Positions 1-64,000 of a stretch of DNA of 64,000 nucleotides are shown one piece after another (position 1 is the stretch's first letter; every line of letters starts with the position of its first letter). A program made the translations under genes and the position numbers. A model generated the notes under the pieces. The model was not told the DNA's origin and made no database searches. It saw only the letters and a program-made list of their open reading frames with translations. This DNA is from Roseovarius litorisediminis (GTDB lineage Bacteria > Pseudomonadota > Alphaproteobacteria > Rhodobacterales > Rhodobacteraceae): the NCBI RefSeq assembly GCF_900172295.1, contig NZ_FWFL01000001.1:62001-126000 (forward strand), read 5' to 3'.

Positions 1-36
1 ATTGATACCGATCACCTGCATGACTAATGTCGGGTC

Positions 37-534
37 ATGAGACAGTTTTTTGTGATGGTGCTCTGGATTGCAACCCTGCCGGGTTGTGCAATGCTGGAGA
101 GGGTGGCGGGGAAGCCGGCGCCCAAACTGCCGGAACCTGCACCGGTTGAAACCGCCGAATCGGGAGTTGTGCCGTCTGGTGCGGTACCGACAGGGGCCCG
201 AACGGTGGAGGAGTTTGACACCACCTCGGCGGCGCAGCGAGCGGCAGCGGTTGCCGGGGTTGAAAAGGCCGCAGGTGAGCGTGATCTGGGGCGGACCATT
301 GCGTCGCTTGGATCCCCGACCGAGCCCGGATTCTGGTTGAAAACACCACTGGTGTCCGAACCGGCGCGCGGACGGGTGGAGTATGCAGAAACCGGCAGCT
401 CCGTTGTGTTGGACCTGATCCCGATTGAGGGGGCAAAGACTGCTGGTAGTCGGATATCGCTGGCCGCGCTGCGTCTGTTGGGGGCACCGCTGACAGGCTT
501 GCCTGAAGTTCGGGTCTTTCTGGTTAAGAACTAA
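37..534 (+). CDS. Small envelope lipoprotein next to the GTA cluster
   Basis: A 165-residue protein with an N-terminal hydrophobic segment ending in a lipobox-like LPGC, so Cys17 is the probable lipidated residue and the mature protein would be membrane anchored. It continues with a Pro/Ala-rich linker (about residues 25-60) and a C-terminal half with no motif I recognise. Similar Rhodobacterales lipoproteins beside GTA clusters are often mislabelled galactarate dehydratase; nothing enzymatic is visible here. It lies 288 bp upstream of GTA g1 on the same strand, separated from it by a terminator. The function is unknown. The coding call is firm; the lipoprotein call is moderate because the lipobox is not a perfect L-A/S-G/A-C. 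Confidence 0.7.
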   Translation: MRQFFVMVLWIATLPGCAMLERVAGKPAPKLPEPAPVETAESGVVPSGAVPTGARTVEEFDTTSAAQRAAAVAGVEKAAGERDLGRTIASLGSPTEPGFWLKTPLVSEPARGRVEYAETGSSVVLDLIPIEGAKTAGSRISLAALRLLGAPLTGLPEVRVFLVKN

Positions 535-641
535 CAGAGCGCCGATAGCGGATGTGAGATGTGTACAATAGCTGCGCAGAACGGAAGCGAATTTCGGATT
601 TCTCTGATTTTAAGAAGTTAATAAAATGTAATAATAACTTA

Positions 642-670
642 CGGTTAGCGTGCGAATCTGCTGCGGTTAG
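642..670 (+). promoter_or_regulatory. Direct repeat CGGTTAG, 22-bp period, upstream of GTA genes
   Basis: The heptamer CGGTTAG occurs at 642-648 and again at 664-670, exactly 22 bp apart, about two helical turns. It lies at the edge of an AT-rich stretch (598-645) and just before a TTGACT hexamer (673-678) that could serve as a -35 element. This is the only obvious control region for the GTA cluster. Regulator binding is an inference. Confidence 0.35.
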
Positions 671-726
671 ACTTGACTTTGCGAACGGTGTCGTCTACAG
701 GTTGTGACATGCTGGAAGAGGTGCGC

Positions 727-762
727 AAACGACCCCGGGTGTGACCCCGGCGGTCGTTTTTT
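727..762 (+). terminator. Intrinsic terminator between lipoprotein gene and GTA g1
   Basis: ACGACC at 729-734 pairs with GGTCGT at 752-757, with inner CCGGG/CCCGG pairing, and is followed by six T residues. It either ends the upstream lipoprotein transcript or acts as an attenuator for the GTA leader, because the candidate -35 hexamer lies upstream of it. Confidence 0.75.
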
Positions 763-822
763 CATGTCTTCACGATGCGGAGGGGCCCGGAGAATGGCAA
801 TCGCATGAGGCAATGAGCACAC

Positions 823-1173
823 ATGGTTTTAATCACCCCCGATGAGGGGCCCACGGGCCTGACGACCTCGATCAACTCGCTTGAACGCCAGTTGGCGGAC
901 ATGAAGGAGGACCTTGAGGCGATCTACGACAAAATCAGAGCCGGTGACTTGAGTGAATTGAAAGAGGCGAACAAGGCCACAGCCGAAATCCGGCAGTGGT
1001 TGAAAATCGCGATTGAAGCGGAGGCGCAACTTGAAAAACGCAGAAAACACGAAAAAGGCATCGTCCACGACTTTGCCCTCGACTTTGACGATGCACGGGC
1101 TCAGATCGGGTGCCGCCTGGATCGTCTCAGAAGGGCAAGATGCCCAGGACGAGTTCCTCGATGCGCTGAGTGA
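823..1173 (+). CDS. GTA g1, small terminase subunit (TerS-like)
   Basis: A 116-residue, charged, helix-rich protein with a central coiled-coil-like stretch (SINSLERQLADMKEDLEAI, about residues 17-35) followed by the EKRRKHEKGIVHDFALD segment and an Arg-rich C terminus (CRLDRLRRAR), the pattern of GTA g1. In the RcGTA system g1 is the small terminase, which engages DNA for packaging with g2. Its 3' end overlaps g2 by about 80 bp in another frame, as in other GTA clusters. An earlier in-frame ATG at 805 is followed directly by a stop, so 823 is the first usable start. The gene appears intact although most of the structural cluster is gone. Confidence 0.75.
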   Translation: MVLITPDEGPTGLTTSINSLERQLADMKEDLEAIYDKIRAGDLSELKEANKATAEIRQWLKIAIEAEAQLEKRRKHEKGIVHDFALDFDDARAQIGCRLDRLRRARCPGRVPRCAE

Positions 1174-2443
1174 CGGCGAGTTGTTGGCACTGCCGTTTAT
1201 CTTTGAATTCTGGGCGCTGGAGCATCAGTTGCCACCCGAAGGCGACTGGCGCGCCTGGGTTGCGATGGGCGGGCGCGGTGCGGGCAAGACTCGCGCCGGT
1301 GCCGAATGGGTGCGCGCGCAGGTGGAGGGGGCAAAACCCCTGGATAAAGGGCGTTGCAAGCGGCTGGCGCTGGTAGGCGAGACGATTGACCAGGTGCGCG
1401 AGGTGATGATCTTTGGGGAAAGCGGTATCCTGGCCTGCTCGCCCCCCGACCGGCGACCGGAATGGCAGGCGACGCGCAAGCTGCTGATCTGGCCAAATGG
1501 GGCCACAGCACAGGCGTTTTCGGCGCATGATCCTGAGGGATTGCGCGGGCCACAATTTGACGGCGCCTGGGTTGATGAACTGGCAAAGTGGAAAAAGGCG
1601 CGCGAGACCTGGAACATGCTGCAGTTTGCTTTGCGGCTGGGCGAGGACCCAAGGGTATGCGTGACCACCACACCGCGCAACGTAGGCGTGCTTAAAGAAC
1701 TGCTGGAGGCTGACTCGACGGTGGTGACATCGGCACCAACTGAGGCAAACCGGGCGTTTCTGGCGGAAAGTTTCCTGGATGAGGTGCGCGCAAGGTATGC
1801 GGGCACGCGACTGGGGCGGCAGGAGCTGGACGGTATTCTGGTGGATGAGGCCGAGGGAGCGTTGTGGACGACTGCGGAGTTGGAAGGGGCCCGGGTAGAC
1901 AAGCTGCCAGAACTGGATCGGATTGTGGTTGCGGTGGATCCGCCGGTGAGTGGCAAGACCACATCGGATGAGTGCGGGATTGTGGTGGTAGGGGCCATAA
2001 CCCAGGGGCCGGTGCAGGATTGGCGGGCGTATGTTCTGGCCGATGCCAGTATTGGCGCAGCAAGCCCGGCAAGCTGGGCTAATGCCGCCATCAGGGCGAT
2101 GGAGCAGTACGGGGCCGACAAGCTGGTGGCCGAGGTCAATCAGGGCGGTGATCTGGTGGAACAGGTGATCCGGCAGGTTGATCCGATGGTGCCGTTCAAA
2201 AAGGTGCACGCCAGCCGGGGCAAGGTGGCCAGGGCCGAGCCGGTGGCGGCGCTATACGAGCAAGGGCGGGTGCATCATGTGCGCGGGCTGGGCGCGCTGG
2301 AGGACCAGATGTGCGCGATGACGGCACAGGGGTTTGAAGGCAAGGGCAGCCCGGATCGCGTGGATGCGCTTGTCTGGGCGCTGACCGAGCTGATTATCGA
2401 GCCTTCGGCCAAATGGCGCAGCCCGCAGATAAGGGCAATCTAA
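1091..2443 (+). CDS. GTA g2, large terminase (ATPase/nuclease)
   Basis: A full-length terminase large subunit of 450 residues when read from ATG 1091; an upstream in-frame start at 1013 would add a basic tail unlike the family. The ATPase domain shows Walker A GGRGAGKT near residue 60 and a Walker B region (FDGAWVDELAKW) near 155. The RNase H-like nuclease domain begins near residue 275 (VVAVDPPVSG) and has a late acidic motif SPDRVDALVWAL near 420. In GTAs this motor cuts and pumps random host DNA into capsids. It has no frameshift. Unusually, the gene is not followed by a portal gene: a rearranged non-coding stretch and a truncated g13 come next. Confidence 0.9.
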   Translation: MHGLRSGAAWIVSEGQDAQDEFLDALSDGELLALPFIFEFWALEHQLPPEGDWRAWVAMGGRGAGKTRAGAEWVRAQVEGAKPLDKGRCKRLALVGETIDQVREVMIFGESGILACSPPDRRPEWQATRKLLIWPNGATAQAFSAHDPEGLRGPQFDGAWVDELAKWKKARETWNMLQFALRLGEDPRVCVTTTPRNVGVLKELLEADSTVVTSAPTEANRAFLAESFLDEVRARYAGTRLGRQELDGILVDEAEGALWTTAELEGARVDKLPELDRIVVAVDPPVSGKTTSDECGIVVVGAITQGPVQDWRAYVLADASIGAASPASWANAAIRAMEQYGADKLVAEVNQGGDLVEQVIRQVDPMVPFKKVHASRGKVARAEPVAALYEQGRVHHVRGLGALEDQMCAMTAQGFEGKGSPDRVDALVWALTELIIEPSAKWRSPQIRAI

Positions 2444-2592
2444 AGCGTTAGAACGCGTTTTGCCGGCTGGTTGGGCCTGTCTTTATTTGGACAGATTTCC
2501 GCGGGTAGAAAGAAAACAGCCGGGCCCAAGGGCCCGGCGTTATCGTTTTCACGTAGGTGAAACTTCAGGCTGCCTTGCGCTTGCGCCGCACG
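2444..2592. other. Rearrangement junction replacing GTA g3-g12
   Basis: In a normal GTA cluster the portal gene g3 starts almost directly after g2. Here about 150 bp of non-GTA sequence follows the g2 stop. Read on the minus strand, the part nearest the truncated g13 gives an in-frame basic tail (VRRKRKAA, then TGA near 2570) followed by a strong terminator, the typical 3' end of an unrelated gene. The g13 homology then begins in mid-protein at about 2590. This supports a deletion or inversion that removed g3-g12 and the first part of g13. An assembly misjoin would look the same. Confidence 0.6.
2507..2538 (-). terminator. Minus-strand intrinsic terminator at the GTA deletion junction
   Basis: GCCGGGCCC (2519-2527) and GGGCCCGGC (2530-2538) form a very strong GC stem. 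On the minus strand it is followed by TGTTTTCTTTC, a proper T tract. No minus-strand gene remains to use it, apart from a short tail ending at a TGA near 2570, so it appears stranded from a gene that is no longer there. Confidence 0.7.
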
Positions 2593-3111
2593 GGTAAGGC
2601 GTTCGAGGCAGAACTGCGCGGTTTGACCGAGGCGCTTAACCAGCCTTTGGGCAGGGTTTACCAAAAATCGTGCAGTGCGGTGCTGGGCGACGCAGACTGC
2701 GGTTTTGATCTGACCACGCCCGGCTATGTGACCGAACCTGCTGTGGAAGTGGTCGAGGATCGGCGGGTTTTCCGATTTACTGCGCTGGAAGGTTTTGCTG
2801 AAGGTTGGTTTCGCCATGGGGTGTTGCGCGTGACCAGCGGGGCGGCCACCGGGTTGCAAGGTCTGATCAAACGCGACCGGGCAGAGGACACGGGTCGGGT
2901 GATCGAGCTGTGGCATCCGCTGCGCGCGCAGGTGCAGCCCGGAGACGGCCTGCGGATCCAGGCGGGGTGCAACAAACGCATGTCGACCTGCCAGTTCAAG
3001 TTTAACAATCTGGGCAACTTTCAAGGGTTTCCGGACATTCCTGGCGATGACTGGACCATCACCGACCCGCGTAAATCGGGTCGTCTGGATGGTGGGAGCC
3101 GCCGGACATGA
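2557..3111 (+). pseudogene. GTA g13 remnant (DUF2163 / Phage_BR0599 C-terminal part)
   Basis: The open frame matches only the C-terminal part of GTA g13, normally near 290 residues. The recognisable GTA segment runs from GKAFEAELRGLTEALNQP through a Cys-rich C-terminal domain (QKSCSAVLGDADCGFD, then CNKRMSTCQFKFNNLGNF) typical of phage BR0599-like proteins. The N-terminal DUF2163 portion is absent. The first residues (MKLQAALRLRR) come from the junction sequence, and the GTG start at 2557 has no convincing ribosome binding site. The stop overlaps the g14 start as ATGA, as in intact clusters. In RcGTA this protein is part of the distal tail. I call it a truncated, probably non-functional gene. 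Confidence 0.75.
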
Positions 3112-3551
3112 GCAATATCGGAGATCAGGTGGTTCTGGCTGCACGCGGCTGGATCGGCACGCCCTATCGCCACCAGGCATCCTGCAGGGGGGCCGGTACC
3201 GATTGTCTGGGCCTGTTGCGCGGTGTCTGGCGCGAGGTTCTGGGCGACGAACCCGAACGCCCACCGGCCTATTCGATGGACTGGTCCGAACCTGCCCGCG
3301 TCGAGGCGCTGTGGCAGGCGGCAAAGCGTCATCTGTTGACCAAGGCGCTGGAAGACGAGGCACCGGGGGATGTTTTGCTGTTCCGGATGCGCGACGGATC
3401 GGTGGCCAAGCACCTTGGACTGGCTGGAAAGACCGGCGCGCAGGCCACATTCATTCATGCATATTCGGGCCACGCGGTGGTGGAAAGCCCCCTGAGTGCC
3501 CCCTGGCGGCGGCGCGTCGTGGCCCGGTTCAAATTCCCTCAGGAGGGGTAG
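3108..3551 (+). CDS. GTA g14, NlpC/P60-type cell-wall peptidase
   Basis: A 147-residue NlpC/P60-fold protein. The catalytic Cys is in AGTDCLGL near residue 33, and the candidate His is in AKHLGL or FIHAYSG in the last third. In GTA particles this enzyme belongs to the tail tip and cuts peptidoglycan during delivery. The length is normal for the family and the frame is intact. The start overlaps the g13 remnant by 4 bp (ATGA), and g15 follows after 3 bp behind a strong ribosome binding site, so the g13-g14-g15 order is native. With no head or tail tube encoded here, it cannot act in particles unless missing parts lie elsewhere. Confidence 0.85.
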   Translation: MSNIGDQVVLAARGWIGTPYRHQASCRGAGTDCLGLLRGVWREVLGDEPERPPAYSMDWSEPARVEALWQAAKRHLLTKALEDEAPGDVLLFRMRDGSVAKHLGLAGKTGAQATFIHAYSGHAVVESPLSAPWRRRVVARFKFPQEG

Positions 3552-3554
3552 ATC

Positions 3555-6500
3555 ATGGCGACAGTAATTTTATCGGCGGCTGGAGCTGCTGCCGGTGGCG
3601 CAATCGGCGGCTCGGTTCTTGGGGTCTCTTCGGTTGCGCTTGGTCGATTTGCAGGGGCGCTGATCGGCCGGTCGATTGACCAGCGGCTGATGGGGCAGGG
3701 ATCAGAAGTGGTTGAGAGCGGCCGCGTCAGCCGCCTGCGCCTGACAGGTGCCGGCGAAGGGGATGCGGTCGCACAGGTTTTTGGGCGCATGCGTGTCGCG
3801 GGCCAGGTGATCTGGGCTACAGAGTTTCGCGAAGATGTAACCGTGACGGGTGGCAGCCGGGGCGGAGGTGGCAAAGGCAGGCCACCCAGGCCAGCCACGC
3901 CCACGCGGCACGAGTTCAGCTATTCGGTCAGTCTGGCGATTGCCTTGTGCGAGGGCGAGATTACCAATGTGGCCCGCGTCTGGGCTGATGGCACCGAAAT
4001 CTCCCGCGACAGCCTGAATATGCGCCTTTATCGCGGGACAAGGGACCAGCTGCCGGACCCCAAGATCGAGGCGGTTGAGGGGGCCGGCAATGTGCCCGCC
4101 TATCGCGGCACAGCCTACGTAGTGATCGAGGATCTGGAACTGGGCGCCTTTGGGAACCGGTTGCCGCAGCTGAGTTTTGAGGTCTGCCGCCCGTCGCAAT
4201 CCGGTCAACCTGGCGCCGCGCTGGACCCGGCCCATGGTATCCGGGGGGTCGCCATGCTACCCGGCAGCGGTGAATATGCGCTGGCCACCAGCCCGGTCCG
4301 AATGAATTTTGGTCTTGGGGCCGGTGGGTTGGCCAACGTGAATTCCCCCTCTGGCAAGGCGGATTTCACAACCTCTCTTGAGGCAATGACCGGTGAATTG
4401 CCGGGCTGTCGGTCGACCTCGCTGGTGGTCGGCTGGTTTGGTGACGATCTGCGCTGTGGCGAGTGCACCATTCGGCCTAAGCTGGAACAAAAGCAATTCG
4501 ACAGCTCGAACATGCCGTGGACGGTGTCAGGTCTCAGCCGGGCAAGCGCCGGGTTGGTGGCCCGAGACGCCACAGGCAAGCCAGTCTATGGCGGAACACC
4601 CACAGATGCTTCGGTGATAGAGGCCATTCTGGGCCTGCAGCAGGCGGGTCAGGAGGTAATGTATTATCCGTTCATCCTGATGGAGCAGGGGCCGGGCAAT
4701 GGCCTGCCGGACCCCTATAGTGATGCTGTAGATCAGCCGGTTCTGCCTTGGCGCGGGCGGATAACCACGTCAAAAGCGCCGGGTCAGCAGGGCAGCCCTG
4801 ACGGTACGACAGTTGCCGAGACAGAAGTGGCCGCATTTTTCGGCACCGCGCGTGCCGCGCATTTTTCTGTGACGCCGGTCAACGGGCCTTCGGCGCCCGC
4901 GTCCCAGCCGAACGGCCCGCTTGATCTGCTCAGCTTCGGGGGCCCAACCAAGCAGAGCCCGGTCAGCTATAGTGGTCCGGGGGAATGGAGCTACAGGCGG
5001 TTCATTCTGCATCAAGCTGCGCTATGCGCCGCCGTTGGGGGCGTTGAAAGCTTTTGTATAGGCTCGGAAATGCGCGGGTTGACGCAGGTGCGCGGGCCCG
5101 ACAACGGCTTTCCCGCAGTTGCGCAACTGATCGAGCTGGCCGCCGAGGTGCGCGCGCTGCTGGGGCCGGGTGTCAAGATCGGCTATGCTGCCGACTGGTC
5201 CGAGTATTTTGGCTATCAACCAGGAAATGGCGACCGGTTTTTCCATCTCGATCCTTTGTGGGCGGATGGCAATATCGATTTTATCGGCATCGACAATTAC
5301 ATGCCCCTGTCCGACTGGCGTGATTGCACGGACCACAAGGATGCGTATTGGGGGGCGATCTACGATCTGGACTATCTGCAATCGAATATCGAAGGCGGCG
5401 AAGGCTATGACTGGTTCTATCATTCCCCGCAGGCGCGCGCGGCGCAGATCCGCACACCAATCACCGATGCGGCCCATAACGAGCCATGGATCTGGCGGTT
5501 CAAGGATATCCGCAACTGGTGGCTGAACCCGCATCACGAAAGGGTTGGGGGTGAACGTAACCCCGTGCCAACCGCCTGGCTGCCGCAGTCAAAGGCGATC
5601 CGCTTTACCGAATTTGGCTGTGCTGCCGTGGATAAAGGTAGCAATCAACCCAACAAGTTTCTTGATCCCAAATCGTCTGAATCCAGCCTGCCGTATCATT
5701 CTGACGGTCAGCGGGACGATCTGATGCAGTTGCAATACCTTCGCGCGATGATCGGTTATTGGGGGGATCCCTCGAACAATCCGGTATCTGAAGAATATGG
5801 CGCGCCTATGGTGGATATGGAGCACGCCCATGTCTGGGCTTGGGATGCACGCCCTTTTCCGTATTTCCCCAACAATCGCGGGCTTTGGTCAGATGGTGAA
5901 AACTACGCTCGCGGACACTGGATAACAGGACGCACATCGGCACGGACGCTGGCATCGGTTGTGGACGAGATCAGCACGCGTGCTGGGCTGAGACATCTGG
6001 ATGTCAGCGCGCTGCACGGGCTTGTACGAGGCTATCTTGTGGACCAGGTCGGCGAGGCACGAGGCGCGTTGCAGCCGCTGATGCTGCGGTACGGGTTCGA
6101 CGCAGTCGAGCGTGACGGTGCTTTGCGTGTGAAATTGCGCGACGGAGAGGTCGACCATGTGATCGACCCCGACACATTGGTGCGCGATCCAGAACTGGCT
6201 GGCGTGATGGAGGAAACCCGCGGCAGTGCGGCTGAACTTGCAGGCCGGGTGCGGCTGCGGTTTGTCGAGGCGGATGGCGATTATGAGGTTATTGCCGAAG
6301 AAGCGATATTGCCGGATGACACAACACATGCGGTCTCAACCTCGGAAATGCCGCTGGCGATGACCCGCGCCGAGGGGCGCCAGACGGTTGAACGCTGGCT
6401 GTCCGAGGCACGGGTATCGACCGATACGTTGCGTCTCTCGCTGCCACCTTCACAGCTATCGGCAGGGGCCGGTGATGTGCTGGCTCTGCAAGAAAGCGGC

Positions 6501-7577
6501 GGCAAGGGCCTGTTCCGCATCGACCGGGTCGAGCAAATGGGCAACGCCCAGAGGATCGAGGCGGTGCGGGTTGAGCCGGAAAGCTATCGCCCGATCTTGA
6601 TTGACGAGATTGCCGCACGGCTGCGCCCGTTTAATGCGCCGGTGCCGGTGGCGCCACTGTTTCTGGACTTGCCGTTGATGACCGGTGAAGAGGTGCCGCA
6701 TGCGCCGCATGTGGCGGTGATGGCTGATCCATGGCCGGGATCGGCGGCGCTGTATTCATCGGACTCCGATGCTGACTACCGGCTTAACAGCATTTTGGCA
6801 GCCCGCTCGTCGGTGGGCATCACCGAAACGCCCTTGCATCCGGCGCGCAGTGGGCTGATTGACCGGGGGGAAGGGCTGATCGTGAAAATGCGCTTTGGCG
6901 AGTTGGAAAGCGTCGGCGACGATGCGCTTTTGTCGGGCGCCAACCTTTGTGCCATCGGGGATGGTATGCCGGGCGGGTGGGAGTTGTTTCAGTTCCGTGA
7001 TGCCGAGCTGGTCGACATCGATACCTATATCCTGCGCCACCGGTTGCGTGGACAGCTGGGCACTGATGCTGCAGGGGTATCTGCCTGGCCGCCCGGTTCA
7101 TTCGTGGTGCGGCTCGATGGCACGCCGCCGCAGATCGAACTGGCCGAGGCCCGGCGCGGCGTGGCGCGGCACTACCGGATCGGCCCGGCGGAACGCCCGG
7201 TTGACGACCCATCGTATCAACATGCGGTGTTGGCCTTTGACGGGATCGGTCTGCGCCCCTATGCGCCGGTGCACTTGCGTGCAAAGGAGCAGCCGGGCGG
7301 TGATCTGCGGGTCAGCTGGGTCCGGCGGACCCGTATCGGTGGCGACCGCTGGGACACACCCGAAGTGCCTTTGGGCGAGGAAAGCGAAAGCTATCTGGTC
7401 AGGGTCATGCAGGGCCCCGCAGTGATCCGACAGGAGATTGTCAGCACACCGGGCTGGGTTTATGGCGCGGTTGCGCGGGCGACTGATGCGCTCAGTGGGG
7501 AGTACCGGATTGAGGTGGCGCAAATTTCAGCCAGCTTCGGACCGGGCGTATTTGCAGGGTTGCCCCAAACCGTCTGA
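3555..7577 (+). CDS. GTA g15, tail hub/host-specificity megatron protein
   Basis: A 1340-residue protein that matches GTA g15 along its whole length. A glycine-rich hydrophobic N terminus (AAGAAAGGAIGGSVLG) comes first. The GTA TIM-barrel-like domain spans roughly residues 470-770 (IGYAADWSEYFGYQPGNGD, IDFIGIDNYMP), and a phage-tail_3-like region spans about 830-990. The protein is thought to form the baseplate hub and contact the recipient cell. Its start is fixed by AGGAGGGG six bases upstream of ATG 3555. There is no stop or frameshift, so either the deletion upstream is recent or the gene is still selected. It ends 7 bp from the convergent dksA-like gene. Confidence 0.9.
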   Translation: MATVILSAAGAAAGGAIGGSVLGVSSVALGRFAGALIGRSIDQRLMGQGSEVVESGRVSRLRLTGAGEGDAVAQVFGRMRVAGQVIWATEFREDVTVTGGSRGGGGKGRPPRPATPTRHEFSYSVSLAIALCEGEITNVARVWADGTEISRDSLNMRLYRGTRDQLPDPKIEAVEGAGNVPAYRGTAYVVIEDLELGAFGNRLPQLSFEVCRPSQSGQPGAALDPAHGIRGVAMLPGSGEYALATSPVRMNFGLGAGGLANVNSPSGKADFTTSLEAMTGELPGCRSTSLVVGWFGDDLRCGECTIRPKLEQKQFDSSNMPWTVSGLSRASAGLVARDATGKPVYGGTPTDASVIEAILGLQQAGQEVMYYPFILMEQGPGNGLPDPYSDAVDQPVLPWRGRITTSKAPGQQGSPDGTTVAETEVAAFFGTARAAHFSVTPVNGPSAPASQPNGPLDLLSFGGPTKQSPVSYSGPGEWSYRRFILHQAALCAAVGGVESFCIGSEMRGLTQVRGPDNGFPAVAQLIELAAEVRALLGPGVKIGYAADWSEYFGYQPGNGDRFFHLDPLWADGNIDFIGIDNYMPLSDWRDCTDHKDAYWGAIYDLDYLQSNIEGGEGYDWFYHSPQARAAQIRTPITDAAHNEPWIWRFKDIRNWWLNPHHERVGGERNPVPTAWLPQSKAIRFTEFGCAAVDKGSNQPNKFLDPKSSESSLPYHSDGQRDDLMQLQYLRAMIGYWGDPSNNPVSEEYGAPMVDMEHAHVWAWDARPFPYFPNNRGLWSDGENYARGHWITGRTSARTLASVVDEISTRAGLRHLDVSALHGLVRGYLVDQVGEARGALQPLMLRYGFDAVERDGALRVKLRDGEVDHVIDPDTLVRDPELAGVMEETRGSAAELAGRVRLRFVEADGDYEVIAEEAILPDDTTHAVSTSEMPLAMTRAEGRQTVERWLSEARVSTDTLRLSLPPSQLSAGAGDVLALQESGGKGLFRIDRVEQMGNAQRIEAVRVEPESYRPILIDEIAARLRPFNAPVPVAPLFLDLPLMTGEEVPHAPHVAVMADPWPGSAALYSSDSDADYRLNSILAARSSVGITETPLHPARSGLIDRGEGLIVKMRFGELESVGDDALLSGANLCAIGDGMPGGWELFQFRDAELVDIDTYILRHRLRGQLGTDAAGVSAWPPGSFVVRLDGTPPQIELAEARRGVARHYRIGPAERPVDDPSYQHAVLAFDGIGLRPYAPVHLRAKEQPGGDLRVSWVRRTRIGGDRWDTPEVPLGEESESYLVRVMQGPAVIRQEIVSTPGWVYGAVARATDALSGEYRIEVAQISASFGPGVFAGLPQTV

Positions 7578-7583
7578 AGCACC

Positions 7584-7922
7584 TTAACCGCGCGCGCACT
7601 GAATGCACTTGGCGGCGGCTGGATCAAGTTCCAGTCGCCGCGTGGCAATGTCATCGCCGCAATCCTCGCAATAGCCATACTCGCCGTCTTCAAGCCGTGC
7701 CAATGCCGCCGTCAGACGGGTTTTCTGGGCCTGACGCCGGGCGTGGTTGGCCTTGGCCATCGCCTGATTCTGCAGGGCGTCCATTCGGCTCAGCCGGCCC
7801 ACTGCCTGTTGATCCAGTTGCACCGTCGCCTGTCCAGCCTGTCCTAGTGCGTCCTCGTTTTCCAGTTCCTGCATCCGCGCAAGGATGATTTCGCGGAATT
7901 TGGCCAGTTCGGAGTCATTCAT
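7584..7922 (-). CDS. DksA/TraR-family zinc-finger protein
   Basis: A protein of about 112 residues with an N-terminal helical coiled-coil region and a C-terminal C4 zinc finger: CEDCGDD, then CIQCARG 17 residues on. DksA/TraR proteins bind the RNA polymerase secondary channel and tune promoters with ppGpp. I chose the ATG at 7922 (MNDSELAKF) because GGAG lies nine bases upstream of it, whereas earlier in-frame ATGs have no spacing for it. It is divergent from cysE over 84 bp. It is shorter than E. coli DksA (151 residues), so it is one of the small DksA-like paralogues common in alphaproteobacteria. Confidence 0.8.
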   Translation of the reverse strand: MNDSELAKFREIILARMQELENEDALGQAGQATVQLDQQAVGRLSRMDALQNQAMAKANHARRQAQKTRLTAALARLEDGEYGYCEDCGDDIATRRLELDPAAAKCIQCARG

Positions 7923-8006
7923 ATTCATTATCTCCGTCATCACGGCTTTGCATTTTACCATCCGTGCCTATCTGGTATAGTCAAGCACAGTGGAAGGAGC
8001 ATGCAA

Positions 8007-8813
8007 ATGGCTGAGACACGTAAAAAATTGGCCGAGCTTGACCCGGTCTGGGGGCGCATTCGGGCCGAGGCCGAGGATGCCATCGCCCACGAGCCGCTGT
8101 TGGGTGGCGTAATTCACTCGTCAATTCTGCACCACAGAAGTATCGAAACCGCGCTGGCCTACCGGATTTCGCTGAAACTGGCTTCAAGCGAGATGCCTGA
8201 ACAAATTCTGCGCGAAATCTGCGATGAGGCTTTCAACGCCTCACCCGATATTGCGATGTCGGCGCGGGCCGACATTGTTGCCGTCAATGACCGTGACCCG
8301 GCCTGTGACCGGTTCATTCAGCCGCTGCTGTTCTTCAAGGGGTTCCAGGCGATTCAGGCCTATCGCGTATCGCACTGGCTGTGGACAGAGGGCCGCCGCG
8401 ACATGGCGCGTTTTGTTCAAATGCGTTGCTCGGAAGTGTTCGGCGTGGATATCCACCCCGGTGCTGTCATCGGCAAGGGCATTATGATCGACCATGCCCA
8501 TTCCATCGTTATTGGTGAAACCGCTGTGGTTGGCGATAATGTGTCGATGCTGCACTCGGTCACCCTTGGCGGGACCGGTAAGGAAGAAGAGGACCGTCAC
8601 CCTAAGATCGGCAGCGGTGTTTTGATCGGGGCAGGGGCCAAGGTGCTGGGCAATATCAAGGTTGGCAATTGCAGCCGTGTCGCGGCCGGTTCCGTGGTGC
8701 TGGAAGAAGTGCCGCCGTGCAAGACTGTCGCCGGTGTGCCTGCGCGAATTGTGGGCGAGGCCGGTTGCGATCAGCCTTCTGTGGCGATGGATCAGTTATT
8801 GGGCGTGCGCTGA
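8007..8813 (+). CDS. cysE: Serine O-acetyltransferase
   Basis: CysE transfers acetyl from acetyl-CoA to L-serine, the committed step towards cysteine. The 268-residue protein has the N-terminal helical domain (residues 1-140) with DPVWGRIRAEAEDAIAHEP and HHRSIETALAYRI, then a left-handed beta-helix hexapeptide region. Active-site sequences IDHAHSIVIGET and LHSVTLGGTGK are present. GGAG lies seven bases upstream of ATG 8007, while the ATG at 8001 would touch it. The window also contains a cysteine-leader-controlled cysS, so two cysteine-related loci are present, although they are not linked. The C-terminal tail resembles the part that binds CysK or mediates feedback inhibition in other species. 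Confidence 0.93.
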   Translation: MAETRKKLAELDPVWGRIRAEAEDAIAHEPLLGGVIHSSILHHRSIETALAYRISLKLASSEMPEQILREICDEAFNASPDIAMSARADIVAVNDRDPACDRFIQPLLFFKGFQAIQAYRVSHWLWTEGRRDMARFVQMRCSEVFGVDIHPGAVIGKGIMIDHAHSIVIGETAVVGDNVSMLHSVTLGGTGKEEEDRHPKIGSGVLIGAGAKVLGNIKVGNCSRVAAGSVVLEEVPPCKTVAGVPARIVGEAGCDQPSVAMDQLLGVR

Positions 8814-8930
8814 ACTTGTAACCAATTATAAGACAAGGGCTTCTGGCTGGTTTTTGCTCTGGCGGCACTGGCCGGTGGTTCTGTGCCGAGGCTACACTGG
8901 GTCTGGAATTGGCAGCACCGATTTGCGACT

Positions 8931-10634
8931 TCAGTTCGAAGCCATGGCCTGTCTGGACTGCAGCACCCGGCACGGCGCGAACAGGTCAAGATTGCCTGTG
9001 CGCTCTGTGGTCTCGATGTTCAGCATCCCAAGTACCGAGTGGAAAAAGTTGTCGTGTGTAACGGTCTTATCTTCACTGTTTTCAACGCAGTTATAATCGA
9101 GTGTCATGTCGCTTCTGAAGTTGTCCGACATCCACAATAGCATCGGCACGCGTGTTTGTTCCTCGGGGGCGGCCCAATAGGGGGCAGCATGAAGATACAA
9201 GTTGTTTTCTCCAAGAGATTCTCCGTGATCAGACACATAGATCAATGACGTACTGAGGTTTGATAGGGTCTCGAGATACTTGATCGTATTTGCCAGTTGC
9301 AGGTCGGTATAGGCAACTGCATTGTCATAGGCATTAACGACTTCCCCGGGGGGGCAATTTGCCAGATCTGCATCTCTGCAATCGGGAAGGAATTTGGCAA
9401 ATTCTGTTGGGTAGCGCTCAAAATAGGCCGGTCCATGATTGCCGATCTGATGCATCACGATAACCGTGTCATGAGTGATCGTTTCTGCCTTTTGTTGCAG
9501 CAGTTTCAATAGAATACCGTCGTTGCACTCTCCATTTGAGCAGAATTCTGGATCGTTTGCCCGGTTATAGTTTGAATAGGGGACGCGCTTTGCCACGCCC
9601 ATATCGCCGGTATTTGCATCCCACCACTCGACGTCGTAACCGGCGCGCACAAGCAAGTCCAAAAGGTTTTCGGTTGCAACGGCTTTTTCAAAGGTGAAAT
9701 CCGACCGGTTGTATTTTGAGAACATGCAGGGGATGGACACGGAAGTGGAGGTTCCACAGGTCTCGACACCCGCAAAGGACAGAACATTCAGTTTGGCAAG
9801 CTCAGGCGTCGTGTTGCGCTTATAGCCGCTAAGCCCCCAGTTCTGGTCGCGCAGGGTTTCGCCGATAACCAAAAGGGTCAGAACCGGGTGTTTGGCGTGT
9901 GCCACGAGTTCGCCCTTGCGAGCATCCAGGCCGATCTGCTGAAACTCCAGCGATTGAGCACGCCACATCATCTGGGCGTATTGGATGGCGCTGTTAACCG
10001 GGCCAGCTGGGTGCAGTATTTTTCTCAGTCCAGGTGACTTCTTCAGCGAGAAACTATAAGTTTGATAGTTGCTATAGGCGACACCGAAAAACAATAACCC
10101 GCACACAAGCAGCAACAGGTTGTGCCGCAATGCCGATTTCAGAAATGGCGGGTGCGATACCCGAACCAGAAGCACGACCAGCGACGGGATAACCGCGAAG
10201 GCAACCATGTACCGGATATAAGACAGGGTGAACAGGTTTTTGGATTCGTTCGCAGTAGTTCCCAGGATATTCTGGATCATCTCTCGGTCAATAACGACGC
10301 CCATGTTCTCGTGAAAATACGAGGCCCCCGCAGCTATTAAGATATTCGCGATAAGGACGGGTTTTAGCAGCCAGCGGTTGGTAAACAGCAGAATATACGC
10401 CATGCTCAATCCCCAGATGCCGACGACGAAGAGCAAAAAGAGACTGGGCTGGGATTTCAGCAATCCGTAGGACCGCGACCAAAAAGAAAAATTGTAGGCC
10501 GACAATAGCCATAGATTGACAAAAACGACCAACAACAACCCAGAAATAGCCGGGCGTGACCGCCACATCTCGCTGAAAGATGCTGGCGTGTTTGGTGTTT
10601 GAGTTGAAATACCGGGTGCTGCAGGTTTTTGCAT
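8931..10634 (-). CDS. eptA: EptA-type lipid A phosphoethanolamine transferase
   Basis: A 567-residue inner-membrane protein. About five transmembrane helices occupy residues 28-185, followed by a periplasmic alkaline-phosphatase/sulfatase-fold domain. Conserved metal and catalytic features are visible: GETLRDQNWG (Glu259), CGTSTSVSIPCMFS with the presumed nucleophile Thr295, and DHGESLGE with nearby His residues in the last quarter. The family moves phosphoethanolamine from phosphatidylethanolamine onto lipid A, lowering surface negative charge and sensitivity to cationic peptides. The gene stands alone, convergent with cysE, with a weak ribosome binding site. The exact acceptor (lipid A or another glycan) cannot be told from sequence. 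Confidence 0.85.
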   Translation of the reverse strand: MQKPAAPGISTQTPNTPASFSEMWRSRPAISGLLLVVFVNLWLLSAYNFSFWSRSYGLLKSQPSLFLLFVVGIWGLSMAYILLFTNRWLLKPVLIANILIAAGASYFHENMGVVIDREMIQNILGTTANESKNLFTLSYIRYMVAFAVIPSLVVLLVRVSHPPFLKSALRHNLLLLVCGLLFFGVAYSNYQTYSFSLKKSPGLRKILHPAGPVNSAIQYAQMMWRAQSLEFQQIGLDARKGELVAHAKHPVLTLLVIGETLRDQNWGLSGYKRNTTPELAKLNVLSFAGVETCGTSTSVSIPCMFSKYNRSDFTFEKAVATENLLDLLVRAGYDVEWWDANTGDMGVAKRVPYSNYNRANDPEFCSNGECNDGILLKLLQQKAETITHDTVIVMHQIGNHGPAYFERYPTEFAKFLPDCRDADLANCPPGEVVNAYDNAVAYTDLQLANTIKYLETLSNLSTSLIYVSDHGESLGENNLYLHAAPYWAAPEEQTRVPMLLWMSDNFRSDMTLDYNCVENSEDKTVTHDNFFHSVLGMLNIETTERTGNLDLFAPCRVLQSRQAMASN

Positions 10635-10860
10635 CGCTTTTCCAAGAGACGGTTTGTTGCCCTGCCTTGGCGATCAATCCTTACAGCTTACTTACAAAGC
10701 CATGTATTTTTTCAGTCCTTTCGGGATCTTAGGGTTGAAACGCAAAAACCTTTTTTTCAGGCAGAAATTCGCCTGTTTTTGAAATGCATCCACTAAATAA
10801 CCAAGACAATGATTGTCCGGAAATCCCCGGTTGCGGATGCGCCATGGCCTAGGCAACTGT

Positions 10861-11247
10861 TTAACTGACATGCCGGGATGGCTGAACCAAACTTTGTGTT
10901 GTGATGAATAATCCGCCGGGTGACCGGGGGCGGTTCGAGCGATGCTGTCGCCAACGCAACACAGCCCGGCCCAGGACCATCACGACATAAAAGCAATGGA
11001 TCAGGGCCGCGCTGAGGTTGAAATCTACCAGCAGTGAAATCAACACGCAGGTCGAGGCGCTAAATACCAGCAGAAAATACGCTGGTGGGGAACTGGTCAG
11101 CCGTCCTGTGCAGAGACAGAAAAACCCCATGACATAGATCGTGAACCCCAGCAGGCCCACGGCCCGGAATACCAATATACTGTCAACGGCTGAAAATCGT
11201 ACAACGCCATAAAAATAACCCCAGAAGGTACTGATAATCTTTTGCAA
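10861..11247 (-). CDS. Small membrane protein resembling the CBU_0592 type
   Basis: A 128-residue protein with three predicted transmembrane helices between about residues 22 and 95. The pattern is a first helix VGLLGFTIYVMGFFCL, a short TGRLTSSPPAYFL loop, then two more helices ending in a basic RAVLRWRQHR. This resembles the small three-helix CBU_0592-like proteins, but the match is by pattern only. A hydrophilic C-terminal tail of about 30 residues has no motif. The gene is isolated between eptA and an AhpD-like gene. The function is unknown. Confidence 0.5.
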   Translation of the reverse strand: MQKIISTFWGYFYGVVRFSAVDSILVFRAVGLLGFTIYVMGFFCLCTGRLTSSPPAYFLLVFSASTCVLISLLVDFNLSAALIHCFYVVMVLGRAVLRWRQHRSNRPRSPGGLFITTQSLVQPSRHVS

Positions 11248-11425
11248 AATTTACCGCGCTACAGGTGCGGCTACTGGTACTGGTAATATAAGCAGGATGG
11301 TTCGATCGCCATGAATGGTAAAGTATGGAAAACCTGACCCTATGGTTATTTCGACATGAAAAACCACTCCTTCATCTCGACGGAATGGTTATTTTTCAGG
11401 TGGCGGATCCGGATAGCCGGTCAGG

Positions 11426-11758
11426 TTACGACAACTGGTCAAAGGCTTCGATCGCCTTGGCGCCGTACATGTACCCGGGGCCACCATTCATCATGACACA
11501 GACATTGATCGTTTCGGCCACTTCTTCGCGCGTGGCGCCTGCACGGATCGCGGCCTTGATGTGAAACCCAATACAGTCGTTGCACTGTTTCGACACCCCA
11601 ATGGCCAGCGCGATCAGTTCTTTATGTTTGGTGCTCAACGCCCCTTCGGCCAAGGCTGCGTTGTGCAGGGCGTGAAATCCTTTTGCGGTCTCGGCCTGCT
11701 CGGAGCGCAACGGGCCAAGAAGCGAGGAGGTATGTGCAAGTGTGTCTTTCCAGTCCAT
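11426..11758 (-). CDS. Carboxymuconolactone decarboxylase/AhpD-like protein
   Basis: A compact 110-residue all-helical protein with the AhpD-type active site CNDCIGFH (CxxC followed by His) near residues 59-66 and a downstream GATREEVAETI segment typical of the family. Such proteins act as thiol-dependent peroxidase partners or lack a known substrate. The single-domain length fits the short CMD family, and the CxxC argues for a redox role over true decarboxylase activity. It lies downstream of the pdh operon on the same strand but is separated from it by the pdhC terminator region, so it is probably independent. Confidence 0.8.
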   Translation of the reverse strand: MDWKDTLAHTSSLLGPLRSEQAETAKGFHALHNAALAEGALSTKHKELIALAIGVSKQCNDCIGFHIKAAIRAGATREEVAETINVCVMMNGGPGYMYGAKAIEAFDQLS

Positions 11759-11834
11759 CGATTGTCTTCTCCAAATTTTCCCAGCGATACCCCAGCACGG
11801 GTTTGGAAAACTTGAGACAGATCAGATCGGCAAA

Positions 11835-11866
11835 AGAAAAAGCCCCGGAGAGGTACCCGGGGCTTT
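11835..11866 (-). terminator. Terminator of the pdhABC operon
   Basis: On the minus strand, AAAGCCCCGGG pairs with CCGGGGCTTT across a short loop and is followed by a T/C-rich tail (TTTTTCTTTT). It starts about 23 bp past the pdhC stop. Confidence 0.85.
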
Positions 11867-11888
11867 GAAATTGGCGAAGGTGGGGGCC

Positions 11889-13199
11889 TCAGGCCAGCAT
11901 CATCATCGGATTTTCCAGGTTGTCGACGATATGCTGCAGCAGTTCTGCGCCGAGCGCGCCGTCGATCACCCGGTGATCGACACTCAGCGTGCAGGACATC
12001 ACAGTGGCCACAGCCAGTTCGCCATCATCGCCGACAACGGGCTGTTTCTTACCCGCGCCGACGGCCAGAATGGCGCCATGCGGGGGGTTGATCACTGCGT
12101 CGAAATTATCGATGCCGAACATGCCCAGATTCGAGATGGCAAAGCTGCCCCCCTGATATTCATGTGGGGCCAGTTTGCGGTCGCGGGCACGACCGGCAAG
12201 GTCTTTCATTTCGGCCGAAAGGGCCGACAGCGATTTCATCTCGGCGTCTTTCAGCACGGGCGTGAAAAGACCACCCTCGATGGCCACGGCCACAGCCACG
12301 TCCGAGGGTTTCAGTTGCAACACTTTGTCACCGGCCCAGACGGCATTGGCCGCAGGCACTGCCTGCAATGCCAGTGCACAGGCCTTGATGATAAAGTCGT
12401 TGACGCTGAGTTTGACACCGCGCCCTTCAAGTTGCTTGTTCAGCGTGCTGCGGAACTTCAGCAGCGCGTCCAGTTTGATGTCGCGCCGCAGATAGAAATG
12501 CGGCACGGTTTGCTTGGCTTCGGTCAGGCGGGCGGCAATGGTTTTGCGCATGCCATCCAGCTTGATCTCTTCGTATTCGCGACCCTGATACATGGCGGCG
12601 ACAGCATCGCCCGACGGACCCGAGGGCGCGGCTGCGGCCTTGGGGGTTGCATCAGAGGCTGCGGCTGCCGGGGCGGCAGTGGCACCGGCCTTGGCGCCTT
12701 CCACATCTGCCTTGACGATCCGGCCATGCGGGCCTGACCCGGTGATCTGGCCCAGGTCCAGCCCCTTGTCAGCCGCAATCCGGCGCGCCAGCGGTGATGC
12801 AAAGATGCGGTCACCCCCGGCGGCTTTGGGGGCGGCGGGGGCGGGCGCCGCGGCGCCCCCTTTGGGGGCCTCCTCGGCACCCGCGTCGGCCTTTTGGGCC
12901 TCCGGTGCGGGGGGGGTCGGGGCGGTGGACACATCGCCGATGTCATCGGCCGTTTCCCCGTCTTCCAGCAGCACGGCGATGGCGGTATTTACCTTCACGC
13001 CTTCGGTGCCCTCTGCAACCAGGATCTTGCCGATGGTGCCGTCATCAACGGCCTCGAATTCCATCGTTGCCTTATCGGTTTCGATCTCGGCCAGCAAATC
13101 GCCCGAGCTTACGGTATCGCCTTCTTTTACCAGCCATTTGGCCAGGGTGCCTTCTTCCATGGTGGGGGACAGGGCGGGCATGAGAATTTCTGTAGGCAT
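11889..13199 (-). CDS. pdhC: Pyruvate dehydrogenase E2, dihydrolipoyl acetyltransferase
   Basis: E2 takes the acetyl group from E1 on a lipoyl arm and passes it to CoA, forming the core of the complex. The 436-residue protein has one lipoyl domain (residues 1-78, lipoyl-lysine in ETDKATME), an Ala/Pro linker, a peripheral-subunit-binding domain ([17 protein letters not shown], about 133-168), a second linker, and a catalytic domain (about 205-436) with the [14 protein letters not shown] active-site motif. It is the last gene of pdhA-pdhB-pdhC, 14 bp after pdhB. Its lipoyl domain is nearly identical to the one fused to pdhB. Confidence 0.95.
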
Positions 13200-13213
13200 C
13201 GCGTCTTGTCTCC

Positions 13214-14587
13214 TTACCGGTAGGTCACTTGTTTGACGGCCTCGATCACCTCGGCGGTCGAGGTCAGCGCCAGCTTTTCAAGGTTGGCCGCATAGGGCAT
13301 GGGCACGTCCTTGCCGGTGCAGTTGATCACCGGGGCATCCAGATAGTCGAATGCGCGCTCCATGATCACCGCACTCAGATGGTTGCCTATCGAGGCCACC
13401 GGCCAGCCCTCTTCGACGGTCACACAGCGGTTGGTTTTCATAACACTTGCCAGAACCGTATCGTAATCAAGCGGGCGCAGGGTGCGCAGATCAATCACCT
13501 CGGCTGAAATGCCGTCTTCGGCCAGCTTTTCAGCCGCCTCAAGCGCGTAGGTCATACCGATACCAAAGCTGACGATGGTTACATCCGTACCTTCCCGCCA
13601 GATACGGGCCTTGCCAAACGGCACGGTGAAATCATCCAGCTTGGGTACCTCGAAGGTGCGCCCATAGAGAATCTCGTTTTCAAGGAAGATCACCGGGTTG
13701 GGATCGCGAATGGCCGATTTCAGCAGGCCCTTGGCATCCGATGCCGAATAGGGCTGTACCACTTTGAGGCCCGGCACCTGCGCATACCATGCGGCATAGT
13801 CCTGGCTGTGCTGCGCGCCCACGCGGGCCGCAGCCCCGTTGGCACCGCGAAACACGATCGAGCAGCCCAGCTGACCACCCGACATATAGTTGGTTTTACC
13901 GGCAGAGTTGATGATCTGATCAATCGCCTGCATGGCGAAGTTCCAGGTCATGAATTCGACAATCGGTTTCAGACCACCCCAGGCAGCCCCGACACCGATC
14001 CCGGCAAAGCCATGTTCGGTAATCGGCGTGTCGATCACCCGCTTTGCGCCGAATTCTTCCAGAAGATTCTGGGTAATCTTGTAGGCGCCCTGATATTCGG
14101 CCACCTCTTCGCCCATCACGAATACTGTATCATCGCTGCGCATCTCCTCGGCCATGGCCGAGTTCAGCGCTTCACGCACCGTCATGGTCTGCATTTCGGT
14201 GCCTTCGGGCCAGTCGGGGCTCAGATCGGGGGCCGGGGCCGCAGGTGCTGCGGCCTGAGCAGGGGCGGCCGTCGCGGGGGCTTCGGCGTCGGCGGGCGCC
14301 GCAGCGGGCGCGCTTGCCGCACTTGCGATGTCGTCCGCAGTTTCGCCCTCTTCCAGCAGCACGGCGATGGCAGTGTTCACTTTCACGCCTTCGGTGCCTT
14401 CCTCTATCAGGATCTTGCCGATCGTGCCTTCATCGACGGCTTCGAATTCCATCGTGGCCTTGTCGGTTTCGATCTCTGCGATGATATCACCGCTGCTGAC
14501 GGTATCGCCTTCCTTGACCAGCCATTTGGCCAGTGTGCCTTCTTCCATCGTTGGCGACAGGGCGGGCATCAGAATTTCGGTTGCCAT
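13214..14587 (-). CDS. pdhB: Pyruvate dehydrogenase E1 beta with N-terminal lipoyl domain
   Basis: The 457-residue E1 beta subunit carries an extra N-terminal lipoyl domain (residues 1-78, ETDKATME) and an Ala/Pro-rich linker ahead of the usual transketolase-type beta subunit (about 130-457; [29 protein letters not shown]). Lipoyl-E1 beta fusions are known in alphaproteobacteria. The beta subunit completes the thiamine diphosphate site with pdhA. The lipoyl domain differs from that of pdhC at only about eight of the first 87 residues, pointing to duplication or gene conversion. It sits 29 bp after pdhA with a good ribosome binding site. Confidence 0.95.
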
Positions 14588-14615
14588 GTTTGTTTTCTCC
14601 TGAAATCGCTGTCGC

Positions 14616-15611
14616 TTATGCGTCTACGTAAATGTCGGTCCACAGTTCTTCGACTGCGGGAATTGGGCTTTCCTTGGCAAACTCGGCCGAGGCGTTGACG
14701 ACGCCTTTGATCTCTTTGTCAATTGCTTTCAGATCGTCTTCGGTGGCGTGTTTGCCGGTCAGAAGCAGCTCGCGCACGTGTTCGATTGCGTCTTTTTCCT
14801 CGCGCATTTTCTGCACTTCCTCCCGCGTCCGGTACTTGGCCGGGTCCGACATCGAGTGGCCGCGATAGCGATAGGTCTTGACCTCAAGAATGTAAGGGCC
14901 TTTGCCGGCACGACAGTGGGCCACGGCCTTGTCGCCCGCTTCTTTGACCGCCAGTACATCCATCCCGTCAACGGTTTCGCCGGGGATACCGAATGCCGCG
15001 CCGCGGGTGTAGATATCCGGGGTCGAGGTTGAACGTTTCTGCGAGGTGCCCATGGCATACTGATTGTTCTCGATCACGAAAACAACCGGCAGTTCCCAAA
15101 GTGCGGCCATGTTAAAGGTTTCATACACCTGTCCCTGGTTCGCGGCGCCATCGCCGAAATAGGTAAAGGTGACATTGTCATTGCCTTTGTACTTGTCCGA
15201 GAACGCCAGCCCAGCACCCAGCGGGACGTTGGCACCGACAATACCGTGGCCGCCATAAAAATGCTTGTCCCGGCTGAACATATGCATCGAGCCGCCCTTG
15301 CCGCGCGAATACCCCCCGCTGCGGCCTGTCAACTCGGCCATTACGCCGTTCGCTTCCATCCCGCAGGCCAGCATATGGCCATGATCGCGGTAGGTGGTGA
15401 TACGTTTGTCGCCCTCTTTTGTAGCAGCCTCAAGGCCGACCACGACAGCCTCTTGCCCGATGTAGAGATGGCAGAAGCCCCCGATCAGACCCATGCCATA
15501 CAACTGACCCGCCTTTTCCTCGAATCGGCGAATCATCAGCATGTCGCGATAATATTGTTTGAGTTCGTCAGCAGAAACGTTTGGTTTCTTTACAGTTTTC
15601 CGGGCGGCCAT
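14616..15611 (-). CDS. pdhA: Pyruvate dehydrogenase E1 alpha
   Basis: E1 alpha of 331 residues, using thiamine diphosphate to decarboxylate pyruvate. The ThDP-binding motif GDGAANQGQ ends in [10 protein letters not shown] about 30 residues later, and the phosphorylation-loop-like [16 protein letters not shown] is present. I place the start at MAARKTVKK (15611) because AAGGAG lies about ten bases upstream; a TTG at 15632 is less likely. It is the first gene of the pdh operon. An 18-bp palindrome shared with the lpd promoter lies 28 bp upstream of the start codon. Confidence 0.95.
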
Positions 15612-15638
15612 CGGCGGGCAACTCCTTGTCAATACAAA

Positions 15639-15656
15639 TAGTTTAGCATTAAACTA
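15639..15656 (-). promoter_or_regulatory. Palindromic operator upstream of pdhA, shared with lpd
   Basis: On the minus strand this reads TAGTTTAATGCTAAACTA, with inverted TAGTTT/AAACTA arms and six central bases. The lpd promoter carries TAGTTTAATACCAAACTA (44628-44645), identical at 16 of 18 positions. Both sit 20-30 bp before the start codon of a pyruvate-dehydrogenase gene. A common transcription factor is inferred; its identity is unknown. Confidence 0.7.
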
Positions 15657-15788
15657 TCTAATACACGATCTCCGTGCGTCTGACGAGGGTGAATTTGCCG
15701 CAAGGTCTGGGCATGCGCGTGACCGGATCATAGGCGTATAGTCCAAGGCCGCCTGCCACGGCGAATGAGTCTGCGATGGTAAGGCGAC

Positions 15789-16088
15789 TTACCGGATCAC
15801 GATCTCGTCGCTGCGCAGCAGGCCCAAAACGTCGCGCGCCTGCTGATCCAGCAGATCAAGATCCAGATAGGTGTCTGACAACCGCAGGGTCAGGTTTTCC
15901 ATCCGTGCAACCTGATTGGTCAACTGATCCAACTGGACCTGAAGGGCCTTGCTTTCGGCCTCGATCTCGGCACGGCTGAACAGACCATAGTCGCCCTGCA
16001 CGGCGGCAAAGGTGAAATAAACCCCGAGGAAAAAGGCGATGGTAAAAAAGATCAGCGCGCCAAGCGCGGGTCGTTTGCGGGGGGTCAT
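15789..16088 (-). CDS. FtsB/DivIC-type septum formation initiator protein
   Basis: A 99-residue bitopic membrane protein: a basic N terminus (MTPRKRPAL), one transmembrane helix at about residues 9-30, then a periplasmic coiled coil (AEIEAESKALQVQLDQL) and a short C-terminal LDQQARDVLGL segment, as in FtsB. In other bacteria FtsB joins FtsL and FtsQ to activate septal peptidoglycan synthesis. In alphaproteobacteria it often precedes the pdhA operon, as here: the next genes on the strand are pdhA-pdhB-pdhC. Confidence 0.8.
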   Translation of the reverse strand: MTPRKRPALGALIFFTIAFFLGVYFTFAAVQGDYGLFSRAEIEAESKALQVQLDQLTNQVARMENLTLRLSDTYLDLDLLDQQARDVLGLLRSDEIVIR

Positions 16089-16219
16089 GTCTGGTCTGCC
16101 TCTTTATCCGCCTCTGACGGGCGGTCCGTACACAATGCCACAAGTGATTCGCTTTGTGAATCCCCCTTTCACACAAAAGCTGTTGCAGGATACGATTGCA
16201 CCTGAGAGGAGAATCTCCG

Positions 16220-17842
16220 ATGCCCGATACACCGCCACGCAGTGCCCTTGCGACCCATGAGGTAACAAACCAGCCCTTGCCCCGTGGTGATCTAGATCTC
16301 TGGGCGCAGGATCCGGCGTTGCGTGATCACGCCGCAGGCGCCGGGGCAGATACCGAACATCTGGCAGGATACGGGGCAAAGATCGGCACACAAGCCATGC
16401 AGCAGGCGGGCAGGGATGCAAACCGCCACAAACCGGACCTTGTCCTTTTTGACTCGGGCGGGCGGCGTCTGGACGAGGTACGGTTTCATCCGGCCTATCA
16501 CCAGTTGATGAAAGCCGGCATTGGCGCGGGCTATGCCGCGATCGCGTGGGAAGGGGGCAAGGGCGGCCATGCCACACATGCCGCCATGGTCTACCTGACC
16601 AGCCAGATCGAGCCGGGCGTCTGCTGCCCGATGACCATGACCTATGCCGCTGTGCCTGCCCTGCGGGCCGACAAGCCCCTGTTTGACCTGTGGGTGCCCA
16701 AATTGACCGCACGCGTCTACGATGGCGCGTCAAAACCGCTGGGGCGCAAACCAGGCGCGACCCTTGGCATGGCGATGACCGAAAAACAGGGCGGCTCGGA
16801 TCTGCGCAGCAATGCCACCACCGCCACGCCCGATGGAGACGGCTATCGGCTGCGCGGCCACAAATGGTTCTGCTCGGCGCCGATGTCCGACGGGTTTCTT
16901 ACGCTGGCACAGGCCCCCGGGGGACTCACGTGTTTTCTGGTTCCGCGCTGGCTTGAGGGCGCGCGCAATGCAATTCAGATTCAACGCCTCAAAGACAAGC
17001 TGGGCAATCACGCCAATGCCTCGGCCGAGATCGAATTTGCGGATGCGGTAGCGCATCGGCTGGGCGAGGAGGGGGCCGGTATCCCCACCATCATCGAAAT
17101 GGTGCACCACACCCGGCTGGATACCGCCATGGCGCCTGCTGGATTGATGCGGGCGGCGCTGGATCACGCGCATCACTGGGTCACACACCGCACGGCGTTT
17201 CAGAAACAACTGATCGACCAGCCGCTGATGCGCAGTGTTCTGGCTGATCTGGCACTGGATTGGGAGGGCACGCTGGCGCTTGGCCTGTATGTCGCGCGGG
17301 CCTTTGACGGCAAGACGGAACAGGATCGCGCTTTTGCCCGTCTTGGCGTGGCTTTGGCCAAGTTTTTGGGAAATAAACTGTGTCCGCCGCTGATTTACGA
17401 GGCGATGGAGGTGCTTGGCGGCATGGGCTATGTCGAGGACACAGCCTTGCCGCTGCTCTACCGCGAGGCGCCGCTCAATTCGATCTGGGAGGGGTCAGGC
17501 AACGTGATCTGTCTGGACATCCTGCGCACGCTGCGGCGTGCACCGCGGGCGGGCGAGGTGCTGAGCCTTGAGCTGGGCCGTGCCACCGGGCAATATCGCC
17601 AATTCGATGCGGCTGTGAAAGCGCATATGGCGCGGTTTCCCAAGCTGCCCGAAGAAGGTCAGGCGCGCTGGTATGTCGAAAGCCTGGCCACTTTGCTGAC
17701 GGCCGCAATTCTGATCCGTCAGGCCCCGGCGGCGGTGGCCGAGGGCTATGTCGCCACCCGCCTGAGTAGCGACCGCGGCCGTGTGGCCGGCGCTATCGGC
17801 CCGGTGGATCACGCCGCCATTCTGATGCGGCTGAACGGCTGA
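16220..17842 (+). CDS. aidB: AidB-like acyl-CoA dehydrogenase
   Basis: A 540-residue acyl-CoA dehydrogenase-fold flavoprotein of the AidB branch. It has the AidB-type N terminus (ATHEVTNQP), the FAD region GMAMTEKQGGSDLRSN, HKWFCSAPMSDGFLTLAQ, and LLYREAPLNSIWEGSGNVICLDILR near the C terminus. AidB of E. coli is induced in alkylation stress and binds DNA and FAD; its true substrate is unclear. ATG 16220 has GGAG eight bases upstream, so I use it in preference to an in-frame codon at 16196. The gene is divergent from the FtsB-like gene. alkA, another alkylation-repair gene, lies in the window but is not linked. Confidence 0.85.
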   Translation: MPDTPPRSALATHEVTNQPLPRGDLDLWAQDPALRDHAAGAGADTEHLAGYGAKIGTQAMQQAGRDANRHKPDLVLFDSGGRRLDEVRFHPAYHQLMKAGIGAGYAAIAWEGGKGGHATHAAMVYLTSQIEPGVCCPMTMTYAAVPALRADKPLFDLWVPKLTARVYDGASKPLGRKPGATLGMAMTEKQGGSDLRSNATTATPDGDGYRLRGHKWFCSAPMSDGFLTLAQAPGGLTCFLVPRWLEGARNAIQIQRLKDKLGNHANASAEIEFADAVAHRLGEEGAGIPTIIEMVHHTRLDTAMAPAGLMRAALDHAHHWVTHRTAFQKQLIDQPLMRSVLADLALDWEGTLALGLYVARAFDGKTEQDRAFARLGVALAKFLGNKLCPPLIYEAMEVLGGMGYVEDTALPLLYREAPLNSIWEGSGNVICLDILRTLRRAPRAGEVLSLELGRATGQYRQFDAAVKAHMARFPKLPEEGQARWYVESLATLLTAAILIRQAPAAVAEGYVATRLSSDRGRVAGAIGPVDHAAILMRLNG

Positions 17843-17859
17843 ACGCGGTTTTCCGATTT

Positions 17860-17940
17860 CGGTGGTTTTTCAAAACGGAGCGCGCTGACGCGCGCGCATG
17901 TTATCTCGTCAGGCGGCCTGCGGCCTTTTCCTCGGGGTGG
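17860..17940. repeat. Intergenic palindromic repeat, copy A
   Basis: The pattern is CGGTGGTTTTT, then GGAG, a GCGCGC...GCGCGC hairpin, CTCGTC, a GGCCTGCGGCC palindrome, then CCTCGGGG. Copy B at 32989-33070 has the same order of elements with compensating changes in the hairpins, which marks a REP-like intergenic element and not chance similarity. Confidence 0.6.
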
Positions 17941-18038
17941 GTGGGGGTGATGTGACGTCTTTGAAAGCCGGCGCAAGGCCCGGGATCTGACAGGACAGCG
18001 CCGCGGCGCAGGGGCAGCCCCCGCACCGCTGGTCCGGG

Positions 18039-19577
18039 TCAAGCAGGCAGGTGGATGTTGAACCTGCGCCGGATCTCGGCATCGACCATCGGATCAAACC
18101 GGGCGGCTGATCTGTTGGACAGAATCTGTTCCTTGCGCGCGATGGCATTGGCAATCAGGTCGGGCTTGCCGTTTTCGTCCCATTCCTTTGGGCTCATACG
18201 GTTACCAAGGGCAGGATAGACATAATCGGATTCCATGCGCGCCAGTGTCTGGTCCGTGCCCAGATAATGGCCCGGCCCACCTATGCAGACCTGACGGATC
18301 TGATCGACGGCCATGGTTTCTTCTGTGACTTCAATCCCGCGGACGCAGCGCATGGCATGGCCGATCAGGTCATCGCCGAGAATGAGCGATTCCAGACAGA
18401 AACCCAGGAGAGAGGCATGCATGCCCGCGGCTTCATACACCATGTTGAGGCCCGAAAGCCCCGCCATGACGTTCGAGCACATCATTTCCCATCCGGCCTG
18501 CATGTCAGGCAGCTTGGCATCGGCTATGCCGCCCACGGCACCGCCTGGCAGGCCGTAGTATTTATGCATCTGCGCACAACCCGAACTGAGAAGCGCCTGT
18601 TCGGCCGAGGCGCCAGTCATCGCACCGGTCCGCAGATCAAGCCCAAACGGCCAGGTGCCGAAAATCGCGGTGTGGCCGGGTTTGACGGCGTTGACATAGA
18701 CCAGACCAGCCATGCATTCGGCGGTGGCCTGCACGATGCCGCCGGCAATGGTCGAAGGAGTCGTGGCCCCCGCCATGCCTGCCGACAAAAGCAGGATGGG
18801 CATGCCGCCTTTGATGCATTCCTCCATCACCTGACAGGATTCTGTGGCGAATTTCATCGGTGGCACGACAAAGCAGTTGGAGTTCGAAACGAAAGGCCGC
18901 TCGCGCCATTTGTCTTCGCCGCCGGCGATCAGGTGCAGCATTTCCAGCGCGCCCTTTACATAAGACGGATCCGTAAATGAGGTGCCTACGTGTTTGGTGG
19001 TGCCCGCAGTGCAGCCGTAAAGCGTGTTCAGGTCCATTTCGTAATTGTCGGTGATATCACGACAGACCATGGGGCGCTGCACGAAATGGATGTTGTCCAG
19101 AACATCCGAGATCCGCGCTGCATCGTGCAGGTCCTGCAGGGTGCAATGACGGTAGTTTTTGCCCTCGATGTCAACCAGATGCACGGCCGCTCCGGCGGTG
19201 CCGTAGTGCACCTTTGCGCCTGCAAGGTTCATGTCGCGTTTCGGGTCACGGCCAAAAAGCGTGATCTCGCGGTTAGCTTTGGCGATTGTGTCCTCGATCA
19301 GCGCGCGGGGGAAACGGATGCGCCCGTCATCGCCCTGAATGGCCCCGGCACCGGTCAGGTAATCAACGCCACTTTGCGGGGCGTCAGCCAGGCCGATCTG
19401 TTCCAGTGCATCCAGCACCGAATTGTGGATATTGGTCATATCCGTATCGGTCAGGGGCCTGTATCGCCCGCCTTCCATGCCGGGACGAATGGGGCGCATG
19501 GCGTCAGATAGGGGGGCGGCACGGCTGGCTTTGCGGGCGGCACGGCCACCGGCGCGTCGGGACGGGGTTGCAGTCAT
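18039..19577 (-). CDS. MttB-superfamily corrinoid methyltransferase, non-pyrrolysine
   Basis: A 512-residue protein of the trimethylamine methyltransferase superfamily, recognisable from GRDPKRDMNLAG, HYGTAGAAVHLVD, VKPGHTAIFGTWPFGLDLRTG and CIGGPGHYLGTDQTLARM. Members move a methyl group from a quaternary amine onto a corrinoid protein. The frame has no internal amber codon, so this is a non-pyrrolysine member, a group including glycine-betaine demethylases, and its substrate cannot be assigned. I start at MTATPSRRAGG (19577); a longer frame is open upstream but overlaps a 31-codon ORF. No corrinoid partner (MttC-like) lies adjacent. Cobalamin synthesis genes are 8 kb away. Confidence 0.8.
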   Translation of the reverse strand: MTATPSRRAGGRAARKASRAAPLSDAMRPIRPGMEGGRYRPLTDTDMTNIHNSVLDALEQIGLADAPQSGVDYLTGAGAIQGDDGRIRFPRALIEDTIAKANREITLFGRDPKRDMNLAGAKVHYGTAGAAVHLVDIEGKNYRHCTLQDLHDAARISDVLDNIHFVQRPMVCRDITDNYEMDLNTLYGCTAGTTKHVGTSFTDPSYVKGALEMLHLIAGGEDKWRERPFVSNSNCFVVPPMKFATESCQVMEECIKGGMPILLLSAGMAGATTPSTIAGGIVQATAECMAGLVYVNAVKPGHTAIFGTWPFGLDLRTGAMTGASAEQALLSSGCAQMHKYYGLPGGAVGGIADAKLPDMQAGWEMMCSNVMAGLSGLNMVYEAAGMHASLLGFCLESLILGDDLIGHAMRCVRGIEVTEETMAVDQIRQVCIGGPGHYLGTDQTLARMESDYVYPALGNRMSPKEWDENGKPDLIANAIARKEQILSNRSAARFDPMVDAEIRRRFNIHLPA

Positions 19578-19617
19578 GTTCTTGGTATCCTGTGGTGTTG
19601 TCAGTTGAGGCGAAAAC

Positions 19618-19713
19618 TTATGCCGCAACTGGCCTTCCACGCGCTGCCCGACCCCGGGCCGCGCCGATGGTACGGGTGATGATTGCGATCTTGGCACATG
19701 GGATCATGGCCAT
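19618..19713 (-). CDS. 31-residue ORF upstream of the MttB homologue
   Basis: An ATG at 19713 with an AGGGAG ribosome binding site four bases upstream opens a 31-codon frame: MAMIPCAKIAIITRTIGAA, then a basic Arg/Gly-rich tail, stopping 40 bp before the mttB start. The N-terminal part is hydrophobic and the C-terminal part carries five Arg. It could be a leader peptide coupling to mttB or a small membrane-associated protein. It is not a fragment of a neighbour that I can recognise. Confidence is limited by its length. Confidence 0.5.
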   Translation of the reverse strand: MAMIPCAKIAIITRTIGAARGRAARGRPVAA

Positions 19714-19817
19714 AGAACTCCCTGCATTTTTCGGGCAGTCGGCATGATTCCCCGGGGCAAGTCTATTCCGTTAACGACGGATGTCGTAAATGAACCTCAG
19801 AGGTCGTTCGATTTGTA

Positions 19818-20999
19818 TCAACGGGACTCGCGGGGTAAGTCACCGGCCAAGGATAGCAGGTGGCCTATGGCGTCTGCCAACCGCTCGTCCGCCACGGTCA
19901 GCGCCACGCGTATGTGGCCCGCGGCGGCCTTGCCGAAACTTTCGCCGGGCATTACCGCCACTTGATGCGTCTCCAGCAGGCGGTTTGCGAAAGCCTCGCC
20001 GCTTAGCCCCGTCGTGCGGATATCCAGCATGATATACATCGCACCATCGGCGGGAATGGCGCGCACGGTGGTCTGCCCCGCCAACAGGCCTAGCACCAGA
20101 TCACGGCGGCGGCGGAAGGGTGCGGCCACCTGTGCCTCGAACGCTTCCCCCTGCGCCAGCGCAAAACACCCGGCCTCCTGAATGAACCCAGGTATGCCAT
20201 AGGTGGTGTGGGTGGCCAGAGTGCCCATATGGTAAATCGCCTCTTCCGGCCCAACGACCCAACCCAGACGGCTGCCGGTCATGGCATGGCTTTTTGACAG
20301 TGATCCGATCACAAGCGTCTGCGCTGCCATTTCCGGCAGGGCGCGCGGGGTCAGGTGGTCGCCTGACCAGACCTGGGTGTCATAAACCTCGTCCGAGATC
20401 AGCCAGAGGCCGTGCGCCTGACAGACCCGCGCGATACCTTGCAGCGTCTCACCTGAATAGACCACGCCCGTGGGGTTGTTGGGCGAATTGATCAGCAGGC
20501 TTGAGGCCCCATTTGCCATTGCGGCAATATCCGCCGGATCGGGCTGAAACAGCCTGTCTGCCCTGGCCTCGACGGCTATGGGCACAGCGCCCGCACCGCG
20601 GATGGTTCCGGTGTAGGTGGCATAATAAGGGTCAATCAACAGCGCTGTGTCGCCTTGGTCGCAGGCGGCATTATGGGTCGCGAACAGTGCTGATTGCCCA
20701 CCGGGGGTAACCAGCACATTGTCGGGCGTGGTTTTAACACCGGTGCGTTCGCTGACCCGCCTGGCCACCGCGTCGCGCAGGTTCTTGTTGCCATTGAACA
20801 TGGAATAACCGGTATGTCCCGCCAGCGCGGCCTGATACATGGCGTCCAGTATGCTGCGGTCGGTGCCAATATCATGTTCGCCAATTGTCAGTTGCGTCAC
20901 ATCCATGCCATCCGCCACCATCTGCTTGGCACGATAATACACATCCCACCCGTCAGACCCTCCGCCGGTCAGCCCGGTAATCCGCTTTGACAATTGCAT
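19818..20999 (-). CDS. Class I/II PLP-dependent aminotransferase
   Basis: A 393-residue fold-type I aminotransferase. PLP-binding landmarks are SPNNPTGVV (172-180), DEVYDTQVW with Asp203 and Tyr206, and the Schiff-base lysine Lys236 in SLSKSHAMTGSRLGW. A C-terminal Arg in the GHIRVAL segment probably binds the substrate carboxylate. The substrate cannot be decided from sequence; aspartate/arginine-pyruvate-type enzymes are the nearest by motif. It lies upstream of the 31-codon ORF and mttB on the same strand, with about 100 bp between, so they could be co-transcribed. Confidence 0.85.
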   Translation of the reverse strand: MQLSKRITGLTGGGSDGWDVYYRAKQMVADGMDVTQLTIGEHDIGTDRSILDAMYQAALAGHTGYSMFNGNKNLRDAVARRVSERTGVKTTPDNVLVTPGGQSALFATHNAACDQGDTALLIDPYYATYTGTIRGAGAVPIAVEARADRLFQPDPADIAAMANGASSLLINSPNNPTGVVYSGETLQGIARVCQAHGLWLISDEVYDTQVWSGDHLTPRALPEMAAQTLVIGSLSKSHAMTGSRLGWVVGPEEAIYHMGTLATHTTYGIPGFIQEAGCFALAQGEAFEAQVAAPFRRRRDLVLGLLAGQTTVRAIPADGAMYIMLDIRTTGLSGEAFANRLLETHQVAVMPGESFGKAAAGHIRVALTVADERLADAIGHLLSLAGDLPRESR

Positions 21000-21052
21000 G
21001 GCTTACCTCCGTCGTGCTGTCGCCCGGACCCATCCACCCAATCGCCCGGTTG

Positions 21053-21523
21053 TCAATCGATTTCAACCGGATCCCCCAACAGATACCTGGGCCCCTGACC
21101 CCGGCGCGCCGCCTTGTCGCGTTTATTGTAAAGCGCGCAGGTTTTCAGCGACAGGCAGCCGCATCCGATGCATCCGTCCAGCCGCGACCGCAGTGCTTGC
21201 ATCTGCGCGATTCTTGCATCCAGAACGGCACCGAATTTGCGCGAGATGCGCGCCCAGTCGCCTTTGTTTGGCGTGCGGTGCTCGGGCAGGGTGGCCAAAG
21301 CCTCGCGGATCTCGGCAATGGAAAACCCCAACCCCTGCGAGATCATGACAAAACTCAGCCGCCGGATGTCCGACCTTGCATAACGCCGGTGCCCGCTTTC
21401 GTTGCGCTCAGGCAGAACCAGCCTTTCATCTTCATAATACCGGATCGCCGAGGGCGACAGGCCTGTGCGCTCGCTCACATAGCCGATTGTCAAACCGCGG
21501 TTTTCTAACCGTTTGTTTGGCAT
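21053..21523 (-). CDS. soxR: Redox-sensitive MerR-family activator SoxR
   Basis: A 156-residue MerR-family protein: winged helix-turn-helix (residues 11-55, GLTIGYVSERTGLSPSAIRYYE), dimerisation helix, then the SoxR-specific [2Fe-2S] cluster motif C-X2-C-X-C-X5-C formed by Cys118, Cys121, Cys123 and Cys129. SoxR senses redox-active compounds by cluster oxidation. It is divergent from a VOC-family gene, and the space between holds a good soxR box, so the VOC gene is the likely direct target. No soxS is present, in line with non-enteric SoxR systems that regulate effectors directly. Confidence 0.93.
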   Translation of the reverse strand: MPNKRLENRGLTIGYVSERTGLSPSAIRYYEDERLVLPERNESGHRRYARSDIRRLSFVMISQGLGFSIAEIREALATLPEHRTPNKGDWARISRKFGAVLDARIAQMQALRSRLDGCIGCGCLSLKTCALYNKRDKAARRGQGPRYLLGDPVEID

Positions 21524-21542
21524 GGGAATTTTTCCTATTGAA

Positions 21543-21558
21543 TTAAAGTTAACTTGAA
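21543..21558. promoter_or_regulatory. soxR box between soxR and the VOC gene
   Basis: The sequence TTAAAGTTAACTTGAA contains the perfect palindrome AAGTTAACTT (21546-21555), matching the CTCAAGTTAACTTGAG core of known SoxR sites. It lies 20 bp from the soxR start and about 47 bp from the VOC start. A possible -35 (TTGAAT at 21538) and -10 (TACGTT at 21563) for the plus strand have the 19-bp spacing typical of MerR-type promoters. Confidence 0.75.
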
Positions 21559-21604
21559 GAATTACGTTGGAAGCCGAAAAGAATCAACGTGAAGGGAAAT
21601 CATT

Positions 21605-21979
21605 ATGAAACTGGAACATGTGAACATCACCGTGCCCGAACCCAAGACAAGCGCGGCAATTCTGTGCGATATTTTCGGCTGGCATGTCCGCTGGGAAGGT
21701 GCGGCCAAAGACAACGGCTTTACCGTGCATGTGGGCGATGACGACAGCTATCTCGCACTGTATGCGCCGCAAAAGGACCTTGAACCGCTGGGGGACACCT
21801 ATAGCCGGATTGGCGGCATCAACCATGTCGGCGTGGTTGTCGATGACATCGACGCCACCGAAGCGCGGGTCAAAGCCGCCGGATACACGCCCCATAACCA
21901 TGGCGACTATGAACCGGGACTGCGATTTTATTTCGACGGCCCCGACGGGATTGAATTTGAAGTCGTCAGTTATTCCTGA
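21605..21979 (+). CDS. VOC/glyoxalase-family protein under SoxR control
   Basis: A 124-residue protein with paired beta-alpha-beta-beta-beta units of the vicinal oxygen chelate fold: KLEHVNITVPEPKTSAAIL at the start and INHVGVVVDDIDATEARV from about residue 76, ending in FYFDGPDGIEFEVVSY. Metal ligand candidates are His5, His78 and a C-terminal Glu. The family includes dioxygenases, glyoxalases and resistance proteins. The soxR box in its upstream region suggests detoxification of a redox-cycling or quinone-like compound; that is inference. AAGGGAAAT upstream of ATG 21605 is a reasonable ribosome binding site. Confidence 0.8.
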   Translation: MKLEHVNITVPEPKTSAAILCDIFGWHVRWEGAAKDNGFTVHVGDDDSYLALYAPQKDLEPLGDTYSRIGGINHVGVVVDDIDATEARVKAAGYTPHNHGDYEPGLRFYFDGPDGIEFEVVSYS

Positions 21980-21982
21980 AGC

Positions 21983-22011
21983 TTGACGCCCCGGGGGCGG
22001 CTGCCTATGGT
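21983..22011 (+). promoter_or_regulatory. Promoter of the cysS leader
   Basis: A -35 TTGACG (21983-21988) and a -10 TATGGT (22006-22011) are separated by exactly 17 bp. The expected transcription start (about 22018) is only a few bases before the leader ATG at 22020, so the leader would be translated from a leaderless or nearly leaderless mRNA. Confidence 0.7.
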
Positions 22012-22019
22012 CGCCCCCC

Positions 22020-22073
22020 ATGAGACCGAACACCAGAACACCGATTTGCACTATTTGCTGCATTACCTGCTGA
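22020..22073 (+). CDS. Cysteine-rich leader peptide of cysS
   Basis: A 17-codon ORF, MRPNTRTPICTICCITC, with four Cys codons in its last eight positions, ends at a TGA 87 bp before cysS. It follows a near-consensus promoter almost directly. The stop codon lies inside a small hairpin (CTGAG-ATAA-CTCAG, 22070-22083) that adjoins a second stem. A run of codons for the amino acid charged by the downstream tRNA synthetase is the hallmark of ribosome-mediated attenuation: low Cys-tRNA would stall the ribosome and change folding. The mechanism is inferred from layout. Confidence 0.75.
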   Translation: MRPNTRTPICTICCITC

Positions 22074-22134
22074 GATAACTCAGGCGGGCTGTTCTTTCTC
22101 ATTCTAATTCTGGATCGAAGTTGGTAAGCCCGCC
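22070..22134 (+). promoter_or_regulatory. Alternative hairpins in the cysS leader
   Basis: Hairpin 1, CTGAG-ATAA-CTCAG (22070-22083), covers the leader stop codon. Hairpin 2 pairs GGCGGGCT (22083-22090) with AGCCCGCC (22127-22134). They abut and share base 22083, so a stalled or terminating ribosome could favour one over the other. Neither has a clear T tract; control might act through Rho or mRNA stability and not an intrinsic terminator. Confidence 0.5.
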
Positions 22135-22159
22135 GCCAAGGCATGCGCGCGAGGACGAT

Positions 22160-23563
22160 ATGACTTTGATCAGGCTTTATAACACCAGAACCCGCAAGAA
22201 AGAGGATTTCAAACCCCTCGATCCCGATAACGTGCGCATGTATGTCTGTGGCCCCACGGTTTACGACCGCGCCCATCTGGGCAATGCGCGCCCGGTGGTG
22301 GTGTTTGACGTGCTCTATCGGTTGTTGCGCCATGTCTATGGGCCCGATCACGTGACCTATGCGCGCAATTTCACCGACGTCGATGACAAGATCAACGCGC
22401 GCGCCGCTGAGTCTGGTCGCTCAATCGGAGATATCACCGCCGAGACAACCCAATGGTTTCTGGATGACATGGGCGCACTTGGCGCGCTAGAGCCCGACGA
22501 GATGCCCCGTGCCACACAGTATATCCCACAGATGGTGGCGATGATCGAAGACCTGATCGCCAAGGGCCACGCCTATGCCAAAGAAGGCCATGTCCTGTTT
22601 CGTGTGCGGTCTTACAAGGACTACGGCAAGCTTTCAGGCCGGTCGGTCGATGACATGATCGCGGGCGCCCGGGTTGAAGTCGCGCCGTTCAAAGAAGACC
22701 CGATGGATTTTGTCCTGTGGAAACCCTCAACCGAGGATCAACCGGGCTGGGACAGCCCATGGGGCAGGGGCCGCCCCGGCTGGCACATCGAATGCTCGGC
22801 GATGGCCTATGAATTGCTGGGCGAGTCGTTTGACATCCACGGCGGCGGCAACGACCTGATGTTCCCGCACCACGAGAACGAGATCGCACAAAGCTGCTGT
22901 GCCCATCCCGAGGGTGGGTTTGCGCAGGTCTGGATGCATAACGAGATGCTTCAGGTCGAGGGCAAGAAGATGTCCAAATCGCTTGGCAACTTCTTCACGG
23001 TGCATGATCTGTTGGAGCAAGGCGTGCAGGGTGAGGTGATCCGGTTTGTGTTTTTGAGCACGCATTATCGCAAGCCGATGGATTGGACGGCGGAGAAGGC
23101 GGAACAAGCGCGACAAACGTTGATTGAGTTCCAAAAGATTGCGCGGGGTCACACACCGTCAAGCCCGCCGGATTGGTTTGTCTCGCTTCTTGCTGATGAC
23201 CTCAATACTTCTCTGGCGCTTTCGGCATTAAGAGATGTTGCAGAGGCTGGAGATCCGGCTCAGTTTGTCGCGGCAGCTAATCTTCTCGGACTTCTTTTGC
23301 CTGAAACGGGATATTGGTGGAAGGAAGAACTTTTGGACACTGTTTTTGTTGCAGGTTCACAAAGTCAATGGAACCATGTTCCTTTGGTTCGCTCTGCTGC
23401 TAAAAAGTGGCAAGAACTGCGTGCAAACAAGCAATACGAGGAAGCGGACCGCCTGCGGAACCAATTGGAGGAAGCCGGCGTTGAAGTGCGAGCGGTAGCT
23501 GCCGGTGTGAGCGCATACATGGGGATAAGTTTAGACCCCGCCAAACTGGAGGCCCTCAAATGA
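22160..23563 (+). CDS. cysS: Cysteinyl-tRNA synthetase
   Basis: A 467-residue class I synthetase that charges tRNA-Cys. The zinc-ligand Cys30 ([10 protein letters not shown]), the HIGH-like AHLGN (38-42), the WHIECSAM segment and the KMSKS signature (KKMSKSLGN, about 268-276) are all present, followed by a DALR-type C-terminal domain. GAGGA four bases before ATG 22160 sets the start; a longer frame back to 22121 would overlap the leader hairpin. From about 23,170 onward base composition falls from over 60 percent GC to roughly 45-50 percent with different codon choice, while the frame stays intact. Confidence 0.95.
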
Positions 23564-23579
23564 GACGCTACGCCGAGGA

Positions 23580-23704
23580 GGGCAGCGCCCGCGCCGCGCG
23601 GGGCCGGTGTGAGGGGCACCCGAGTGCCATGAAACGCAACGATCGTACTTGCCGCGCCGTTGCAAAAGCGCCCGCCCCGTGGGGGGGCGGTGCGGGCGCT
23701 GCCC
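23580..23704. repeat. Long inverted repeat between cysS and cimA
   Basis: GGGCAGCGCCCGC (23580-23592) recurs as its exact reverse complement GCGGGCGCTGCCC (23692-23704). The inner part also contains a self-pairing GCGCCCGCC/GGGCGG block near 23668-23690. The result is a very GC-rich cruciform-capable region directly before cimA, possibly a transcription barrier. Confidence 0.5.
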
Positions 23705-23741
23705 GGGCAAGCCGGGCGAACACACAACAGGCGGGGTTACT

Positions 23742-25355
23742 ATGACACGCGAGCGCCTCTACCTTTACGACACCACCCTGCGCGACGGGCAGCAGACGCA
23801 GGGCGTGCAGTTCTCAACCCCGGAAAAGGTCCAGATCGCCAAGACCCTCGATAAACTTGGGCTTGATTACATCGAAGGTGGCTGGCCCGGGGCCAACCCG
23901 ACCGACAGCGCGTTTTTCGATGACGCGCCGAAAACCCGCGCCACGATGACTGCCTTTGGCATGACCAAACGCGCCGGGCGCTCGGCCGAAAACGATGATG
24001 TTCTGGCTGCCGTGATGAATGCCAATACGCCCGCAGTCTGTCTGGTGGGCAAAACCCACGATTTTCATGTCGATACCGCGCTGGGCATCACGCTGGATGA
24101 GAACACTGAAAACATCTCGCGATCGATCGAGTACCTGGCGAAACAGGGGCGCGAGGCGCTGTTTGATGCCGAACATTTCTTTGACGGCTACAAATCCAAT
24201 CCCGGATATGCGCTAGAGGCTGTGAAAGCCGCCTATGACGCCGGTGCCCGCTGGATCGTGTTGTGCGATACCAACGGCGGCACCCTGCCGGTTGAAATCG
24301 GCCAGATCACCGCTGCCGTCATTGCCGCAGGAATCCCCGGCGATCACCTTGGCATCCACACTCATAACGACACCGAAAACGCGGTTGCAGGATCGCTCGC
24401 GGCCATTGATGCCGGTGCGCGGCAGGTGCAAGGCACGCTGAATGGTCTGGGCGAGCGGTGCGGGAATGCGAACCTCACAACGCTGATCCCGACGCTGTTG
24501 CTGAAAGACCCTTATGCCAGCAGCTACCTGACCGGCATCACACTTGAGGCTTTGAAAACCCTCACTCAGGCCAGCCGGCAGTTGGACGATATCCTGAACC
24601 GTGTGCCGATGCGGCAGGCGGCCTATGTCGGGGCTTCGGCCTTTGCCCACAAGGCCGGGCTGCATGCCAGCGCGATCCTCAAAGACCCGACAACCTATGA
24701 ACATATCGACCCCGAACTGGTCGGCAATGCCCGCATCATCCCGATGTCCAATCAGGCGGGCCAGTCGAACCTGCGCCGCCGTCTGGCCGAGGCGGGGCTG
24801 GAGGTCGACAAAAGCGATCCTGCCTTGCCGCGCATTCTGGACGAGATCAAAGCGCGTGAGGATCGCGGGTATACCTACGACAGCGCGCAGGCCAGTTTCG
24901 AGCTGCTGGCGCGCAAGGAACTGGGGCAGTTGCCAAAGTTCTTTGAGGTAAAGCGCTACAAGGTCACGGTTGAGCGGCGCAAGAACAAATACGACCAGAT
25001 GGTTTCACTTTCCGAGGCGGTTGTGGTGGTCAAGGTGGACGGCGAGAAAAAGCTGTCCGTGTCCGAATCCATGGACGAAAGCGGTTCGGATCGCGGCCCG
25101 GTCAATGCGCTGTCCAAGGCGCTGGCCAAAGATCTGGGGCGCTATCAGGACGTGATCGAAGACATGCGTCTGGTCGATTTCAAGGTGCGTATCACCCAGG
25201 GCGGCACCGAGGCGGTGACCCGTGTCATCATCGACAGCGAAGACGGGCAGGGGCGGCGTTGGTCGACTGTGGGCGTCAGCCCCAACATAGTCGATGCCTC
25301 GTTCGAGGCGTTGCTGGATGCGATAAACTGGAAATTGCTGCGTGCTGAGCGATGA
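23742..25355 (+). CDS. cimA: Citramalate synthase (or 2-isopropylmalate-synthase-like)
   Basis: A 537-residue DRE-TIM metallolyase of the CimA branch. It opens with YLYDTTLRDGQQTQGV (metal-binding Asp) and has the catalytic and metal sequences GIHTHNDTENAVA and GTLNGLGERCGNANL, followed by a C-terminal LeuA-dimer-like regulatory domain (about 400-537). CimA condenses pyruvate with acetyl-CoA to citramalate, an alternative entry to isoleucine. The annotation rests on family features (length and QQTQGV motif) and would need phylogeny to exclude a leuA paralogue. The stop lies 14 bp inside the next gene, suggesting translational coupling. Confidence 0.85.
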   Translation: MTRERLYLYDTTLRDGQQTQGVQFSTPEKVQIAKTLDKLGLDYIEGGWPGANPTDSAFFDDAPKTRATMTAFGMTKRAGRSAENDDVLAAVMNANTPAVCLVGKTHDFHVDTALGITLDENTENISRSIEYLAKQGREALFDAEHFFDGYKSNPGYALEAVKAAYDAGARWIVLCDTNGGTLPVEIGQITAAVIAAGIPGDHLGIHTHNDTENAVAGSLAAIDAGARQVQGTLNGLGERCGNANLTTLIPTLLLKDPYASSYLTGITLEALKTLTQASRQLDDILNRVPMRQAAYVGASAFAHKAGLHASAILKDPTTYEHIDPELVGNARIIPMSNQAGQSNLRRRLAEAGLEVDKSDPALPRILDEIKAREDRGYTYDSAQASFELLARKELGQLPKFFEVKRYKVTVERRKNKYDQMVSLSEAVVVVKVDGEKKLSVSESMDESGSDRGPVNALSKALAKDLGRYQDVIEDMRLVDFKVRITQGGTEAVTRVIIDSEDGQGRRWSTVGVSPNIVDASFEALLDAINWKLLRAER

Positions 25356-26115
25356 TCTGAACGCCTGCGCCGATCTGGTGCGCCGCGCCGATCCTGACAG
25401 GTTTCTGGCGGCCATGGCGGCCCCCGTCGCGGCTCGGCGCGTGCTGTTCCCGATCTATGCCTTCAATGTCGAAGTGGCGCGTGCGCCCTGGGTCACGGCC
25501 GAGCCGATGATTGCCGAAATGCGCCTGCAATGGTGGCGCGATGCACTTGACGAAATCGGGTCGGGCAAAGTCGTGCGGCGGCACGAGGTCGTGACACCTT
25601 TGGCCGATGTGCTGGAAGCCCAAGGCACTGAATTGCTGGATCAGCTGGTGGCGGCGCGCCGTTGGGACATCTATCGTGAGCCGTTTGAAGATACGGCGCA
25701 GTTCCGCGATTATCTGGATAGAACCGCGGCCAATCTGATGCTGGCCGCCGCCCGTCCGCTTGGCGAGGTTGATGCCGGTGTCATCCGCGACGCAGGCTTT
25801 GCCCATGGCCTTGCCAATTGGTTCCGCGCCATCCCGGCGCTGGAACGGGCAGGGCGTGTTCCGCTGACCGATGGCCGTCCCCAGGCGATTGTGGCGCTGG
25901 CAGAAGAGGGGCTTGACCGTCTGGCACGGGCCCGACGCGAGCGGGCCACGATCTCACGCCTGGCCGGTGCTGCGTTGCTGCCGCTTTGGCAAAGCGGCGC
26001 TTTGCTGCGTCAGGCACTGCAAGATCCATCGCGCGTGGCGGATGGGGTGCTTGGCCTGTCCCCGATCCGTAGCCGGACAGGCCTGTTGCTGCGTGCCACA
26101 ACAGGCCGCTGGTAA
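25342..26115 (+). CDS. Squalene/phytoene synthase-family protein (NDUFAF6-like)
   Basis: A 257-residue protein with the squalene/phytoene synthase fold, seen in CADLVRRADPDRFLAAM and the first active-site region MRLQWWRDALDEI (about residues 59-71). It matches the short branch that includes mitochondrial NDUFAF6, whose bacterial relatives accompany housekeeping genes and lack intact DxxxD prenyl-binding motifs. A true carotenoid or hopanoid role is therefore unlikely. It starts with GTG at 25342 inside the 3' end of cimA without its own good ribosome binding site, so translation probably depends on cimA. Confidence 0.7.
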   Translation: MLSDDLNACADLVRRADPDRFLAAMAAPVAARRVLFPIYAFNVEVARAPWVTAEPMIAEMRLQWWRDALDEIGSGKVVRRHEVVTPLADVLEAQGTELLDQLVAARRWDIYREPFEDTAQFRDYLDRTAANLMLAAARPLGEVDAGVIRDAGFAHGLANWFRAIPALERAGRVPLTDGRPQAIVALAEEGLDRLARARRERATISRLAGAALLPLWQSGALLRQALQDPSRVADGVLGLSPIRSRTGLLLRATTGRW

Positions 26116-26117
26116 CT

Positions 26118-26265
26118 GCTGTCAAACGGAGACGCCTGCGGCGTCACAGGTTTTGGGCGGCCACGCGGTGGCCGCGGAGGGCAGACGGCGTGGATCATTC
26201 TTAAGGTCGGTGGTGAGGAGAGGGCCGGTGCCTCCGGCGGGGATATTTGGGGCAAGAAGAAATGG
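26118..26265. repeat. Intergenic palindromic repeat, copy C and REP-like tail
   Basis: The region starts with CAAACGGAG, a GACGCC/GGCGTC hairpin and CAC, resembling copies A and B. A perfect GCGGCCAC/GTGGCCGC palindrome follows. The far end (26224-26265) has GCCGGTGCCTCCGGC then GGGGATATTTGGGGC, a motif also seen in altered form on the minus strand near 61305-61330. Two repeat modules are probably juxtaposed here. Confidence 0.5.
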
Positions 26266-26269
26266 CGGG

Positions 26270-27544
26270 TCAGTCCATCTCTTTTGGTCGCAGCATCAGC
26301 CAGATCAGCGCAGCCCCCGCCAGCACCAGAAAAGGCACCATCGCAAGATTGACCGAGGCCCAGCCATCCTGTGCATTTCCTCCTGAGCAGTTCATCAGCC
26401 CGCCCGAAGACAGAGAGGCCAGTGTCACCCCGCCAAAGACCAGCAGATCGTTCAGCCCCTGCATCCGGCCACGCTCGTGTGGTTCGTGGGCGCCGGCCAG
26501 CATTGTGGTGGCCCCGATAAAGCCGAAATTCCAGCCCAGCCCAAGCAGGATGAGGGCAATAAAGAAATTGCCAAGCTCTACGCCCTGTAGCGCTACAATC
26601 CCGGCACAGGTCAGGATCAGCAGCCCGAGACCGACGATCTTTTCCACACCGAAACGGGCAATCAGGTGGCCGGTAAAGAAGGACGGGGCGAACATGGCCA
26701 GCACATGGCCGGTCACGATATCGGCGGCATTGCCCTGGGTGAAACCGCAGCCGACCACGGCGAGAGGGGTTGATGTCATCACCAGATTCATCAGCGCATA
26801 GGACACCATCGCACAGATCACCGCCACGGCGATACGCGGTGTCTTGAGCAATTCCATGCGGGTGCGCCCGCGTGGCGTGTCGGCGGCTGGAGGGACGGGT
26901 TTGGGAATGTCGATAAAGAAGAACAGAAGTGAACCGATCAGGTTTATTGCCACAACAGCAAGATAGGTTCCCATAAACGGAACAATCAGGGCCTGGCTGG
27001 TGGCCTTGACCAGTTGCGGACCGATCACCGCACTGGCCAGCCCGCCTGCCATCACATAGGAGATCGCACGGGGGCGGAAATTTTCGCTGGCCGTATCGGC
27101 AGCCGCGAACCGGTAAAAACCCTGCGCCGACATGTAAATGCCGCTGATCAGGCTGCCCAGCAGGAAGATCGGAAAGGAGGCCAGATAGAGCCCGTACGCC
27201 GCGACTGAACCGCCCAGTGCGCCAGCCCCGGCGCCGATGAGGAACCCGGCTTTGCGGCCCCAGCGTTGCATGACGGCCGAGATCGGCGTCGCAGCCAGCA
27301 TCGAGCCCAGAACGATCAGTGAAATAGGCAGCGTGGCAAAACAGATATTCGTTGCCAGCGATTGCCCGGCCAGCCCGCCCACCACAAACATCATCGCCAT
27401 TTGCGAGCCCAGAAAAGCCTGGGCCAGAATCAAGACCAACACATTGCGTCGTGCGCGATTGTCATCAGATAACGGGGCCCGTCCGCGTCCTGACAAGGGG
27501 GCGGGGGCCTCGGTTGGCGGTCGAATGGAACTGGTATCGGTCAT
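26270..27544 (-). CDS. MFS transporter
   Basis: A 424-residue major facilitator with 12 predicted transmembrane helices. The first begins near residue 35 (VLVLILAQAFLGSQMAMMF), the loop between TM2 and TM3 carries MQRWGRKAGF (the basic motif A), and a cytoplasmic linker follows TM6 (about residue 205, PKPVPPAADTPRGRTRMEL). No substrate-specific motif stands out. I start at MTDTSSIRP (27544) because the upstream codons are poor. It faces cobB at its 5' end with 39 bp to the cobB stop on the same strand, so it may follow the cobalamin genes in a long transcript. Confidence 0.75.
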   Translation of the reverse strand: MTDTSSIRPPTEAPAPLSGRGRAPLSDDNRARRNVLVLILAQAFLGSQMAMMFVVGGLAGQSLATNICFATLPISLIVLGSMLAATPISAVMQRWGRKAGFLIGAGAGALGGSVAAYGLYLASFPIFLLGSLISGIYMSAQGFYRFAAADTASENFRPRAISYVMAGGLASAVIGPQLVKATSQALIVPFMGTYLAVVAINLIGSLLFFFIDIPKPVPPAADTPRGRTRMELLKTPRIAVAVICAMVSYALMNLVMTSTPLAVVGCGFTQGNAADIVTGHVLAMFAPSFFTGHLIARFGVEKIVGLGLLILTCAGIVALQGVELGNFFIALILLGLGWNFGFIGATTMLAGAHEPHERGRMQGLNDLLVFGGVTLASLSSGGLMNCSGGNAQDGWASVNLAMVPFLVLAGAALIWLMLRPKEMD

Positions 27545-27583
27545 TCGCCAACTGCTAGCGTCACGGCGTAGGGCCTGCAAGCG

Positions 27584-28852
27584 CTATTGGGCAGTATCAA
27601 TCAGATGCGCAAAAGAGCCGTAGACGCGCCCCTTTGCCAGCCCCATATCGGGCAGGGCCACTCCTTCGGCATCGCGTGCTGCAAAAAGCGGCGCACCTTC
27701 GGCCCGAAGCGTGCTGGCATAGTGAAATTCATGACCCTTCAGAGCCGCCTTGAATGGGCCGGTCAGCGGTGTGAGGTGACGATAGCCCAGATGCAGGTGG
27801 CGTTCGGCAAAACTGGTCTCTAGTCCCAGCAGGCCGGCCATGGCGTGGTCTGTTCCTTCTGCATCTTTCAGACCCTCACCTAACACCATGTATCCGCCGC
27901 ATTCTCCATATATGTCAGCAACTAATGAGGCTTTCCTCAGGCTTGACATAAAGTGTGAAGCCGCCGCAAGCGTCGCGGCGTGTAATTCCGGATAGCCGCC
28001 CGGCAGGAAAACGAAACCGGCCTCGGGTACAGGTTCATCCGCCAGTGGTGAGAAAAACCGAAGCTCGGCCCCTGCAGCCTTCCAATCTTCCAGCAGATGC
28101 GGATAGGCAAAGGCGAATGCCCGGTCTCGTGCCACGGCAATGACCTGCGCGGGCGGGTCCTGTCGAGGCGCGCCGCCCTCGTGGGGCAGCGGCACGGCCA
28201 GAGACATCAGCGCCTTGCGGTCCAGTGTTGTGGCCAATGCATCGGCGGCGCGGTTCAGAAAGGCCTCAAGATCGGGGCGCTCTTCGGCCTGAACCAGCCC
28301 CAGGTGGCGCGAAGGCTGTTTCAGCCCGGCGTCGCGCCGTAGCGCCGCCAGAACCGGCAGGCCAAGCGGGGCCAGGGCACGGCGCAGCATTGTCTCGTGC
28401 CGGTCAGACCCAACGCTGTTCAGAATCACACCGGCCAGGCGCACATTCGGGTCATGTGCTGCAAACCCGGCCACCAGCGGAGCAACCGATCCGGCCATGC
28501 GCCCGGCATCCACCACCAGAACCACCGGCAGCGCCAGATTGCGCGCCAGATCAGCCACCGCACCTCGACCATCAGGCGGTGCCCCGTCAAACAGGCCCAT
28601 CGCGCCTTCGATGATCAAAAGACCGTCACCTGCGGCCAGATCCCGTATGCGCTCGGGCGTCATCGCCCAGGCATCCAGATTGGGGCAGGGCGCGCCGCAG
28701 GCGGCCTCGTGAAATCGGGGGTCGATATAATCGGGCCCTGATTTGGCGCCGCGCACCGATACACCCTCACGGGTAAGCAGCCGCAACAACGCCAGAGTGA
28801 TCGTGGTTTTGCCCGAACCCGAGCTTGGGGCGGCAATAATCAGCCCGCTCAT
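27584..28852 (-). CDS. cobB: Cobyrinate a,c-diamide synthase (CobB/CbiA)
   Basis: A 422-residue enzyme that amidates the a and c side chains of (hydrogeno)byrinic acid using glutamine and ATP. The N-terminal P-loop APSSGSGKTTI (residues 8-18) starts an ATPase domain related to dethiobiotin synthetase, and the C-terminal class I glutaminase-like domain carries the nucleophile in YGECGGYMVLGEGL. Its start overlaps the cobA stop by 4 bp (ATGA), so the two are translationally coupled. The presence of CobA, CobK and CobD in the window supports CobB of the aerobic route. Confidence 0.9.
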   Translation of the reverse strand: MSGLIIAAPSSGSGKTTITLALLRLLTREGVSVRGAKSGPDYIDPRFHEAACGAPCPNLDAWAMTPERIRDLAAGDGLLIIEGAMGLFDGAPPDGRGAVADLARNLALPVVLVVDAGRMAGSVAPLVAGFAAHDPNVRLAGVILNSVGSDRHETMLRRALAPLGLPVLAALRRDAGLKQPSRHLGLVQAEERPDLEAFLNRAADALATTLDRKALMSLAVPLPHEGGAPRQDPPAQVIAVARDRAFAFAYPHLLEDWKAAGAELRFFSPLADEPVPEAGFVFLPGGYPELHAATLAAASHFMSSLRKASLVADIYGECGGYMVLGEGLKDAEGTDHAMAGLLGLETSFAERHLHLGYRHLTPLTGPFKAALKGHEFHYASTLRAEGAPLFAARDAEGVALPDMGLAKGRVYGSFAHLIDTAQ

Positions 28853-29700
28853 GACGCCTCGGCAGGGCGTCCGCGTCCAAGTGGGTCAAGGTTTCTGGGG
28901 GAATCTCCCGCCATCATGCCTTGCCAGTCCAGTACTTGACGCATCAGGACAGATCGCCCGACACACAGGATCGCAGGCGGCTCCAGTCCGCTGTTGGCGA
29001 TGTCCGAGGCCATGCGCCCCAGTGTTGTCTCGAGCACTTGCTGATCCGGCGTTGTGGCTGCGCAAACTACGGCGCAGGGCTCATCCGCTGGGCGACCTGC
29101 GTCCAACAACGCTGTGCTTATCCGCTCGACATGTTTCATGCCCATGTAGATCACCAGTACCTGACTGCCTTGCGCAATAGCGCGCCAGTTCAGGGAGGAG
29201 GGCGTTTCACCCGATTGGTCGTGTCCGGTTACAAAGGTCACCGATTGGTTCACATCGCGGTGGGTTACCGGAATGCCCGCATAGGCCAGCCCGCCGATGC
29301 CCGCGCTGATGCCGGGAATAATTCGGACGGGTACGCCGTGCTGTACCAGCGTCTGCGCCTCTTCTCCTCCGCGGCCAAACACAAACGGATCGCCGCCTTT
29401 CAAGCGCAACACCCGCTTGCCCTCTTTCGCCATGTCCACCAACTGAAGCGAGATATCGCGCTGTTTGGCCGAAGGTTTGCCGCCGCGTTTGCCCGCGTAG
29501 ACATGTTCGGCCTGCGGGGCCCAGTTCAGAATGTCCTCTTGCACCAGCGCGTCATAGATAACCACATCAGCCTGCCGCAGCGCATTGAGCGCATGCAGGG
29601 TCAGCAATCCCGAATCGCCCGGACCGGCACCGCACAACCATACCCATCCGGGCAGCAGTTCGGGCCATTGCCCGTTGGGTAGGGAAGGTGAGTCGTTCAT
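28849..29700 (-). CDS. cobA: Uroporphyrinogen-III C-methyltransferase
   Basis: A 283-residue SUMT that adds methyl groups at C2 and C7 of uroporphyrinogen III, making precorrin-2 for cobalamin (and siroheme). The family motifs are complete: VWLCGAGPGDSGLLTL, ADVVIYDALV, GGDPFVFGRGGEEA and MGMKHVERI. It lacks the NAD-dependent dehydrogenase fusion seen in CysG. It is divergent from cbiD over about 220 bp and overlaps cobB by 4 bp. I find no cobalamin riboswitch in the shared upstream region. Confidence 0.92.
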   Translation of the reverse strand: MNDSPSLPNGQWPELLPGWVWLCGAGPGDSGLLTLHALNALRQADVVIYDALVQEDILNWAPQAEHVYAGKRGGKPSAKQRDISLQLVDMAKEGKRVLRLKGGDPFVFGRGGEEAQTLVQHGVPVRIIPGISAGIGGLAYAGIPVTHRDVNQSVTFVTGHDQSGETPSSLNWRAIAQGSQVLVIYMGMKHVERISTALLDAGRPADEPCAVVCAATTPDQQVLETTLGRMASDIANSGLEPPAILCVGRSVLMRQVLDWQGMMAGDSPRNLDPLGRGRPAEAS

Positions 29701-29878
29701 TCCCTCTATATGCCGTTTCGGCAGCTATTGGAAAAGGTCGCAAACGACTTTGGTGACCCCGGTCTGCGACATCGGAGGCCCGACTGAACGTTGCTGCGCG
29801 CATTTTGTGCAAAACCCACCTGTAAACTGTGAAGACCCTACATAATTTCAGTGGGGCGTTGCATCGCGAAATTGGTAA

Positions 29879-29907
29879 TTGGCCTTGCCCGTGAGCGTGC
29901 CTATAGT
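29879..29907 (+). promoter_or_regulatory. Promoter of the cbiD operon
   Basis: TTGGCC (29879-29884) and TATAGT (29902-29907) are spaced 17 bp. The expected start at about 29914 leaves only four bases before the cbiD ATG at 29918, which has no ribosome binding site, so this operon may be initiated from a leaderless mRNA. Confidence 0.6.
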
Positions 29908-29917
29908 CCGCCCTGAG

Positions 29918-30964
29918 ATGAGCCGGAAACCCGATACCCCTCTGCGCCGCGGCTGGACCACCGGCGCTTGTGCCACGGCTGCTACGCGCGCCGCGCTGAT
30001 GATGCTGTGGGGCGAAGGTCGCCCGGATCGGGTGCGCATAACCTTGCCCAAAGGCGAACGGCCAGAGTTTGAGATTTCACGTTCGGATCAGGGGGATAAC
30101 TGGGCCGAGGCTGGCGTGATCAAGGACGCGGGCGACGACCCTGACGTGACCCATGGCGCATTGATCCTGGCCCGCGTTACGCCGTCCAGCGGCGGTATAA
30201 TTTTCCGCGCTGGCACGGGCGTTGGTACGGTCACCATGCCCGGTCTGCCCATCCCTCCGGGCGAGCCTGCGATCAACCCGGTGCCACGTCAGATGTTGAC
30301 AGACACGGTCACCGAAATGGCGGCCCGTCTGGGTCAAGCCCCTGAAATTGAAATAACAATTTCTGTTCCCAACGGGGCGAAACTGGCCCGCCAAACATGG
30401 AATCCCCGGCTTGGCATCAAAGGTGGCCTGTCAATTTTGGGTACAACAGGCATCGTGCGCCCGTTCTCTTGTGCGGCCTGGATCGCCTCGATTCACCGCG
30501 GGATCGACGTGGCCCGCGCCGATGGTCTGACACATGTTGCTGGCTGCACCGGATCGACCAGCGAAAAGGCGGTTCAGGATCTGTACGGCCTTCCGGATCA
30601 CGCCATGCTGGACATGGGAGATTTTGCCGGGGGGTTGTTGAAATATCTTGCGAAACATCCCGTGCCGCATATCACCATCGGGGGCGGAATCGGCAAGATG
30701 ACCAAGCTGGCCCAGGGCGCGCGTGATTTGCATTCGGGCAGAAGTCAGGTGGATTTTGATGCCTTGGCTTCCACATTGGACATTCCGGAAATAAAATACA
30801 TGAATACAGCGCTTCAAGTATATGAAAATGCACGGGAAAAAATGGCATATTGGGTTGCCGAAAATGCCCTGGCCCAAGTGCGCTCGATGCTCCCCGAGTG
30901 CGTCACTGCCGACACGGTAGTGATCGACCGCAAGGGCACTATTGTTGCAAGGGCAGGTGCATGA
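29918..30964 (+). CDS. cbiD: Cobalt-precorrin-5B C1-methyltransferase
   Basis: A 348-residue CbiD: TTGACATAATRAAL at the N terminus, SVPNGAKLARQTWNPRLGI in the middle and the glycine-rich HITIGGGIGKMTKLAQGARDLHSGRS near residue 250. CbiD methylates C1 in the anaerobic-type cobalamin route; here it accompanies CobA, CobB and CobK, so it presumably replaces CobF. The ATG at 29918 is favoured by the promoter spacing over an upstream TTG at 29879. It heads a plus-strand operon in which every gene overlaps the next by 4 bp. Confidence 0.92.
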   Translation: MSRKPDTPLRRGWTTGACATAATRAALMMLWGEGRPDRVRITLPKGERPEFEISRSDQGDNWAEAGVIKDAGDDPDVTHGALILARVTPSSGGIIFRAGTGVGTVTMPGLPIPPGEPAINPVPRQMLTDTVTEMAARLGQAPEIEITISVPNGAKLARQTWNPRLGIKGGLSILGTTGIVRPFSCAAWIASIHRGIDVARADGLTHVAGCTGSTSEKAVQDLYGLPDHAMLDMGDFAGGLLKYLAKHPVPHITIGGGIGKMTKLAQGARDLHSGRSQVDFDALASTLDIPEIKYMNTALQVYENAREKMAYWVAENALAQVRSMLPECVTADTVVIDRKGTIVARAGA

Positions 30965-31689
30965 CGTTGTTGTTGCTGGCAGGCACAGGTGAGGCCCAAC
31001 AGATCGCCCGAACGCTGACCGAGTGGGGCACCGATGCTATTGCATCGCTTGCCGGGGCAACCCGGAGCCCACGCACGATTGGGCTGCCCACAAGAATTGG
31101 TGGGTTTGGCGGTGATGACGGGTTTTGTGCTTATCTGCACGAGAAGGGTATTACCGCGGTTCTGGATGCCACACACCCGTTTGCTCATCAAATCTCTGCC
31201 CGTACGGCCCGCATTTGCAGACACGAAGGTATTCCCTATTGCCAGCTTTTGCGCCTGGAATGGCGCCCCGGGCCGAAAGATCAATGGATATTCATCGACA
31301 GGGAAGAGGATGTCGCCTGCCACATCCCATCGGGATCAAATGTTTTTTTGGCAACCGGACGTCAAACCCTGGATCGGTTTGCCAACCTTGGTACATGCCG
31401 CCTGACCTGTCGCCAGATTGATCCACCTGACCGCCCTTTTCCCTTTCCCAACGGGGAATTTCTGGTGGGTCGCCCGCCCTTTTCGGTTGAGGAAGAACGC
31501 GAATTATTCAGGAAACTCAAGATCGACTGGCTGGTGGTCAAGAACGCAGGTGGTGACGCACCGCGCACCAAACTAACTGCGGCGCGTGAATTGGGCATTC
31601 GCGTCGCCATGATCAATCGCCCGCCTCAGCCCGAAGCTTTCAGGGTTCGCACGATTCAAGAGGCGCTGGATTGGGTGGCCGCCTTGTGA
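30961..31689 (+). CDS. cobK: Precorrin-6A reductase
   Basis: A 242-residue NAD(P)H-dependent reductase of the CobK/CbiJ family: TLLLLAGTGEAQQIAR at the nucleotide-binding N terminus, VLDATHPFAHQISART near residue 60, and LVVKNAGGDAPRTKLTAARELGI near 195. It reduces precorrin-6A to dihydro-precorrin-6. Its ATG at 30961 overlaps the cbiD stop (ATGA), and its stop overlaps the next start (GTGA). It acts directly after the CbiD-dependent methylation, so the gene pair is functionally consecutive. Confidence 0.92.
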   Translation: MTLLLLAGTGEAQQIARTLTEWGTDAIASLAGATRSPRTIGLPTRIGGFGGDDGFCAYLHEKGITAVLDATHPFAHQISARTARICRHEGIPYCQLLRLEWRPGPKDQWIFIDREEDVACHIPSGSNVFLATGRQTLDRFANLGTCRLTCRQIDPPDRPFPFPNGEFLVGRPPFSVEEERELFRKLKIDWLVVKNAGGDAPRTKLTAARELGIRVAMINRPPQPEAFRVRTIQEALDWVAAL

Positions 31690-32315
31690 TCGGCCGTGTC
31701 ATTGAAACCGCTGAAGATCTTGAAGAAGGTATGTCGCATCTTGGCGCTCAATGCCCGCGCCTTGCCCGGGCTTATACGCAGACCGGTCGGCTTCCGCTCA
31801 GACGCAGACCAGATGGGTTTGAGCAGCTATTAAGCGCGATTGTCAGCCAGCAGGTCAGTGTGGCCTCAGCCAGTGCCATCTGGGGCAGGATGACAACGGC
31901 AGGGCTGACCACACGACCTCAGATCGTCGCCGCCAGCGATGATGATTTGCGGGCTGTGGGTCTGAGCCGTCAGAAAATCCGATACACGCGCGCGCTGTGT
32001 GACGCCGGCATCAATTATGCTGCTTTGAGAAACGCGCCGAATGAAGAGGTGATCGCAACCCTCATCCAGGTACCCGGCATCGGTACATGGACGGCCGAGA
32101 TTTACTCCATGTTCAGCCTTGGTCGCGCCGATGTGTTTGCCCCCGGCGATCTTGCCCTGCAGGAAGCCGTGCGAATTCTGTATGACTTGCCGGATCGGCC
32201 AAATGAGCGGGCTCTGCGGCAGATGGCCGAACAATGGAACCCCTGGAGATCGGTTGCCGCGCGGCTTTTATGGGCTTACTACCGTCTGACGAAGGATCGG
32301 GAAGGGATAAGATGA
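31686..32315 (+). CDS. DNA-3-methyladenine glycosylase, AlkA type
   Basis: A 209-residue helix-hairpin-helix glycosylase. The HhH element VPGIGTWTAEIYSMF (about residues 119-133) precedes the catalytic-Asp region DVFAPGDLALQEAV, and QLLSAIVSQQVSVASA forms an earlier helix. It removes alkylated purines and starts base-excision repair. It begins with GTG at 31686, overlapping the cobK stop by 4 bp, and its own stop overlaps the downstream esterase. A DNA repair gene translationally coupled to a cobalamin operon is odd, and its expression would depend on the cbiD promoter unless an internal promoter exists. Confidence 0.88.
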   Translation: MIGRVIETAEDLEEGMSHLGAQCPRLARAYTQTGRLPLRRRPDGFEQLLSAIVSQQVSVASASAIWGRMTTAGLTTRPQIVAASDDDLRAVGLSRQKIRYTRALCDAGINYAALRNAPNEEVIATLIQVPGIGTWTAEIYSMFSLGRADVFAPGDLALQEAVRILYDLPDRPNERALRQMAEQWNPWRSVAARLLWAYYRLTKDREGIR

Positions 32316-32977
32316 CACGTGTTTTGCAAGCAGGCCGCAAAGGCCCTCTTTCGGGGACGACCCGATCCGTTGTGGTTTTTTTGCATGGATATGGCGCCAA
32401 TGGTGCTGATTTGATAGGGCTGGCCGACCCTTTGGAGGAGCATCTGCCAGACACTTTGTTTGTGGCCCCGGATGCACCCGAGACAATCCCGGGCATGCCC
32501 ATGGGGCTACAGTGGTTTCCGATTCCGTGGATTGACGGCTCGTCCGAGGAAGAGGCCGAACGGGGATTAATAGCCGCGGCAAAAGATCTGAATGCCTTTC
32601 TTGATGCGTTGATGGTGGACGAGGATGTTCTGCCCGAACAGGTGGTGATTTTTGGCTTTAGTCAGGGCACGATGATGGCCCTGCATGTGGCCCCGCGTCG
32701 GGAAGATGCCGTGGCAGGTGTCGTCGCTTTTTCCGGGCGGCTTTTGTCACCGGAGCTTCTGAAAGATGAGGCGATCAGCAAACCGCCGGTTCTTTTGGTG
32801 CATGGTGATGCAGATGATGTGGTGCCCGTGCAATCCCTGCCACAGGCTGCCGAGGCACTGCAGAACGCTGGCTGGCAGGATGTCTACGCCCATGTGATGA
32901 AAGGTACAGCCCACGGCATTGCCCCAGATGGGTTGTCGGTAGCGCTGGCCTTTATGCGCGACAAACTGGGGCTTTAA
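32312..32977 (+). CDS. Phospholipase/carboxylesterase (alpha/beta hydrolase)
   Basis: A 221-residue alpha/beta hydrolase of the phospholipase/carboxylesterase family. The oxyanion region is VVVFLHGYGANGADL, the nucleophile Ser lies in IFGFSQGTMMAL (near residue 116), the catalytic Asp in VHGDADDVVPV, and the His in KGTAHGIAPDGL. Substrates for this family range from acyl-protein thioesters to small esters; the sequence does not decide. It ends the four-gene operon, followed within 12 bp by repeat copy B, which may act as a transcript end. Confidence 0.88.
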   Translation: MTRVLQAGRKGPLSGTTRSVVVFLHGYGANGADLIGLADPLEEHLPDTLFVAPDAPETIPGMPMGLQWFPIPWIDGSSEEEAERGLIAAAKDLNAFLDALMVDEDVLPEQVVIFGFSQGTMMALHVAPRREDAVAGVVAFSGRLLSPELLKDEAISKPPVLLVHGDADDVVPVQSLPQAAEALQNAGWQDVYAHVMKGTAHGIAPDGLSVALAFMRDKLGL

Positions 32978-32988
32978 CCCGCACCAGC

Positions 32989-33070
32989 GGTGGTTTTTAA
33001 GAATGGAGCGCGCCTTTGGCGCGCACATTTTTGTCTCGTCATCGGCCTGTGGCCGCTTCCTCGGGGGCGG
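32989..33070. repeat. Intergenic palindromic repeat, copy B
   Basis: GCGGTGGTTTTT, GGAG, a GCGCGCC...GGCGCGC hairpin, GTCTCGTCAT, a CGGCCTGTGGCCG palindrome and CCTCGGGG follow in the same order as copy A at 17860-17940. The hairpin arms differ but keep complementarity, as expected of a mobile or transcribed palindromic unit. It sits directly after the esterase stop. Confidence 0.6.
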
Positions 33071-33144
33071 GCAGATATAAAAATTTATTGGTGCAGGGGT
33101 GATGACTTCGCCGGGACAAGTTCAGTTGCTCTGGCGCGACGCGA

Positions 33145-33576
33145 TCACTCCCACAGGCGGGGCTCGGCCATTTCAAGAGAATTGCCGGCCGGGTCGCGGA
33201 AGTAGATTGAGCGTGCGCCATTCGGCCATGTGAAATTGGACTCGATCGGGTAACCTGCTGCCTCAAGCCTTTTGCGCCAGGCCGCAATTTCTGTAGCGCT
33301 GACGGCGAAGCACAGATGCCCGGGCCCGCGCGCTCCGTGTCCAGGAACCTGCAGGCGCGGATTGGAAGAGCCCCCAACGGTGGCGCGTGGGTCAAAGATC
33401 AGCAGGATCGTTGTGCCAACGCGATAAAAAATATGCCGTCCGTCAACGCGCGCCAACTCGGGCAGACCAAGGACCGTGCCATAGAAATCAGCGGCAGCGT
33501 CCAGATCATTCGCGTAGAGCGCGGCCTCAAGAACCGCGACGGGGCTTGGGGCGGAGGGAAGAGAATCATTGGACAT
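33145..33576 (-). CDS. VOC/glyoxalase-family protein
   Basis: A 143-residue vicinal oxygen chelate protein: VLEAALYANDLDAAADFYGTVLG begins the first module, GARGPGHLCFAV the second, and SIYFRDPAGNSLEMAEP the end. Metal-ligand candidates are a His in GPGHLCF and Glu in NSLEMAE. It resembles glyoxalase/bleomycin-resistance homologues of unknown substrate. It is unrelated in operon to the SoxR-linked VOC gene at 21.6 kb and shares only the fold. It stands alone on the minus strand. Confidence 0.8.
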   Translation of the reverse strand: MSNDSLPSAPSPVAVLEAALYANDLDAAADFYGTVLGLPELARVDGRHIFYRVGTTILLIFDPRATVGGSSNPRLQVPGHGARGPGHLCFAVSATEIAAWRKRLEAAGYPIESNFTWPNGARSIYFRDPAGNSLEMAEPRLWE

Positions 33577-33734
33577 GGGCTAAGTGTATGAGGTGTAAGT
33601 CGTTTGTACAAAATTGATGGCGAAGTTTTGCAGGTATCGAAAGGTGAAAGCGCTTTTCGCCAAGCCGGGCTCAGTCACCAGATTGCCACGATATCACTCT
33701 TTCTGCTGCTCAACATGTGCCCCAATATACCGTC

Positions 33735-33762
33735 TTGCCAGAGGTAAAACACGATATATAGT
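33735..33762 (+). promoter_or_regulatory. Promoter of the HNH gene
   Basis: TTGCCA (33735-33740) and TATAGT (33757-33762) are separated by 16 bp, about 78 bp before the HNH start. No plus-strand gene lies directly upstream, so this is the likely primary promoter. Confidence 0.5.
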
Positions 33763-33840
33763 GGGCCTTGTGGGTGGGGCATGGGTGCCCGCGCCGATAC
33801 CGGAACGTAGCAGCAGTCTGGGCAGAGGCACAGGAGTGGT

Positions 33841-34425
33841 ATGGACGGAGATTTCAGAACCGAGTTTGTCAGGGAACCCGCCGCGCTGAGACAGTATCCG
33901 GCGCTGGTGCTGAATGCGGATTACAGGCCGCTTTCCTATTATCCTTTATCGTTGTGGAGCTGGCAGGAAGCGGTCAAGGCTGCTTATCTGGATCGCGTTG
34001 ATATTATTGCGGAATATGACCATGTGGTGCATAGCCCAAGTACCGAGATAAGAATACCTTCGGTGATTGTGCTGAAGGATTATATCAAACCTCAAAAGCG
34101 CGTTGCATTTACGCGCTTTAATTTATTTCTAAGGGACGAATTTTGTTGCCAGTATTGCGGAGCCAAGGGCGATCTGACCTTTGATCACGTAGTACCCCGG
34201 GCCAGTGGCGGGGTAACAAGTTGGGAAAACGTTGTGGCCGCCTGCAGTCCCTGTAATTTACGCAAAGGCTCCAAGAGCTTGGCACGTGCAAATATGAGTC
34301 TGCGCAAGCCCCCGCGCGCACCGGGGGCCGAGCAGTTGCGCAATATGGGGCGCAAATTTCCCCCAAATCACCTGCATGAAAGCTGGCTGGACTTCCTGTA
34401 TTGGGACGCCGAATTGCAGGCCTGA
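33841..34425 (+). CDS. HNH endonuclease-like protein
   Basis: A 194-residue protein with a C-terminal HNH nuclease module: zinc knuckle CQYCGAKGDLTFDHVVPRA, then GGVTSWENVVAACSPCN, with the catalytic His in FDHVVP. The N-terminal half (LVLNADYRPLSYYPLSLWSWQEA) is the conserved region of a widespread alphaproteobacterial housekeeping family whose role is not settled. AGGAG lies four bases upstream of ATG 33841. There is no adjacent methyltransferase or toxin-like gene, so it is not part of a visible restriction or defence module. Confidence 0.85.
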   Translation: MDGDFRTEFVREPAALRQYPALVLNADYRPLSYYPLSLWSWQEAVKAAYLDRVDIIAEYDHVVHSPSTEIRIPSVIVLKDYIKPQKRVAFTRFNLFLRDEFCCQYCGAKGDLTFDHVVPRASGGVTSWENVVAACSPCNLRKGSKSLARANMSLRKPPRAPGAEQLRNMGRKFPPNHLHESWLDFLYWDAELQA

Positions 34426-34585
34426 ACTGCGCAGGAGGGACATACATTTTGGCCATAGTGAAATAGATTCCGAAGATTTTTTATTCGCACTACAGGATGA
34501 GTTTTCTAGGGCGTTCTGCGTTCGGGGCCTGTGTTTTCATGAGGTCGGCAGAGGTTTGTGTCAGGATGTCGATCCCAAACAGAAT

Positions 34586-34612
34586 AAGGCGCCGCAGCCG
34601 GGCGCCTTTTAA
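34586..34612 (+). terminator. Terminator downstream of the HNH gene
   Basis: AAGGCGCC (34586-34593) pairs with GGCGCCTT (34601-34608) and is followed by TT. It lies about 160 bp past the HNH stop and faces the bactofilin gene, which ends at 34687 on the other strand. Confidence 0.7.
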
Positions 34613-34686
34613 GCAGGGTAAGGCATTTCGCATCACACCTGTGATCCAGCTTTTTCGCGAAACGTTCCGGTTGGATCGTTCCGGTA

Positions 34687-35208
34687 TCAGGATTTCGCCG
34701 CGGGTTCCTGACGCGATGGCTCGGTGTTGACCGGTTTGCTGGATTTTGAGTTGAGCGGATCATCCTGACGCTGAACCGAGCCCTCGAAATGGGCGCCGGA
34801 TTCGATGGCGATGGTTTTATGGATGATATCACCCTCGACCCGGGCGGTAGACGTCAGGCGTACCTTAAGGCCCCGGACACGGCCAACGATGCGGCCATTC
34901 ACAACCACGTCATCTGCGATCACTTCGCCTTTGATGGTGGCACCTTCGCCGATGGTCAGCAGGTGCGCGCGGATGTCGCCCTCGACCGTGCCTTCAACCT
35001 GAATGTCGCCGGTGGTTTTCAGATTGCCCGTCACGTGCAGATCTGATGACAGAATCGATGCAGGCGGTTTGGCCTTGGGTGAGGCGGCCCGGAACTCAGC
35101 ACCGGTGTCGGGCTTGTAGGCGTCCGGTTTGCGGTCAGCCGTTGCAGGCGTGGCCGCGTCTTCGGTTTTTTTAGGGGCGGGATCGTTGATTTTGCTTTTA
35201 GAAAACAT
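34687..35208 (-). CDS. Bactofilin
   Basis: A 173-residue bactofilin: a disordered N terminus (to about residue 50), then a beta-helical core of repeated G-x-V/I units (ILSSDLHVTGNLKTTGDIQ, VEGDIRAHLLTIGEGATIKG, VVVNGRIVGRV), and a polar C-terminal tail. Bactofilins polymerise into nucleotide-free filaments that place cell-wall enzymes. Its start overlaps the upstream M23 peptidase gene by 11 bp, a pairing seen widely, with the filament thought to recruit the peptidase. Confidence 0.92.
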   Translation of the reverse strand: MFSKSKINDPAPKKTEDAATPATADRKPDAYKPDTGAEFRAASPKAKPPASILSSDLHVTGNLKTTGDIQVEGTVEGDIRAHLLTIGEGATIKGEVIADDVVVNGRIVGRVRGLKVRLTSTARVEGDIIHKTIAIESGAHFEGSVQRQDDPLNSKSSKPVNTEPSRQEPAAKS

Positions 35209-36520
35209 CGTTTGCAGCCTTGATATAGATCATGGGATTGACGGCCCTGCCGCCGACACGAATTTCGTAGTGTAGATGCGTGCCTGTGGAACGTCCAGTG
35301 TTGCCCATATCACCAATCCGTTCCCCACGCGAGACCCTTTGACCCTTCTTAACGTGTATTTTAGACATATGCGCATAACGAGTCTCGATTCCAAACTCGT
35401 GTTGAATTTTGACCATGCGGCCATAGCCCGAAAGCCATTCGGCGTGAATCACGACGCCATCGCCGGTTGCGTAGATCGGGGTGCCATGAGGTGCCGCAAA
35501 ATCGGTGCCTTTGTGCATTCGCCCCCACCGCATGCCGTAGCCCGACGTATAGCGAAACCTGTCTTTGACGGGAATCGCAAAGGGCGCCTTTTGTGCCGCG
35601 ATCCGATAAAGATTCAGACGGTCCATCTGATTGAGGATACGATTCGCGCGCAGGGCGTCCGATGACGGGTCATCGCCACGCGTCGAGAAAGACAGCGGCA
35701 TCATCGGGCCGCCCTGGCCGGAATAGCCACGGCGCACGGTGCTGAGCAGGCTGTTTGTATCCATGCCCGCCGCGCGGAACATCTTGTCAAGCGGCTCGAC
35801 CGAAATGGTCATGGCTTCTTCCAACTGGCGGAAAATCTGATCGTTCTGATCCTGCATCAAGAGGATCTGCTGCGCCATTTCATCGGCCTGCAGCAGCGCA
35901 GACTGGGCGTTTTCAGTTATCTGGTCGCGCTCGCGTGCGGTGTCTTCAAGTGCTGTGGTCAGAAAATCAAGCGCGCCGTTTTCCGACGCAGCGTTGCCAG
36001 TGCCGGTGCCCGGCAGGATACCGTCGTCCTTAAGCGCCACCGCCAGGTTCTCGGCTTCCTGCCGCGCGTTTTCGCGTTCTTTCATGGTGCGGCGCAGGGT
36101 GCTCTGGATAACTTCGATACCGGTCGATAGCTCGCGGCGACGGGTTTCTGATTCCAGCAATTCGGATTGCATCGCCGAAATTTGTTCCAAAGCTGAGTTG
36201 AATCTTTCCTGCGCAGCAATCGCTTCTTCTGCGCGCTTGTCCCGTTCTTGAGACAGAGAGTTCAGCCGCGCCTCGTAGGTGTTTTGGTCGCGTTTGGCCT
36301 GTTCGCGGAAATTGCCCGATCCGATACTGTCCATCAACAGAATGGCCGTAGCGATAATGGCCCAGGCCACGATAGCCGAAGCGCCCAGAAATGCGGTTAG
36401 CTGAGTAACAGGCCGCAGACGAATAAAACGGGTGTCAGTGTCCGAGCGTAAAAATACCCGGCGTTCCGGAAAGTGCCGCTCGAGCAGCGCATCAAGTTTG
36501 ATTGCGAGTCGTGTTCGCAC
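35198..36520 (-). CDS. M23 peptidase with transmembrane anchor and coiled coil
   Basis: A 440-residue protein: a cytoplasmic N terminus, one transmembrane helix (about residues 41-66), a long periplasmic coiled coil (80-260) and a C-terminal LytM/M23 domain (about 320-425). The zinc site is intact: H in MHKGTDFAAPHG, the second pair in HLHYEIRVGG, plus GMRWGRMHKG. It should cut peptidoglycan cross-links. Translational overlap with bactofilin suggests that the two act as a morphogenetic unit. Confidence 0.9.
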   Translation of the reverse strand: MRTRLAIKLDALLERHFPERRVFLRSDTDTRFIRLRPVTQLTAFLGASAIVAWAIIATAILLMDSIGSGNFREQAKRDQNTYEARLNSLSQERDKRAEEAIAAQERFNSALEQISAMQSELLESETRRRELSTGIEVIQSTLRRTMKERENARQEAENLAVALKDDGILPGTGTGNAASENGALDFLTTALEDTARERDQITENAQSALLQADEMAQQILLMQDQNDQIFRQLEEAMTISVEPLDKMFRAAGMDTNSLLSTVRRGYSGQGGPMMPLSFSTRGDDPSSDALRANRILNQMDRLNLYRIAAQKAPFAIPVKDRFRYTSGYGMRWGRMHKGTDFAAPHGTPIYATGDGVVIHAEWLSGYGRMVKIQHEFGIETRYAHMSKIHVKKGQRVSRGERIGDMGNTGRSTGTHLHYEIRVGGRAVNPMIYIKAANDVF

Positions 36521-36698
36521 GATTTCCCCCCGTTCCCCGTTTTCTTCGAATTGGGCGCTATTTGCAGCTTCCCCCAGCGCCTTCCGGAAGTGCTTAGCCA
36601 GTGCTTAACGTTTGGGCAAGAATTTTGAACCAGTGGTCAGAAAAATTGGGCCATTTGCTGCCGCGACGGCAAAAAATCGCCGATACGCAAGGGCTTGA

Positions 36699-37526
36699 CT
36701 ATCCTTTCGGGTGGCGTTCTTCGGCAAGGGGCCAGTAAAAATCGGGCGGCAGCCCGGCCTCGGCGCGTTTCTCTTCGTTGAACGGAGGCTTCAGGGGGCC
36801 ATGAAAATAGGTTCGGACAAGGTGGTGGAACACCTCTTTGGGGTCTTTTTCGTGCCGCCCGCAAAGAAAGTGAAACCATTTTGATCCATAGGCGACGTGA
36901 CCTACCTCTTCGGCGTAGATAACATTCATGGCAGTGACGGCTTTCTCGTCGCCAGCCTTCTGGAATATGTCGATCATGCCTGGTGTGACGTCCAGGCCAC
37001 GCGCCTCCAGCACCATCGGCACAACGGCAAGGCGGCCCATGAAATCACCGGCTGTATCTTCTGCTGCGCGCCACATGCCGGCATGGGCTGGCAAGGCGCC
37101 ATAAAAGCTGTCGTTTGCTTCAAGACATTCGCATATCAGATTGAAATGTTTTGATTCTTCGTCAGCGGATTTTACCCAGTCGTCATAAAAACCCAGGGGC
37201 ATCGGAATTTCGCTGAACCGCGCGATGATATCCCAGTGCAGATCAACGGCATTCAGTTCGATATGCGCCACAGCATGCAGAATCGCGATGCGGCCCTTCT
37301 GGCTGCCGGGGCGCCGTCGGGGTACGTCGCGTGGATCCAGAAGCGTGGGACGTACAGGGCGGGCGGGCTGCATCGGCGGAGCGGCCGTACCGATCTCGAT
37401 CAATTCGCCCCCCTCACGGGCTGCAAACCAGGTACGGGCGTGGGCCCGTGAAAGGGCGGTTTTTTCATGGCCGTCTGCGGTGGTCAGCACCTCGACGGCC
37501 ATTTCAGACAGGGTTTTGGGAGTCAT
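36699..37526 (-). CDS. DUF455 ferritin-like protein
   Basis: A 275-residue DUF455 protein. The C-terminal two-thirds is a ferritin-like helix bundle with candidate metal ligands in AVAHIELNAVDLHWD, SADEESKHFNLI and YAEEVGHVAYGSKWF, a pattern that suggests a di-iron site as in MiaE-like hydroxylases. The enzymatic role is unknown. Its ATG overlaps the upstream bcp stop by 4 bp (ATGA), so it is translated with a thiol peroxidase, a hint of a shared oxidative function. Confidence 0.85.
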   Translation of the reverse strand: MTPKTLSEMAVEVLTTADGHEKTALSRAHARTWFAAREGGELIEIGTAAPPMQPARPVRPTLLDPRDVPRRRPGSQKGRIAILHAVAHIELNAVDLHWDIIARFSEIPMPLGFYDDWVKSADEESKHFNLICECLEANDSFYGALPAHAGMWRAAEDTAGDFMGRLAVVPMVLEARGLDVTPGMIDIFQKAGDEKAVTAMNVIYAEEVGHVAYGSKWFHFLCGRHEKDPKEVFHHLVRTYFHGPLKPPFNEEKRAEAGLPPDFYWPLAEERHPKG

Positions 37527-37984
37527 AGGGCGCGCGCTGCTTCCAAAACTTCCTCGGCATGACCGGGGACCTTGACCTTGTTCCAGACCCGGGCGATCCG
37601 GCCAGTGCCGTCAATCAGAAACGTAGTACGCTCGATCCCGAGAAATTTCTTGCCGTACATACTTTTTTCCTTCCAGACAGCATAGCGCTCGCAGACATCG
37701 CTGTCGGCATCCGACAAGAGGGCCACCTGCAGCCCGTGTTTGTCACGGAACTTGTCATGTTTGGCCAGTGTATCCTTGGAAATGCCGAAAACCGCAATGC
37801 CGGCAGCGTCAAATTCGGATTTCAGACCGGTAAAGGCGATGGCCTCGTTGGTGCAGCCGGGCGTGTCGTCGCGCGGATAAAAGAACAAAACAACGGGTTT
37901 CGGGTATAGCCCGGACAATGTGATTTCGCCGCCGCCATCGCGGGGCAGGGTGAAATCTGGGGCAGTTTCTGCGATTTCAGTCAT
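37523..37984 (-). CDS. bcp: Thioredoxin-dependent peroxiredoxin, Bcp/PrxQ type
   Basis: A 153-residue peroxiredoxin. The peroxidatic Cys is in FYPRDDTPGCTNEA (about residue 46), with the expected Thr four residues earlier. The resolving Cys found five residues later in E. coli Bcp is absent; the only other Cys lies in SDVCERYAVW (about residue 97), so this is either 1-Cys or an atypical two-Cys variant. It reduces peroxides with thioredoxin or similar donors. It is the first gene of a bcp-DUF455 pair. Confidence 0.92.
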   Translation of the reverse strand: MTEIAETAPDFTLPRDGGGEITLSGLYPKPVVLFFYPRDDTPGCTNEAIAFTGLKSEFDAAGIAVFGISKDTLAKHDKFRDKHGLQVALLSDADSDVCERYAVWKEKSMYGKKFLGIERTTFLIDGTGRIARVWNKVKVPGHAEEVLEAARAL

Positions 37985-38091
37985 GGCTGATCCTTGTGAA
38001 GCGAAAAAGTGAGTTTAATATTAGCGCGCAACAAGCGAGAATACAGGCATGAGGCAATCAGGATCGGCAAATAGCCGTCCGATCGGATCGA

Positions 38092-41000
38092 ATGAGCGAT
38101 AATACAGATCAAAAACCGCACCGCGGGCGAGGCAAAAGGATCGGGCTTTGGGCCTTTTGGATCCTTTTGGTGGTCTGTTGCGCGGGCGCGATTGGTGTTT
38201 ATTCGGCGATTGGCAAACAGATCAGCGCGCCCGAGTATCTGCGTAAGAAGATTGTTGACCGTGCCAACACGGGGCTGCACGGCATTACTCTGGCCTTTGG
38301 CGATGTGGCTGTTGTGCTTAGCCGCGATCTGGTGCCGCGGCTTGTTCTGCAAAATGTCAGGGTCCACAACAATGCCGGCGCCACATTGCTGAACCTGTCC
38401 GATGTGCAAAGCACGGTGGCACTGAAGCCGTTGTTAAAGGGGCAGCTGCAACCAGCGTCCATTCGGTTGTCCGGCGCCCAGCTCAGGTTGCGGCGCGCGG
38501 CGAACGGAACAATTAATATCGCATTGGGTGAGGCCGGGTCGTGGGCGGAAGAAACCAATCTGGCCGCCATGATCGAACGCATTGATGCAGTTTTGCTGCA
38601 GCCGCAATTTGCAACCCTCGACAGTGTGACTGCCGACAGCCTGACAATGCGCTACGAAGACGTCCGCGCTGATCGTACCTGGATTGTGGATGGCGGGCGG
38701 ATGTCTCTGACCCGCAAAGGCGATGACCTGCAGATCAGGGCAGATTTCTCGCTGTTGGGCGCGCGCGACTATGCCACCACTCTTGAAATGAACTATGCTG
38801 GCCGCATCGGTGAACTGGCGGCAAATGTAGGGTTCAGCTTTGAAGACATGCCGACACAAGACATCGCCGGTCAATCACCAGCACTGGCATGGCTTGGCGC
38901 ACTCGATGCGCCGATTTCCGGTGCATTGCGCGCCTCGATTGATGGCAATGGCGAACTTGGCCCGCTGAACGCGGCGCTTCAGATTGGTGCAGGTGTTCTT
39001 CAGCCGACCCCGGAAACCAAGCCGATCGCCTTTACCTCGGCGCGCAGCTATTTCACCTACGACCCCAAGGCGCAGCGGATTCAGTTCAATGACCTGTCGC
39101 TGGTCAGTAAATGGGTCACGGCCCAGGCGGAAGGTCAGGCCATCTTGCTGGGCATGGAAAGCGGTTGGCCGGAAGAACTATTGGCGCAGATCCGGGTGTC
39201 CGAGATCAAAGCCAACCCTGATAACCTGTACCCCGAACCGATCTCAATTGATGCGGCAACCATGGATATGCGCCTGCACCTGGACCCTTTCCTTTTAAGT
39301 CTTGGGGAAATGAGTTTTGCCGATCAGGGGCGCCATCTGGTTCTAAACGGCAAGCTTGGCGCTGAAGCGGGCGGTTGGAACCTGGCGCTAAATGGTCGAA
39401 TGGATGCGCTGACACCCGAGCGTCTGTTGCAGCTGTGGCCGCAAAGCGTGAAGGAAAAGACACGTAACTGGATCGGTGAAAACGTGGTCAAGGCGGCGCT
39501 GAGCAATATTCAGGTCGCCGTCAGGTCGTTGCCCCAGGAAAAGCCCAGCCTGTTTCTGGGATTTGATTATGAGGCGCTAGAGACCCGTTTCATCAAGAAG
39601 GTGCCCCATATCACGGGCGCATCGGGCCACGGATCGCTTTATGACGACCGGTTTGTGATTTCGGCGGACAAGGGGTTTGTCACGGCTGCGCAGGGTGGGC
39701 GGATTGCTATTGACGGAACCAGTTTCATTATCCCCGTTGTGCGGGTCAACAAGGCCCCCGCACGGGTGCGCTTGCAGACCGATAGCACGATCACAGCGGC
39801 GCTTTCGCTGTTGGATGAAGAGCCGTTTCAGTTTCTGAGCAAAGCCGGACAACCCGTCACCCTGGCAGACGGACGCGCGCAACTGAAAGGTCGGCTGGAT
39901 TTTCTGCTGAAACCCAAATTGCAGCCGGATGAAGTAGCCTTTGATGTGGCAGGCAAACTGTCAGGCGTGCGCAGCGAGACACTGGTGGAGGGCCGGGTTC
40001 TGGCGGCCAGCGAACTGGCGGTCACTGTCAACAACACCAGGATTGAGGTGGGGGGTGTTGGCCGCATCGGGCGGGTCCCGTTCACCGGAAAGTGGCAGAC
40101 CCGGTTGGGCAAGCAAGCCGAGGGCAAGAGTGCCGTGACCGGCAAGATAGAGCTGTCCGAGCAATTTGCCGATGAATTCAGCATCGGGCTGCCGCCGGGA
40201 AGCATCTCAGGCAGCGGATCTGCGGATTTCAGAATTGACCTGGTAAAGGACAATCCTGGTCGCTTTGTGCTGAAATCCGATCTGTCCGGTGTCGGGCTGA
40301 GCCTGCGGCAATTGGACTGGAGCCTGCCACAAAGCACACGCGGCAGTCTTGAAGTGTCAGGCCGTCTGGGCAAGCCACCCGCGATTGATCTGATCAGTCT
40401 GGATGCCGGGGGCATGCAGGCACAGGGCACGGTCAGCTTGAAATCTGATGGCCAGCTTGACCGGGCCAAGTTCAGCCGGGTGGCCATCGGCACCTGGCTG
40501 AGCGCGCCCGTAGAACTGATCGGGCGTGGACCAGGAGCGGCGCCTGCGGTCCGGGTGAGTGGGGGGATGATTGACCTCAGGCAAACCTCATTGAGTGGCG
40601 ATGGATCGGGGCGTGCGGCCCAGAAACGGGGCGGCCCGGTGACGCTGTCACTGGATAGGCTGCAGGTTTCCGATGGTATCGCCCTGCAGAACTTTCAGGC
40701 GGAGCTGGATATGTCCAGAGGCGTTGACGGGAACTTTTCCGGCAAGGTCAACGGCGGCGCGGAAATCACCGGTCGTGTTGTGCCCCGAAACGGCCGCAGC
40801 GCATTCAGAATTCAATCCATTAACGCCGGCGCGGTCATGAGTTCGGCCGGAATGTTGAAAAAGGCCCGCAACGGCGATATGGACCTTGTCCTGATCCCGG
40901 CGCCTGAACCTGGCAGCTATGACGGGCAATTAAAAATCATGGGTATAAGGCTGAAAAACGCCCCGGCACTTGGGGCTCTGCTGAATGCCATCAGTGTTGT

Positions 41001-41448
41001 CGGCCTGTTGCAGCAACTGGATGGTGAGGGCATTCATTTTAGCGAAGTCGATGCGCGGTTCCGGTTGACGCCCGAGCGGGTGACGTTGTTAAGCGGCAGT
41101 GGGGTTGGCGCATCGATCGGGATTTCGATGGACGGTTATTACTTCCTGGAAAGTGGGCGTATGGACATGCAGGGGGTCATCTCGCCAATCTATTTGGTGA
41201 ATGCCATAGGCGGGATGTTTACCCGCAAGGGCGAAGGGTTGATCGGGTTTAACTACAATCTGAAGGGAACGGCCGCCAATCCCCGGGTTCAGGTGAATCC
41301 GCTGTCGGCGCTGACGCCGGGTTTGTTTCGTGAAATTTTCCGCCGGCCAGCGCCTACGGTGTCGCAGGAAAGGGGTGGAGCACCGCAACCGATCCAGCCG
41401 CAACAACCCGAGAAAGAACCTGAACCAGAGCAGGACGTGTCACGATGA
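38092..41448 (+). CDS. AsmA/YhdP-like large envelope protein (DUF3971)
   Basis: A 1118-residue protein with an N-terminal transmembrane anchor (residues about 18-41, [21 protein letters not shown]) and a very long beta-rich periplasmic part typical of the AsmA-like family, including DUF3971 and AsmA-2-type sections ([38 protein letters not shown] near residue 965). Related proteins such as YhdP and TamB carry phospholipids between membranes. The C-terminal tail is Pro/Gln/Glu rich. No ribosome binding site is clear. Its stop overlaps queA by 4 bp. Confidence 0.8.
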
Positions 41449-42491
41449 AGCTGAGCGATTTCGATTTCGCCTTGCCGGAAGATCTGATTGCAACGCGCCC
41501 CGCACGGCCGCGCAGTTCGGCGCGGATGCTGGTAGCAACAGGCGATTCCATAACCGACGCATGTGTCAGTGATCTGGGGCAATGGTTGCGCAAAGGGGAC
41601 CGTTTGGTGCTGAACGACACCAGGGTAATTCCCGCGCGGCTGACCGGCCAGCGCAGACGCAGTGGCGATCAGGGCGACAGCGTGGCACGAATAGAGGTGA
41701 CACTGCTGGATCCGCAGGCCGATGGCCACTGGACGGCGCTTGTCAAGCCGCTGAAAAAGTTGCGTGAGGGCGAAGAGGTGCGTTTTGGCGCGGGTCTTTC
41801 GGCAATTCTGACTGCCAAGGTGGACGGGCAGGCGGTGCTATGGTTCAATCTGTCGGGAGATGAATTTGATGATGCCCTGGCCCGGGCAGGCGCGATGCCG
41901 CTGCCGCCCTATATTGCTGCAAAACGGCCTGCGGATGCCCAGGACAAGACCGACTACCAGACCGTATTCGCCCGCAACCCCGGTGCTGTGGCCGCGCCGA
42001 CAGCCTCGTTGCATTTCGACGAGCAGCTGTTGCAAGGCCTGCGCGACAGTGGCGTCGCCTTTAGCCATGTCACGCTGCACGTCGGGGCGGGGACATTCCT
42101 GCCGGTCAAGGTCGAGGATGTGACAACGCATAAAATGCATGCCGAATGGGGTGAGGTAAATGCGCAGGCGGCGGAAGAGATTGCCGCGACAAAAGCTGCG
42201 GGCGGACGTATCATTCCGGTGGGCACCACAGCGCTGCGCCTGATTGAAAGTGCTGCGCGTGGTGGGCAGATCGCACCCTGGAGCGGCGAAACTGATATCT
42301 TTATCTACCCGGGGTTCGAATTTCGGGTGGCTGATGCGCTGATGACCAATTTCCATCTGCCCTGTTCAACCTTGATGATGCTGGTGTCTGCCCTGATGGG
42401 ACAGGACCGGATTCGGCGGATTTACGGCCACGCCATCGCTGAAAAGTACAGATTCTTTTCTTATGGCGACGCTTCATTGTTGATCCCATAG
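41445..42491 (+). CDS. queA: tRNA preQ1-34 S-adenosylmethionine ribosyltransferase-isomerase
   Basis: A 348-residue QueA that transfers the ribosyl part of S-adenosylmethionine to preQ1 in tRNA to form epoxyqueuosine. Features include [50 protein letters not shown] and [24 protein letters not shown]. Its length is normal. Its start overlaps the AsmA-like gene, an unexpected pairing. No tgt gene follows; an MFS transporter comes next, 106 bp on, with its own start region. Confidence 0.95.
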
Positions 42492-42596
42492 AAAAACACT
42501 GTCACCGGGGCGTTTGTGACACGGTGTGAGTCGTGTTTTGCGGGCAACCACGGTTTTGTTCGCTATAGTGAGGCGTCAATCGACAGGAGACGCGCG

Positions 42597-43847
42597 ATGA
42601 TCAAGGTGCTGTCCAGTGCTTGGGCCCTGCTTTTGGGCATGATGCTTTTGCAGGTCGGAAACGGCATCCAGGGGACACTTCTGGGTATCCGTGGCGGGAT
42701 CGAAGGGTTTTCCACATTCGAGATGTCGGTTGTAATGTCGGCCTATTTCGTGGGCTTTCTGTTCGGGTCGCGGATGGCGCCAGAAATGATCCGTCGTGTG
42801 GGCCACGTGCGGGTCTTTGCTGCATTGGGTTCACTTATCTCGGCGGTGCTGATCCTCTATCCGGTTCTGGCCAACCCCTGGGCCTGGGCGGCAGGGCGTA
42901 TCCTGATCGGGTTCTGTTTTTCGGGCGTCTATGTGACGGCGGAAAGCTGGCTGAACAATTCAGCCACCAACGAGACGCGCGGTCAGGCATTATCGCTTTA
43001 CATGATCATGCAGATGATCGGCATCGTATCAGCACAGGGTGTGATGGTTCTGGCCGATCCGTCGGGCTATGTGTTGTTTGTCATTCCTTCTGTTCTGGTC
43101 TCGCTGGCCTTTGCGCCGATCCTGTTGTCGATCAGCCCGACACCGGCTTTCGGATCTACCAAGCCATTGTCTTTGCGGGAGATTATGAAGATTTCTCCAC
43201 TTGGGTGCGTTGGCATGCTGCTGCTTGGCGGGGTATTCTCGGCGCAGTTTGGCATGGCGGCTGTGTACGGCGCCGAGGCCGGGTTGAGCGTTGGGCAGAT
43301 CTCGGCATTTGTGGCGGCGTTTTATGTCGGCGCACTGTTTATTCAGTACCCATTGGGCTGGTTGTCGGACAGGATGGACCGCCGGGTATTGATTACCGGG
43401 ACGGCTGTTGTCACCGGGTCTGGCGCGCTGATCGGGATGGTTTTTGGGGACTTCTTTTACATGTTGCTGGTTGCTGCCTTTCTGGTCGGGGGCACGTCAA
43501 ACCCGCTGTATTCGCTGTTGATCGCCTACACCAATGACTTTCTGGAGCATGATGATATGGCTGCCGCCGCGGGCGGCATGGTGTTCATCAACGGACTGGG
43601 CGCCGTGGCCGGACCGCTGGCGGTTGGCTGGATGATGGGAGTCATCGGGCCAAGCGGGTATTTCCTGTTCATTGCAGCGCTGATGTTTGCCATGGTGGGC
43701 TATGCTGCCTACCGGATGACACAGCGGGCAGCAACGCCGGTTTCCGAGACCGACAGCTATGCGCCTGTGCTGCCGTCTTCGTCGCCGATGGCGGTGGAAT
43801 TCGCCCAGGAATACGCCATTGAAACCGCTCAGGAAGAGCATATTTAG
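42597..43847 (+). CDS. MFS transporter, YcaD type
   Basis: A 416-residue, 12-helix major facilitator. The first helix is in SAWALLLGMMLLQVGNGIQGTLLG, and the start of TM5-TM6 carries YVTAESWLNNSATNETRGQALS, a signature of the YcaD-like family. The second half begins near residue 205 and has LGWLSDRMDRRVLI in the TM8-TM9 loop. The substrate is unknown. CAGGAGA lies seven bases upstream of ATG 42597, and a TATAGT box is 28 bp before that. Confidence 0.85.
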   Translation: MIKVLSSAWALLLGMMLLQVGNGIQGTLLGIRGGIEGFSTFEMSVVMSAYFVGFLFGSRMAPEMIRRVGHVRVFAALGSLISAVLILYPVLANPWAWAAGRILIGFCFSGVYVTAESWLNNSATNETRGQALSLYMIMQMIGIVSAQGVMVLADPSGYVLFVIPSVLVSLAFAPILLSISPTPAFGSTKPLSLREIMKISPLGCVGMLLLGGVFSAQFGMAAVYGAEAGLSVGQISAFVAAFYVGALFIQYPLGWLSDRMDRRVLITGTAVVTGSGALIGMVFGDFFYMLLVAAFLVGGTSNPLYSLLIAYTNDFLEHDDMAAAAGGMVFINGLGAVAGPLAVGWMMGVIGPSGYFLFIAALMFAMVGYAAYRMTQRAATPVSETDSYAPVLPSSSPMAVEFAQEYAIETAQEEHI

Positions 43848-43955
43848 CGCAGTGAAGCAAAATATGTCGCAATTGTAGTAATAATTTACTGTAATTCGAA
43901 AGTAAGTTGCAGTTAACGTGAATTAATTATCATAGGCAATGCAAGGAGTAACCCT

Positions 43956-44540
43956 ATGGTGGCGCCGGAAGAGGTACTGAGTTTTTGGTTGGATGACGTG
44001 GGCCCATCGGGTTGGTACGATGCCTCGGATGAGTTGGACAAGACCATTCGCGACAAGTTTGAGACCGCCTGGAATGAAGCCCGAGAAGGTGCATACGGCC
44101 TATGGCTGACATATCCCAGCGGGACACTGGCCTATATTATCCTGATGGATCAATTGCCGCGCAACATGTTCAGGGGGCAGGCCCAGGCCTTTGCCACCGA
44201 CAGACATGCCAATGCCGCGGCCAAGGTCGCGGTCCATCGAAAATGGGACATGCGAATTGATGAACCTGCCCGGCAGTTTTTCTATCTGCCGATGATGCAT
44301 TCCGAAAACCTGTGCGATCAGGAACGTTGTGTCCGGCTGATGTGCGAACGCATGCCGGTATATGGTCCTGCAAATCTGTTGCATGCCCGCGCCCACCGCG
44401 AGGTGATCCGGCAGTTTGGGCGGTTCCCTTATCGCAATGCCGTATTGTCGCGCGCGTCTACCGAACCCGAGCAGGCCTATGTCGCCAAAGGCGGCTATGG
44501 CACAACCGTTCGGCAATTGCAGGCGGACGAGGCCGCCTGA
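43956..44540 (+). CDS. DUF924 family protein
   Basis: A 194-residue all-helical DUF924 protein: EEVLSFWLDDVGPSGWYDAS at the N terminus, ILMDQLPRNMFRGQAQAFATD in the core, and FFYLPMMHSENLCDQERCV around residue 110. The family looks like a TPR-like helical fold; its function is unknown, although it is widely conserved. GCAAGGAG precedes the ATG at a good distance. It is monocistronic between an MFS gene and lpd. Confidence 0.88.
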   Translation: MVAPEEVLSFWLDDVGPSGWYDASDELDKTIRDKFETAWNEAREGAYGLWLTYPSGTLAYIILMDQLPRNMFRGQAQAFATDRHANAAAKVAVHRKWDMRIDEPARQFFYLPMMHSENLCDQERCVRLMCERMPVYGPANLLHARAHREVIRQFGRFPYRNAVLSRASTEPEQAYVAKGGYGTTVRQLQADEAA

Positions 44541-44609
44541 AAAAGGTTGTGACAACCAACGCCTGATTGATGTCCCCGTGGCAATACGCAGCGGGGATGT
44601 CTTAGTGCG

Positions 44610-44645
44610 TTGTGGTTTTCCAGAAGATAGTTTAATACCAAACTA
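44610..44645 (+). promoter_or_regulatory. lpd promoter with pdh-type palindromic operator
   Basis: A -35 TTGTGG (44610-44615) and a -10 TAATAC (44633-44638) lie 17 bp apart. The palindrome TAGTTTAATACCAAACTA (44628-44645) sits over the -10, so a bound protein would block polymerase. The same palindrome lies before pdhA. This suggests joint repression of E1/E2 and E3. Confidence 0.65.
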
Positions 44646-44666
44646 AATTTCGAAACGGAGGGCGGC

Positions 44667-46061
44667 ATGGCGTCGAAGGCTTTTGACATGATCGTAATCG
44701 GGGCGGGCCCCGGAGGCTATGTGGCCGCTATTCGCGGCGCGCAGCTTGGTCTGAATGTGGCTGTAGTTGAACGCGAACATATGGGTGGCATCTGCCTGAA
44801 CTGGGGGTGCATCCCGACCAAGGCGCTTTTGCGCAGTTCGGAAGTGTTTCACCTGATGCACCGCGCCAAGGAATTTGGGCTCAAGGCCGAAGGCATCGGC
44901 TATGATCTGGATGCGGTGGTCAAACGCTCGCGCGGGGTGGCCAAGCAGCTGAATGGCGGCGTGGGACATCTGCTTAAGAAAAACAAGGTTACCGCGATCA
45001 TGGGCGAGGCCAGTTTGCCCGCCAAAGGTAAAGTGTCGGTCAAGACCGATAAGGGCACCGAAGAATTGACCGCCAAGCATATCGTTCTGGCCACCGGTGC
45101 ACGGGCCCGCGAGTTGCCGGGACTTGAGGCCGATGGCGATCTGGTCTGGACCTATAAACATGCGCTGGTGCCGCCACGGATGCCGAAAAAGCTTTTGGTG
45201 ATCGGCTCGGGTGCGATTGGCATCGAATTTGCCAGTTTCTACAACACGCTTGGCGCCGACACGACCGTGGTTGAAGTGATGGACCGGGTGCTGCCGGTGG
45301 AAGACGCCGAGATTTCGGCCTTTGCCAAAAAGGCCTTCAAGAAACAGGGCATGAAGATCATGGAGAAAGCCATGGTCAAGCAACTGGACCGTGGCAAAGG
45401 CAAGGTGACCGCGCATATCGAAGTGGGTGGCAAGGTCGAAAAGCAGGATTTTGATACGGTGATTTCGGCCGTGGGCATTGTCGGCAATGTTGAAGGGCTG
45501 GGCCTTGAAGCATTGGGCGTCAAAGTGGACCGAACCCATGTGGTAACGGACGAATATTGCCGCACCGGTGTGGATGGGCTGTATGCGATTGGTGATATTG
45601 CGGGTGCACCATGGTTGGCGCACAAGGCGTCCCACGAAGGCGTCATGGTGGCCGAATTGATCGCAGGGGGGCATCCGCACCCCGTCAAGCCTGAAAGCAT
45701 CGCCGGTTGTACCTATTGCCATCCGCAGGTGGCCAGCGTGGGACTGACCGAGGCGAAAGCCAAAGAAGCGGGTTATGACATCAAGGTCGGCCGTTTCCCG
45801 TTTATCGGAAACGGCAAGGCGATTGCCCTGGGCGAGCCCGAGGGGCTGGTGAAAACCGTGTTTGACAAGAAAACCGGCGAGTTGCTGGGCGCCCACATGA
45901 TTGGTGCCGAAGTGACTGAACTGATCCAGGGCTACGTGGTGGGTCGCCAATTGGAGACCACCGAAGAGGACCTGATGAACACCGTCTTTCCGCATCCGAC
46001 GTTGAGCGAAATGATGCACGAATCCGTGCTGGACGCGTATGATCGGGTAATTCACATCTAA
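44667..46061 (+). CDS. lpdA: Dihydrolipoyl dehydrogenase (E3)
   Basis: A 464-residue flavoprotein that reoxidises dihydrolipoamide with NAD+. FAD-binding GAGPGGYVAAIRGAQLG (residues 12-28), the redox-active disulfide CLNWGC with PTKALL (about 45-56), the NAD-binding IGSGAIGIEFASFY (about 181) and the C-terminal HPTLSEMMHE with the catalytic His are all intact. It lacks an N-terminal lipoyl domain. It stands alone, far from pdhABC, but shares their operator, so it is probably the E3 of that complex. A terminator follows at 46104. Confidence 0.95.
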   Translation: MASKAFDMIVIGAGPGGYVAAIRGAQLGLNVAVVEREHMGGICLNWGCIPTKALLRSSEVFHLMHRAKEFGLKAEGIGYDLDAVVKRSRGVAKQLNGGVGHLLKKNKVTAIMGEASLPAKGKVSVKTDKGTEELTAKHIVLATGARARELPGLEADGDLVWTYKHALVPPRMPKKLLVIGSGAIGIEFASFYNTLGADTTVVEVMDRVLPVEDAEISAFAKKAFKKQGMKIMEKAMVKQLDRGKGKVTAHIEVGGKVEKQDFDTVISAVGIVGNVEGLGLEALGVKVDRTHVVTDEYCRTGVDGLYAIGDIAGAPWLAHKASHEGVMVAELIAGGHPHPVKPESIAGCTYCHPQVASVGLTEAKAKEAGYDIKVGRFPFIGNGKAIALGEPEGLVKTVFDKKTGELLGAHMIGAEVTELIQGYVVGRQLETTEEDLMNTVFPHPTLSEMMHESVLDAYDRVIHI

Positions 46062-46103
46062 CGCCCGAGCATTGATCAACCGGGCATCTTTTACGAGTGA
46101 GGT

Positions 46104-46128
46104 AAAACGCGGGTTCGTCCCGCGTTTT
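46104..46128 (+). terminator. Terminator downstream of lpd
   Basis: AAAACGCGGG (46104-46113), loop TTCGT, CCCGCGTTTT (46119-46128): a perfect 10-bp stem with T residues and a further GCGTTTTT beyond. Its near symmetry would also allow termination on the minus strand. Confidence 0.9.
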
Positions 46129-46189
46129 GCGTTTTTGCGAAACTGTTGTAAACTTCAGACGTGGGGGCTCGTTGAAAGGGAATCAACGG

Positions 46190-46801
46190 ATGTCAAAATT
46201 GCGACGAATTGGTTTTTTAGCGGCCGTGCTATGCGCAACATCGGGCGTGACCTTTGCCCAATCCCCAGGAAGTGACTGGCAGGGTCCTTATGTCGGCGTT
46301 CATCTGGGCGGTGCCTATGCTGATTTCGAAAACAGTGTCCCCAGCCTTCCGGGGCCAACCGGTGATGCCAGCAGCGGCATCGGCGGTTTTCAGTTGGGCT
46401 ATAATTTTCAAAATGGCGATATGGTTTTCGGACCCGAGATTGATTTCACCCTGATGGAGCTTGAGGGCAAATCGGCGGGCGGAAAATTCAGTGAAGATTC
46501 GATGGCATCGCTGCGATTCAGGGCGGGCAAGGTTGTTGGGGATTATCTGATCTTTGGCTCGCTTGGTGTGGCCTGGACGGAAACCGACATTGGGTTCACG
46601 GGTACGGCCTCGGCCTCGGATTATGAACCCGGGGTTATGGTCGGCGGCGGCGCCGAGCGGTTTATCCGCGAGGGGCTGAGCGGCCGGATTGAAGCCTATT
46701 ATGTCGATGTGCCTAAATCCAGCCAGACAGTCAGCGGCATCCCGACATCGGCCGGGTCGCAGAACCTGTTGTTTCGCGCCGGGCTGAACCTGCATTTCTA
46801 G
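46190..46801 (+). CDS. Small outer-membrane beta-barrel protein
   Basis: A 203-residue exported protein: signal peptide residues 1-23 (FLAAVLCATSGVTFA then Q), then GPYVGVHLGGAYADFE, DMVFGPEIDFTLMELEG, LRFRAGKVVGDYLIFGSLGVAW and a C-terminal LLFRAGLNLHF, ending in Phe as outer-membrane proteins do. The repeat of alternating amphipathic strands fits an eight-stranded OmpA-like/Omp25-type barrel. ATG 46190 follows GAAAGGGAATCAACGG. It is directly upstream of a 33-codon lipoprotein gene. Confidence 0.8.
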   Translation: MSKLRRIGFLAAVLCATSGVTFAQSPGSDWQGPYVGVHLGGAYADFENSVPSLPGPTGDASSGIGGFQLGYNFQNGDMVFGPEIDFTLMELEGKSAGGKFSEDSMASLRFRAGKVVGDYLIFGSLGVAWTETDIGFTGTASASDYEPGVMVGGGAERFIREGLSGRIEAYYVDVPKSSQTVSGIPTSAGSQNLLFRAGLNLHF

Positions 46802-46849
46802 ATAAGGCGGCTGGCCCGTAACGGGACCGGATGGCCAAAGGAGGGACGG

Positions 46850-46951
46850 ATGACCAAACACTTCAAGACACGCATGTTCAAATGGATAGCCTGCGGTACA
46901 GCCCTTATGACGCTGACCGCCTGCGGTGGCAGTGCCGGCGGTTTCTTTTAA
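46850..46951 (+). CDS. 33-residue lipoprotein
   Basis: An ATG at 46850 with AGGAGGGACGG directly upstream opens a frame of 33 codons: a basic N terminus (MTKHFKTRMFKWIAC), a hydrophobic stretch and a lipobox LTAC near residue 25, followed by GGSAGGFF and the TAA. The mature peptide would be only about nine residues, lipidated and anchored. It lies 48 bp after the beta-barrel gene and ends 149 bp before uvrA. Similar very short lipoproteins (entericidin-like) exist. Gene reality is supported by the strong ribosome binding site and lipobox only. Confidence 0.6.
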   Translation: MTKHFKTRMFKWIACGTALMTLTACGGSAGGFF

Positions 46952-47019
46952 AACCTAATCCAGTTGCTAGGCAGGTTGATTGACGAGCAAGTCAGCAGAA
47001 ATGCCGGCCAATGTCATTT

Positions 47020-47034
47020 GTTCCCCTATTGTTC
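47020..47034 (+). promoter_or_regulatory. LexA box upstream of uvrA
   Basis: GTTC-CCCTATT-GTTC matches the direct-repeat SOS box of alphaproteobacteria (GTTC-N7-GTTC), 67 bp upstream of the uvrA ATG. It implies LexA-controlled, damage-induced expression. Confidence 0.8.
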
Positions 47035-47100
47035 GCAATTTTAACTTGGAAGAGTCTGTGACCTCAACTATCTGTTAACCACCAAACCCCGGGGGAGCAG

Positions 47101-49959
47101 ATGGCTGATCTCAGACAAATCGAGGTACGCGGCGCGCGCGAACATAATCTGAAGAATATCGATGTCGATATTCCACGTGACCAGCTGGTGGTGATCACCG
47201 GCCTTTCCGGTTCGGGGAAATCTTCGCTTGCGTTTGATACCATCTATGCCGAGGGGCAGCGGCGCTATGTTGAATCGCTGTCGGCCTATGCGCGGCAGTT
47301 TTTGGACATGATGGAAAAGCCCGATGTGGATCACATCAGTGGTTTATCCCCGGCAATTTCCATCGAGCAGAAGACAACCAGCAAGAACCCCCGTTCAACC
47401 GTCGGCACGGTGACCGAGATTTACGACTATATGCGACTGCTGTTTGCCCGCGTCGGCACACCCTACAGCCCGGCGACCGGCAAGCCGATCGAGGCGCAGC
47501 AGGTTCAGGATATGGTTGACCGGGTGATGACCATGGAAGAGGGCACCCGCGCGTTTCTTCTGGCCCCGATAGTGCGTGACCGCAAAGGCGAATACCGCAA
47601 GGAATTTATCGAGTTACGCAAGCAGGGGTTCCAGAGAGTCAAGGTAGACGGCGCGTTTTACGATCTGGATGAACCGCCGACACTGGACAAGAAATTCCGC
47701 CATGACATTGACGTTGTTGTTGACCGTCTGGTGGTCAAAGAGGGGCTTGAGACACGGCTGGCAGACAGTTTCCGCACCGCCCTTGATCTGGCCGATGGCA
47801 TAGCCATTCTGGAGACCGCGCCAAAAGACGGCGAGCCCGAGCGCGAGACGTTTTCCGAGAAATTTGCCTGCCCTGTCAGTGGGTTCACCATCCCCGAGAT
47901 TGAACCGCGGCTGTTTTCATTCAATGCGCCTGTCGGGGCCTGCCCGGAATGTGATGGTCTGGGCATGGAACTGTTTTTTGACGAGCGCTTGGTGGTGCCG
48001 GATCAGAGCCTAAAGATTTACGACGGGGCGCTGGCCCCGTGGCGCAAAGGCAAAAGCCCATATTTCCTTCAGACGATCGAGGCCATTGCCAAGCATTACG
48101 AGTTTGACAAGAACACCCGCTGGAAAGACCTGGCCCCGCATGTGCAGCAGGTGTTCCTGTATGGCTCGGGCGAGGAAGAAATCCAGTTCCGGTATGATGA
48201 GGGTGGCCGAGTGTATCAGGTCAGCCGCGTGTTCGAAGGTGTCATTCCCAATATGGAGCGGCGCTATCGTGAGACCGACAGCAACTGGATTCGCGAAGAA
48301 TTCGAGCGCTACCAGAACAACCGCCCCTGCGGAACCTGTCACGGTTATCGCCTGCGCGAAGAGGCATTGGCCGTGAAAATTGCCGGGCTGCATGTGGGGC
48401 AGGTCGTGCAGATGTCGATCAAAGAGGCATTCGACTGGTGCGAGACCGTACCCGCCAATCTGACCAATCAGAAGAACGAAATTGCCCGCGCGATCCTGAA
48501 GGAAATCCGCGAGCGTCTGGGATTTCTCAACAATGTGGGCCTTGAATATTTGACGCTGAGCCGGAATGCCGGCACGCTGTCGGGCGGGGAAAGCCAGCGG
48601 ATCAGGCTGGCCAGCCAGATCGGCAGCGGGTTGACGGGTGTGTTGTATGTACTGGATGAACCATCAATCGGATTGCATCAGCGCGATAATGGACGACTGT
48701 TACAGACCCTGCAAAACCTGCGCGATCAGGGCAATACGGTGATTGTGGTCGAGCATGACGAAGAGGCCATTCGCACCGCCGATTACGTGTTTGACATCGG
48801 CCCCGGGGCAGGCGTGCATGGCGGGCAGGTTGTCAGCCACGGCACACCTGAACATGTAACTGCCGATCCCGCGTCGATCACCGGGCAATACCTGTCGGGG
48901 ACCCGCGAGATCGCGATTCCCGAAAAGCGGCGCAAGGGGAGTGACAAAAAACTCAAGGTCATCAAGGCGTCTGGTAACAATCTCAAAGATGTGACGGCCG
49001 AGTTCCCTTTGGGAAAATTTGTTTGCGTCACCGGGGTTTCCGGTGGGGGCAAGTCGACCCTGACAATTGAAACGCTGTTCAAAACGGCCAGCATGCGCCT
49101 GAATGGTGCCCGCCAGACACCGGCACCTTGCGAGACGATCAAGGGGCTGGAGCATCTGGATAAGGTGATAGACATCGACCAGCGACCCATCGGGCGCACA
49201 CCGCGGTCAAATCCGGCCACCTATACCGGTGCTTTTACGCCCATCCGCGACTGGTTTGCCGGTCTGCCTGAATCCAAGGCGCGTGGTTACAAACCGGGCA
49301 GGTTCAGTTTCAACGTAAAAGGCGGGCGCTGCGAGGCCTGTCAGGGCGATGGTGTGATCAAGATCGAAATGCACTTTTTGCCTGACGTCTATGTCACCTG
49401 TGAAACCTGTCAGGGCGCGCGGTACAACCGCGAAACGCTTGAGATCAAGTTCAAAGGCAAAAGCATTGCCGATGTTCTGGATATGACGGTCGAGGACGCA
49501 CAGGGGTTTTTCAAGGCGGTGCCCAGCATCCGCGAAAAGATGGACGCACTGCAACGGGTAGGACTTGGCTATATCAAGGTGGGTCAGCAGGCGACGACGC
49601 TGTCCGGCGGAGAGGCGCAGCGAGTGAAATTGTCAAAGGAACTGGCCAAACGATCAACTGGCCGGACATTGTATATTCTGGACGAACCCACCACGGGCCT
49701 GCATTTTGAGGATGTGAAGAAACTGTTGGAAGTGCTTCATGAACTGGTTGAATCCGGGAATACAGTCATCGTGATTGAACATAATCTGGATGTTATCAAG
49801 ACAGCCGACCATATCATTGATATCGGCCCCGAGGGTGGCGATGGCGGTGGTGAGATTGTAGCCACAGGCACACCGGAAAAAGTAGCCGAAGTGCCGCGCA
49901 GCCACACCGGGCACTACCTGAAAGCCATGCTGGCAGCGCGGAAAGTAGCCGCAGAATAG
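47101..49959 (+). CDS. uvrA: Excinuclease ABC subunit A
   Basis: A 952-residue UvrA, the damage-recognition ATPase of nucleotide excision repair. Two ABC modules are complete: Walker [10 protein letters not shown] (about residue 34) and GVSGGGKST (about 647), with ABC signatures [16 protein letters not shown] and [17 protein letters not shown] and Walker B regions [14 protein letters not shown] and [14 protein letters not shown]. The zinc module [16 protein letters not shown] with CETCQG is present. GGGGGAG is three bases before ATG 47101. A LexA box lies upstream. Confidence 0.97.
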
Positions 49960-49991
49960 GTCGTTGGCAGGCCATGTGTTGGGAAAACCAA

Positions 49992-50026
49992 ACGCCCCGC
50001 CTGGAGACGGAGCGCTTGATTTTCTT
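49992..50026 (+). terminator. Terminator between uvrA and a convergent gene
   Basis: AACGCCCCG (49991-49999) pairs, with two wobbles, with CGGAGCGCTT (50009-50017), followed by GATTTTCTT. On the opposite strand it is followed by GTTTTCCC, so it may serve both convergent genes. Confidence 0.55.
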
Positions 50027-50047
50027 AGAAGTAGGTTGAATGACCGA

Positions 50048-50386
50048 TTAATTCAGAACAGCCACGGCGGCACCAACCAGATCAAGTACTTTACGCGTGT
50101 CGCGGTCAACGCGGTAAATGTAGTCACCCACGCGGTAGTAACTTTCATCAGGGTCCAGACCATGGCGCCCCGGGTGACGAATGACCGAATAATCATCATG
50201 TATCCGGTCACCGATGCGGTAGCGGTGATGGCTCTTGGCATGGCCGGGCGGCAAGCAGCCGTTGTGTTTTTTGGCCAGACCGGGCGGGCAGTCTTTGTAA
50301 TACTTTTGCCCTTTCGAGCCATCGCCCATGGCAGCACCAGCCGAGAGGGCCATTGCTGCAGCGGTAAAATATAAGGCCAAGCGCAT
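50048..50386 (-). CDS. Small exported protein, RcnB-like C terminus
   Basis: A 112-residue protein with a signal peptide (MRLALYFTAAAMALSAGAAM), a Cys pair (CPPGLAKKHNGC), a Pro/His-rich section (LPPGHAKSHHRYRIGD) and a C-terminal RVGDYIYRVDRDTRKVLDLVG. The end resembles RcnB and related periplasmic proteins. Proteins of this class sit downstream of uvrA in many Rhodobacterales and are sometimes wrongly named after it. His/Cys content could bind metal, but that is speculation. A separate DUF2892 gene lies upstream. Confidence 0.55.
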   Translation of the reverse strand: MRLALYFTAAAMALSAGAAMGDGSKGQKYYKDCPPGLAKKHNGCLPPGHAKSHHRYRIGDRIHDDYSVIRHPGRHGLDPDESYYRVGDYIYRVDRDTRKVLDLVGAAVAVLN

Positions 50387-50468
50387 GATCTTTGTCTCCT
50401 TTCCCCCTATTTGGGGGGGCGAGCCCTAAACGCCAAGGGGAAAGCGGACCATGCGCGAAACATTGCCG

Positions 50469-50672
50469 TTATTTTTTCTCAAGCGGGCAGGTTGAGATAC
50501 CCAAGATCGAATAGAGCGCACAGTTGCCCATCAGGCCGGTTACCAGCGGGATAATCCCGATCAGGTACAGCCAGCTATAGCTACCGTCGCGGTTCATGAA
50601 AAAACCTGCGATCAGGGCAAGGCCCACGACGATACGCAGAATACGGTCGATTTTGCCGACGTTCTTGGTCAT
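50469..50672 (-). CDS. DUF2892 (YgaP-like) membrane protein
   Basis: A 67-residue DUF2892 protein: MTKNVGKIDRILRIVVGLAL begins the first transmembrane helix and YLIGIIPLVTGLMGNCALYSILGISTC forms the second, ending in CPLEKK. The conserved CALYSILGISTC segment carries two Cys. In other proteins the domain follows a rhodanese module and is linked to sulfur transfer. Here it is single-domain. A perfect TGTGACG-G-CGTCACA palindrome lies 58 bp upstream of its start and a Crp/Fnr gene is close by, so regulation by that factor is plausible. Confidence 0.85.
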   Translation of the reverse strand: MTKNVGKIDRILRIVVGLALIAGFFMNRDGSYSWLYLIGIIPLVTGLMGNCALYSILGISTCPLEKK

Positions 50673-50729
50673 GATTGATCTCCTGTCATGATGTTTGGGT
50701 AACTTATACTATAGGTTATATGTTGTGTC

Positions 50730-50744
50730 TGTGACGGCGTCACA
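50730..50744. promoter_or_regulatory. Palindrome TGTGACGGCGTCACA, candidate Crp/Fnr site
   Basis: A perfect seven-base inverted repeat around one central G. The outer TGTGA/TCACA half-sites match those of CRP, but with five central bases in place of six. It lies between the divergent DUF2892 (start 50672) and 50814 genes, so it could act on both. The nearby Crp/Fnr gene (51206-51862) is the obvious candidate binder. Confidence 0.5.
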
Positions 50745-50813
50745 AAGCCGGGTCATTTTCCTGCCACGCTTTTCTGTTAGTCGGTCACGCAGGTGAAAGA
50801 CGGAGGCAGAAGA

Positions 50814-51200
50814 ATGTTTCAGATCAGGGCGGTAGTGCTTTCATTGGCCATTGGGGGCATTAGCCTTGGTGTCGCAAAACCCTTGCAGGCAGGGCAGCCA
50901 ATTCACGAAAGCCTTGTGGAATGTGCGGTGCTGGTTGAGCTGTTGATCGGTGAACAAACACCGGTTCCGGGTCAGAATAAAATGTTGGATTTTTACACCC
51001 GGGCAGCACATCTGATGCGGACCGAGGCCGCCAGACAGCGGGACATGGCCTATGTTGCAGAAACGAGCCGCGTCAAGCGGGCGGCCTGGCACCAGCGGTG
51101 GGACGAAAACGGCTGGGACGAACCGGAAAACCGCGAAGAATTGGTAGAATGGTTCACCTATTGCATGAAACTGGGCCAGCATCTGAAACTGCCCCTGTAA
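50814..51200 (+). CDS. Exported protein of unknown function
   Basis: A 128-residue protein with a signal peptide (MFQIRAVVLSLAIGGISLG, cleavage near AKPLQAG) and an alpha-helical mature part with no known family. A Trp-rich motif, RAAWHQRWDENGWDEP, lies in the C-terminal third, and a Cys in LVECAVLVELL near the start of the mature part with another in FTYCMKLG near the end could form a disulfide. GGAGG seven bases upstream supports ATG 50814. It is divergent from DUF2892 across the palindromic site and converges on the Crp/Fnr gene. Confidence 0.6.
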   Translation: MFQIRAVVLSLAIGGISLGVAKPLQAGQPIHESLVECAVLVELLIGEQTPVPGQNKMLDFYTRAAHLMRTEAARQRDMAYVAETSRVKRAAWHQRWDENGWDEPENREELVEWFTYCMKLGQHLKLPL

Positions 51201-51205
51201 CATGG

Positions 51206-51862
51206 CTAGCTATCAGACCCGGCAAGTTGTTCCAGCGCATCATGATCCAGCAACTCGACCGTACCCCGGCCGGTTTTGATCCAACCCTTCCGCGCCCAGG
51301 CTTCGAACCGGCGCGAGATTACCTCGCGGGCGGATCCGATCTGAATGGCCAGATCTGCGTGGGTGGCATGGATGACCGGCGTTTCCAGGGACAGTTTCAG
51401 CAGACGGGCGGCTAGACGGCATTCCACCCGCTGAAAGGCGACGCGTTCCAGCAGGTGCATCATGGATTGCAGGCGCAGGGCAAAGGCCTGAAAGACGAAA
51501 TCACGAAAGATGTCTGACACGCTCATCAGGTGCAGGAAGGTGTCGCGCGGGACAAGAACCAGTTCGCTGTCGCGTTCGGTTACGGCCTCGCCCGAGTAAT
51601 CGTCACCGCCCATCAGCCCAAGGGTGGACTGGATGCAGCTTTGGCCCGGCTCAACCGCGTAAAGCAGAATCTCGCGCCCCGTGGGTCCGGTCAGGAAAAT
51701 TTCAACCCGGCCAGACAGCACGATGACAAAACCCTTTACCGTTTCGCCAGGGTGAAAAAGAACCGCGCCCTTGGGCACCTGCATGGGTTTGAGGCGCTCA
51801 AGGATGGTCATGGCCTCAGGCTCAAGTGCGGGAATGCCGCTGGCCCGGGCCACCCAACCCAT
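51206..51862 (-). CDS. Crp/Fnr-family transcription factor
   Basis: A 218-residue regulator: a cyclic-nucleotide-binding-like sensor domain (about residues 15-130; LFHPGETVKGFVIVLSGRVEIFL) and a C-terminal winged helix (ATHADLAIQIGSAREVISRRFEAW, about 168-191). The N-terminal Fe-S cysteines of Fnr are absent, and the only Cys residues are in QSCIQST and RVECRLA. The ligand is unknown. It ends the valine-catabolic minus-strand run and overlaps mmsB by a few bases, so it may be co-transcribed with it. Confidence 0.85.
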   Translation of the reverse strand: MGWVARASGIPALEPEAMTILERLKPMQVPKGAVLFHPGETVKGFVIVLSGRVEIFLTGPTGREILLYAVEPGQSCIQSTLGLMGGDDYSGEAVTERDSELVLVPRDTFLHLMSVSDIFRDFVFQAFALRLQSMMHLLERVAFQRVECRLAARLLKLSLETPVIHATHADLAIQIGSAREVISRRFEAWARKGWIKTGRGTVELLDHDALEQLAGSDS

Positions 51863-52734
51863 CAGCCGCGCCCGCGTTTTTCGAACCGGGGCAACATCGC
51901 GCTGAAATCGCGGCCCTTGCCGTCTTCGTCTTCGACGAATTGGGCATAAAGATCACAGGCGGCCTTGCCCATGGGCGTGTCGGCATCCGCAGCCTCGGCG
52001 GCCTGTTGCGACAGGCGCAGATCCTTGAGCATCAGGTCGGCGGCAAAACCAGGCTTGTAGTCATTGTCGGCGGGGCTTTGCGGACCAATGCCGGGGGCAG
52101 GGCAGTAGGCATTCATCGACCAGGAATAGCCTGATGACGTGCTGACCACATCGAACATCGCCTGACGATCCAGACCCAGTTTGTCGGCCAGGGCAAAGGC
52201 CTCGCAGGTGACAATCATAGTGGCGCCAAGGATCATGTTGTTGCAGATCTTGGCGGCCTGACCATTTCCCGAGGGGCCGCAATGCACGGCCTTCTGGCCC
52301 ATGACGTCAAACAACGGTTTGGCGGTGGCAAAGCCGGCATCATCGCCGCCGACCATAAAGGTAAGCGTGCCTGCCGTGGCTCCACCAACACCGCCCGAGA
52401 CGGGTGCATCAAGCGCGGACAAACCGGCCTCTTGCGCCTGTTTGGCTACTGCACGGGCGCTTTCAACGTCGACGGTCGAGCAATCCAGCAACACGGCGCT
52501 TTTTTGCATGACCGGGATCACCTGATCGGCGACGCGGCGCAGGATCTGGCCGTTGGGCAGCATGGTGATCACCACGTCGCGGCCTTTTGCGGCCTCTGCA
52601 GCGCTGGCGGCCATGGTGACGCCGTCAATTTGCACATCAGCCATATCAAAGCCTGTTACCTCATGGCCCGCCTTGGCCAGGTTGGCAGCCATCGGCCCGC
52701 CCATGTTGCCCAGTCCGATAAATCCGATTTTCAT
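51862..52734 (-). CDS. mmsB: 3-hydroxyisobutyrate dehydrogenase
   Basis: A 290-residue beta-hydroxyacid dehydrogenase: the Rossmann motif FIGLGNMGGPMAANLAKAGH, the substrate-binding DAPVSGGVGGATAGTLTFMVGG and the catalytic Lys in GNGQAAKICNNMILG (about residue 172). It oxidises 3-hydroxyisobutyrate to methylmalonate semialdehyde in valine breakdown. Its start lies 3 bp from the upstream hydrolase gene's stop; with the IBD-HIBCH genes it forms a catabolic operon. Confidence 0.93.
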   Translation of the reverse strand: MKIGFIGLGNMGGPMAANLAKAGHEVTGFDMADVQIDGVTMAASAAEAAKGRDVVITMLPNGQILRRVADQVIPVMQKSAVLLDCSTVDVESARAVAKQAQEAGLSALDAPVSGGVGGATAGTLTFMVGGDDAGFATAKPLFDVMGQKAVHCGPSGNGQAAKICNNMILGATMIVTCEAFALADKLGLDRQAMFDVVSTSSGYSWSMNAYCPAPGIGPQSPADNDYKPGFAADLMLKDLRLSQQAAEAADADTPMGKAACDLYAQFVEDEDGKGRDFSAMLPRFEKRGRG

Positions 52735-52737
52735 GGG

Positions 52738-53781
52738 TCAGTCTTCCTTTTCAAACGTCAGTTTTTCGGGGCCAAGCGGCATCAGCATCTTGGTCACCGC
52801 CATTGAGGGCGGGTTGTCCAGATCATGCTGCCAATTGGGGTTTCTGTCCTTGTCGATGATCGCGGCGCGGATTCCTTCAAGAAAATCCCCATGTTCCATG
52901 GCACGGTAAGTGAAGCGGTATTCCATCTCAAGCGCCTTGCGGATGTCTAGTGACGGGCCACGCAACCGGTGGATCATTTCAACCGCTGCGGCCATGGACA
53001 GCGGCGAATTGCGCGATAGACTTTTCAGTGTTTCTGCTGAAAATGCACTGCCATCTGCACGAAGAGAATTAAGGATGTCACGCAGGGTTTCACCGCCAAA
53101 ATGGCTGTCTATTTCAGGCAGCAGGTCGGTCATCACGCCTTGTGGCGGGGCCATGCTGGCTGCGGTGATTGCTGTTACGCAGCCTTCGGTCTCTAGCTGT
53201 GCGATCAGGTCGGGCCAGAATTCAGAAGGAATGTATGTGTCTGCAAATCCAGCGAAAATCGCATCGCCGGCACTCATGCGGGCTGCGGTTAGCCCCAGAT
53301 ACTCGCCCAAGCGCCCAGGTGCGCGGGCCAGCAGCATTGAGCCGCCCACATCCGGCACCAGCCCGATACCGCATTCGGGCATGGCGATCTGACTGTTGTC
53401 GCAGACAATGCGATGCGAGCCGTGGCACGAAATGCCCACGCCCCCACCCATGGTAAAGCCCTGCATGAAGGCGACATAGGGTTTGGCGTATTCGGCGATC
53501 TTGGCATTCAGGCGGTATTCATCGGCCCAGAATTTGCGGCCGTAGGCGAAATCACCTGCTTTGCCCGTCTCATACAGTTTCTGGATATCCCCACCGGCAC
53601 AAAACGCCTTGTCACCTTCGGCGTCGATGATCACCAGCTTCACCGCGTCATCATCGCCCCACCGATCAAGCGCGTCTTCAATTGCCAAGGCCATGTCATA
53701 GGTCAGGGCATTGAGCGCCTGAGGGCGGGTCAAAGTGATGCGGCCTGCCTGTCCCGCGATACGGATATTGATGTCGCTCAT
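52738..53781 (-). CDS. 3-hydroxyisobutyryl-CoA hydrolase
   Basis: A 347-residue crotonase-fold protein of the HIBCH branch. Characteristic features are KAFCAGGDIQKLYE (oxyanion hole), GFTMGGGVGISCHGSHRIV, and MPECGIGLVPDVGGSMLL, the Glu and Asp of which are typical of the hydrolase over plain enoyl-CoA hydratase, together with the extra C-terminal helical part. It cleaves 3-hydroxyisobutyryl-CoA before mmsB. Its ATG overlaps the acyl-CoA dehydrogenase stop by 4 bp. Confidence 0.9.
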   Translation of the reverse strand: MSDINIRIAGQAGRITLTRPQALNALTYDMALAIEDALDRWGDDDAVKLVIIDAEGDKAFCAGGDIQKLYETGKAGDFAYGRKFWADEYRLNAKIAEYAKPYVAFMQGFTMGGGVGISCHGSHRIVCDNSQIAMPECGIGLVPDVGGSMLLARAPGRLGEYLGLTAARMSAGDAIFAGFADTYIPSEFWPDLIAQLETEGCVTAITAASMAPPQGVMTDLLPEIDSHFGGETLRDILNSLRADGSAFSAETLKSLSRNSPLSMAAAVEMIHRLRGPSLDIRKALEMEYRFTYRAMEHGDFLEGIRAAIIDKDRNPNWQHDLDNPPSMAVTKMLMPLGPEKLTFEKED

Positions 53782-54920
53782 TGGTCCGCCAACAACTGCC
53801 GCGCCACGATAAGGCGCATGATTTCGTTGGTGCCTTCCAGAATTTCGTGCACCCGCAGGTCACGCACCAGCTTTTCGATGCCGTAATCGGCAAGGTACCC
53901 ATAGCCGCCATGCAGTTGCAGGCATTGGTTGACGATGTTGCTCCCAGCCTCGGTTACGAATTTCTTGGCCATGGCGCAGAATTTGGTGGCATCGGCCGCG
54001 CCGGTGTCCAGCTTCCACGCGGCCTGCCGCAGGAAGGTGCGGGCGGCCTGCAGCTCAATCTCTAGGTCGGCCAGCCGGAATTGCAGTGCCTGAAACTGGT
54101 CGATGGATTTTCCAAATGCCTTGCGTTCAGACATATATTGCAGTGTCAGGTTCAGTGCAGTCTGGGCCGCGCCCAAGGAACAGGCGGAAATGTTCAGACG
54201 CCCGCCATCAAGACCAGCCATCGCATATGTGAAACCTTTACCCTCTTCACCGACCAGATTGTCAGAGGAAATGTTGCAATTATCAAATTGAACCTGTCGA
54301 GTGGGTTGGCTGCGCCAGCCCATTTTATCCTCAAGCCCGCCAAAACTCAGGCCCTCTGCGCCGTCCTCGACATAGACAGTGGAAATGCCCTTGGGTCCGT
54401 CCTGACCGGTGCGAACCATGACGACATAGGCATCGGAATATCCGCCGCCCGAAATAAACGCCTTGGAGCCATTCAGCGTATAGCCTTCATTGGTACGCTC
54501 AGCCCGGGTTTTGAGGGCCGCGGCATCGCTGCCTGACCCCGGTTCGGTCAGACAATAGCTCAGCACGGTTTGCATACTCAGCACACCCGGCATGACCCGC
54601 GCCTTCATGTCGTCGCTGGCGAAGGTATCCAGCATCTTGGCGCACATGTTATGGATTGACAGAAAGGCCGCAACCGATGGGCAGGCCATGCTGAGCGCCT
54701 CGAACACCAGCGTTGCATCCAGCCGTGTCAGGCCCGATCCTCCAGTTTCCTCAGAGACGTAAAGCCCGCCAAAACCCAGTTCGGCGATCTGCGGCCAAAG
54801 TTCTTTCGGTATGGTGCCGTCGCGTTCCCAGTCGCGGGCATGGGGCGCGATCTTGTCCTGCCCGAAAGCATAAGCCATGTCGAAAATGGCGGTTTGTTCT
54901 TCACTCAGGGCAAAATCCAT
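53778..54920 (-). CDS. Isobutyryl-CoA dehydrogenase-type acyl-CoA dehydrogenase
   Basis: A 380-residue acyl-CoA dehydrogenase (FAD). N-terminal MDFALSEEQTAIFDMAYAF, the FAD/substrate motif YCLTEPGSGSDAAALKT, INQFxALQFRLAD-like SIDQFQALQFRLADLEIELQ and the C-terminal HEILEGTNEIMRLIVAR, with the base Glu expected in the YGIEKLVRDLRVHEILEG region, fit the isobutyryl-CoA dehydrogenase branch. It makes methacrylyl-CoA from isobutyryl-CoA. I start at ATG 54920 (GGAGAG upstream). A 20-bp palindrome lies 23 bp before the start. Confidence 0.88.
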   Translation of the reverse strand: MDFALSEEQTAIFDMAYAFGQDKIAPHARDWERDGTIPKELWPQIAELGFGGLYVSEETGGSGLTRLDATLVFEALSMACPSVAAFLSIHNMCAKMLDTFASDDMKARVMPGVLSMQTVLSYCLTEPGSGSDAAALKTRAERTNEGYTLNGSKAFISGGGYSDAYVVMVRTGQDGPKGISTVYVEDGAEGLSFGGLEDKMGWRSQPTRQVQFDNCNISSDNLVGEEGKGFTYAMAGLDGGRLNISACSLGAAQTALNLTLQYMSERKAFGKSIDQFQALQFRLADLEIELQAARTFLRQAAWKLDTGAADATKFCAMAKKFVTEAGSNIVNQCLQLHGGYGYLADYGIEKLVRDLRVHEILEGTNEIMRLIVARQLLADQ

Positions 54921-54942
54921 AAAGGCGCTCTCCAAAACGTCT

Positions 54943-54962
54943 AATTGAACACCTGTTTAATT
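54943..54962 (-). promoter_or_regulatory. Palindromic operator before the acyl-CoA dehydrogenase operon
   Basis: AATTGAACACCTGTTTAATT is an inverted repeat, seven of eight arm positions pairing about a four-base centre. It looks like the GAAC/GTTT-type sites of TetR-family regulators of fatty-acid and branched-chain-amino-acid catabolism. The regulator is not in the window. Confidence 0.5.
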
Positions 54963-55005
54963 GCCAAATCTTACAGGAGTTTTGCAAGGCCTGCGCTGGC
55001 AATTT

Positions 55006-56142
55006 TCAGAGGTCAGCGTGGAATTCTTCGATCAGATGCTTCACCACCGCCTGCATGGCGTGCTTTTTGTCATCTCCGGCCTCAAGCGCGTCCAGATAAA
55101 CCTGTCGCTGACGGTCTGAACTGTTTCCAGACTTCAGAATGTCGCGTGATTTTTCGATTTCGGTGAGCGAGTCGAAAAATTCGGCATCTTCGGAAACCAG
55201 CTCGATCATTTCATTCATAAGATCGGTGAGCGATACGATTTCACCGCGCCCAAAATCAATCAGCCCCTCGCGGATACCATAGCGCTGCGCGCGCCAGCGG
55301 TTTTCGCCGATCAGGAATGTATCGTAGATGCGCCAGCGCTGGTTCTTTGCCGCCAACCGCCAAAGCATGCGGGTCAGGGCCTGGGTCAGCGCGGCCAAAG
55401 TCAGTGTGTGTTCCAGCCGCGGCTGCACATCGCAGATACGCGATTCAATGGTGGGAAACTTGGATGAAGGTCGAAGATCCCACCAGATTTTCGACCCGTC
55501 TTCGATGACACCCAGATCAACCAGCGCCCCGACGGCACGTTCAAATTCGCCGAAGCTCTCCATACGAGGGGGCAGACCGGTACGCGGCAGGTTGTCGAAC
55601 ACCGTCAACCGGTAGCAACTAAGCCCGGTGTCATACCCCTGCCAGAAAGGTGAGGAGCAGCTAAGCGCAAGAATATGAGGTAAAAAATAGCTGAGTTGAT
55701 TCATCAGATCGACACGGCGGTCAGGTTCCGCGATACCGACATGCACATGCATCCCACAGATCAGCATACGCTGTACGACGCCCGCCAGATCGCTGGACAG
55801 GTCGTTATAGCGTTCTTTGTCGGTGTGGGTCTGGTTGCGCCAGTCCGAGAACGGATGGCACGAGGCCGCAATCGGAGCGAGGTTGAATTTGGCCGCTTCG
55901 CGGGCCACGCTGCTGCGCAGACGTTTTAGGTCTTCACGGGCCTCGCCGACAGTGCGGCAGACCTTGGTGCCGATTTCGATCTGGCAAGTCAGGAATTCAG
56001 GGCTGACCTGATCCTCAAGGTCATTCTGGCAGGCGGTCAGCAATTCGGGCGGGGCGTCGGCAAGGGCAAGGCTGTCGCGATCAACAAGCAAATATTCTTC
56101 TTCGATGCCGATGGTGAAATCTGGTGCTGCCGACACTTGCAT
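55006..56142 (-). CDS. YbdK-type carboxylate-amine ligase (GCS2 family)
   Basis: A 378-residue member of the glutamate-cysteine-ligase family 2 (YbdK type): [18 protein letters not shown] near the start with the ATP/metal Glu pair, [20 protein letters not shown] about residue 130, and [22 protein letters not shown] about 215. YbdK proteins show weak glutamate-cysteine ligase activity in vitro; their real role is unsettled. It sits between the two valine-catabolic transcription units without overlap, so I do not link it to them. Confidence 0.8.
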
Positions 56143-56294
56143 ACTCCTTATTCAGGTAATCCTGTAACGATGCCCGGCCTGCGAGCGGTTTGCAAGTTAG
56201 AGGCGTTGATCTGTGCTGTGCTATCGAGGAAATGGGCCGCGCAGCACTAAGGGGTGATTGTTACGTCTACTATGAAGGTCGGTTTTCTTGGTCT

Positions 56295-56325
56295 GAAACG
56301 CAAAGGCGGCCTCGAAAGGCCGCCC
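56295..56325 (-). terminator. Terminator downstream of mmsA
   Basis: GGCGGCC (56305-56311) and GGCCGCC (56318-56324) form a seven-base perfect stem; on the minus strand the tail is TTTGCGTTTC. It lies about 90 bp past the mmsA stop. Confidence 0.65.
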
Positions 56326-56410
56326 ATTTAAATTTAATTCAAACCCGGCAAGCCCCGGTGAACGCCAGGGGCAACCGGCCCTAAGTGGGGCCGGATGCCG
56401 CGCCATCCGA

Positions 56411-57910
56411 TCAGTCCATCGCCTTGAAGTTAAACTCGCCGCCTTCTTTGATACCGCTCGGCCAGCGCGCTGTGACGGTCTTGGTGCGGGTGTAGAATTT
56501 GAACGAATCCGGGCCGTGCTGGTTCAGGTCGCCGAACATCGACTTCTTCCAGCCACCAAAGGTGTGATACGCCAGCGGCACCGGGATCGGCACGTTTATC
56601 CCGACCATGCCGATATTGATCCGGTGGGCAAAGTCGCGCGCGGCGTCGCCGTCACGGGTAAAGATCGCAGTGCCGTTGCCATATTCATGGTCCATGGCCA
56701 AGCCGACAGCTTCTTCGTAAGAGGCGGCGCGCACGGTCGACAACACGGGGCCAAAGATCTCTTGCTTGTAGATATCCATGTCCGGTGTGACGTGGTCGAA
56801 AAGATGCGGGCCGACAAAAAAGCCGTTCTCATACCCCTGAAGCGAGAAATCCCGGTTGTCGACGACAAGTTTGGCACCCTGATCGACGCCGGACTGGATC
56901 AGCCCAAGAATACGCTCTTTGGCTTCGCGGGTCACCACGGGGCCAAAATCAACATCATCGCCGTCGGTGTAGGGGGCCACACGCAATTTCTCAATGCGTG
57001 GTACAAGTTTCTCGATCAGGCGGTCAGCGGTTTCATCACCCACCGGAACCGCAACCGAAACGGCCATGCAGCGTTCGCCTGCAGCGCCAAAACCTGCCCC
57101 GATCAGGGCGTCGGCGGCCTGATCCATATCGGCATCGGGCATGACAATCAGATGGTTCTTGGCCCCGCCAAAGCATTGCGCCCGTTTGCCGTTGGCCGTG
57201 GCGCGGCTGTAGATATACTGCGCGATGGGAGTGGAACCGACAAAGGACACCCCCCCGATGATCTCGTGATCCAGCAGGGTATCCACGGCCTCTTTGTCGC
57301 CGTTCACAACCTGGAAGACGCCTTTTGGCAGACCCGCTTCAACAAAAAGCTCGGCCAGGGCCAGAGGCACCGAAGGGTCACGTTCGGACGGTTTCAGCAC
57401 CACGGCATTGCCGCAGGCCAGTGCCGGGCCGACGTGCCACAGTGGCATCATGGCTGGAAAGTTGAAGGGCATGATGGCGGCTACAACGCCCACGGGCTGA
57501 CGCATGGAGAAAATGTCAATCCCGGGGCCCGCGTCGTCGGTGTATTCGCCTTTCAGCATGTGCGGCGCGCCAATGCAGTATTCGATCACCTCCAGCCCGC
57601 GCTGCAGATCGCCTTTGGCGTCGGGGATGGTTTTGCCATGTTCTCGGCTCAGCATTTCGGCCAGCTTGTTCATGTCGCGGTTCATCAGGCCCACCATGGC
57701 CATCATTACCCGGGCACGCCGCTGCGGGTTCATCGCCGCCCAAGCCACTTGTGCCGCTGCGGCATCTTCGACGGCCTTGCTGGTCTCGGCCGCCGTGGCC
57801 ATCGGGCAGCTGGACTGTACTTCGCCGATTGCCGGGTTGAAAACGTCCGAGAAACGGCCGGATGTCCCTTTGACATGTTCGCCGTTAATGAAATGGGTCA
57901 GCTCTTGCAT
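56411..57910 (-). CDS. mmsA: Methylmalonate-semialdehyde dehydrogenase (CoA-acylating)
   Basis: A 499-residue aldehyde dehydrogenase of the MMSDH branch. The catalytic Cys is in GAAGERCMAVSVAVP (about residue 285), cofactor residues lie in VLKPSERDPSVP and SFVGSTPIAQYIYS, and the family region QNLFGG-type end TFGGWKKSMFGDLNQHGPDSF is intact. It converts methylmalonate semialdehyde to propionyl-CoA, completing valine breakdown after mmsB. ATG 57910 has GGAGG five bases upstream. A divergent LysR gene shares the 100-bp upstream region. Confidence 0.95.
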   Translation of the reverse strand: MQELTHFINGEHVKGTSGRFSDVFNPAIGEVQSSCPMATAAETSKAVEDAAAAQVAWAAMNPQRRARVMMAMVGLMNRDMNKLAEMLSREHGKTIPDAKGDLQRGLEVIEYCIGAPHMLKGEYTDDAGPGIDIFSMRQPVGVVAAIMPFNFPAMMPLWHVGPALACGNAVVLKPSERDPSVPLALAELFVEAGLPKGVFQVVNGDKEAVDTLLDHEIIGGVSFVGSTPIAQYIYSRATANGKRAQCFGGAKNHLIVMPDADMDQAADALIGAGFGAAGERCMAVSVAVPVGDETADRLIEKLVPRIEKLRVAPYTDGDDVDFGPVVTREAKERILGLIQSGVDQGAKLVVDNRDFSLQGYENGFFVGPHLFDHVTPDMDIYKQEIFGPVLSTVRAASYEEAVGLAMDHEYGNGTAIFTRDGDAARDFAHRINIGMVGINVPIPVPLAYHTFGGWKKSMFGDLNQHGPDSFKFYTRTKTVTARWPSGIKEGGEFNFKAMD

Positions 57911-57985
57911 CACATCCTCCTATGAAATTGCGCGCAGCGTACCGTTGCAATTTTGATTGTAAAAGAGGCAATGTTCCAAAAGAGA

Positions 57986-58001
57986 TTTGCAAAAATGCAA
58001 A
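57986..58001. promoter_or_regulatory. Inverted repeat between mmsA and the LysR gene
   Basis: TTTGCAAAAATGCAAA is a perfect TTTGCA/TGCAAA inverted repeat about four A residues, 12 bp upstream of the LysR start. A second imperfect copy, TTGCAATTTTGATTGTAA, lies nearer mmsA (about 57943-57961). Paired inverted repeats in a divergent LysR spacer are typical autoregulatory/activator sites. Confidence 0.55.
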
Positions 58002-58012
58002 AGGTGAGGTGA

Positions 58013-58909
58013 ATGGACGCGCAATGGGATGATCTGAAAATCTTTCTGGCTGTGGCCCGCCGCGAAAGCCTGTCGGGGGCAGGGCGGGTACTAAAGATCG
58101 ATCCCGCCACGGTGGGGCGGCGGATTGCCCGGCTTGAGGCCGCCTATGGCGCGCCCTTGTTTGCCAAATCCCCCACAGGGTATGCGCTGACCGATGCGGG
58201 CCAGCGCCTGATGGGCCATGCGGTGCGCGTGGAGCAGGCGATTGAGGATGCCGCCGAAGAGATGATGGGCAAGACCGGCGGGCTAAGTGGCCAGATCCGT
58301 ATCGGTGCGCCGGACGGCTCGGCCAACTTCCTGCTGCCGCAGGTTTTGGAAAAGATATCAGACGACAACCCCGATCTGGACATTCAACTGGTTGCCCTGC
58401 CGCGTGTTTTTAACCTGACACGGCGCGAGGCTGATATGGTGGTGGCCGTCAGCCCGCCCAATGCCGGACGCCTGACTGTGCAAAAAGTCGCCGACTACAA
58501 ACTGCACCTGGCCGCGTCCCGCAAATACCTGGAAAAATATCCGCCGATCAACACTCTGGCTGATCTCAGCGGGCACCGGATTGTCGGCTATATTCCCGAC
58601 ATGATTTTTGACAAGGAACTGGATTACCTCAGCGAAACCGGGGTCGAGCGGGTCAATCTGGCATCAAACTCGGTTTCGGTGCAGATCAACTGGGTCCGGC
58701 AGGGCAGTGGCATAGGTATCGTTCATGATTTTGCCATCCCCTGGACCCAGGGCATAGAAAAGATTCTGACCGATGAAATCAGCCTGACGCGCAGCTTTTA
58801 TCTGGTGCGCCATGCCGATGACCGGCGGCTGGAAAGGCTGAACCGGTTTGCCGCCGCCCTGGTTGAAGGCATGCGGCACGAAGTGGCGCGGCTGGAAGCG
58901 CTGACTTGA
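58013..58909 (+). CDS. LysR-family regulator, divergent from mmsA
   Basis: A 298-residue LysR-type regulator: an N-terminal winged helix-turn-helix (residues 1-60, VARRESLSGAGRVLKIDPATVGRRIARLE) and a C-terminal periplasmic-binding-like effector domain (about 90-290). The helix-turn-helix is of the AAxxxxxxxPATVGRRI type seen in several LysR subfamilies. Position and divergent orientation suggest that it controls mmsA. GTGAGGT lies just upstream of the ATG. Confidence 0.88.
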   Translation: MDAQWDDLKIFLAVARRESLSGAGRVLKIDPATVGRRIARLEAAYGAPLFAKSPTGYALTDAGQRLMGHAVRVEQAIEDAAEEMMGKTGGLSGQIRIGAPDGSANFLLPQVLEKISDDNPDLDIQLVALPRVFNLTRREADMVVAVSPPNAGRLTVQKVADYKLHLAASRKYLEKYPPINTLADLSGHRIVGYIPDMIFDKELDYLSETGVERVNLASNSVSVQINWVRQGSGIGIVHDFAIPWTQGIEKILTDEISLTRSFYLVRHADDRRLERLNRFAAALVEGMRHEVARLEALT

Positions 58910-58969
58910 CAGGGCCGTGCGCATGCGGGAACCTTGGGTAATTGAAACACTTAATTGTGGAGGCCCGCC

Positions 58970-59404
58970 ATGCTGGTACAGCAAATCCTTGCGTCCAAAG
59001 GGGATAACGGCGTGATCACAATCACGCCCAAGACTTTGATTTCGGAAGCGGCAAGTATTCTGGCCGAAAAACGCATAGGCGGTCTGATTGTATCAAAAAA
59101 AGGCGATACAGCCGATGGTATCCTTTCAGAGCGTGATATCGTTCGGTCCCTGGCGATGCGCGGGGCGACCTGCCTGACGGACAAGGCCGAAGACCTGATG
59201 ACGCGCAACCCGGTCTGCTGTTCGCGGCAGGACACCTCAGATGCAGTGCTGACGCGGATGACCGACGGGCGGTTTCGCCATATGCCGGTGGTGGAAGACG
59301 GCAAACTGATCGGCATCGTGACAATCGGCGACGTGGTCAAGGCGCGCCTGCAGGAACTGTCGATGGAAAAGGATGCCTTGCAAGGCATGATCATGGGCCA
59401 CTGA
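58970..59404 (+). CDS. Tandem CBS-domain protein
   Basis: A 144-residue protein made of two CBS domains: the first about residues 8-62 (ILASKGDNGVITITPKTLI, GGLIVSKKGDTADGILSERDIVR) and the second about 77-132 (DLMTRNPVCCSRQDTSDAV, FRHMPVVEDGKLIGIVTIGD). Such stand-alone pairs bind adenosine nucleotides and regulate partner enzymes. The partner is not evident. GGAGG six bases upstream of ATG 58970 marks the start. coaD follows 104 bp on, which may be fortuitous. Confidence 0.88.
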   Translation: MLVQQILASKGDNGVITITPKTLISEAASILAEKRIGGLIVSKKGDTADGILSERDIVRSLAMRGATCLTDKAEDLMTRNPVCCSRQDTSDAVLTRMTDGRFRHMPVVEDGKLIGIVTIGDVVKARLQELSMEKDALQGMIMGH

Positions 59405-59508
59405 CCCCGGTTTTTACTGTTCTGGACCTATTACGGGTACTACCCACTTGCATTCTGCGACGCGGTATTGTTGCGTGTGGCCCGAATTCATAGCTTAAGA
59501 GGCGTTCC

Positions 59509-60000
59509 ATGCGCATAGGCCTTTACCCCGGAACATTTGATCCGATCACCCATGGACATATCGATATTATCCGACGTGCCTCGGTGCTGGTGGACAGGCT
59601 GGTGATTGGTGTGGCGATCAATCGCGACAAGGGGCCGCTGTTCACATTGGAAGAACGTGTCGTGATGATCGAGCGCGAATGCGCAAGGCTTTCAGATATG
59701 ACCGGAACCGAGATTGTGGTGCATCCGTTTGAAAACCTGCTGATCGACTGCGCCAATGATGTGGGGGCACAGGTTATCATCCGCGGCCTGCGGGCTGTAG
59801 CGGATTTTGAATACGAATTTCAGATGGTTGGCATGAACCGGGCGCTGGATAATTCGGTTGAGACAGTGTTCCTTATGGCCGATGTCCAGCATCAGGCGAT
59901 TGCGTCAAAGCTGGTCAAGGAAATTGCCCGGTTGGGCGGCGACGTGACCAAATTTGTCAGCCCGCCGGTGAAAGAGGCCCTGCTGGCCAGGTTTGGCTGA
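59509..60000 (+). CDS. coaD: Pantetheine-phosphate adenylyltransferase
   Basis: A 163-residue CoaD that adenylates 4'-phosphopantetheine in coenzyme A synthesis. The nucleotidyltransferase T/H-x-G-H motif is in LYPGTFDPITHGHIDIIRR, and IIRGLRAVADFEYEFQM and QAIASKLVKEIARLGGD (the ISST-S region) are present. Length and motifs are standard. AAGAGGC precedes the ATG. Confidence 0.95.
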   Translation: MRIGLYPGTFDPITHGHIDIIRRASVLVDRLVIGVAINRDKGPLFTLEERVVMIERECARLSDMTGTEIVVHPFENLLIDCANDVGAQVIIRGLRAVADFEYEFQMVGMNRALDNSVETVFLMADVQHQAIASKLVKEIARLGGDVTKFVSPPVKEALLARFG

Positions 60001-60174
60001 AAGTTCGGCCGACACTTCACCTTACCGCAGGTTCGACCGATCGGCTTTATCCGGTAGTGCCTCCGAATCGCGGCGAGACACTGTCCCAATTCCTCTTCAG
60101 GAGTGTGGTGATTCAGGGTCTGTCCCGATCGTTCGTTGGCTGCCGCCTTCAGGTCGGTTCCCCGTTGCGTGACC

Positions 60175-61287
60175 TTACCGCAGCTCCTCTGTCTTGAACA
60201 ACCGGACCTTCATCCCGCCATGTGACACGGGCGTACCCACTGGCCGGAAGGGCAATCCCGTCGCCTTCACCAGCCCGGTTTCGGAGGTCACAATCCCCAC
60301 GCGCCAGCCGGAAAACCGGTCCAACAGGGTTTTGCCAAGGGCGCCGTAAAGCCCGTAAAGCTGCTTTTTCTCGCCGATCCGCGCGCCGTAGGGCGGGTTC
60401 ACGATTACCAGCCCCGGCGCGCCGTCGGGCGGTTCCAGATCACTGACCGCGTGCTGCGCAAAATCGGTCAGGTGTGACACACCGGCGCGTTCGGCATTGG
60501 CCCTGGCCGACGCGACAGCGCCGGCGTCGCGGTCGCTGCCATAAAATCGAAAAGAAGTCTCGGCGGGCCCGCCGGCGCTGCGCAGCTTGCTCCAGGCGTC
60601 GGCATCAAAGCTGGCCAGGTCTTCAAAGGCAAACCGCCGCGACCGCCCCGGTTTCAGCCCTGCGGCGATCTCGGCGGCCTCAATCACAAAAGTGCCTGAT
60701 CCGCACATCGGGTCGACCACCGGCTCGGTCCCGTCATATCCGCATTGGCGCAAAAACAGCGCCGCCAGATTTTCGCGCATCGGGGCCTTGCCCACCGCCC
60801 CCTTGTGGCCGCGCTTGTGCAACAATTCGCCTGAGGTATCGACACTGAGCGTGCATTGGTTATCCTCGATGCGCAGGTGCAGGCGCAGGGGGGGCTCGCC
60901 AGCTGCAGGCGCCCCGGTTACATCCTGAACCGCACGCGCCACGCGCTCGGCAGCAGCGCCCTGGTGGTATATTTTCGACTTGTGGCTGGTTGCCTCGACC
61001 TCCACCGCAACACCCGGGCGCAGCACCTTGTTCCAATCCAATTCATGCGTTTGGGCTTCTAACTGATCCAGATGCATCGCCTGAAACCGTGCCACTCTTG
61101 CCAGCACCCGGGCCGCGCCGCGGATCTCAAGATTGGCGCGCCAGACATCCGGCCATTTGCCCCTGAACCGCACGCCTCCCACCATCGCCTTGGGCTTGGG
61201 AAACCCGCAGGCCAGGACCTCTTGCTTCAAAGCCAGCTCTAGCCCCGGGGGGGCCGTCAGGAAAATCTCGAAAGCACGCTCATGCAT
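60175..61287 (-). CDS. THUMP-domain class I RNA methyltransferase (RlmL-like)
   Basis: A 370-residue protein with an N-terminal THUMP-type part (about residues 40-150), a SAM-binding Rossmann domain with DPMCGSGTFVIEAAEIA (about residue 193) and the N6/N2-methyltransferase motif IVNPPYGARIG (about 300). It corresponds to the N-terminal half of E. coli RlmL, which methylates G2445 in 23S rRNA, so it may do the same or modify another RNA guanine. The C-terminal RlmK-like half is absent, as is usual in this order. Confidence 0.85.
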   Translation of the reverse strand: MHERAFEIFLTAPPGLELALKQEVLACGFPKPKAMVGGVRFRGKWPDVWRANLEIRGAARVLARVARFQAMHLDQLEAQTHELDWNKVLRPGVAVEVEATSHKSKIYHQGAAAERVARAVQDVTGAPAAGEPPLRLHLRIEDNQCTLSVDTSGELLHKRGHKGAVGKAPMRENLAALFLRQCGYDGTEPVVDPMCGSGTFVIEAAEIAAGLKPGRSRRFAFEDLASFDADAWSKLRSAGGPAETSFRFYGSDRDAGAVASARANAERAGVSHLTDFAQHAVSDLEPPDGAPGLVIVNPPYGARIGEKKQLYGLYGALGKTLLDRFSGWRVGIVTSETGLVKATGLPFRPVGTPVSHGGMKVRLFKTEELR

Positions 61288-61299
61288 GGCACTTCAATC

Positions 61300-61376
61300 T
61301 TTCATTTTTCCGGAAATACTCCGGGGGACTGGGTTGAAATCTCCCTTGATTTCAACCTTGGGGGGCTGGGCCCCCA
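61300..61376. repeat. Palindromic intergenic element before the RlmL-like gene
   Basis: GGTTGAAATC (61332-61341) and GATTTCAACC (61348-61357) form a perfect 10-bp hairpin, followed by a GGGGG/CCCCC palindrome (61360-61375). On the minus strand the next part, CCCCCGGAGTATTTCCGG, resembles the CCGGCGGGGATATTTGGGG module in copy C. It could end the lytic-transglycosylase transcript. Confidence 0.5.
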
Positions 61377-61423
61377 TGAATACATAAAGCGTGGCGCAGC
61401 CACTCATTGTGAAAATGTCCCGC

Positions 61424-62590
61424 TCACAGCTTTGACAATAGCGCAGGGGTGGGCCAGCCGTCGGCTGGAAGCCCCAGCTTCTTCTGCATGTCCTGCACTG
61501 CAGCCCGTGTGCCCGCGCCCAATATGCCGTCGATCTTGCCCACGTCATGACCGAGCGCTGACAGCTTTTTCTGTAAGCGTTTCATGTCCGGCCCCGACAG
61601 ACCCGGCTCAGGGCTGCCTGCGTCAAATACCGGCGCTCCCTGTAGTCGGTTGGCAAAATATCCCGCGGTCAAAACATAGACAAAGCTCTGGTTCCATTCG
61701 AAATAGACGTTGAAGTTCGGATAGGCCAGAAACGCAGGGCCCTTGCGCCCTTGCGGCAGAATCACGCTGGCGGGCAGGTGCCCAGCGATCTGCCCATGGC
61801 GCGGCCGGACGCCCAGCCTGGCCCAGTCATCGGCCTTTTTCGTGGTCCGCAGCCCAGTCTGTGACCAGTCCAGCCCATCCGGAACGCTCACCTCCTGCAG
61901 CCACGGCTCGCCTCTGCGCCAGCCCAGCCCGCTCAGCATCCTGGCGCCCGACATCAACGCATCCGGTGCAGACCCCTTTAGGTTCACGTGCCCGTCACCA
62001 TCGCCATCCACACCGTTTTCCAGAATGTCGCGCGGCAGCATCTGTACCATGCCAATCTCACCTGCCCAGGCGCCGGAGGTACCTGTCGGGCTGAAATCGC
62101 CCTGTTCGAAAAGCTCCAGCGCGGCAAACACCTGCGGGCGAAACAGATGCGGGCGGCGGCAATCATGCGCCAGCGTGACCAGAGCATTGAGCGTATTGAA
62201 ATCGCCCTGAAACGCGCCAAAATCCGTCTCGAACGCCCAAAAGGCCAGCAAGACACCGCGATCAATGCCATAGTCCCGCGCGATCCGGTCAAACACGGCA
62301 TCGTAATTTTTGGCCATTGAGCGGCCCTTGTTCAGGCGGTTTGCGCTGATCAGTCGCCGGGCGAATTCGGAAAAGGGCATTTGAAAAACCCCCTGCCGTC
62401 TGTCCGCATTGATCACCCTGACGTCTTGCCGCGCGCTGGCAAAGAACTGGTCAACTGTTGCCCGGTCGTGGCCTTTGGCCACGGCCTCTTGTTTCAGATC
62501 GCCAATGAACCCTGAAAAACTGCCTCCGCATTGCGCCAGCGCCGAACCCGCCGTCAAAGCGGCGGCGGCCAATGTGATGATGAAACGCAT
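61424..62590 (-). CDS. Lytic murein transglycosylase with peptidoglycan-binding domain
   Basis: A 388-residue exported enzyme: signal peptide (MRFIITLAAAALTAGSALA then Q), an SLT_2/MltB-type catalytic domain (about 25-320; FWAFETDFGAFQGDFNTLNAL with the catalytic Glu, then GEIGMVQMLPRDILENG), and a C-terminal PG_binding_1 domain (about 325-388; KRLQKKLSALGHDVGKIDG). It cleaves the glycan strand of peptidoglycan to 1,6-anhydro ends. No lipobox is present: Cys follows Gln at the mature start, so it is likely periplasmic. Confidence 0.9.
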   Translation of the reverse strand: MRFIITLAAAALTAGSALAQCGGSFSGFIGDLKQEAVAKGHDRATVDQFFASARQDVRVINADRRQGVFQMPFSEFARRLISANRLNKGRSMAKNYDAVFDRIARDYGIDRGVLLAFWAFETDFGAFQGDFNTLNALVTLAHDCRRPHLFRPQVFAALELFEQGDFSPTGTSGAWAGEIGMVQMLPRDILENGVDGDGDGHVNLKGSAPDALMSGARMLSGLGWRRGEPWLQEVSVPDGLDWSQTGLRTTKKADDWARLGVRPRHGQIAGHLPASVILPQGRKGPAFLAYPNFNVYFEWNQSFVYVLTAGYFANRLQGAPVFDAGSPEPGLSGPDMKRLQKKLSALGHDVGKIDGILGAGTRAAVQDMQKKLGLPADGWPTPALLSKL

Positions 62591-62635
62591 GGGTCCCCTC
62601 GTTACTGGAAAATTCGCGTCAGGTTACGGTTCGCA

Positions 62636-63538
62636 TCAGCCCAAGACAACCGCGATGGCAACAACCAGCCCAAGCGCGGCGGCCCAGGTGCGCCAAAGTG
62701 CGTCGCAGGCGGCGTCGATCTCGGACGGCCCTATCGTTGTCTTTCCGGCCGCATTGACGAAAGGAAAATCGCGCATCTCCCCGTCATAGGATCTTGGCCC
62801 GGCCAACGCCACATCCAGCGCGCGTGCCATCGCCGCTTCGGGCCAGCCGGCATTGGGCGAGCGGTGCATCGGCGCCTCGCGCTTAATCTCGACCCATCTG
62901 TGCCACAGCCCGTGTGTGGCCACGATCAGCAGAGCCGTAAGTCGCGCAGGCACCATATTCAGCAGGTCGTCAAACCTTGCCGCAGCCCAGCCGAATGCCT
63001 CATAACGTGCGTTGCGATAGCCGATCATGCTGTCAGCAGTGTTGGTGATTTTATACAGCAGCAGCCCCGGCAGGCCCGCAACGGCGAACCAGAAAACCGG
63101 GGCGATCACCCCGTCGCTCAGGTTTTCAGCGGCCGATTCAATCGCCCCTCGCGCCACAGCCGGGCCATCCATTGTCTTGGTGTCGCGGCCCACGATCATG
63201 GCCACCGCGCGTCGCCCGTCAGCCAGTGACAGGCGTAACGCATCTGCCACCGCGCGCACGTGGTTCACCAAAGATCTCTGTGCCAGCAGAACGGCGACCA
63301 CCAGAACCTGCACCATCCCGCCAAGGGTTTGCAGGATCAGCCCCAGCAGTACGGCACCACAGCCCAGCAGGAACATCGCCGCCACCCCCTTGGCGCGCCG
63401 CGTCGTGCCGTGGTTCAGCTTCTGGTCCAGCCAGCCTACTGCGCGTCCCATCACAACGGCCGGATGCGGCACCCGGTCCCACAGCCACTTCGGCTCGCCC
63501 AGAACAGCGTCCAGCAGCATTCCGAACGCCAAAATCAC
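62636..63538 (-). CDS. cobD: Adenosylcobinamide-phosphate synthase
   Basis: A 300-residue membrane protein of the CobD/CbiB family with about five hydrophobic helices: [29 protein letters not shown] near the start, [24 protein letters not shown] around residue 140, and [14 protein letters not shown] near 205. It joins the aminopropanol arm to adenosylcobyric acid. It starts with GTG at 63538, preceded by GGAGG seven bases upstream. A DUF1636 gene lies 73 bp upstream; together with cobB, cobA, cbiD and cobK it gives five cobalamin genes in the window. Confidence 0.92.
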
Positions 63539-63611
63539 AACGTCGCCTCCGGACGGTTGTGCCCGGTGGCCGCACTCAAACCGCCGCCATGATTTCGGCT
63601 ATTGGTCATGA

Positions 63612-63989
63612 TTAGCTTTCGTCACTTTCGGGCAGTGGCGGATGGCGGGTGATGAAATGCCCCTTCACGCCTTGCGGCCATTGCCGGAACGGCACCTGTC
63701 CGCTGTCTGATTGTGCATGCATCTCGGCATAGTCCACAATCGCCGCGGCCGCCTCGGCGCCTGGTTCGAAGTTGCCCAGCGTATAGGTCAGCTTGCCTGC
63801 CGCCTGAATGGCAACGTTGCAGCCATGCTTGCAGCCCATCAGGCACGACACCCGCCGGGTTTTCACGTCGCGCCCCTGTGCGTGCTGTTCGACCAGTTCG
63901 GCCATATCCTCGCCATGGGGACGGCTATGATGCGCCTCGTTCCAGTCGTCGCGTTTGCAGGTGTCACAAATGGTGATCCAGGTTGTCAT
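63612..63989 (-). CDS. DUF1636 protein next to cobD
   Basis: A 125-residue DUF1636 protein with cysteines in ICDTCKRDDW (two, CxxC) near the N terminus and three more in SCLMGCKHGCN about residue 49-58, five in all, enough to hold a metal or an Fe-S cluster as in thioredoxin-like ferredoxins. GNFEPGAEAAAAIVDYAEMH is the middle of a thioredoxin-like fold. The family is common next to cobalamin and cobalt genes, and here it sits directly before cobD. The role is unknown; electron donor or metal sensor are both possible. The frame is complete within the window. Confidence 0.85.
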   Translation of the reverse strand: MTTWITICDTCKRDDWNEAHHSRPHGEDMAELVEQHAQGRDVKTRRVSCLMGCKHGCNVAIQAAGKLTYTLGNFEPGAEAAAAIVDYAEMHAQSDSGQVPFRQWPQGVKGHFITRHPPLPESDES

Positions 63990-64000
63990 AAAGGCTCCAC

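Follow-up and report, generated by a model that had tools for sequence, protein, structure and literature searches.

Among described systems, the closest to the locus considered here is the RcGTA-like head-tail cluster of Rhodobacterales (rhodogtaviriformids; R. capsulatus GTA). GTA pseudogenisation and complete loss in several lineages, which are seen as cheaters, were reported by Kogay and Zhaxybayeva (2024; PMC10883770); the available text of that study discards incomplete clusters, sets completeness at 14 of 17 head-tail genes and, unlike the account that can be given of the window and its relatives, contains neither deletion end points nor a recurrent TerL::g15 join. In the model of Redfield and Soucy (2018; PMC6209664), as set out in the part of it that is available, GTA genes have to hold out against random mutations and deletions, GTA-minus cells arise, and defective alleles are not spread by the GTA, such cells making no particles.

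A GTA cluster reduced to its two ends

The window, which is the whole stretch of 64,000 nucleotides analysed, represents bases 62001–126000 of a 709-kb contig in the 4.0-Mb genome of Roseovarius litorisediminis (G000; 39 contigs, rated 100% complete). An RcGTA-like cluster is located at 823–7577, in which g1, g2, the C-terminal part of g13, g14 and g15 are kept and all frames are open; it is listed below with its junction and right flank.

823–1173, plus strand: g1 homologue (small terminase position), open ORF
1094–2443, plus strand: g2, large terminase TerL, 449 aa, intact (PF03237, 4.8e-29; PF17289, 6.6e-20)
2444–2580, no strand assigned: junction spacer, 137 bp, with only short chance-level matches in congeners and none in plasmids
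2519–2538, no strand assigned: terminator-like hairpin with 8 G-C pairs, scored on both strands
2581–3111, plus strand: g13', C-terminal part of g13, from profile matches and alignment with intact g13
3108–3551, plus strand: g14, NlpC/P60 peptidase (NLPC_P60), 147 aa, intact (PF00877, 2.2e-05)
3555–7577, plus strand: g15, tail hub protein, 1340 aa, intact (PF13547, PF13550, PF23666)
7584–7961, minus strand: DksA/TraR zinc-finger gene, right flank (PF01258), in the same position in many congener loci
8001–8813, plus strand: cysE, right flank (PF06426, PF00132)

The ordered ends g1-g2 and g13-g14-g15, the GTA-type g15, the shared flanks and the family-level matches indicate descent from an RcGTA-like GTA locus. 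The counterparts of g1 in two congener loci (L006 and L008) are 84–85% identical and lie immediately 5' of g2, and the TerL proteins of the same loci share 87% identity with g2. The g15 product contains the GTA_TIM, Phage-tail_3 and Rcc01698_C domains, with residues 1–1335 matching the solved GTA chain 6tba_8A, and cysE stands alongside the cluster as it does in intact congeners and at deleted clusters of relatives. No integrase was noticed among the ORFs of 1–9000, where the profile scan covered eight proteins. The initial annotation had described TerL, the peptidase and the 1340-residue hub protein as free of stops and frameshifts, and the frames of g2, g14 and g15 are indeed all open. Unlike the RcGTA-like cluster, the locus lacks the portal, protease, capsid, tail tube and tape measure genes (g3-g12) of a functional GTA, together with the first part of g13, and has a spacer with a terminator-like hairpin instead; with g1, g2, part of g13, g14 and g15 only, it falls short of the 14 of 17 head-tail genes that the available text of PMC10883770 asks for.

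The description of g1-g2 as fused to g13' has to be corrected, since g2 ends at 2443 with its own stop kept and the 137-bp spacer with its hairpin separates the two genes. Homology to g13 begins (TTGCGCCGC) at 2581, inside an open frame that starts at GTG 2557; read from this GTG, the match to PF09931 does not begin until profile position 118 of 160 and is followed by the whole of PF09356. A terminator search in the spacer gave two hits versus 0.5 ± 0.8 in shuffles, and the minus strand of 2505–2575 folds at −26.3 kcal/mol (z −2.63). The join DNA has a single occurrence in its own genome and no match longer than 35 bp in the other genomes of the genus (84 genomes searched), while no source of the spacer was found in its own genome besides itself, in the 83 congeners beyond chance-level pieces, or in plasmids.

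In several intact congeners the gap between g2 and g3 is filled by extra DNA with minus-strand genes, three of which are identified as a DMSP lyase (PF16867), a formate/nitrite transporter (PF01226) and a solute-binding protein (PF00497); in intact Roseovarius GTA clusters this gap is a cargo site for minus-strand genes. DMSP lyase-like genes are found there in L070, L071, L076, L082 and L024 (the PF16867 profile was run on L070 only), and L085 and L020 carry other cargo. Since intact congeners hold minus-strand genes in this gap, the spacer is read as what is left of one of them, and from its position, orientation and hairpin it may be the 3' tail of a reversed cargo gene.

The preferred reading, to which a probability of roughly 0.85 is given, is that a single deletion, specific to this lineage and about 7.4 kb or more in length, disabled an RcGTA-like cluster. 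This event would have taken out g3-g12 plus the first part of g13, with one end probably inside the gap between g2 and g3, where it would have cut into a reversed cargo gene at its 3' end, and the other at 2581 in g13; the stop of g2 would have been retained, and the terminator would now part g1-g2 from g13'-g14-g15.

Genome-wide absence of g3-g12 and state of the leftover genes

The g3-g13 query of 7454 bp from L006, an intact congener locus with 7455 bp between the end of g2 and the homologous g13 position, gives only chance-level matches in the whole 4.0-Mb genome (best E 0.088), and a profile search of the whole genome for DUF2460 (g12) gives zero matches. One Phage_portal and one Phage_capsid are present genome-wide, both on contig 13, in a stretch shared with a Phage_integrase gene and with their own, different terminase; the sole portal and capsid of the genome are those of an integrated prophage, unrelated to the GTA. 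This prophage (L002, 78000–95000) comprises integrase, TerL, portal, protease-capsid and tail genes. As a positive control, g3, g5 and g12 of L006 match the three Pfam models at 2.4e-88, 3.3e-87 and 1.7e-86, so the genome searches could have detected such genes. The absence of g3-g12 claimed in the initial annotation extends from the locus to the entire genome, and a second intact GTA locus, which would have contradicted it, was looked for genome-wide and not found. With g3-g12 gone and no second GTA locus, the locus is predicted to be incapable of making a particle, as had been proposed: assembly would be impossible without portal, protease, capsid, tail tube and tape measure.

On the strength of the whole-genome searches, both misassembly and a transfer of g3-g12 to another site are rejected. 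The view that the cluster is intact and that g3-g12 were dropped by the assembler can appeal to the 39 contigs and to a join known from the assembly alone, but the join, at about 64.4 kb, lies far inside the 709-kb contig and includes 137 bp absent from intact relatives, and none of the contigs yields g3-g12 in an assembly whose completeness is rated at 100%, which makes an assembly error very improbable. A split cluster, in which g3-g12 would have been relocated much as g3 looks to have been parted from g1-g2 in some congeners, has possible precedents in 13 congener loci that hold g13-g15 and show no g2 over 12 kb or more of sequence upstream (L015, L017, L018, L021, L022, L023, L039, L040, L060, L062, L066, L068, L080), where the division may fall between g2 and g3, and in the unrelated genes that precede g3 in L018; however, g3-g12 DNA and the GTA portal, capsid and DUF2460 are all absent from this genome, and relocation is extremely improbable.

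Selection on the leftover genes, for which the initial annotation had proposed dN/dS on g2, g14 and g15, was compared by counting changed codons (N/S) on the window branch versus the sister branch (sister L008, outgroup L010), such branch averages being unable to date the deletion. The values are 4/16 vs 4/17 for the first part of g2, 12/41 vs 12/30 for the rest of g2, 2/23 vs 5/17 for g14, 24/103 vs 26/89 for the first half of g15 and 17/83 vs 39/58 for its second half. For g13' the window branch is higher under two sister-outgroup combinations (8/19 vs 3/19; 6/20 vs 3/22) and lower under two others (4/23 vs 5/21; 5/25 vs 6/21). Pairwise dN/dS between the window and L008 is 0.080 for the N part of TerL and 0.144 for the C part of g15, compared with 0.100 and 0.144 between L008 and L014; the dS of g15 to the nearest congeners is above 1. 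In g2, g14 and g15 the non-synonymous share is not raised on the window branch, with no sign of relaxed selection. The window genome also retains one GTA holin (PF11351, GTA_holin_3TM; C29:628554) and one DUF6456 gene (PF20057, GafA-type; C29:424924), the latter presumably gafA; these families occur in 81 and 79, respectively, of the 84 genomes of the genus, and both are present in 12 other reduced genomes (G001, G020, G060, G083 and eight fused).

Either the loss is young or the leftover genes are still useful, and a young loss is the favoured reading. The retention of intact DUF6456, holin, g1, g2, g14 and g15 would fit a young GTA-minus lineage, and the recent deletion suggested from the outset agrees with the open frames, with the unraised non-synonymous share and with the continued presence of PF20057 and PF11351. 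Retention of g1, g2, g14 and g15 for another role, such as cell-wall cleavage or surface binding by g14-g15, is the less likely course: their frames are open over 1936 codons with branch N/S as low as in sister lineages, and relatives carry quite another remnant, made up of g1 and a TerL::g15 chimera, which is unbroken in 29 of 31 loci and whose N/S matches the low values of intact clusters, but open frames and low N/S are equally expected from a young deletion, a terminator-like hairpin now lies between g2 and g13', and the join is unique to the window genome. As for the chimera, supposed fused-only clades interleave with intact species, and its low N/S may mean recent deletions. The GTA loss in the window is lineage-specific and probably recent, and loss of this kind has already been described. 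As in the 'cheater' lineages in the available text of PMC10883770, the structural cluster of the window has been disabled in a single lineage, relatives still have theirs, and unlinked GTA-type genes remain. The lineage may be a 'cheater' as Kogay and Zhaxybayeva (2024) use the word; a GTA-minus cheater would make no particles but could still take up DNA from those of others.

The TerL::g15 join in related lineages

Among 80 loci from 83 congeners (the loci of 3 congeners being left out), at least 42 keep g2, then 7.4–8.9 kb, then g13-g15 (40 by script, plus L042 and L088, in which the g2 match is in two pieces). Eight congeners have only g1 and a TerL::g15 chimera, and four have g15 remnants only; the latter are reduced to short g15 ends in L035 and L037 (G020, G083), L034 (G001) and L036 (G060), the last of which also has a whole g1-g2. 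Of the remaining loci, some run off the end of a contig, L041 has a disrupted g15, and others show no g2 in the stretch. Extra g15 homologues of about 40–47% identity, which probably sit in GTA-like prophages, accompany the normal GTA copy in G042, G043, G008, G015, G050, G052, G064, G079 and others.

One join, from TerL Asp161 to g15 Glu686 (window numbering), is shared by 31 distinct Rhodobacteraceae loci:

Fused loci (31): L026–L033, L114, L102–L118 (12 loci), L122–L125, L131, L134, L135, L137, L139, L166

In the eight congeners, a single open frame leads from TerL (...FDGAWVDE) directly into g15 (...YGCAAVDKGTNQPNKF). The chimera reads through the join as far as the end region of g15 in 29 of the 31 loci (28 of 30 plus L166), those of L104 and L139 being broken; L115 diverges from the other fused loci near its end, and a g1-like frame is located 5' of the chimera in 29 of 29 fused loci tested. 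The Glu codon at the join is GAA in 16/20 fused loci, 37/49 intact g15 genes and 10/42 intact TerL genes; since the fused codon resembles intact g15 and not intact TerL, the exchange is placed before or within its GA.

A scan of the back-translated join across 84,980 species gave 19 matches, 17 of them real, namely 5 Roseovarius (4 already among the congeners) and 12 from other lineages (among them records for Sulfitobacter, Rhodobacter, Brevirhabdus and Planktotalea); these were found via the join itself, and the two following samples were not chosen by it. Short open frames in 198 family genomes (about one per genus) led to 19 loci, at least 9 with the identical join, and in the genus of G187 the join is present in 4 and absent from 14 of the 18 genomes with a match. 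Other deletions outside Roseovarius are seen in L130, where g15 resumes at residue 536 after a complete g2, and in L138, where TerL 1–352 leads into g15 at 294. The GTA is often lost in Roseovarius, and the process behind the TerL::g15 deletion could be supposed to have acted on the window locus too, but the ends differ, the window keeping whole g2 and g15 with its right end in g13, and a common process is scarcely credible; the window genome shows that unrelated deletions occur as well.

The g15 tree (124 rows, 28 fused) contains at least 19 changes of state, 15 forced by well supported branches, and the TerL tree, which is shorter and has 93 rows (29 fused), contains at least 17, of which 5 are forced, both trees having been built by a quick method with SH-aLRT support only. 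In the tree of the G187 genus there are 6 changes, 4 of them forced, and a single change is found in 0 of 200 bootstrap trees. Fused rows adjoin intact sisters (for instance L032/L094 and L029/L078), and the trees as reconstructed require many separate changes of state. The cleanest pair consists of G487, which is fused (single contig of 4,225,158 bases), and the intact G486, where gap-free flanks of 3671 bp on the left (98.2% identical) and 4635 bp on the right (97.3%) enclose 10,997 bp missing from G487, with 2 bp shared at the join.

Several routes by which one fused allele might have spread were tried and rejected. Horizontal transfer is opposed by both arms grouping with intact species of their own lineage. 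A donor tract at the join finds no support in the synonymous differences between fused and nearest intact loci (21/70 inner vs 137/612 outside, p = 0.18; intact-intact control, 51/142 codons inner vs 392/1184 outside); clustering of differences near the join is not upheld overall, L032 alone being suggestive (6/11 vs 18/100), and in the pair L190/L189 the nearest differences lie 16 bp to the left and 50 bp to the right of the join. Spread by the GTA itself is rejected on the argument given in the available part of PMC6209664, by which GTA-minus cells make no particles and thus would not carry the relatives' deletion. An ancestral fused state with regain of the intact one is contradicted by the agreement of middle and arm distances in 58 intact loci (r 0.72–0.89). 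On plasmids, phages and viral contigs, no match among those listed spans both arms (one list holding 25 of 146 records), and three viral pattern matches to the join carry neither TerL nor g15.

Cause and significance of the recurrent deletion

The sequence shared at the join measures 2–8 bp, and 2–4 bp in 51 of 60 intact loci, while six intact clusters offer from 11,684 to 184,339 other in-frame TerL-g15 joins each with at least equal shared sequence. The N/S of the fused branch is 90/303 vs 68/289 for the intact sister (p = 0.21). In fused pairs from other genera it is 50/176 vs 58/191 for the TerL part (p = 0.83) and 198/539 vs 334/657 for the g15 part, lower in the fused loci (p = 0.003), a test weakened by the interleaving with intact species of L111 and L108, which had been taken as a fused-only clade. 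The predicted structure of the chimera (14 sequences) has a mean pLDDT of 55, with residues 154–217 at the join below 50, and this model from a 14-sequence alignment lends no support to an ordered composite fold.

A hotspot explains the exactness of the join and the very recent case of G487/G486, and selection for the chimera explains the open frames and the low N/S, a ratio that recent deletions could give as well; the hotspot is somewhat ahead. By analogy with serine or bridge-RNA-type recombinases, the shared GA would be the core of a site-bound recombination. That the GTA has been repeatedly switched off by a base-precise deletion of about 11–12.5 kb, which joins the end of the TerL Walker B motif (Asp161) in frame to g15 Glu686 with 2–8 bp shared and arises de novo at the same base pair in successive lineages, through site-bound recombination or strong selection for the chimera, is a proposal for which the case is evenly balanced. 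If true, GTA-minus lineages would be products of a defined switch and not of random decay.

No report of the recurrent TerL::g15 join was found in the open-licence literature, including the available text of PMC10883770, PMC6209664, PMC9836097, PMC6821227 and PMC9662315. The model of PMC6209664, in its available part, assumes random loss, in contrast to the identical join of the relatives, and the recurrent deletion may be more than a variant of known GTA loss.

These losses bear on the open question of how costly, group-level GTA production persists against non-producers. The window provides one cleanly mapped GTA loss whose remaining genes are still fresh, and in the family loss is non-random, the same base pair being used in many lineages. 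If a hotspot is responsible, the rate at which non-producers originate would be measurable by simple PCR; if selection is responsible, the chimera would be a new domesticated protein, half packaging motor and half tail hub.
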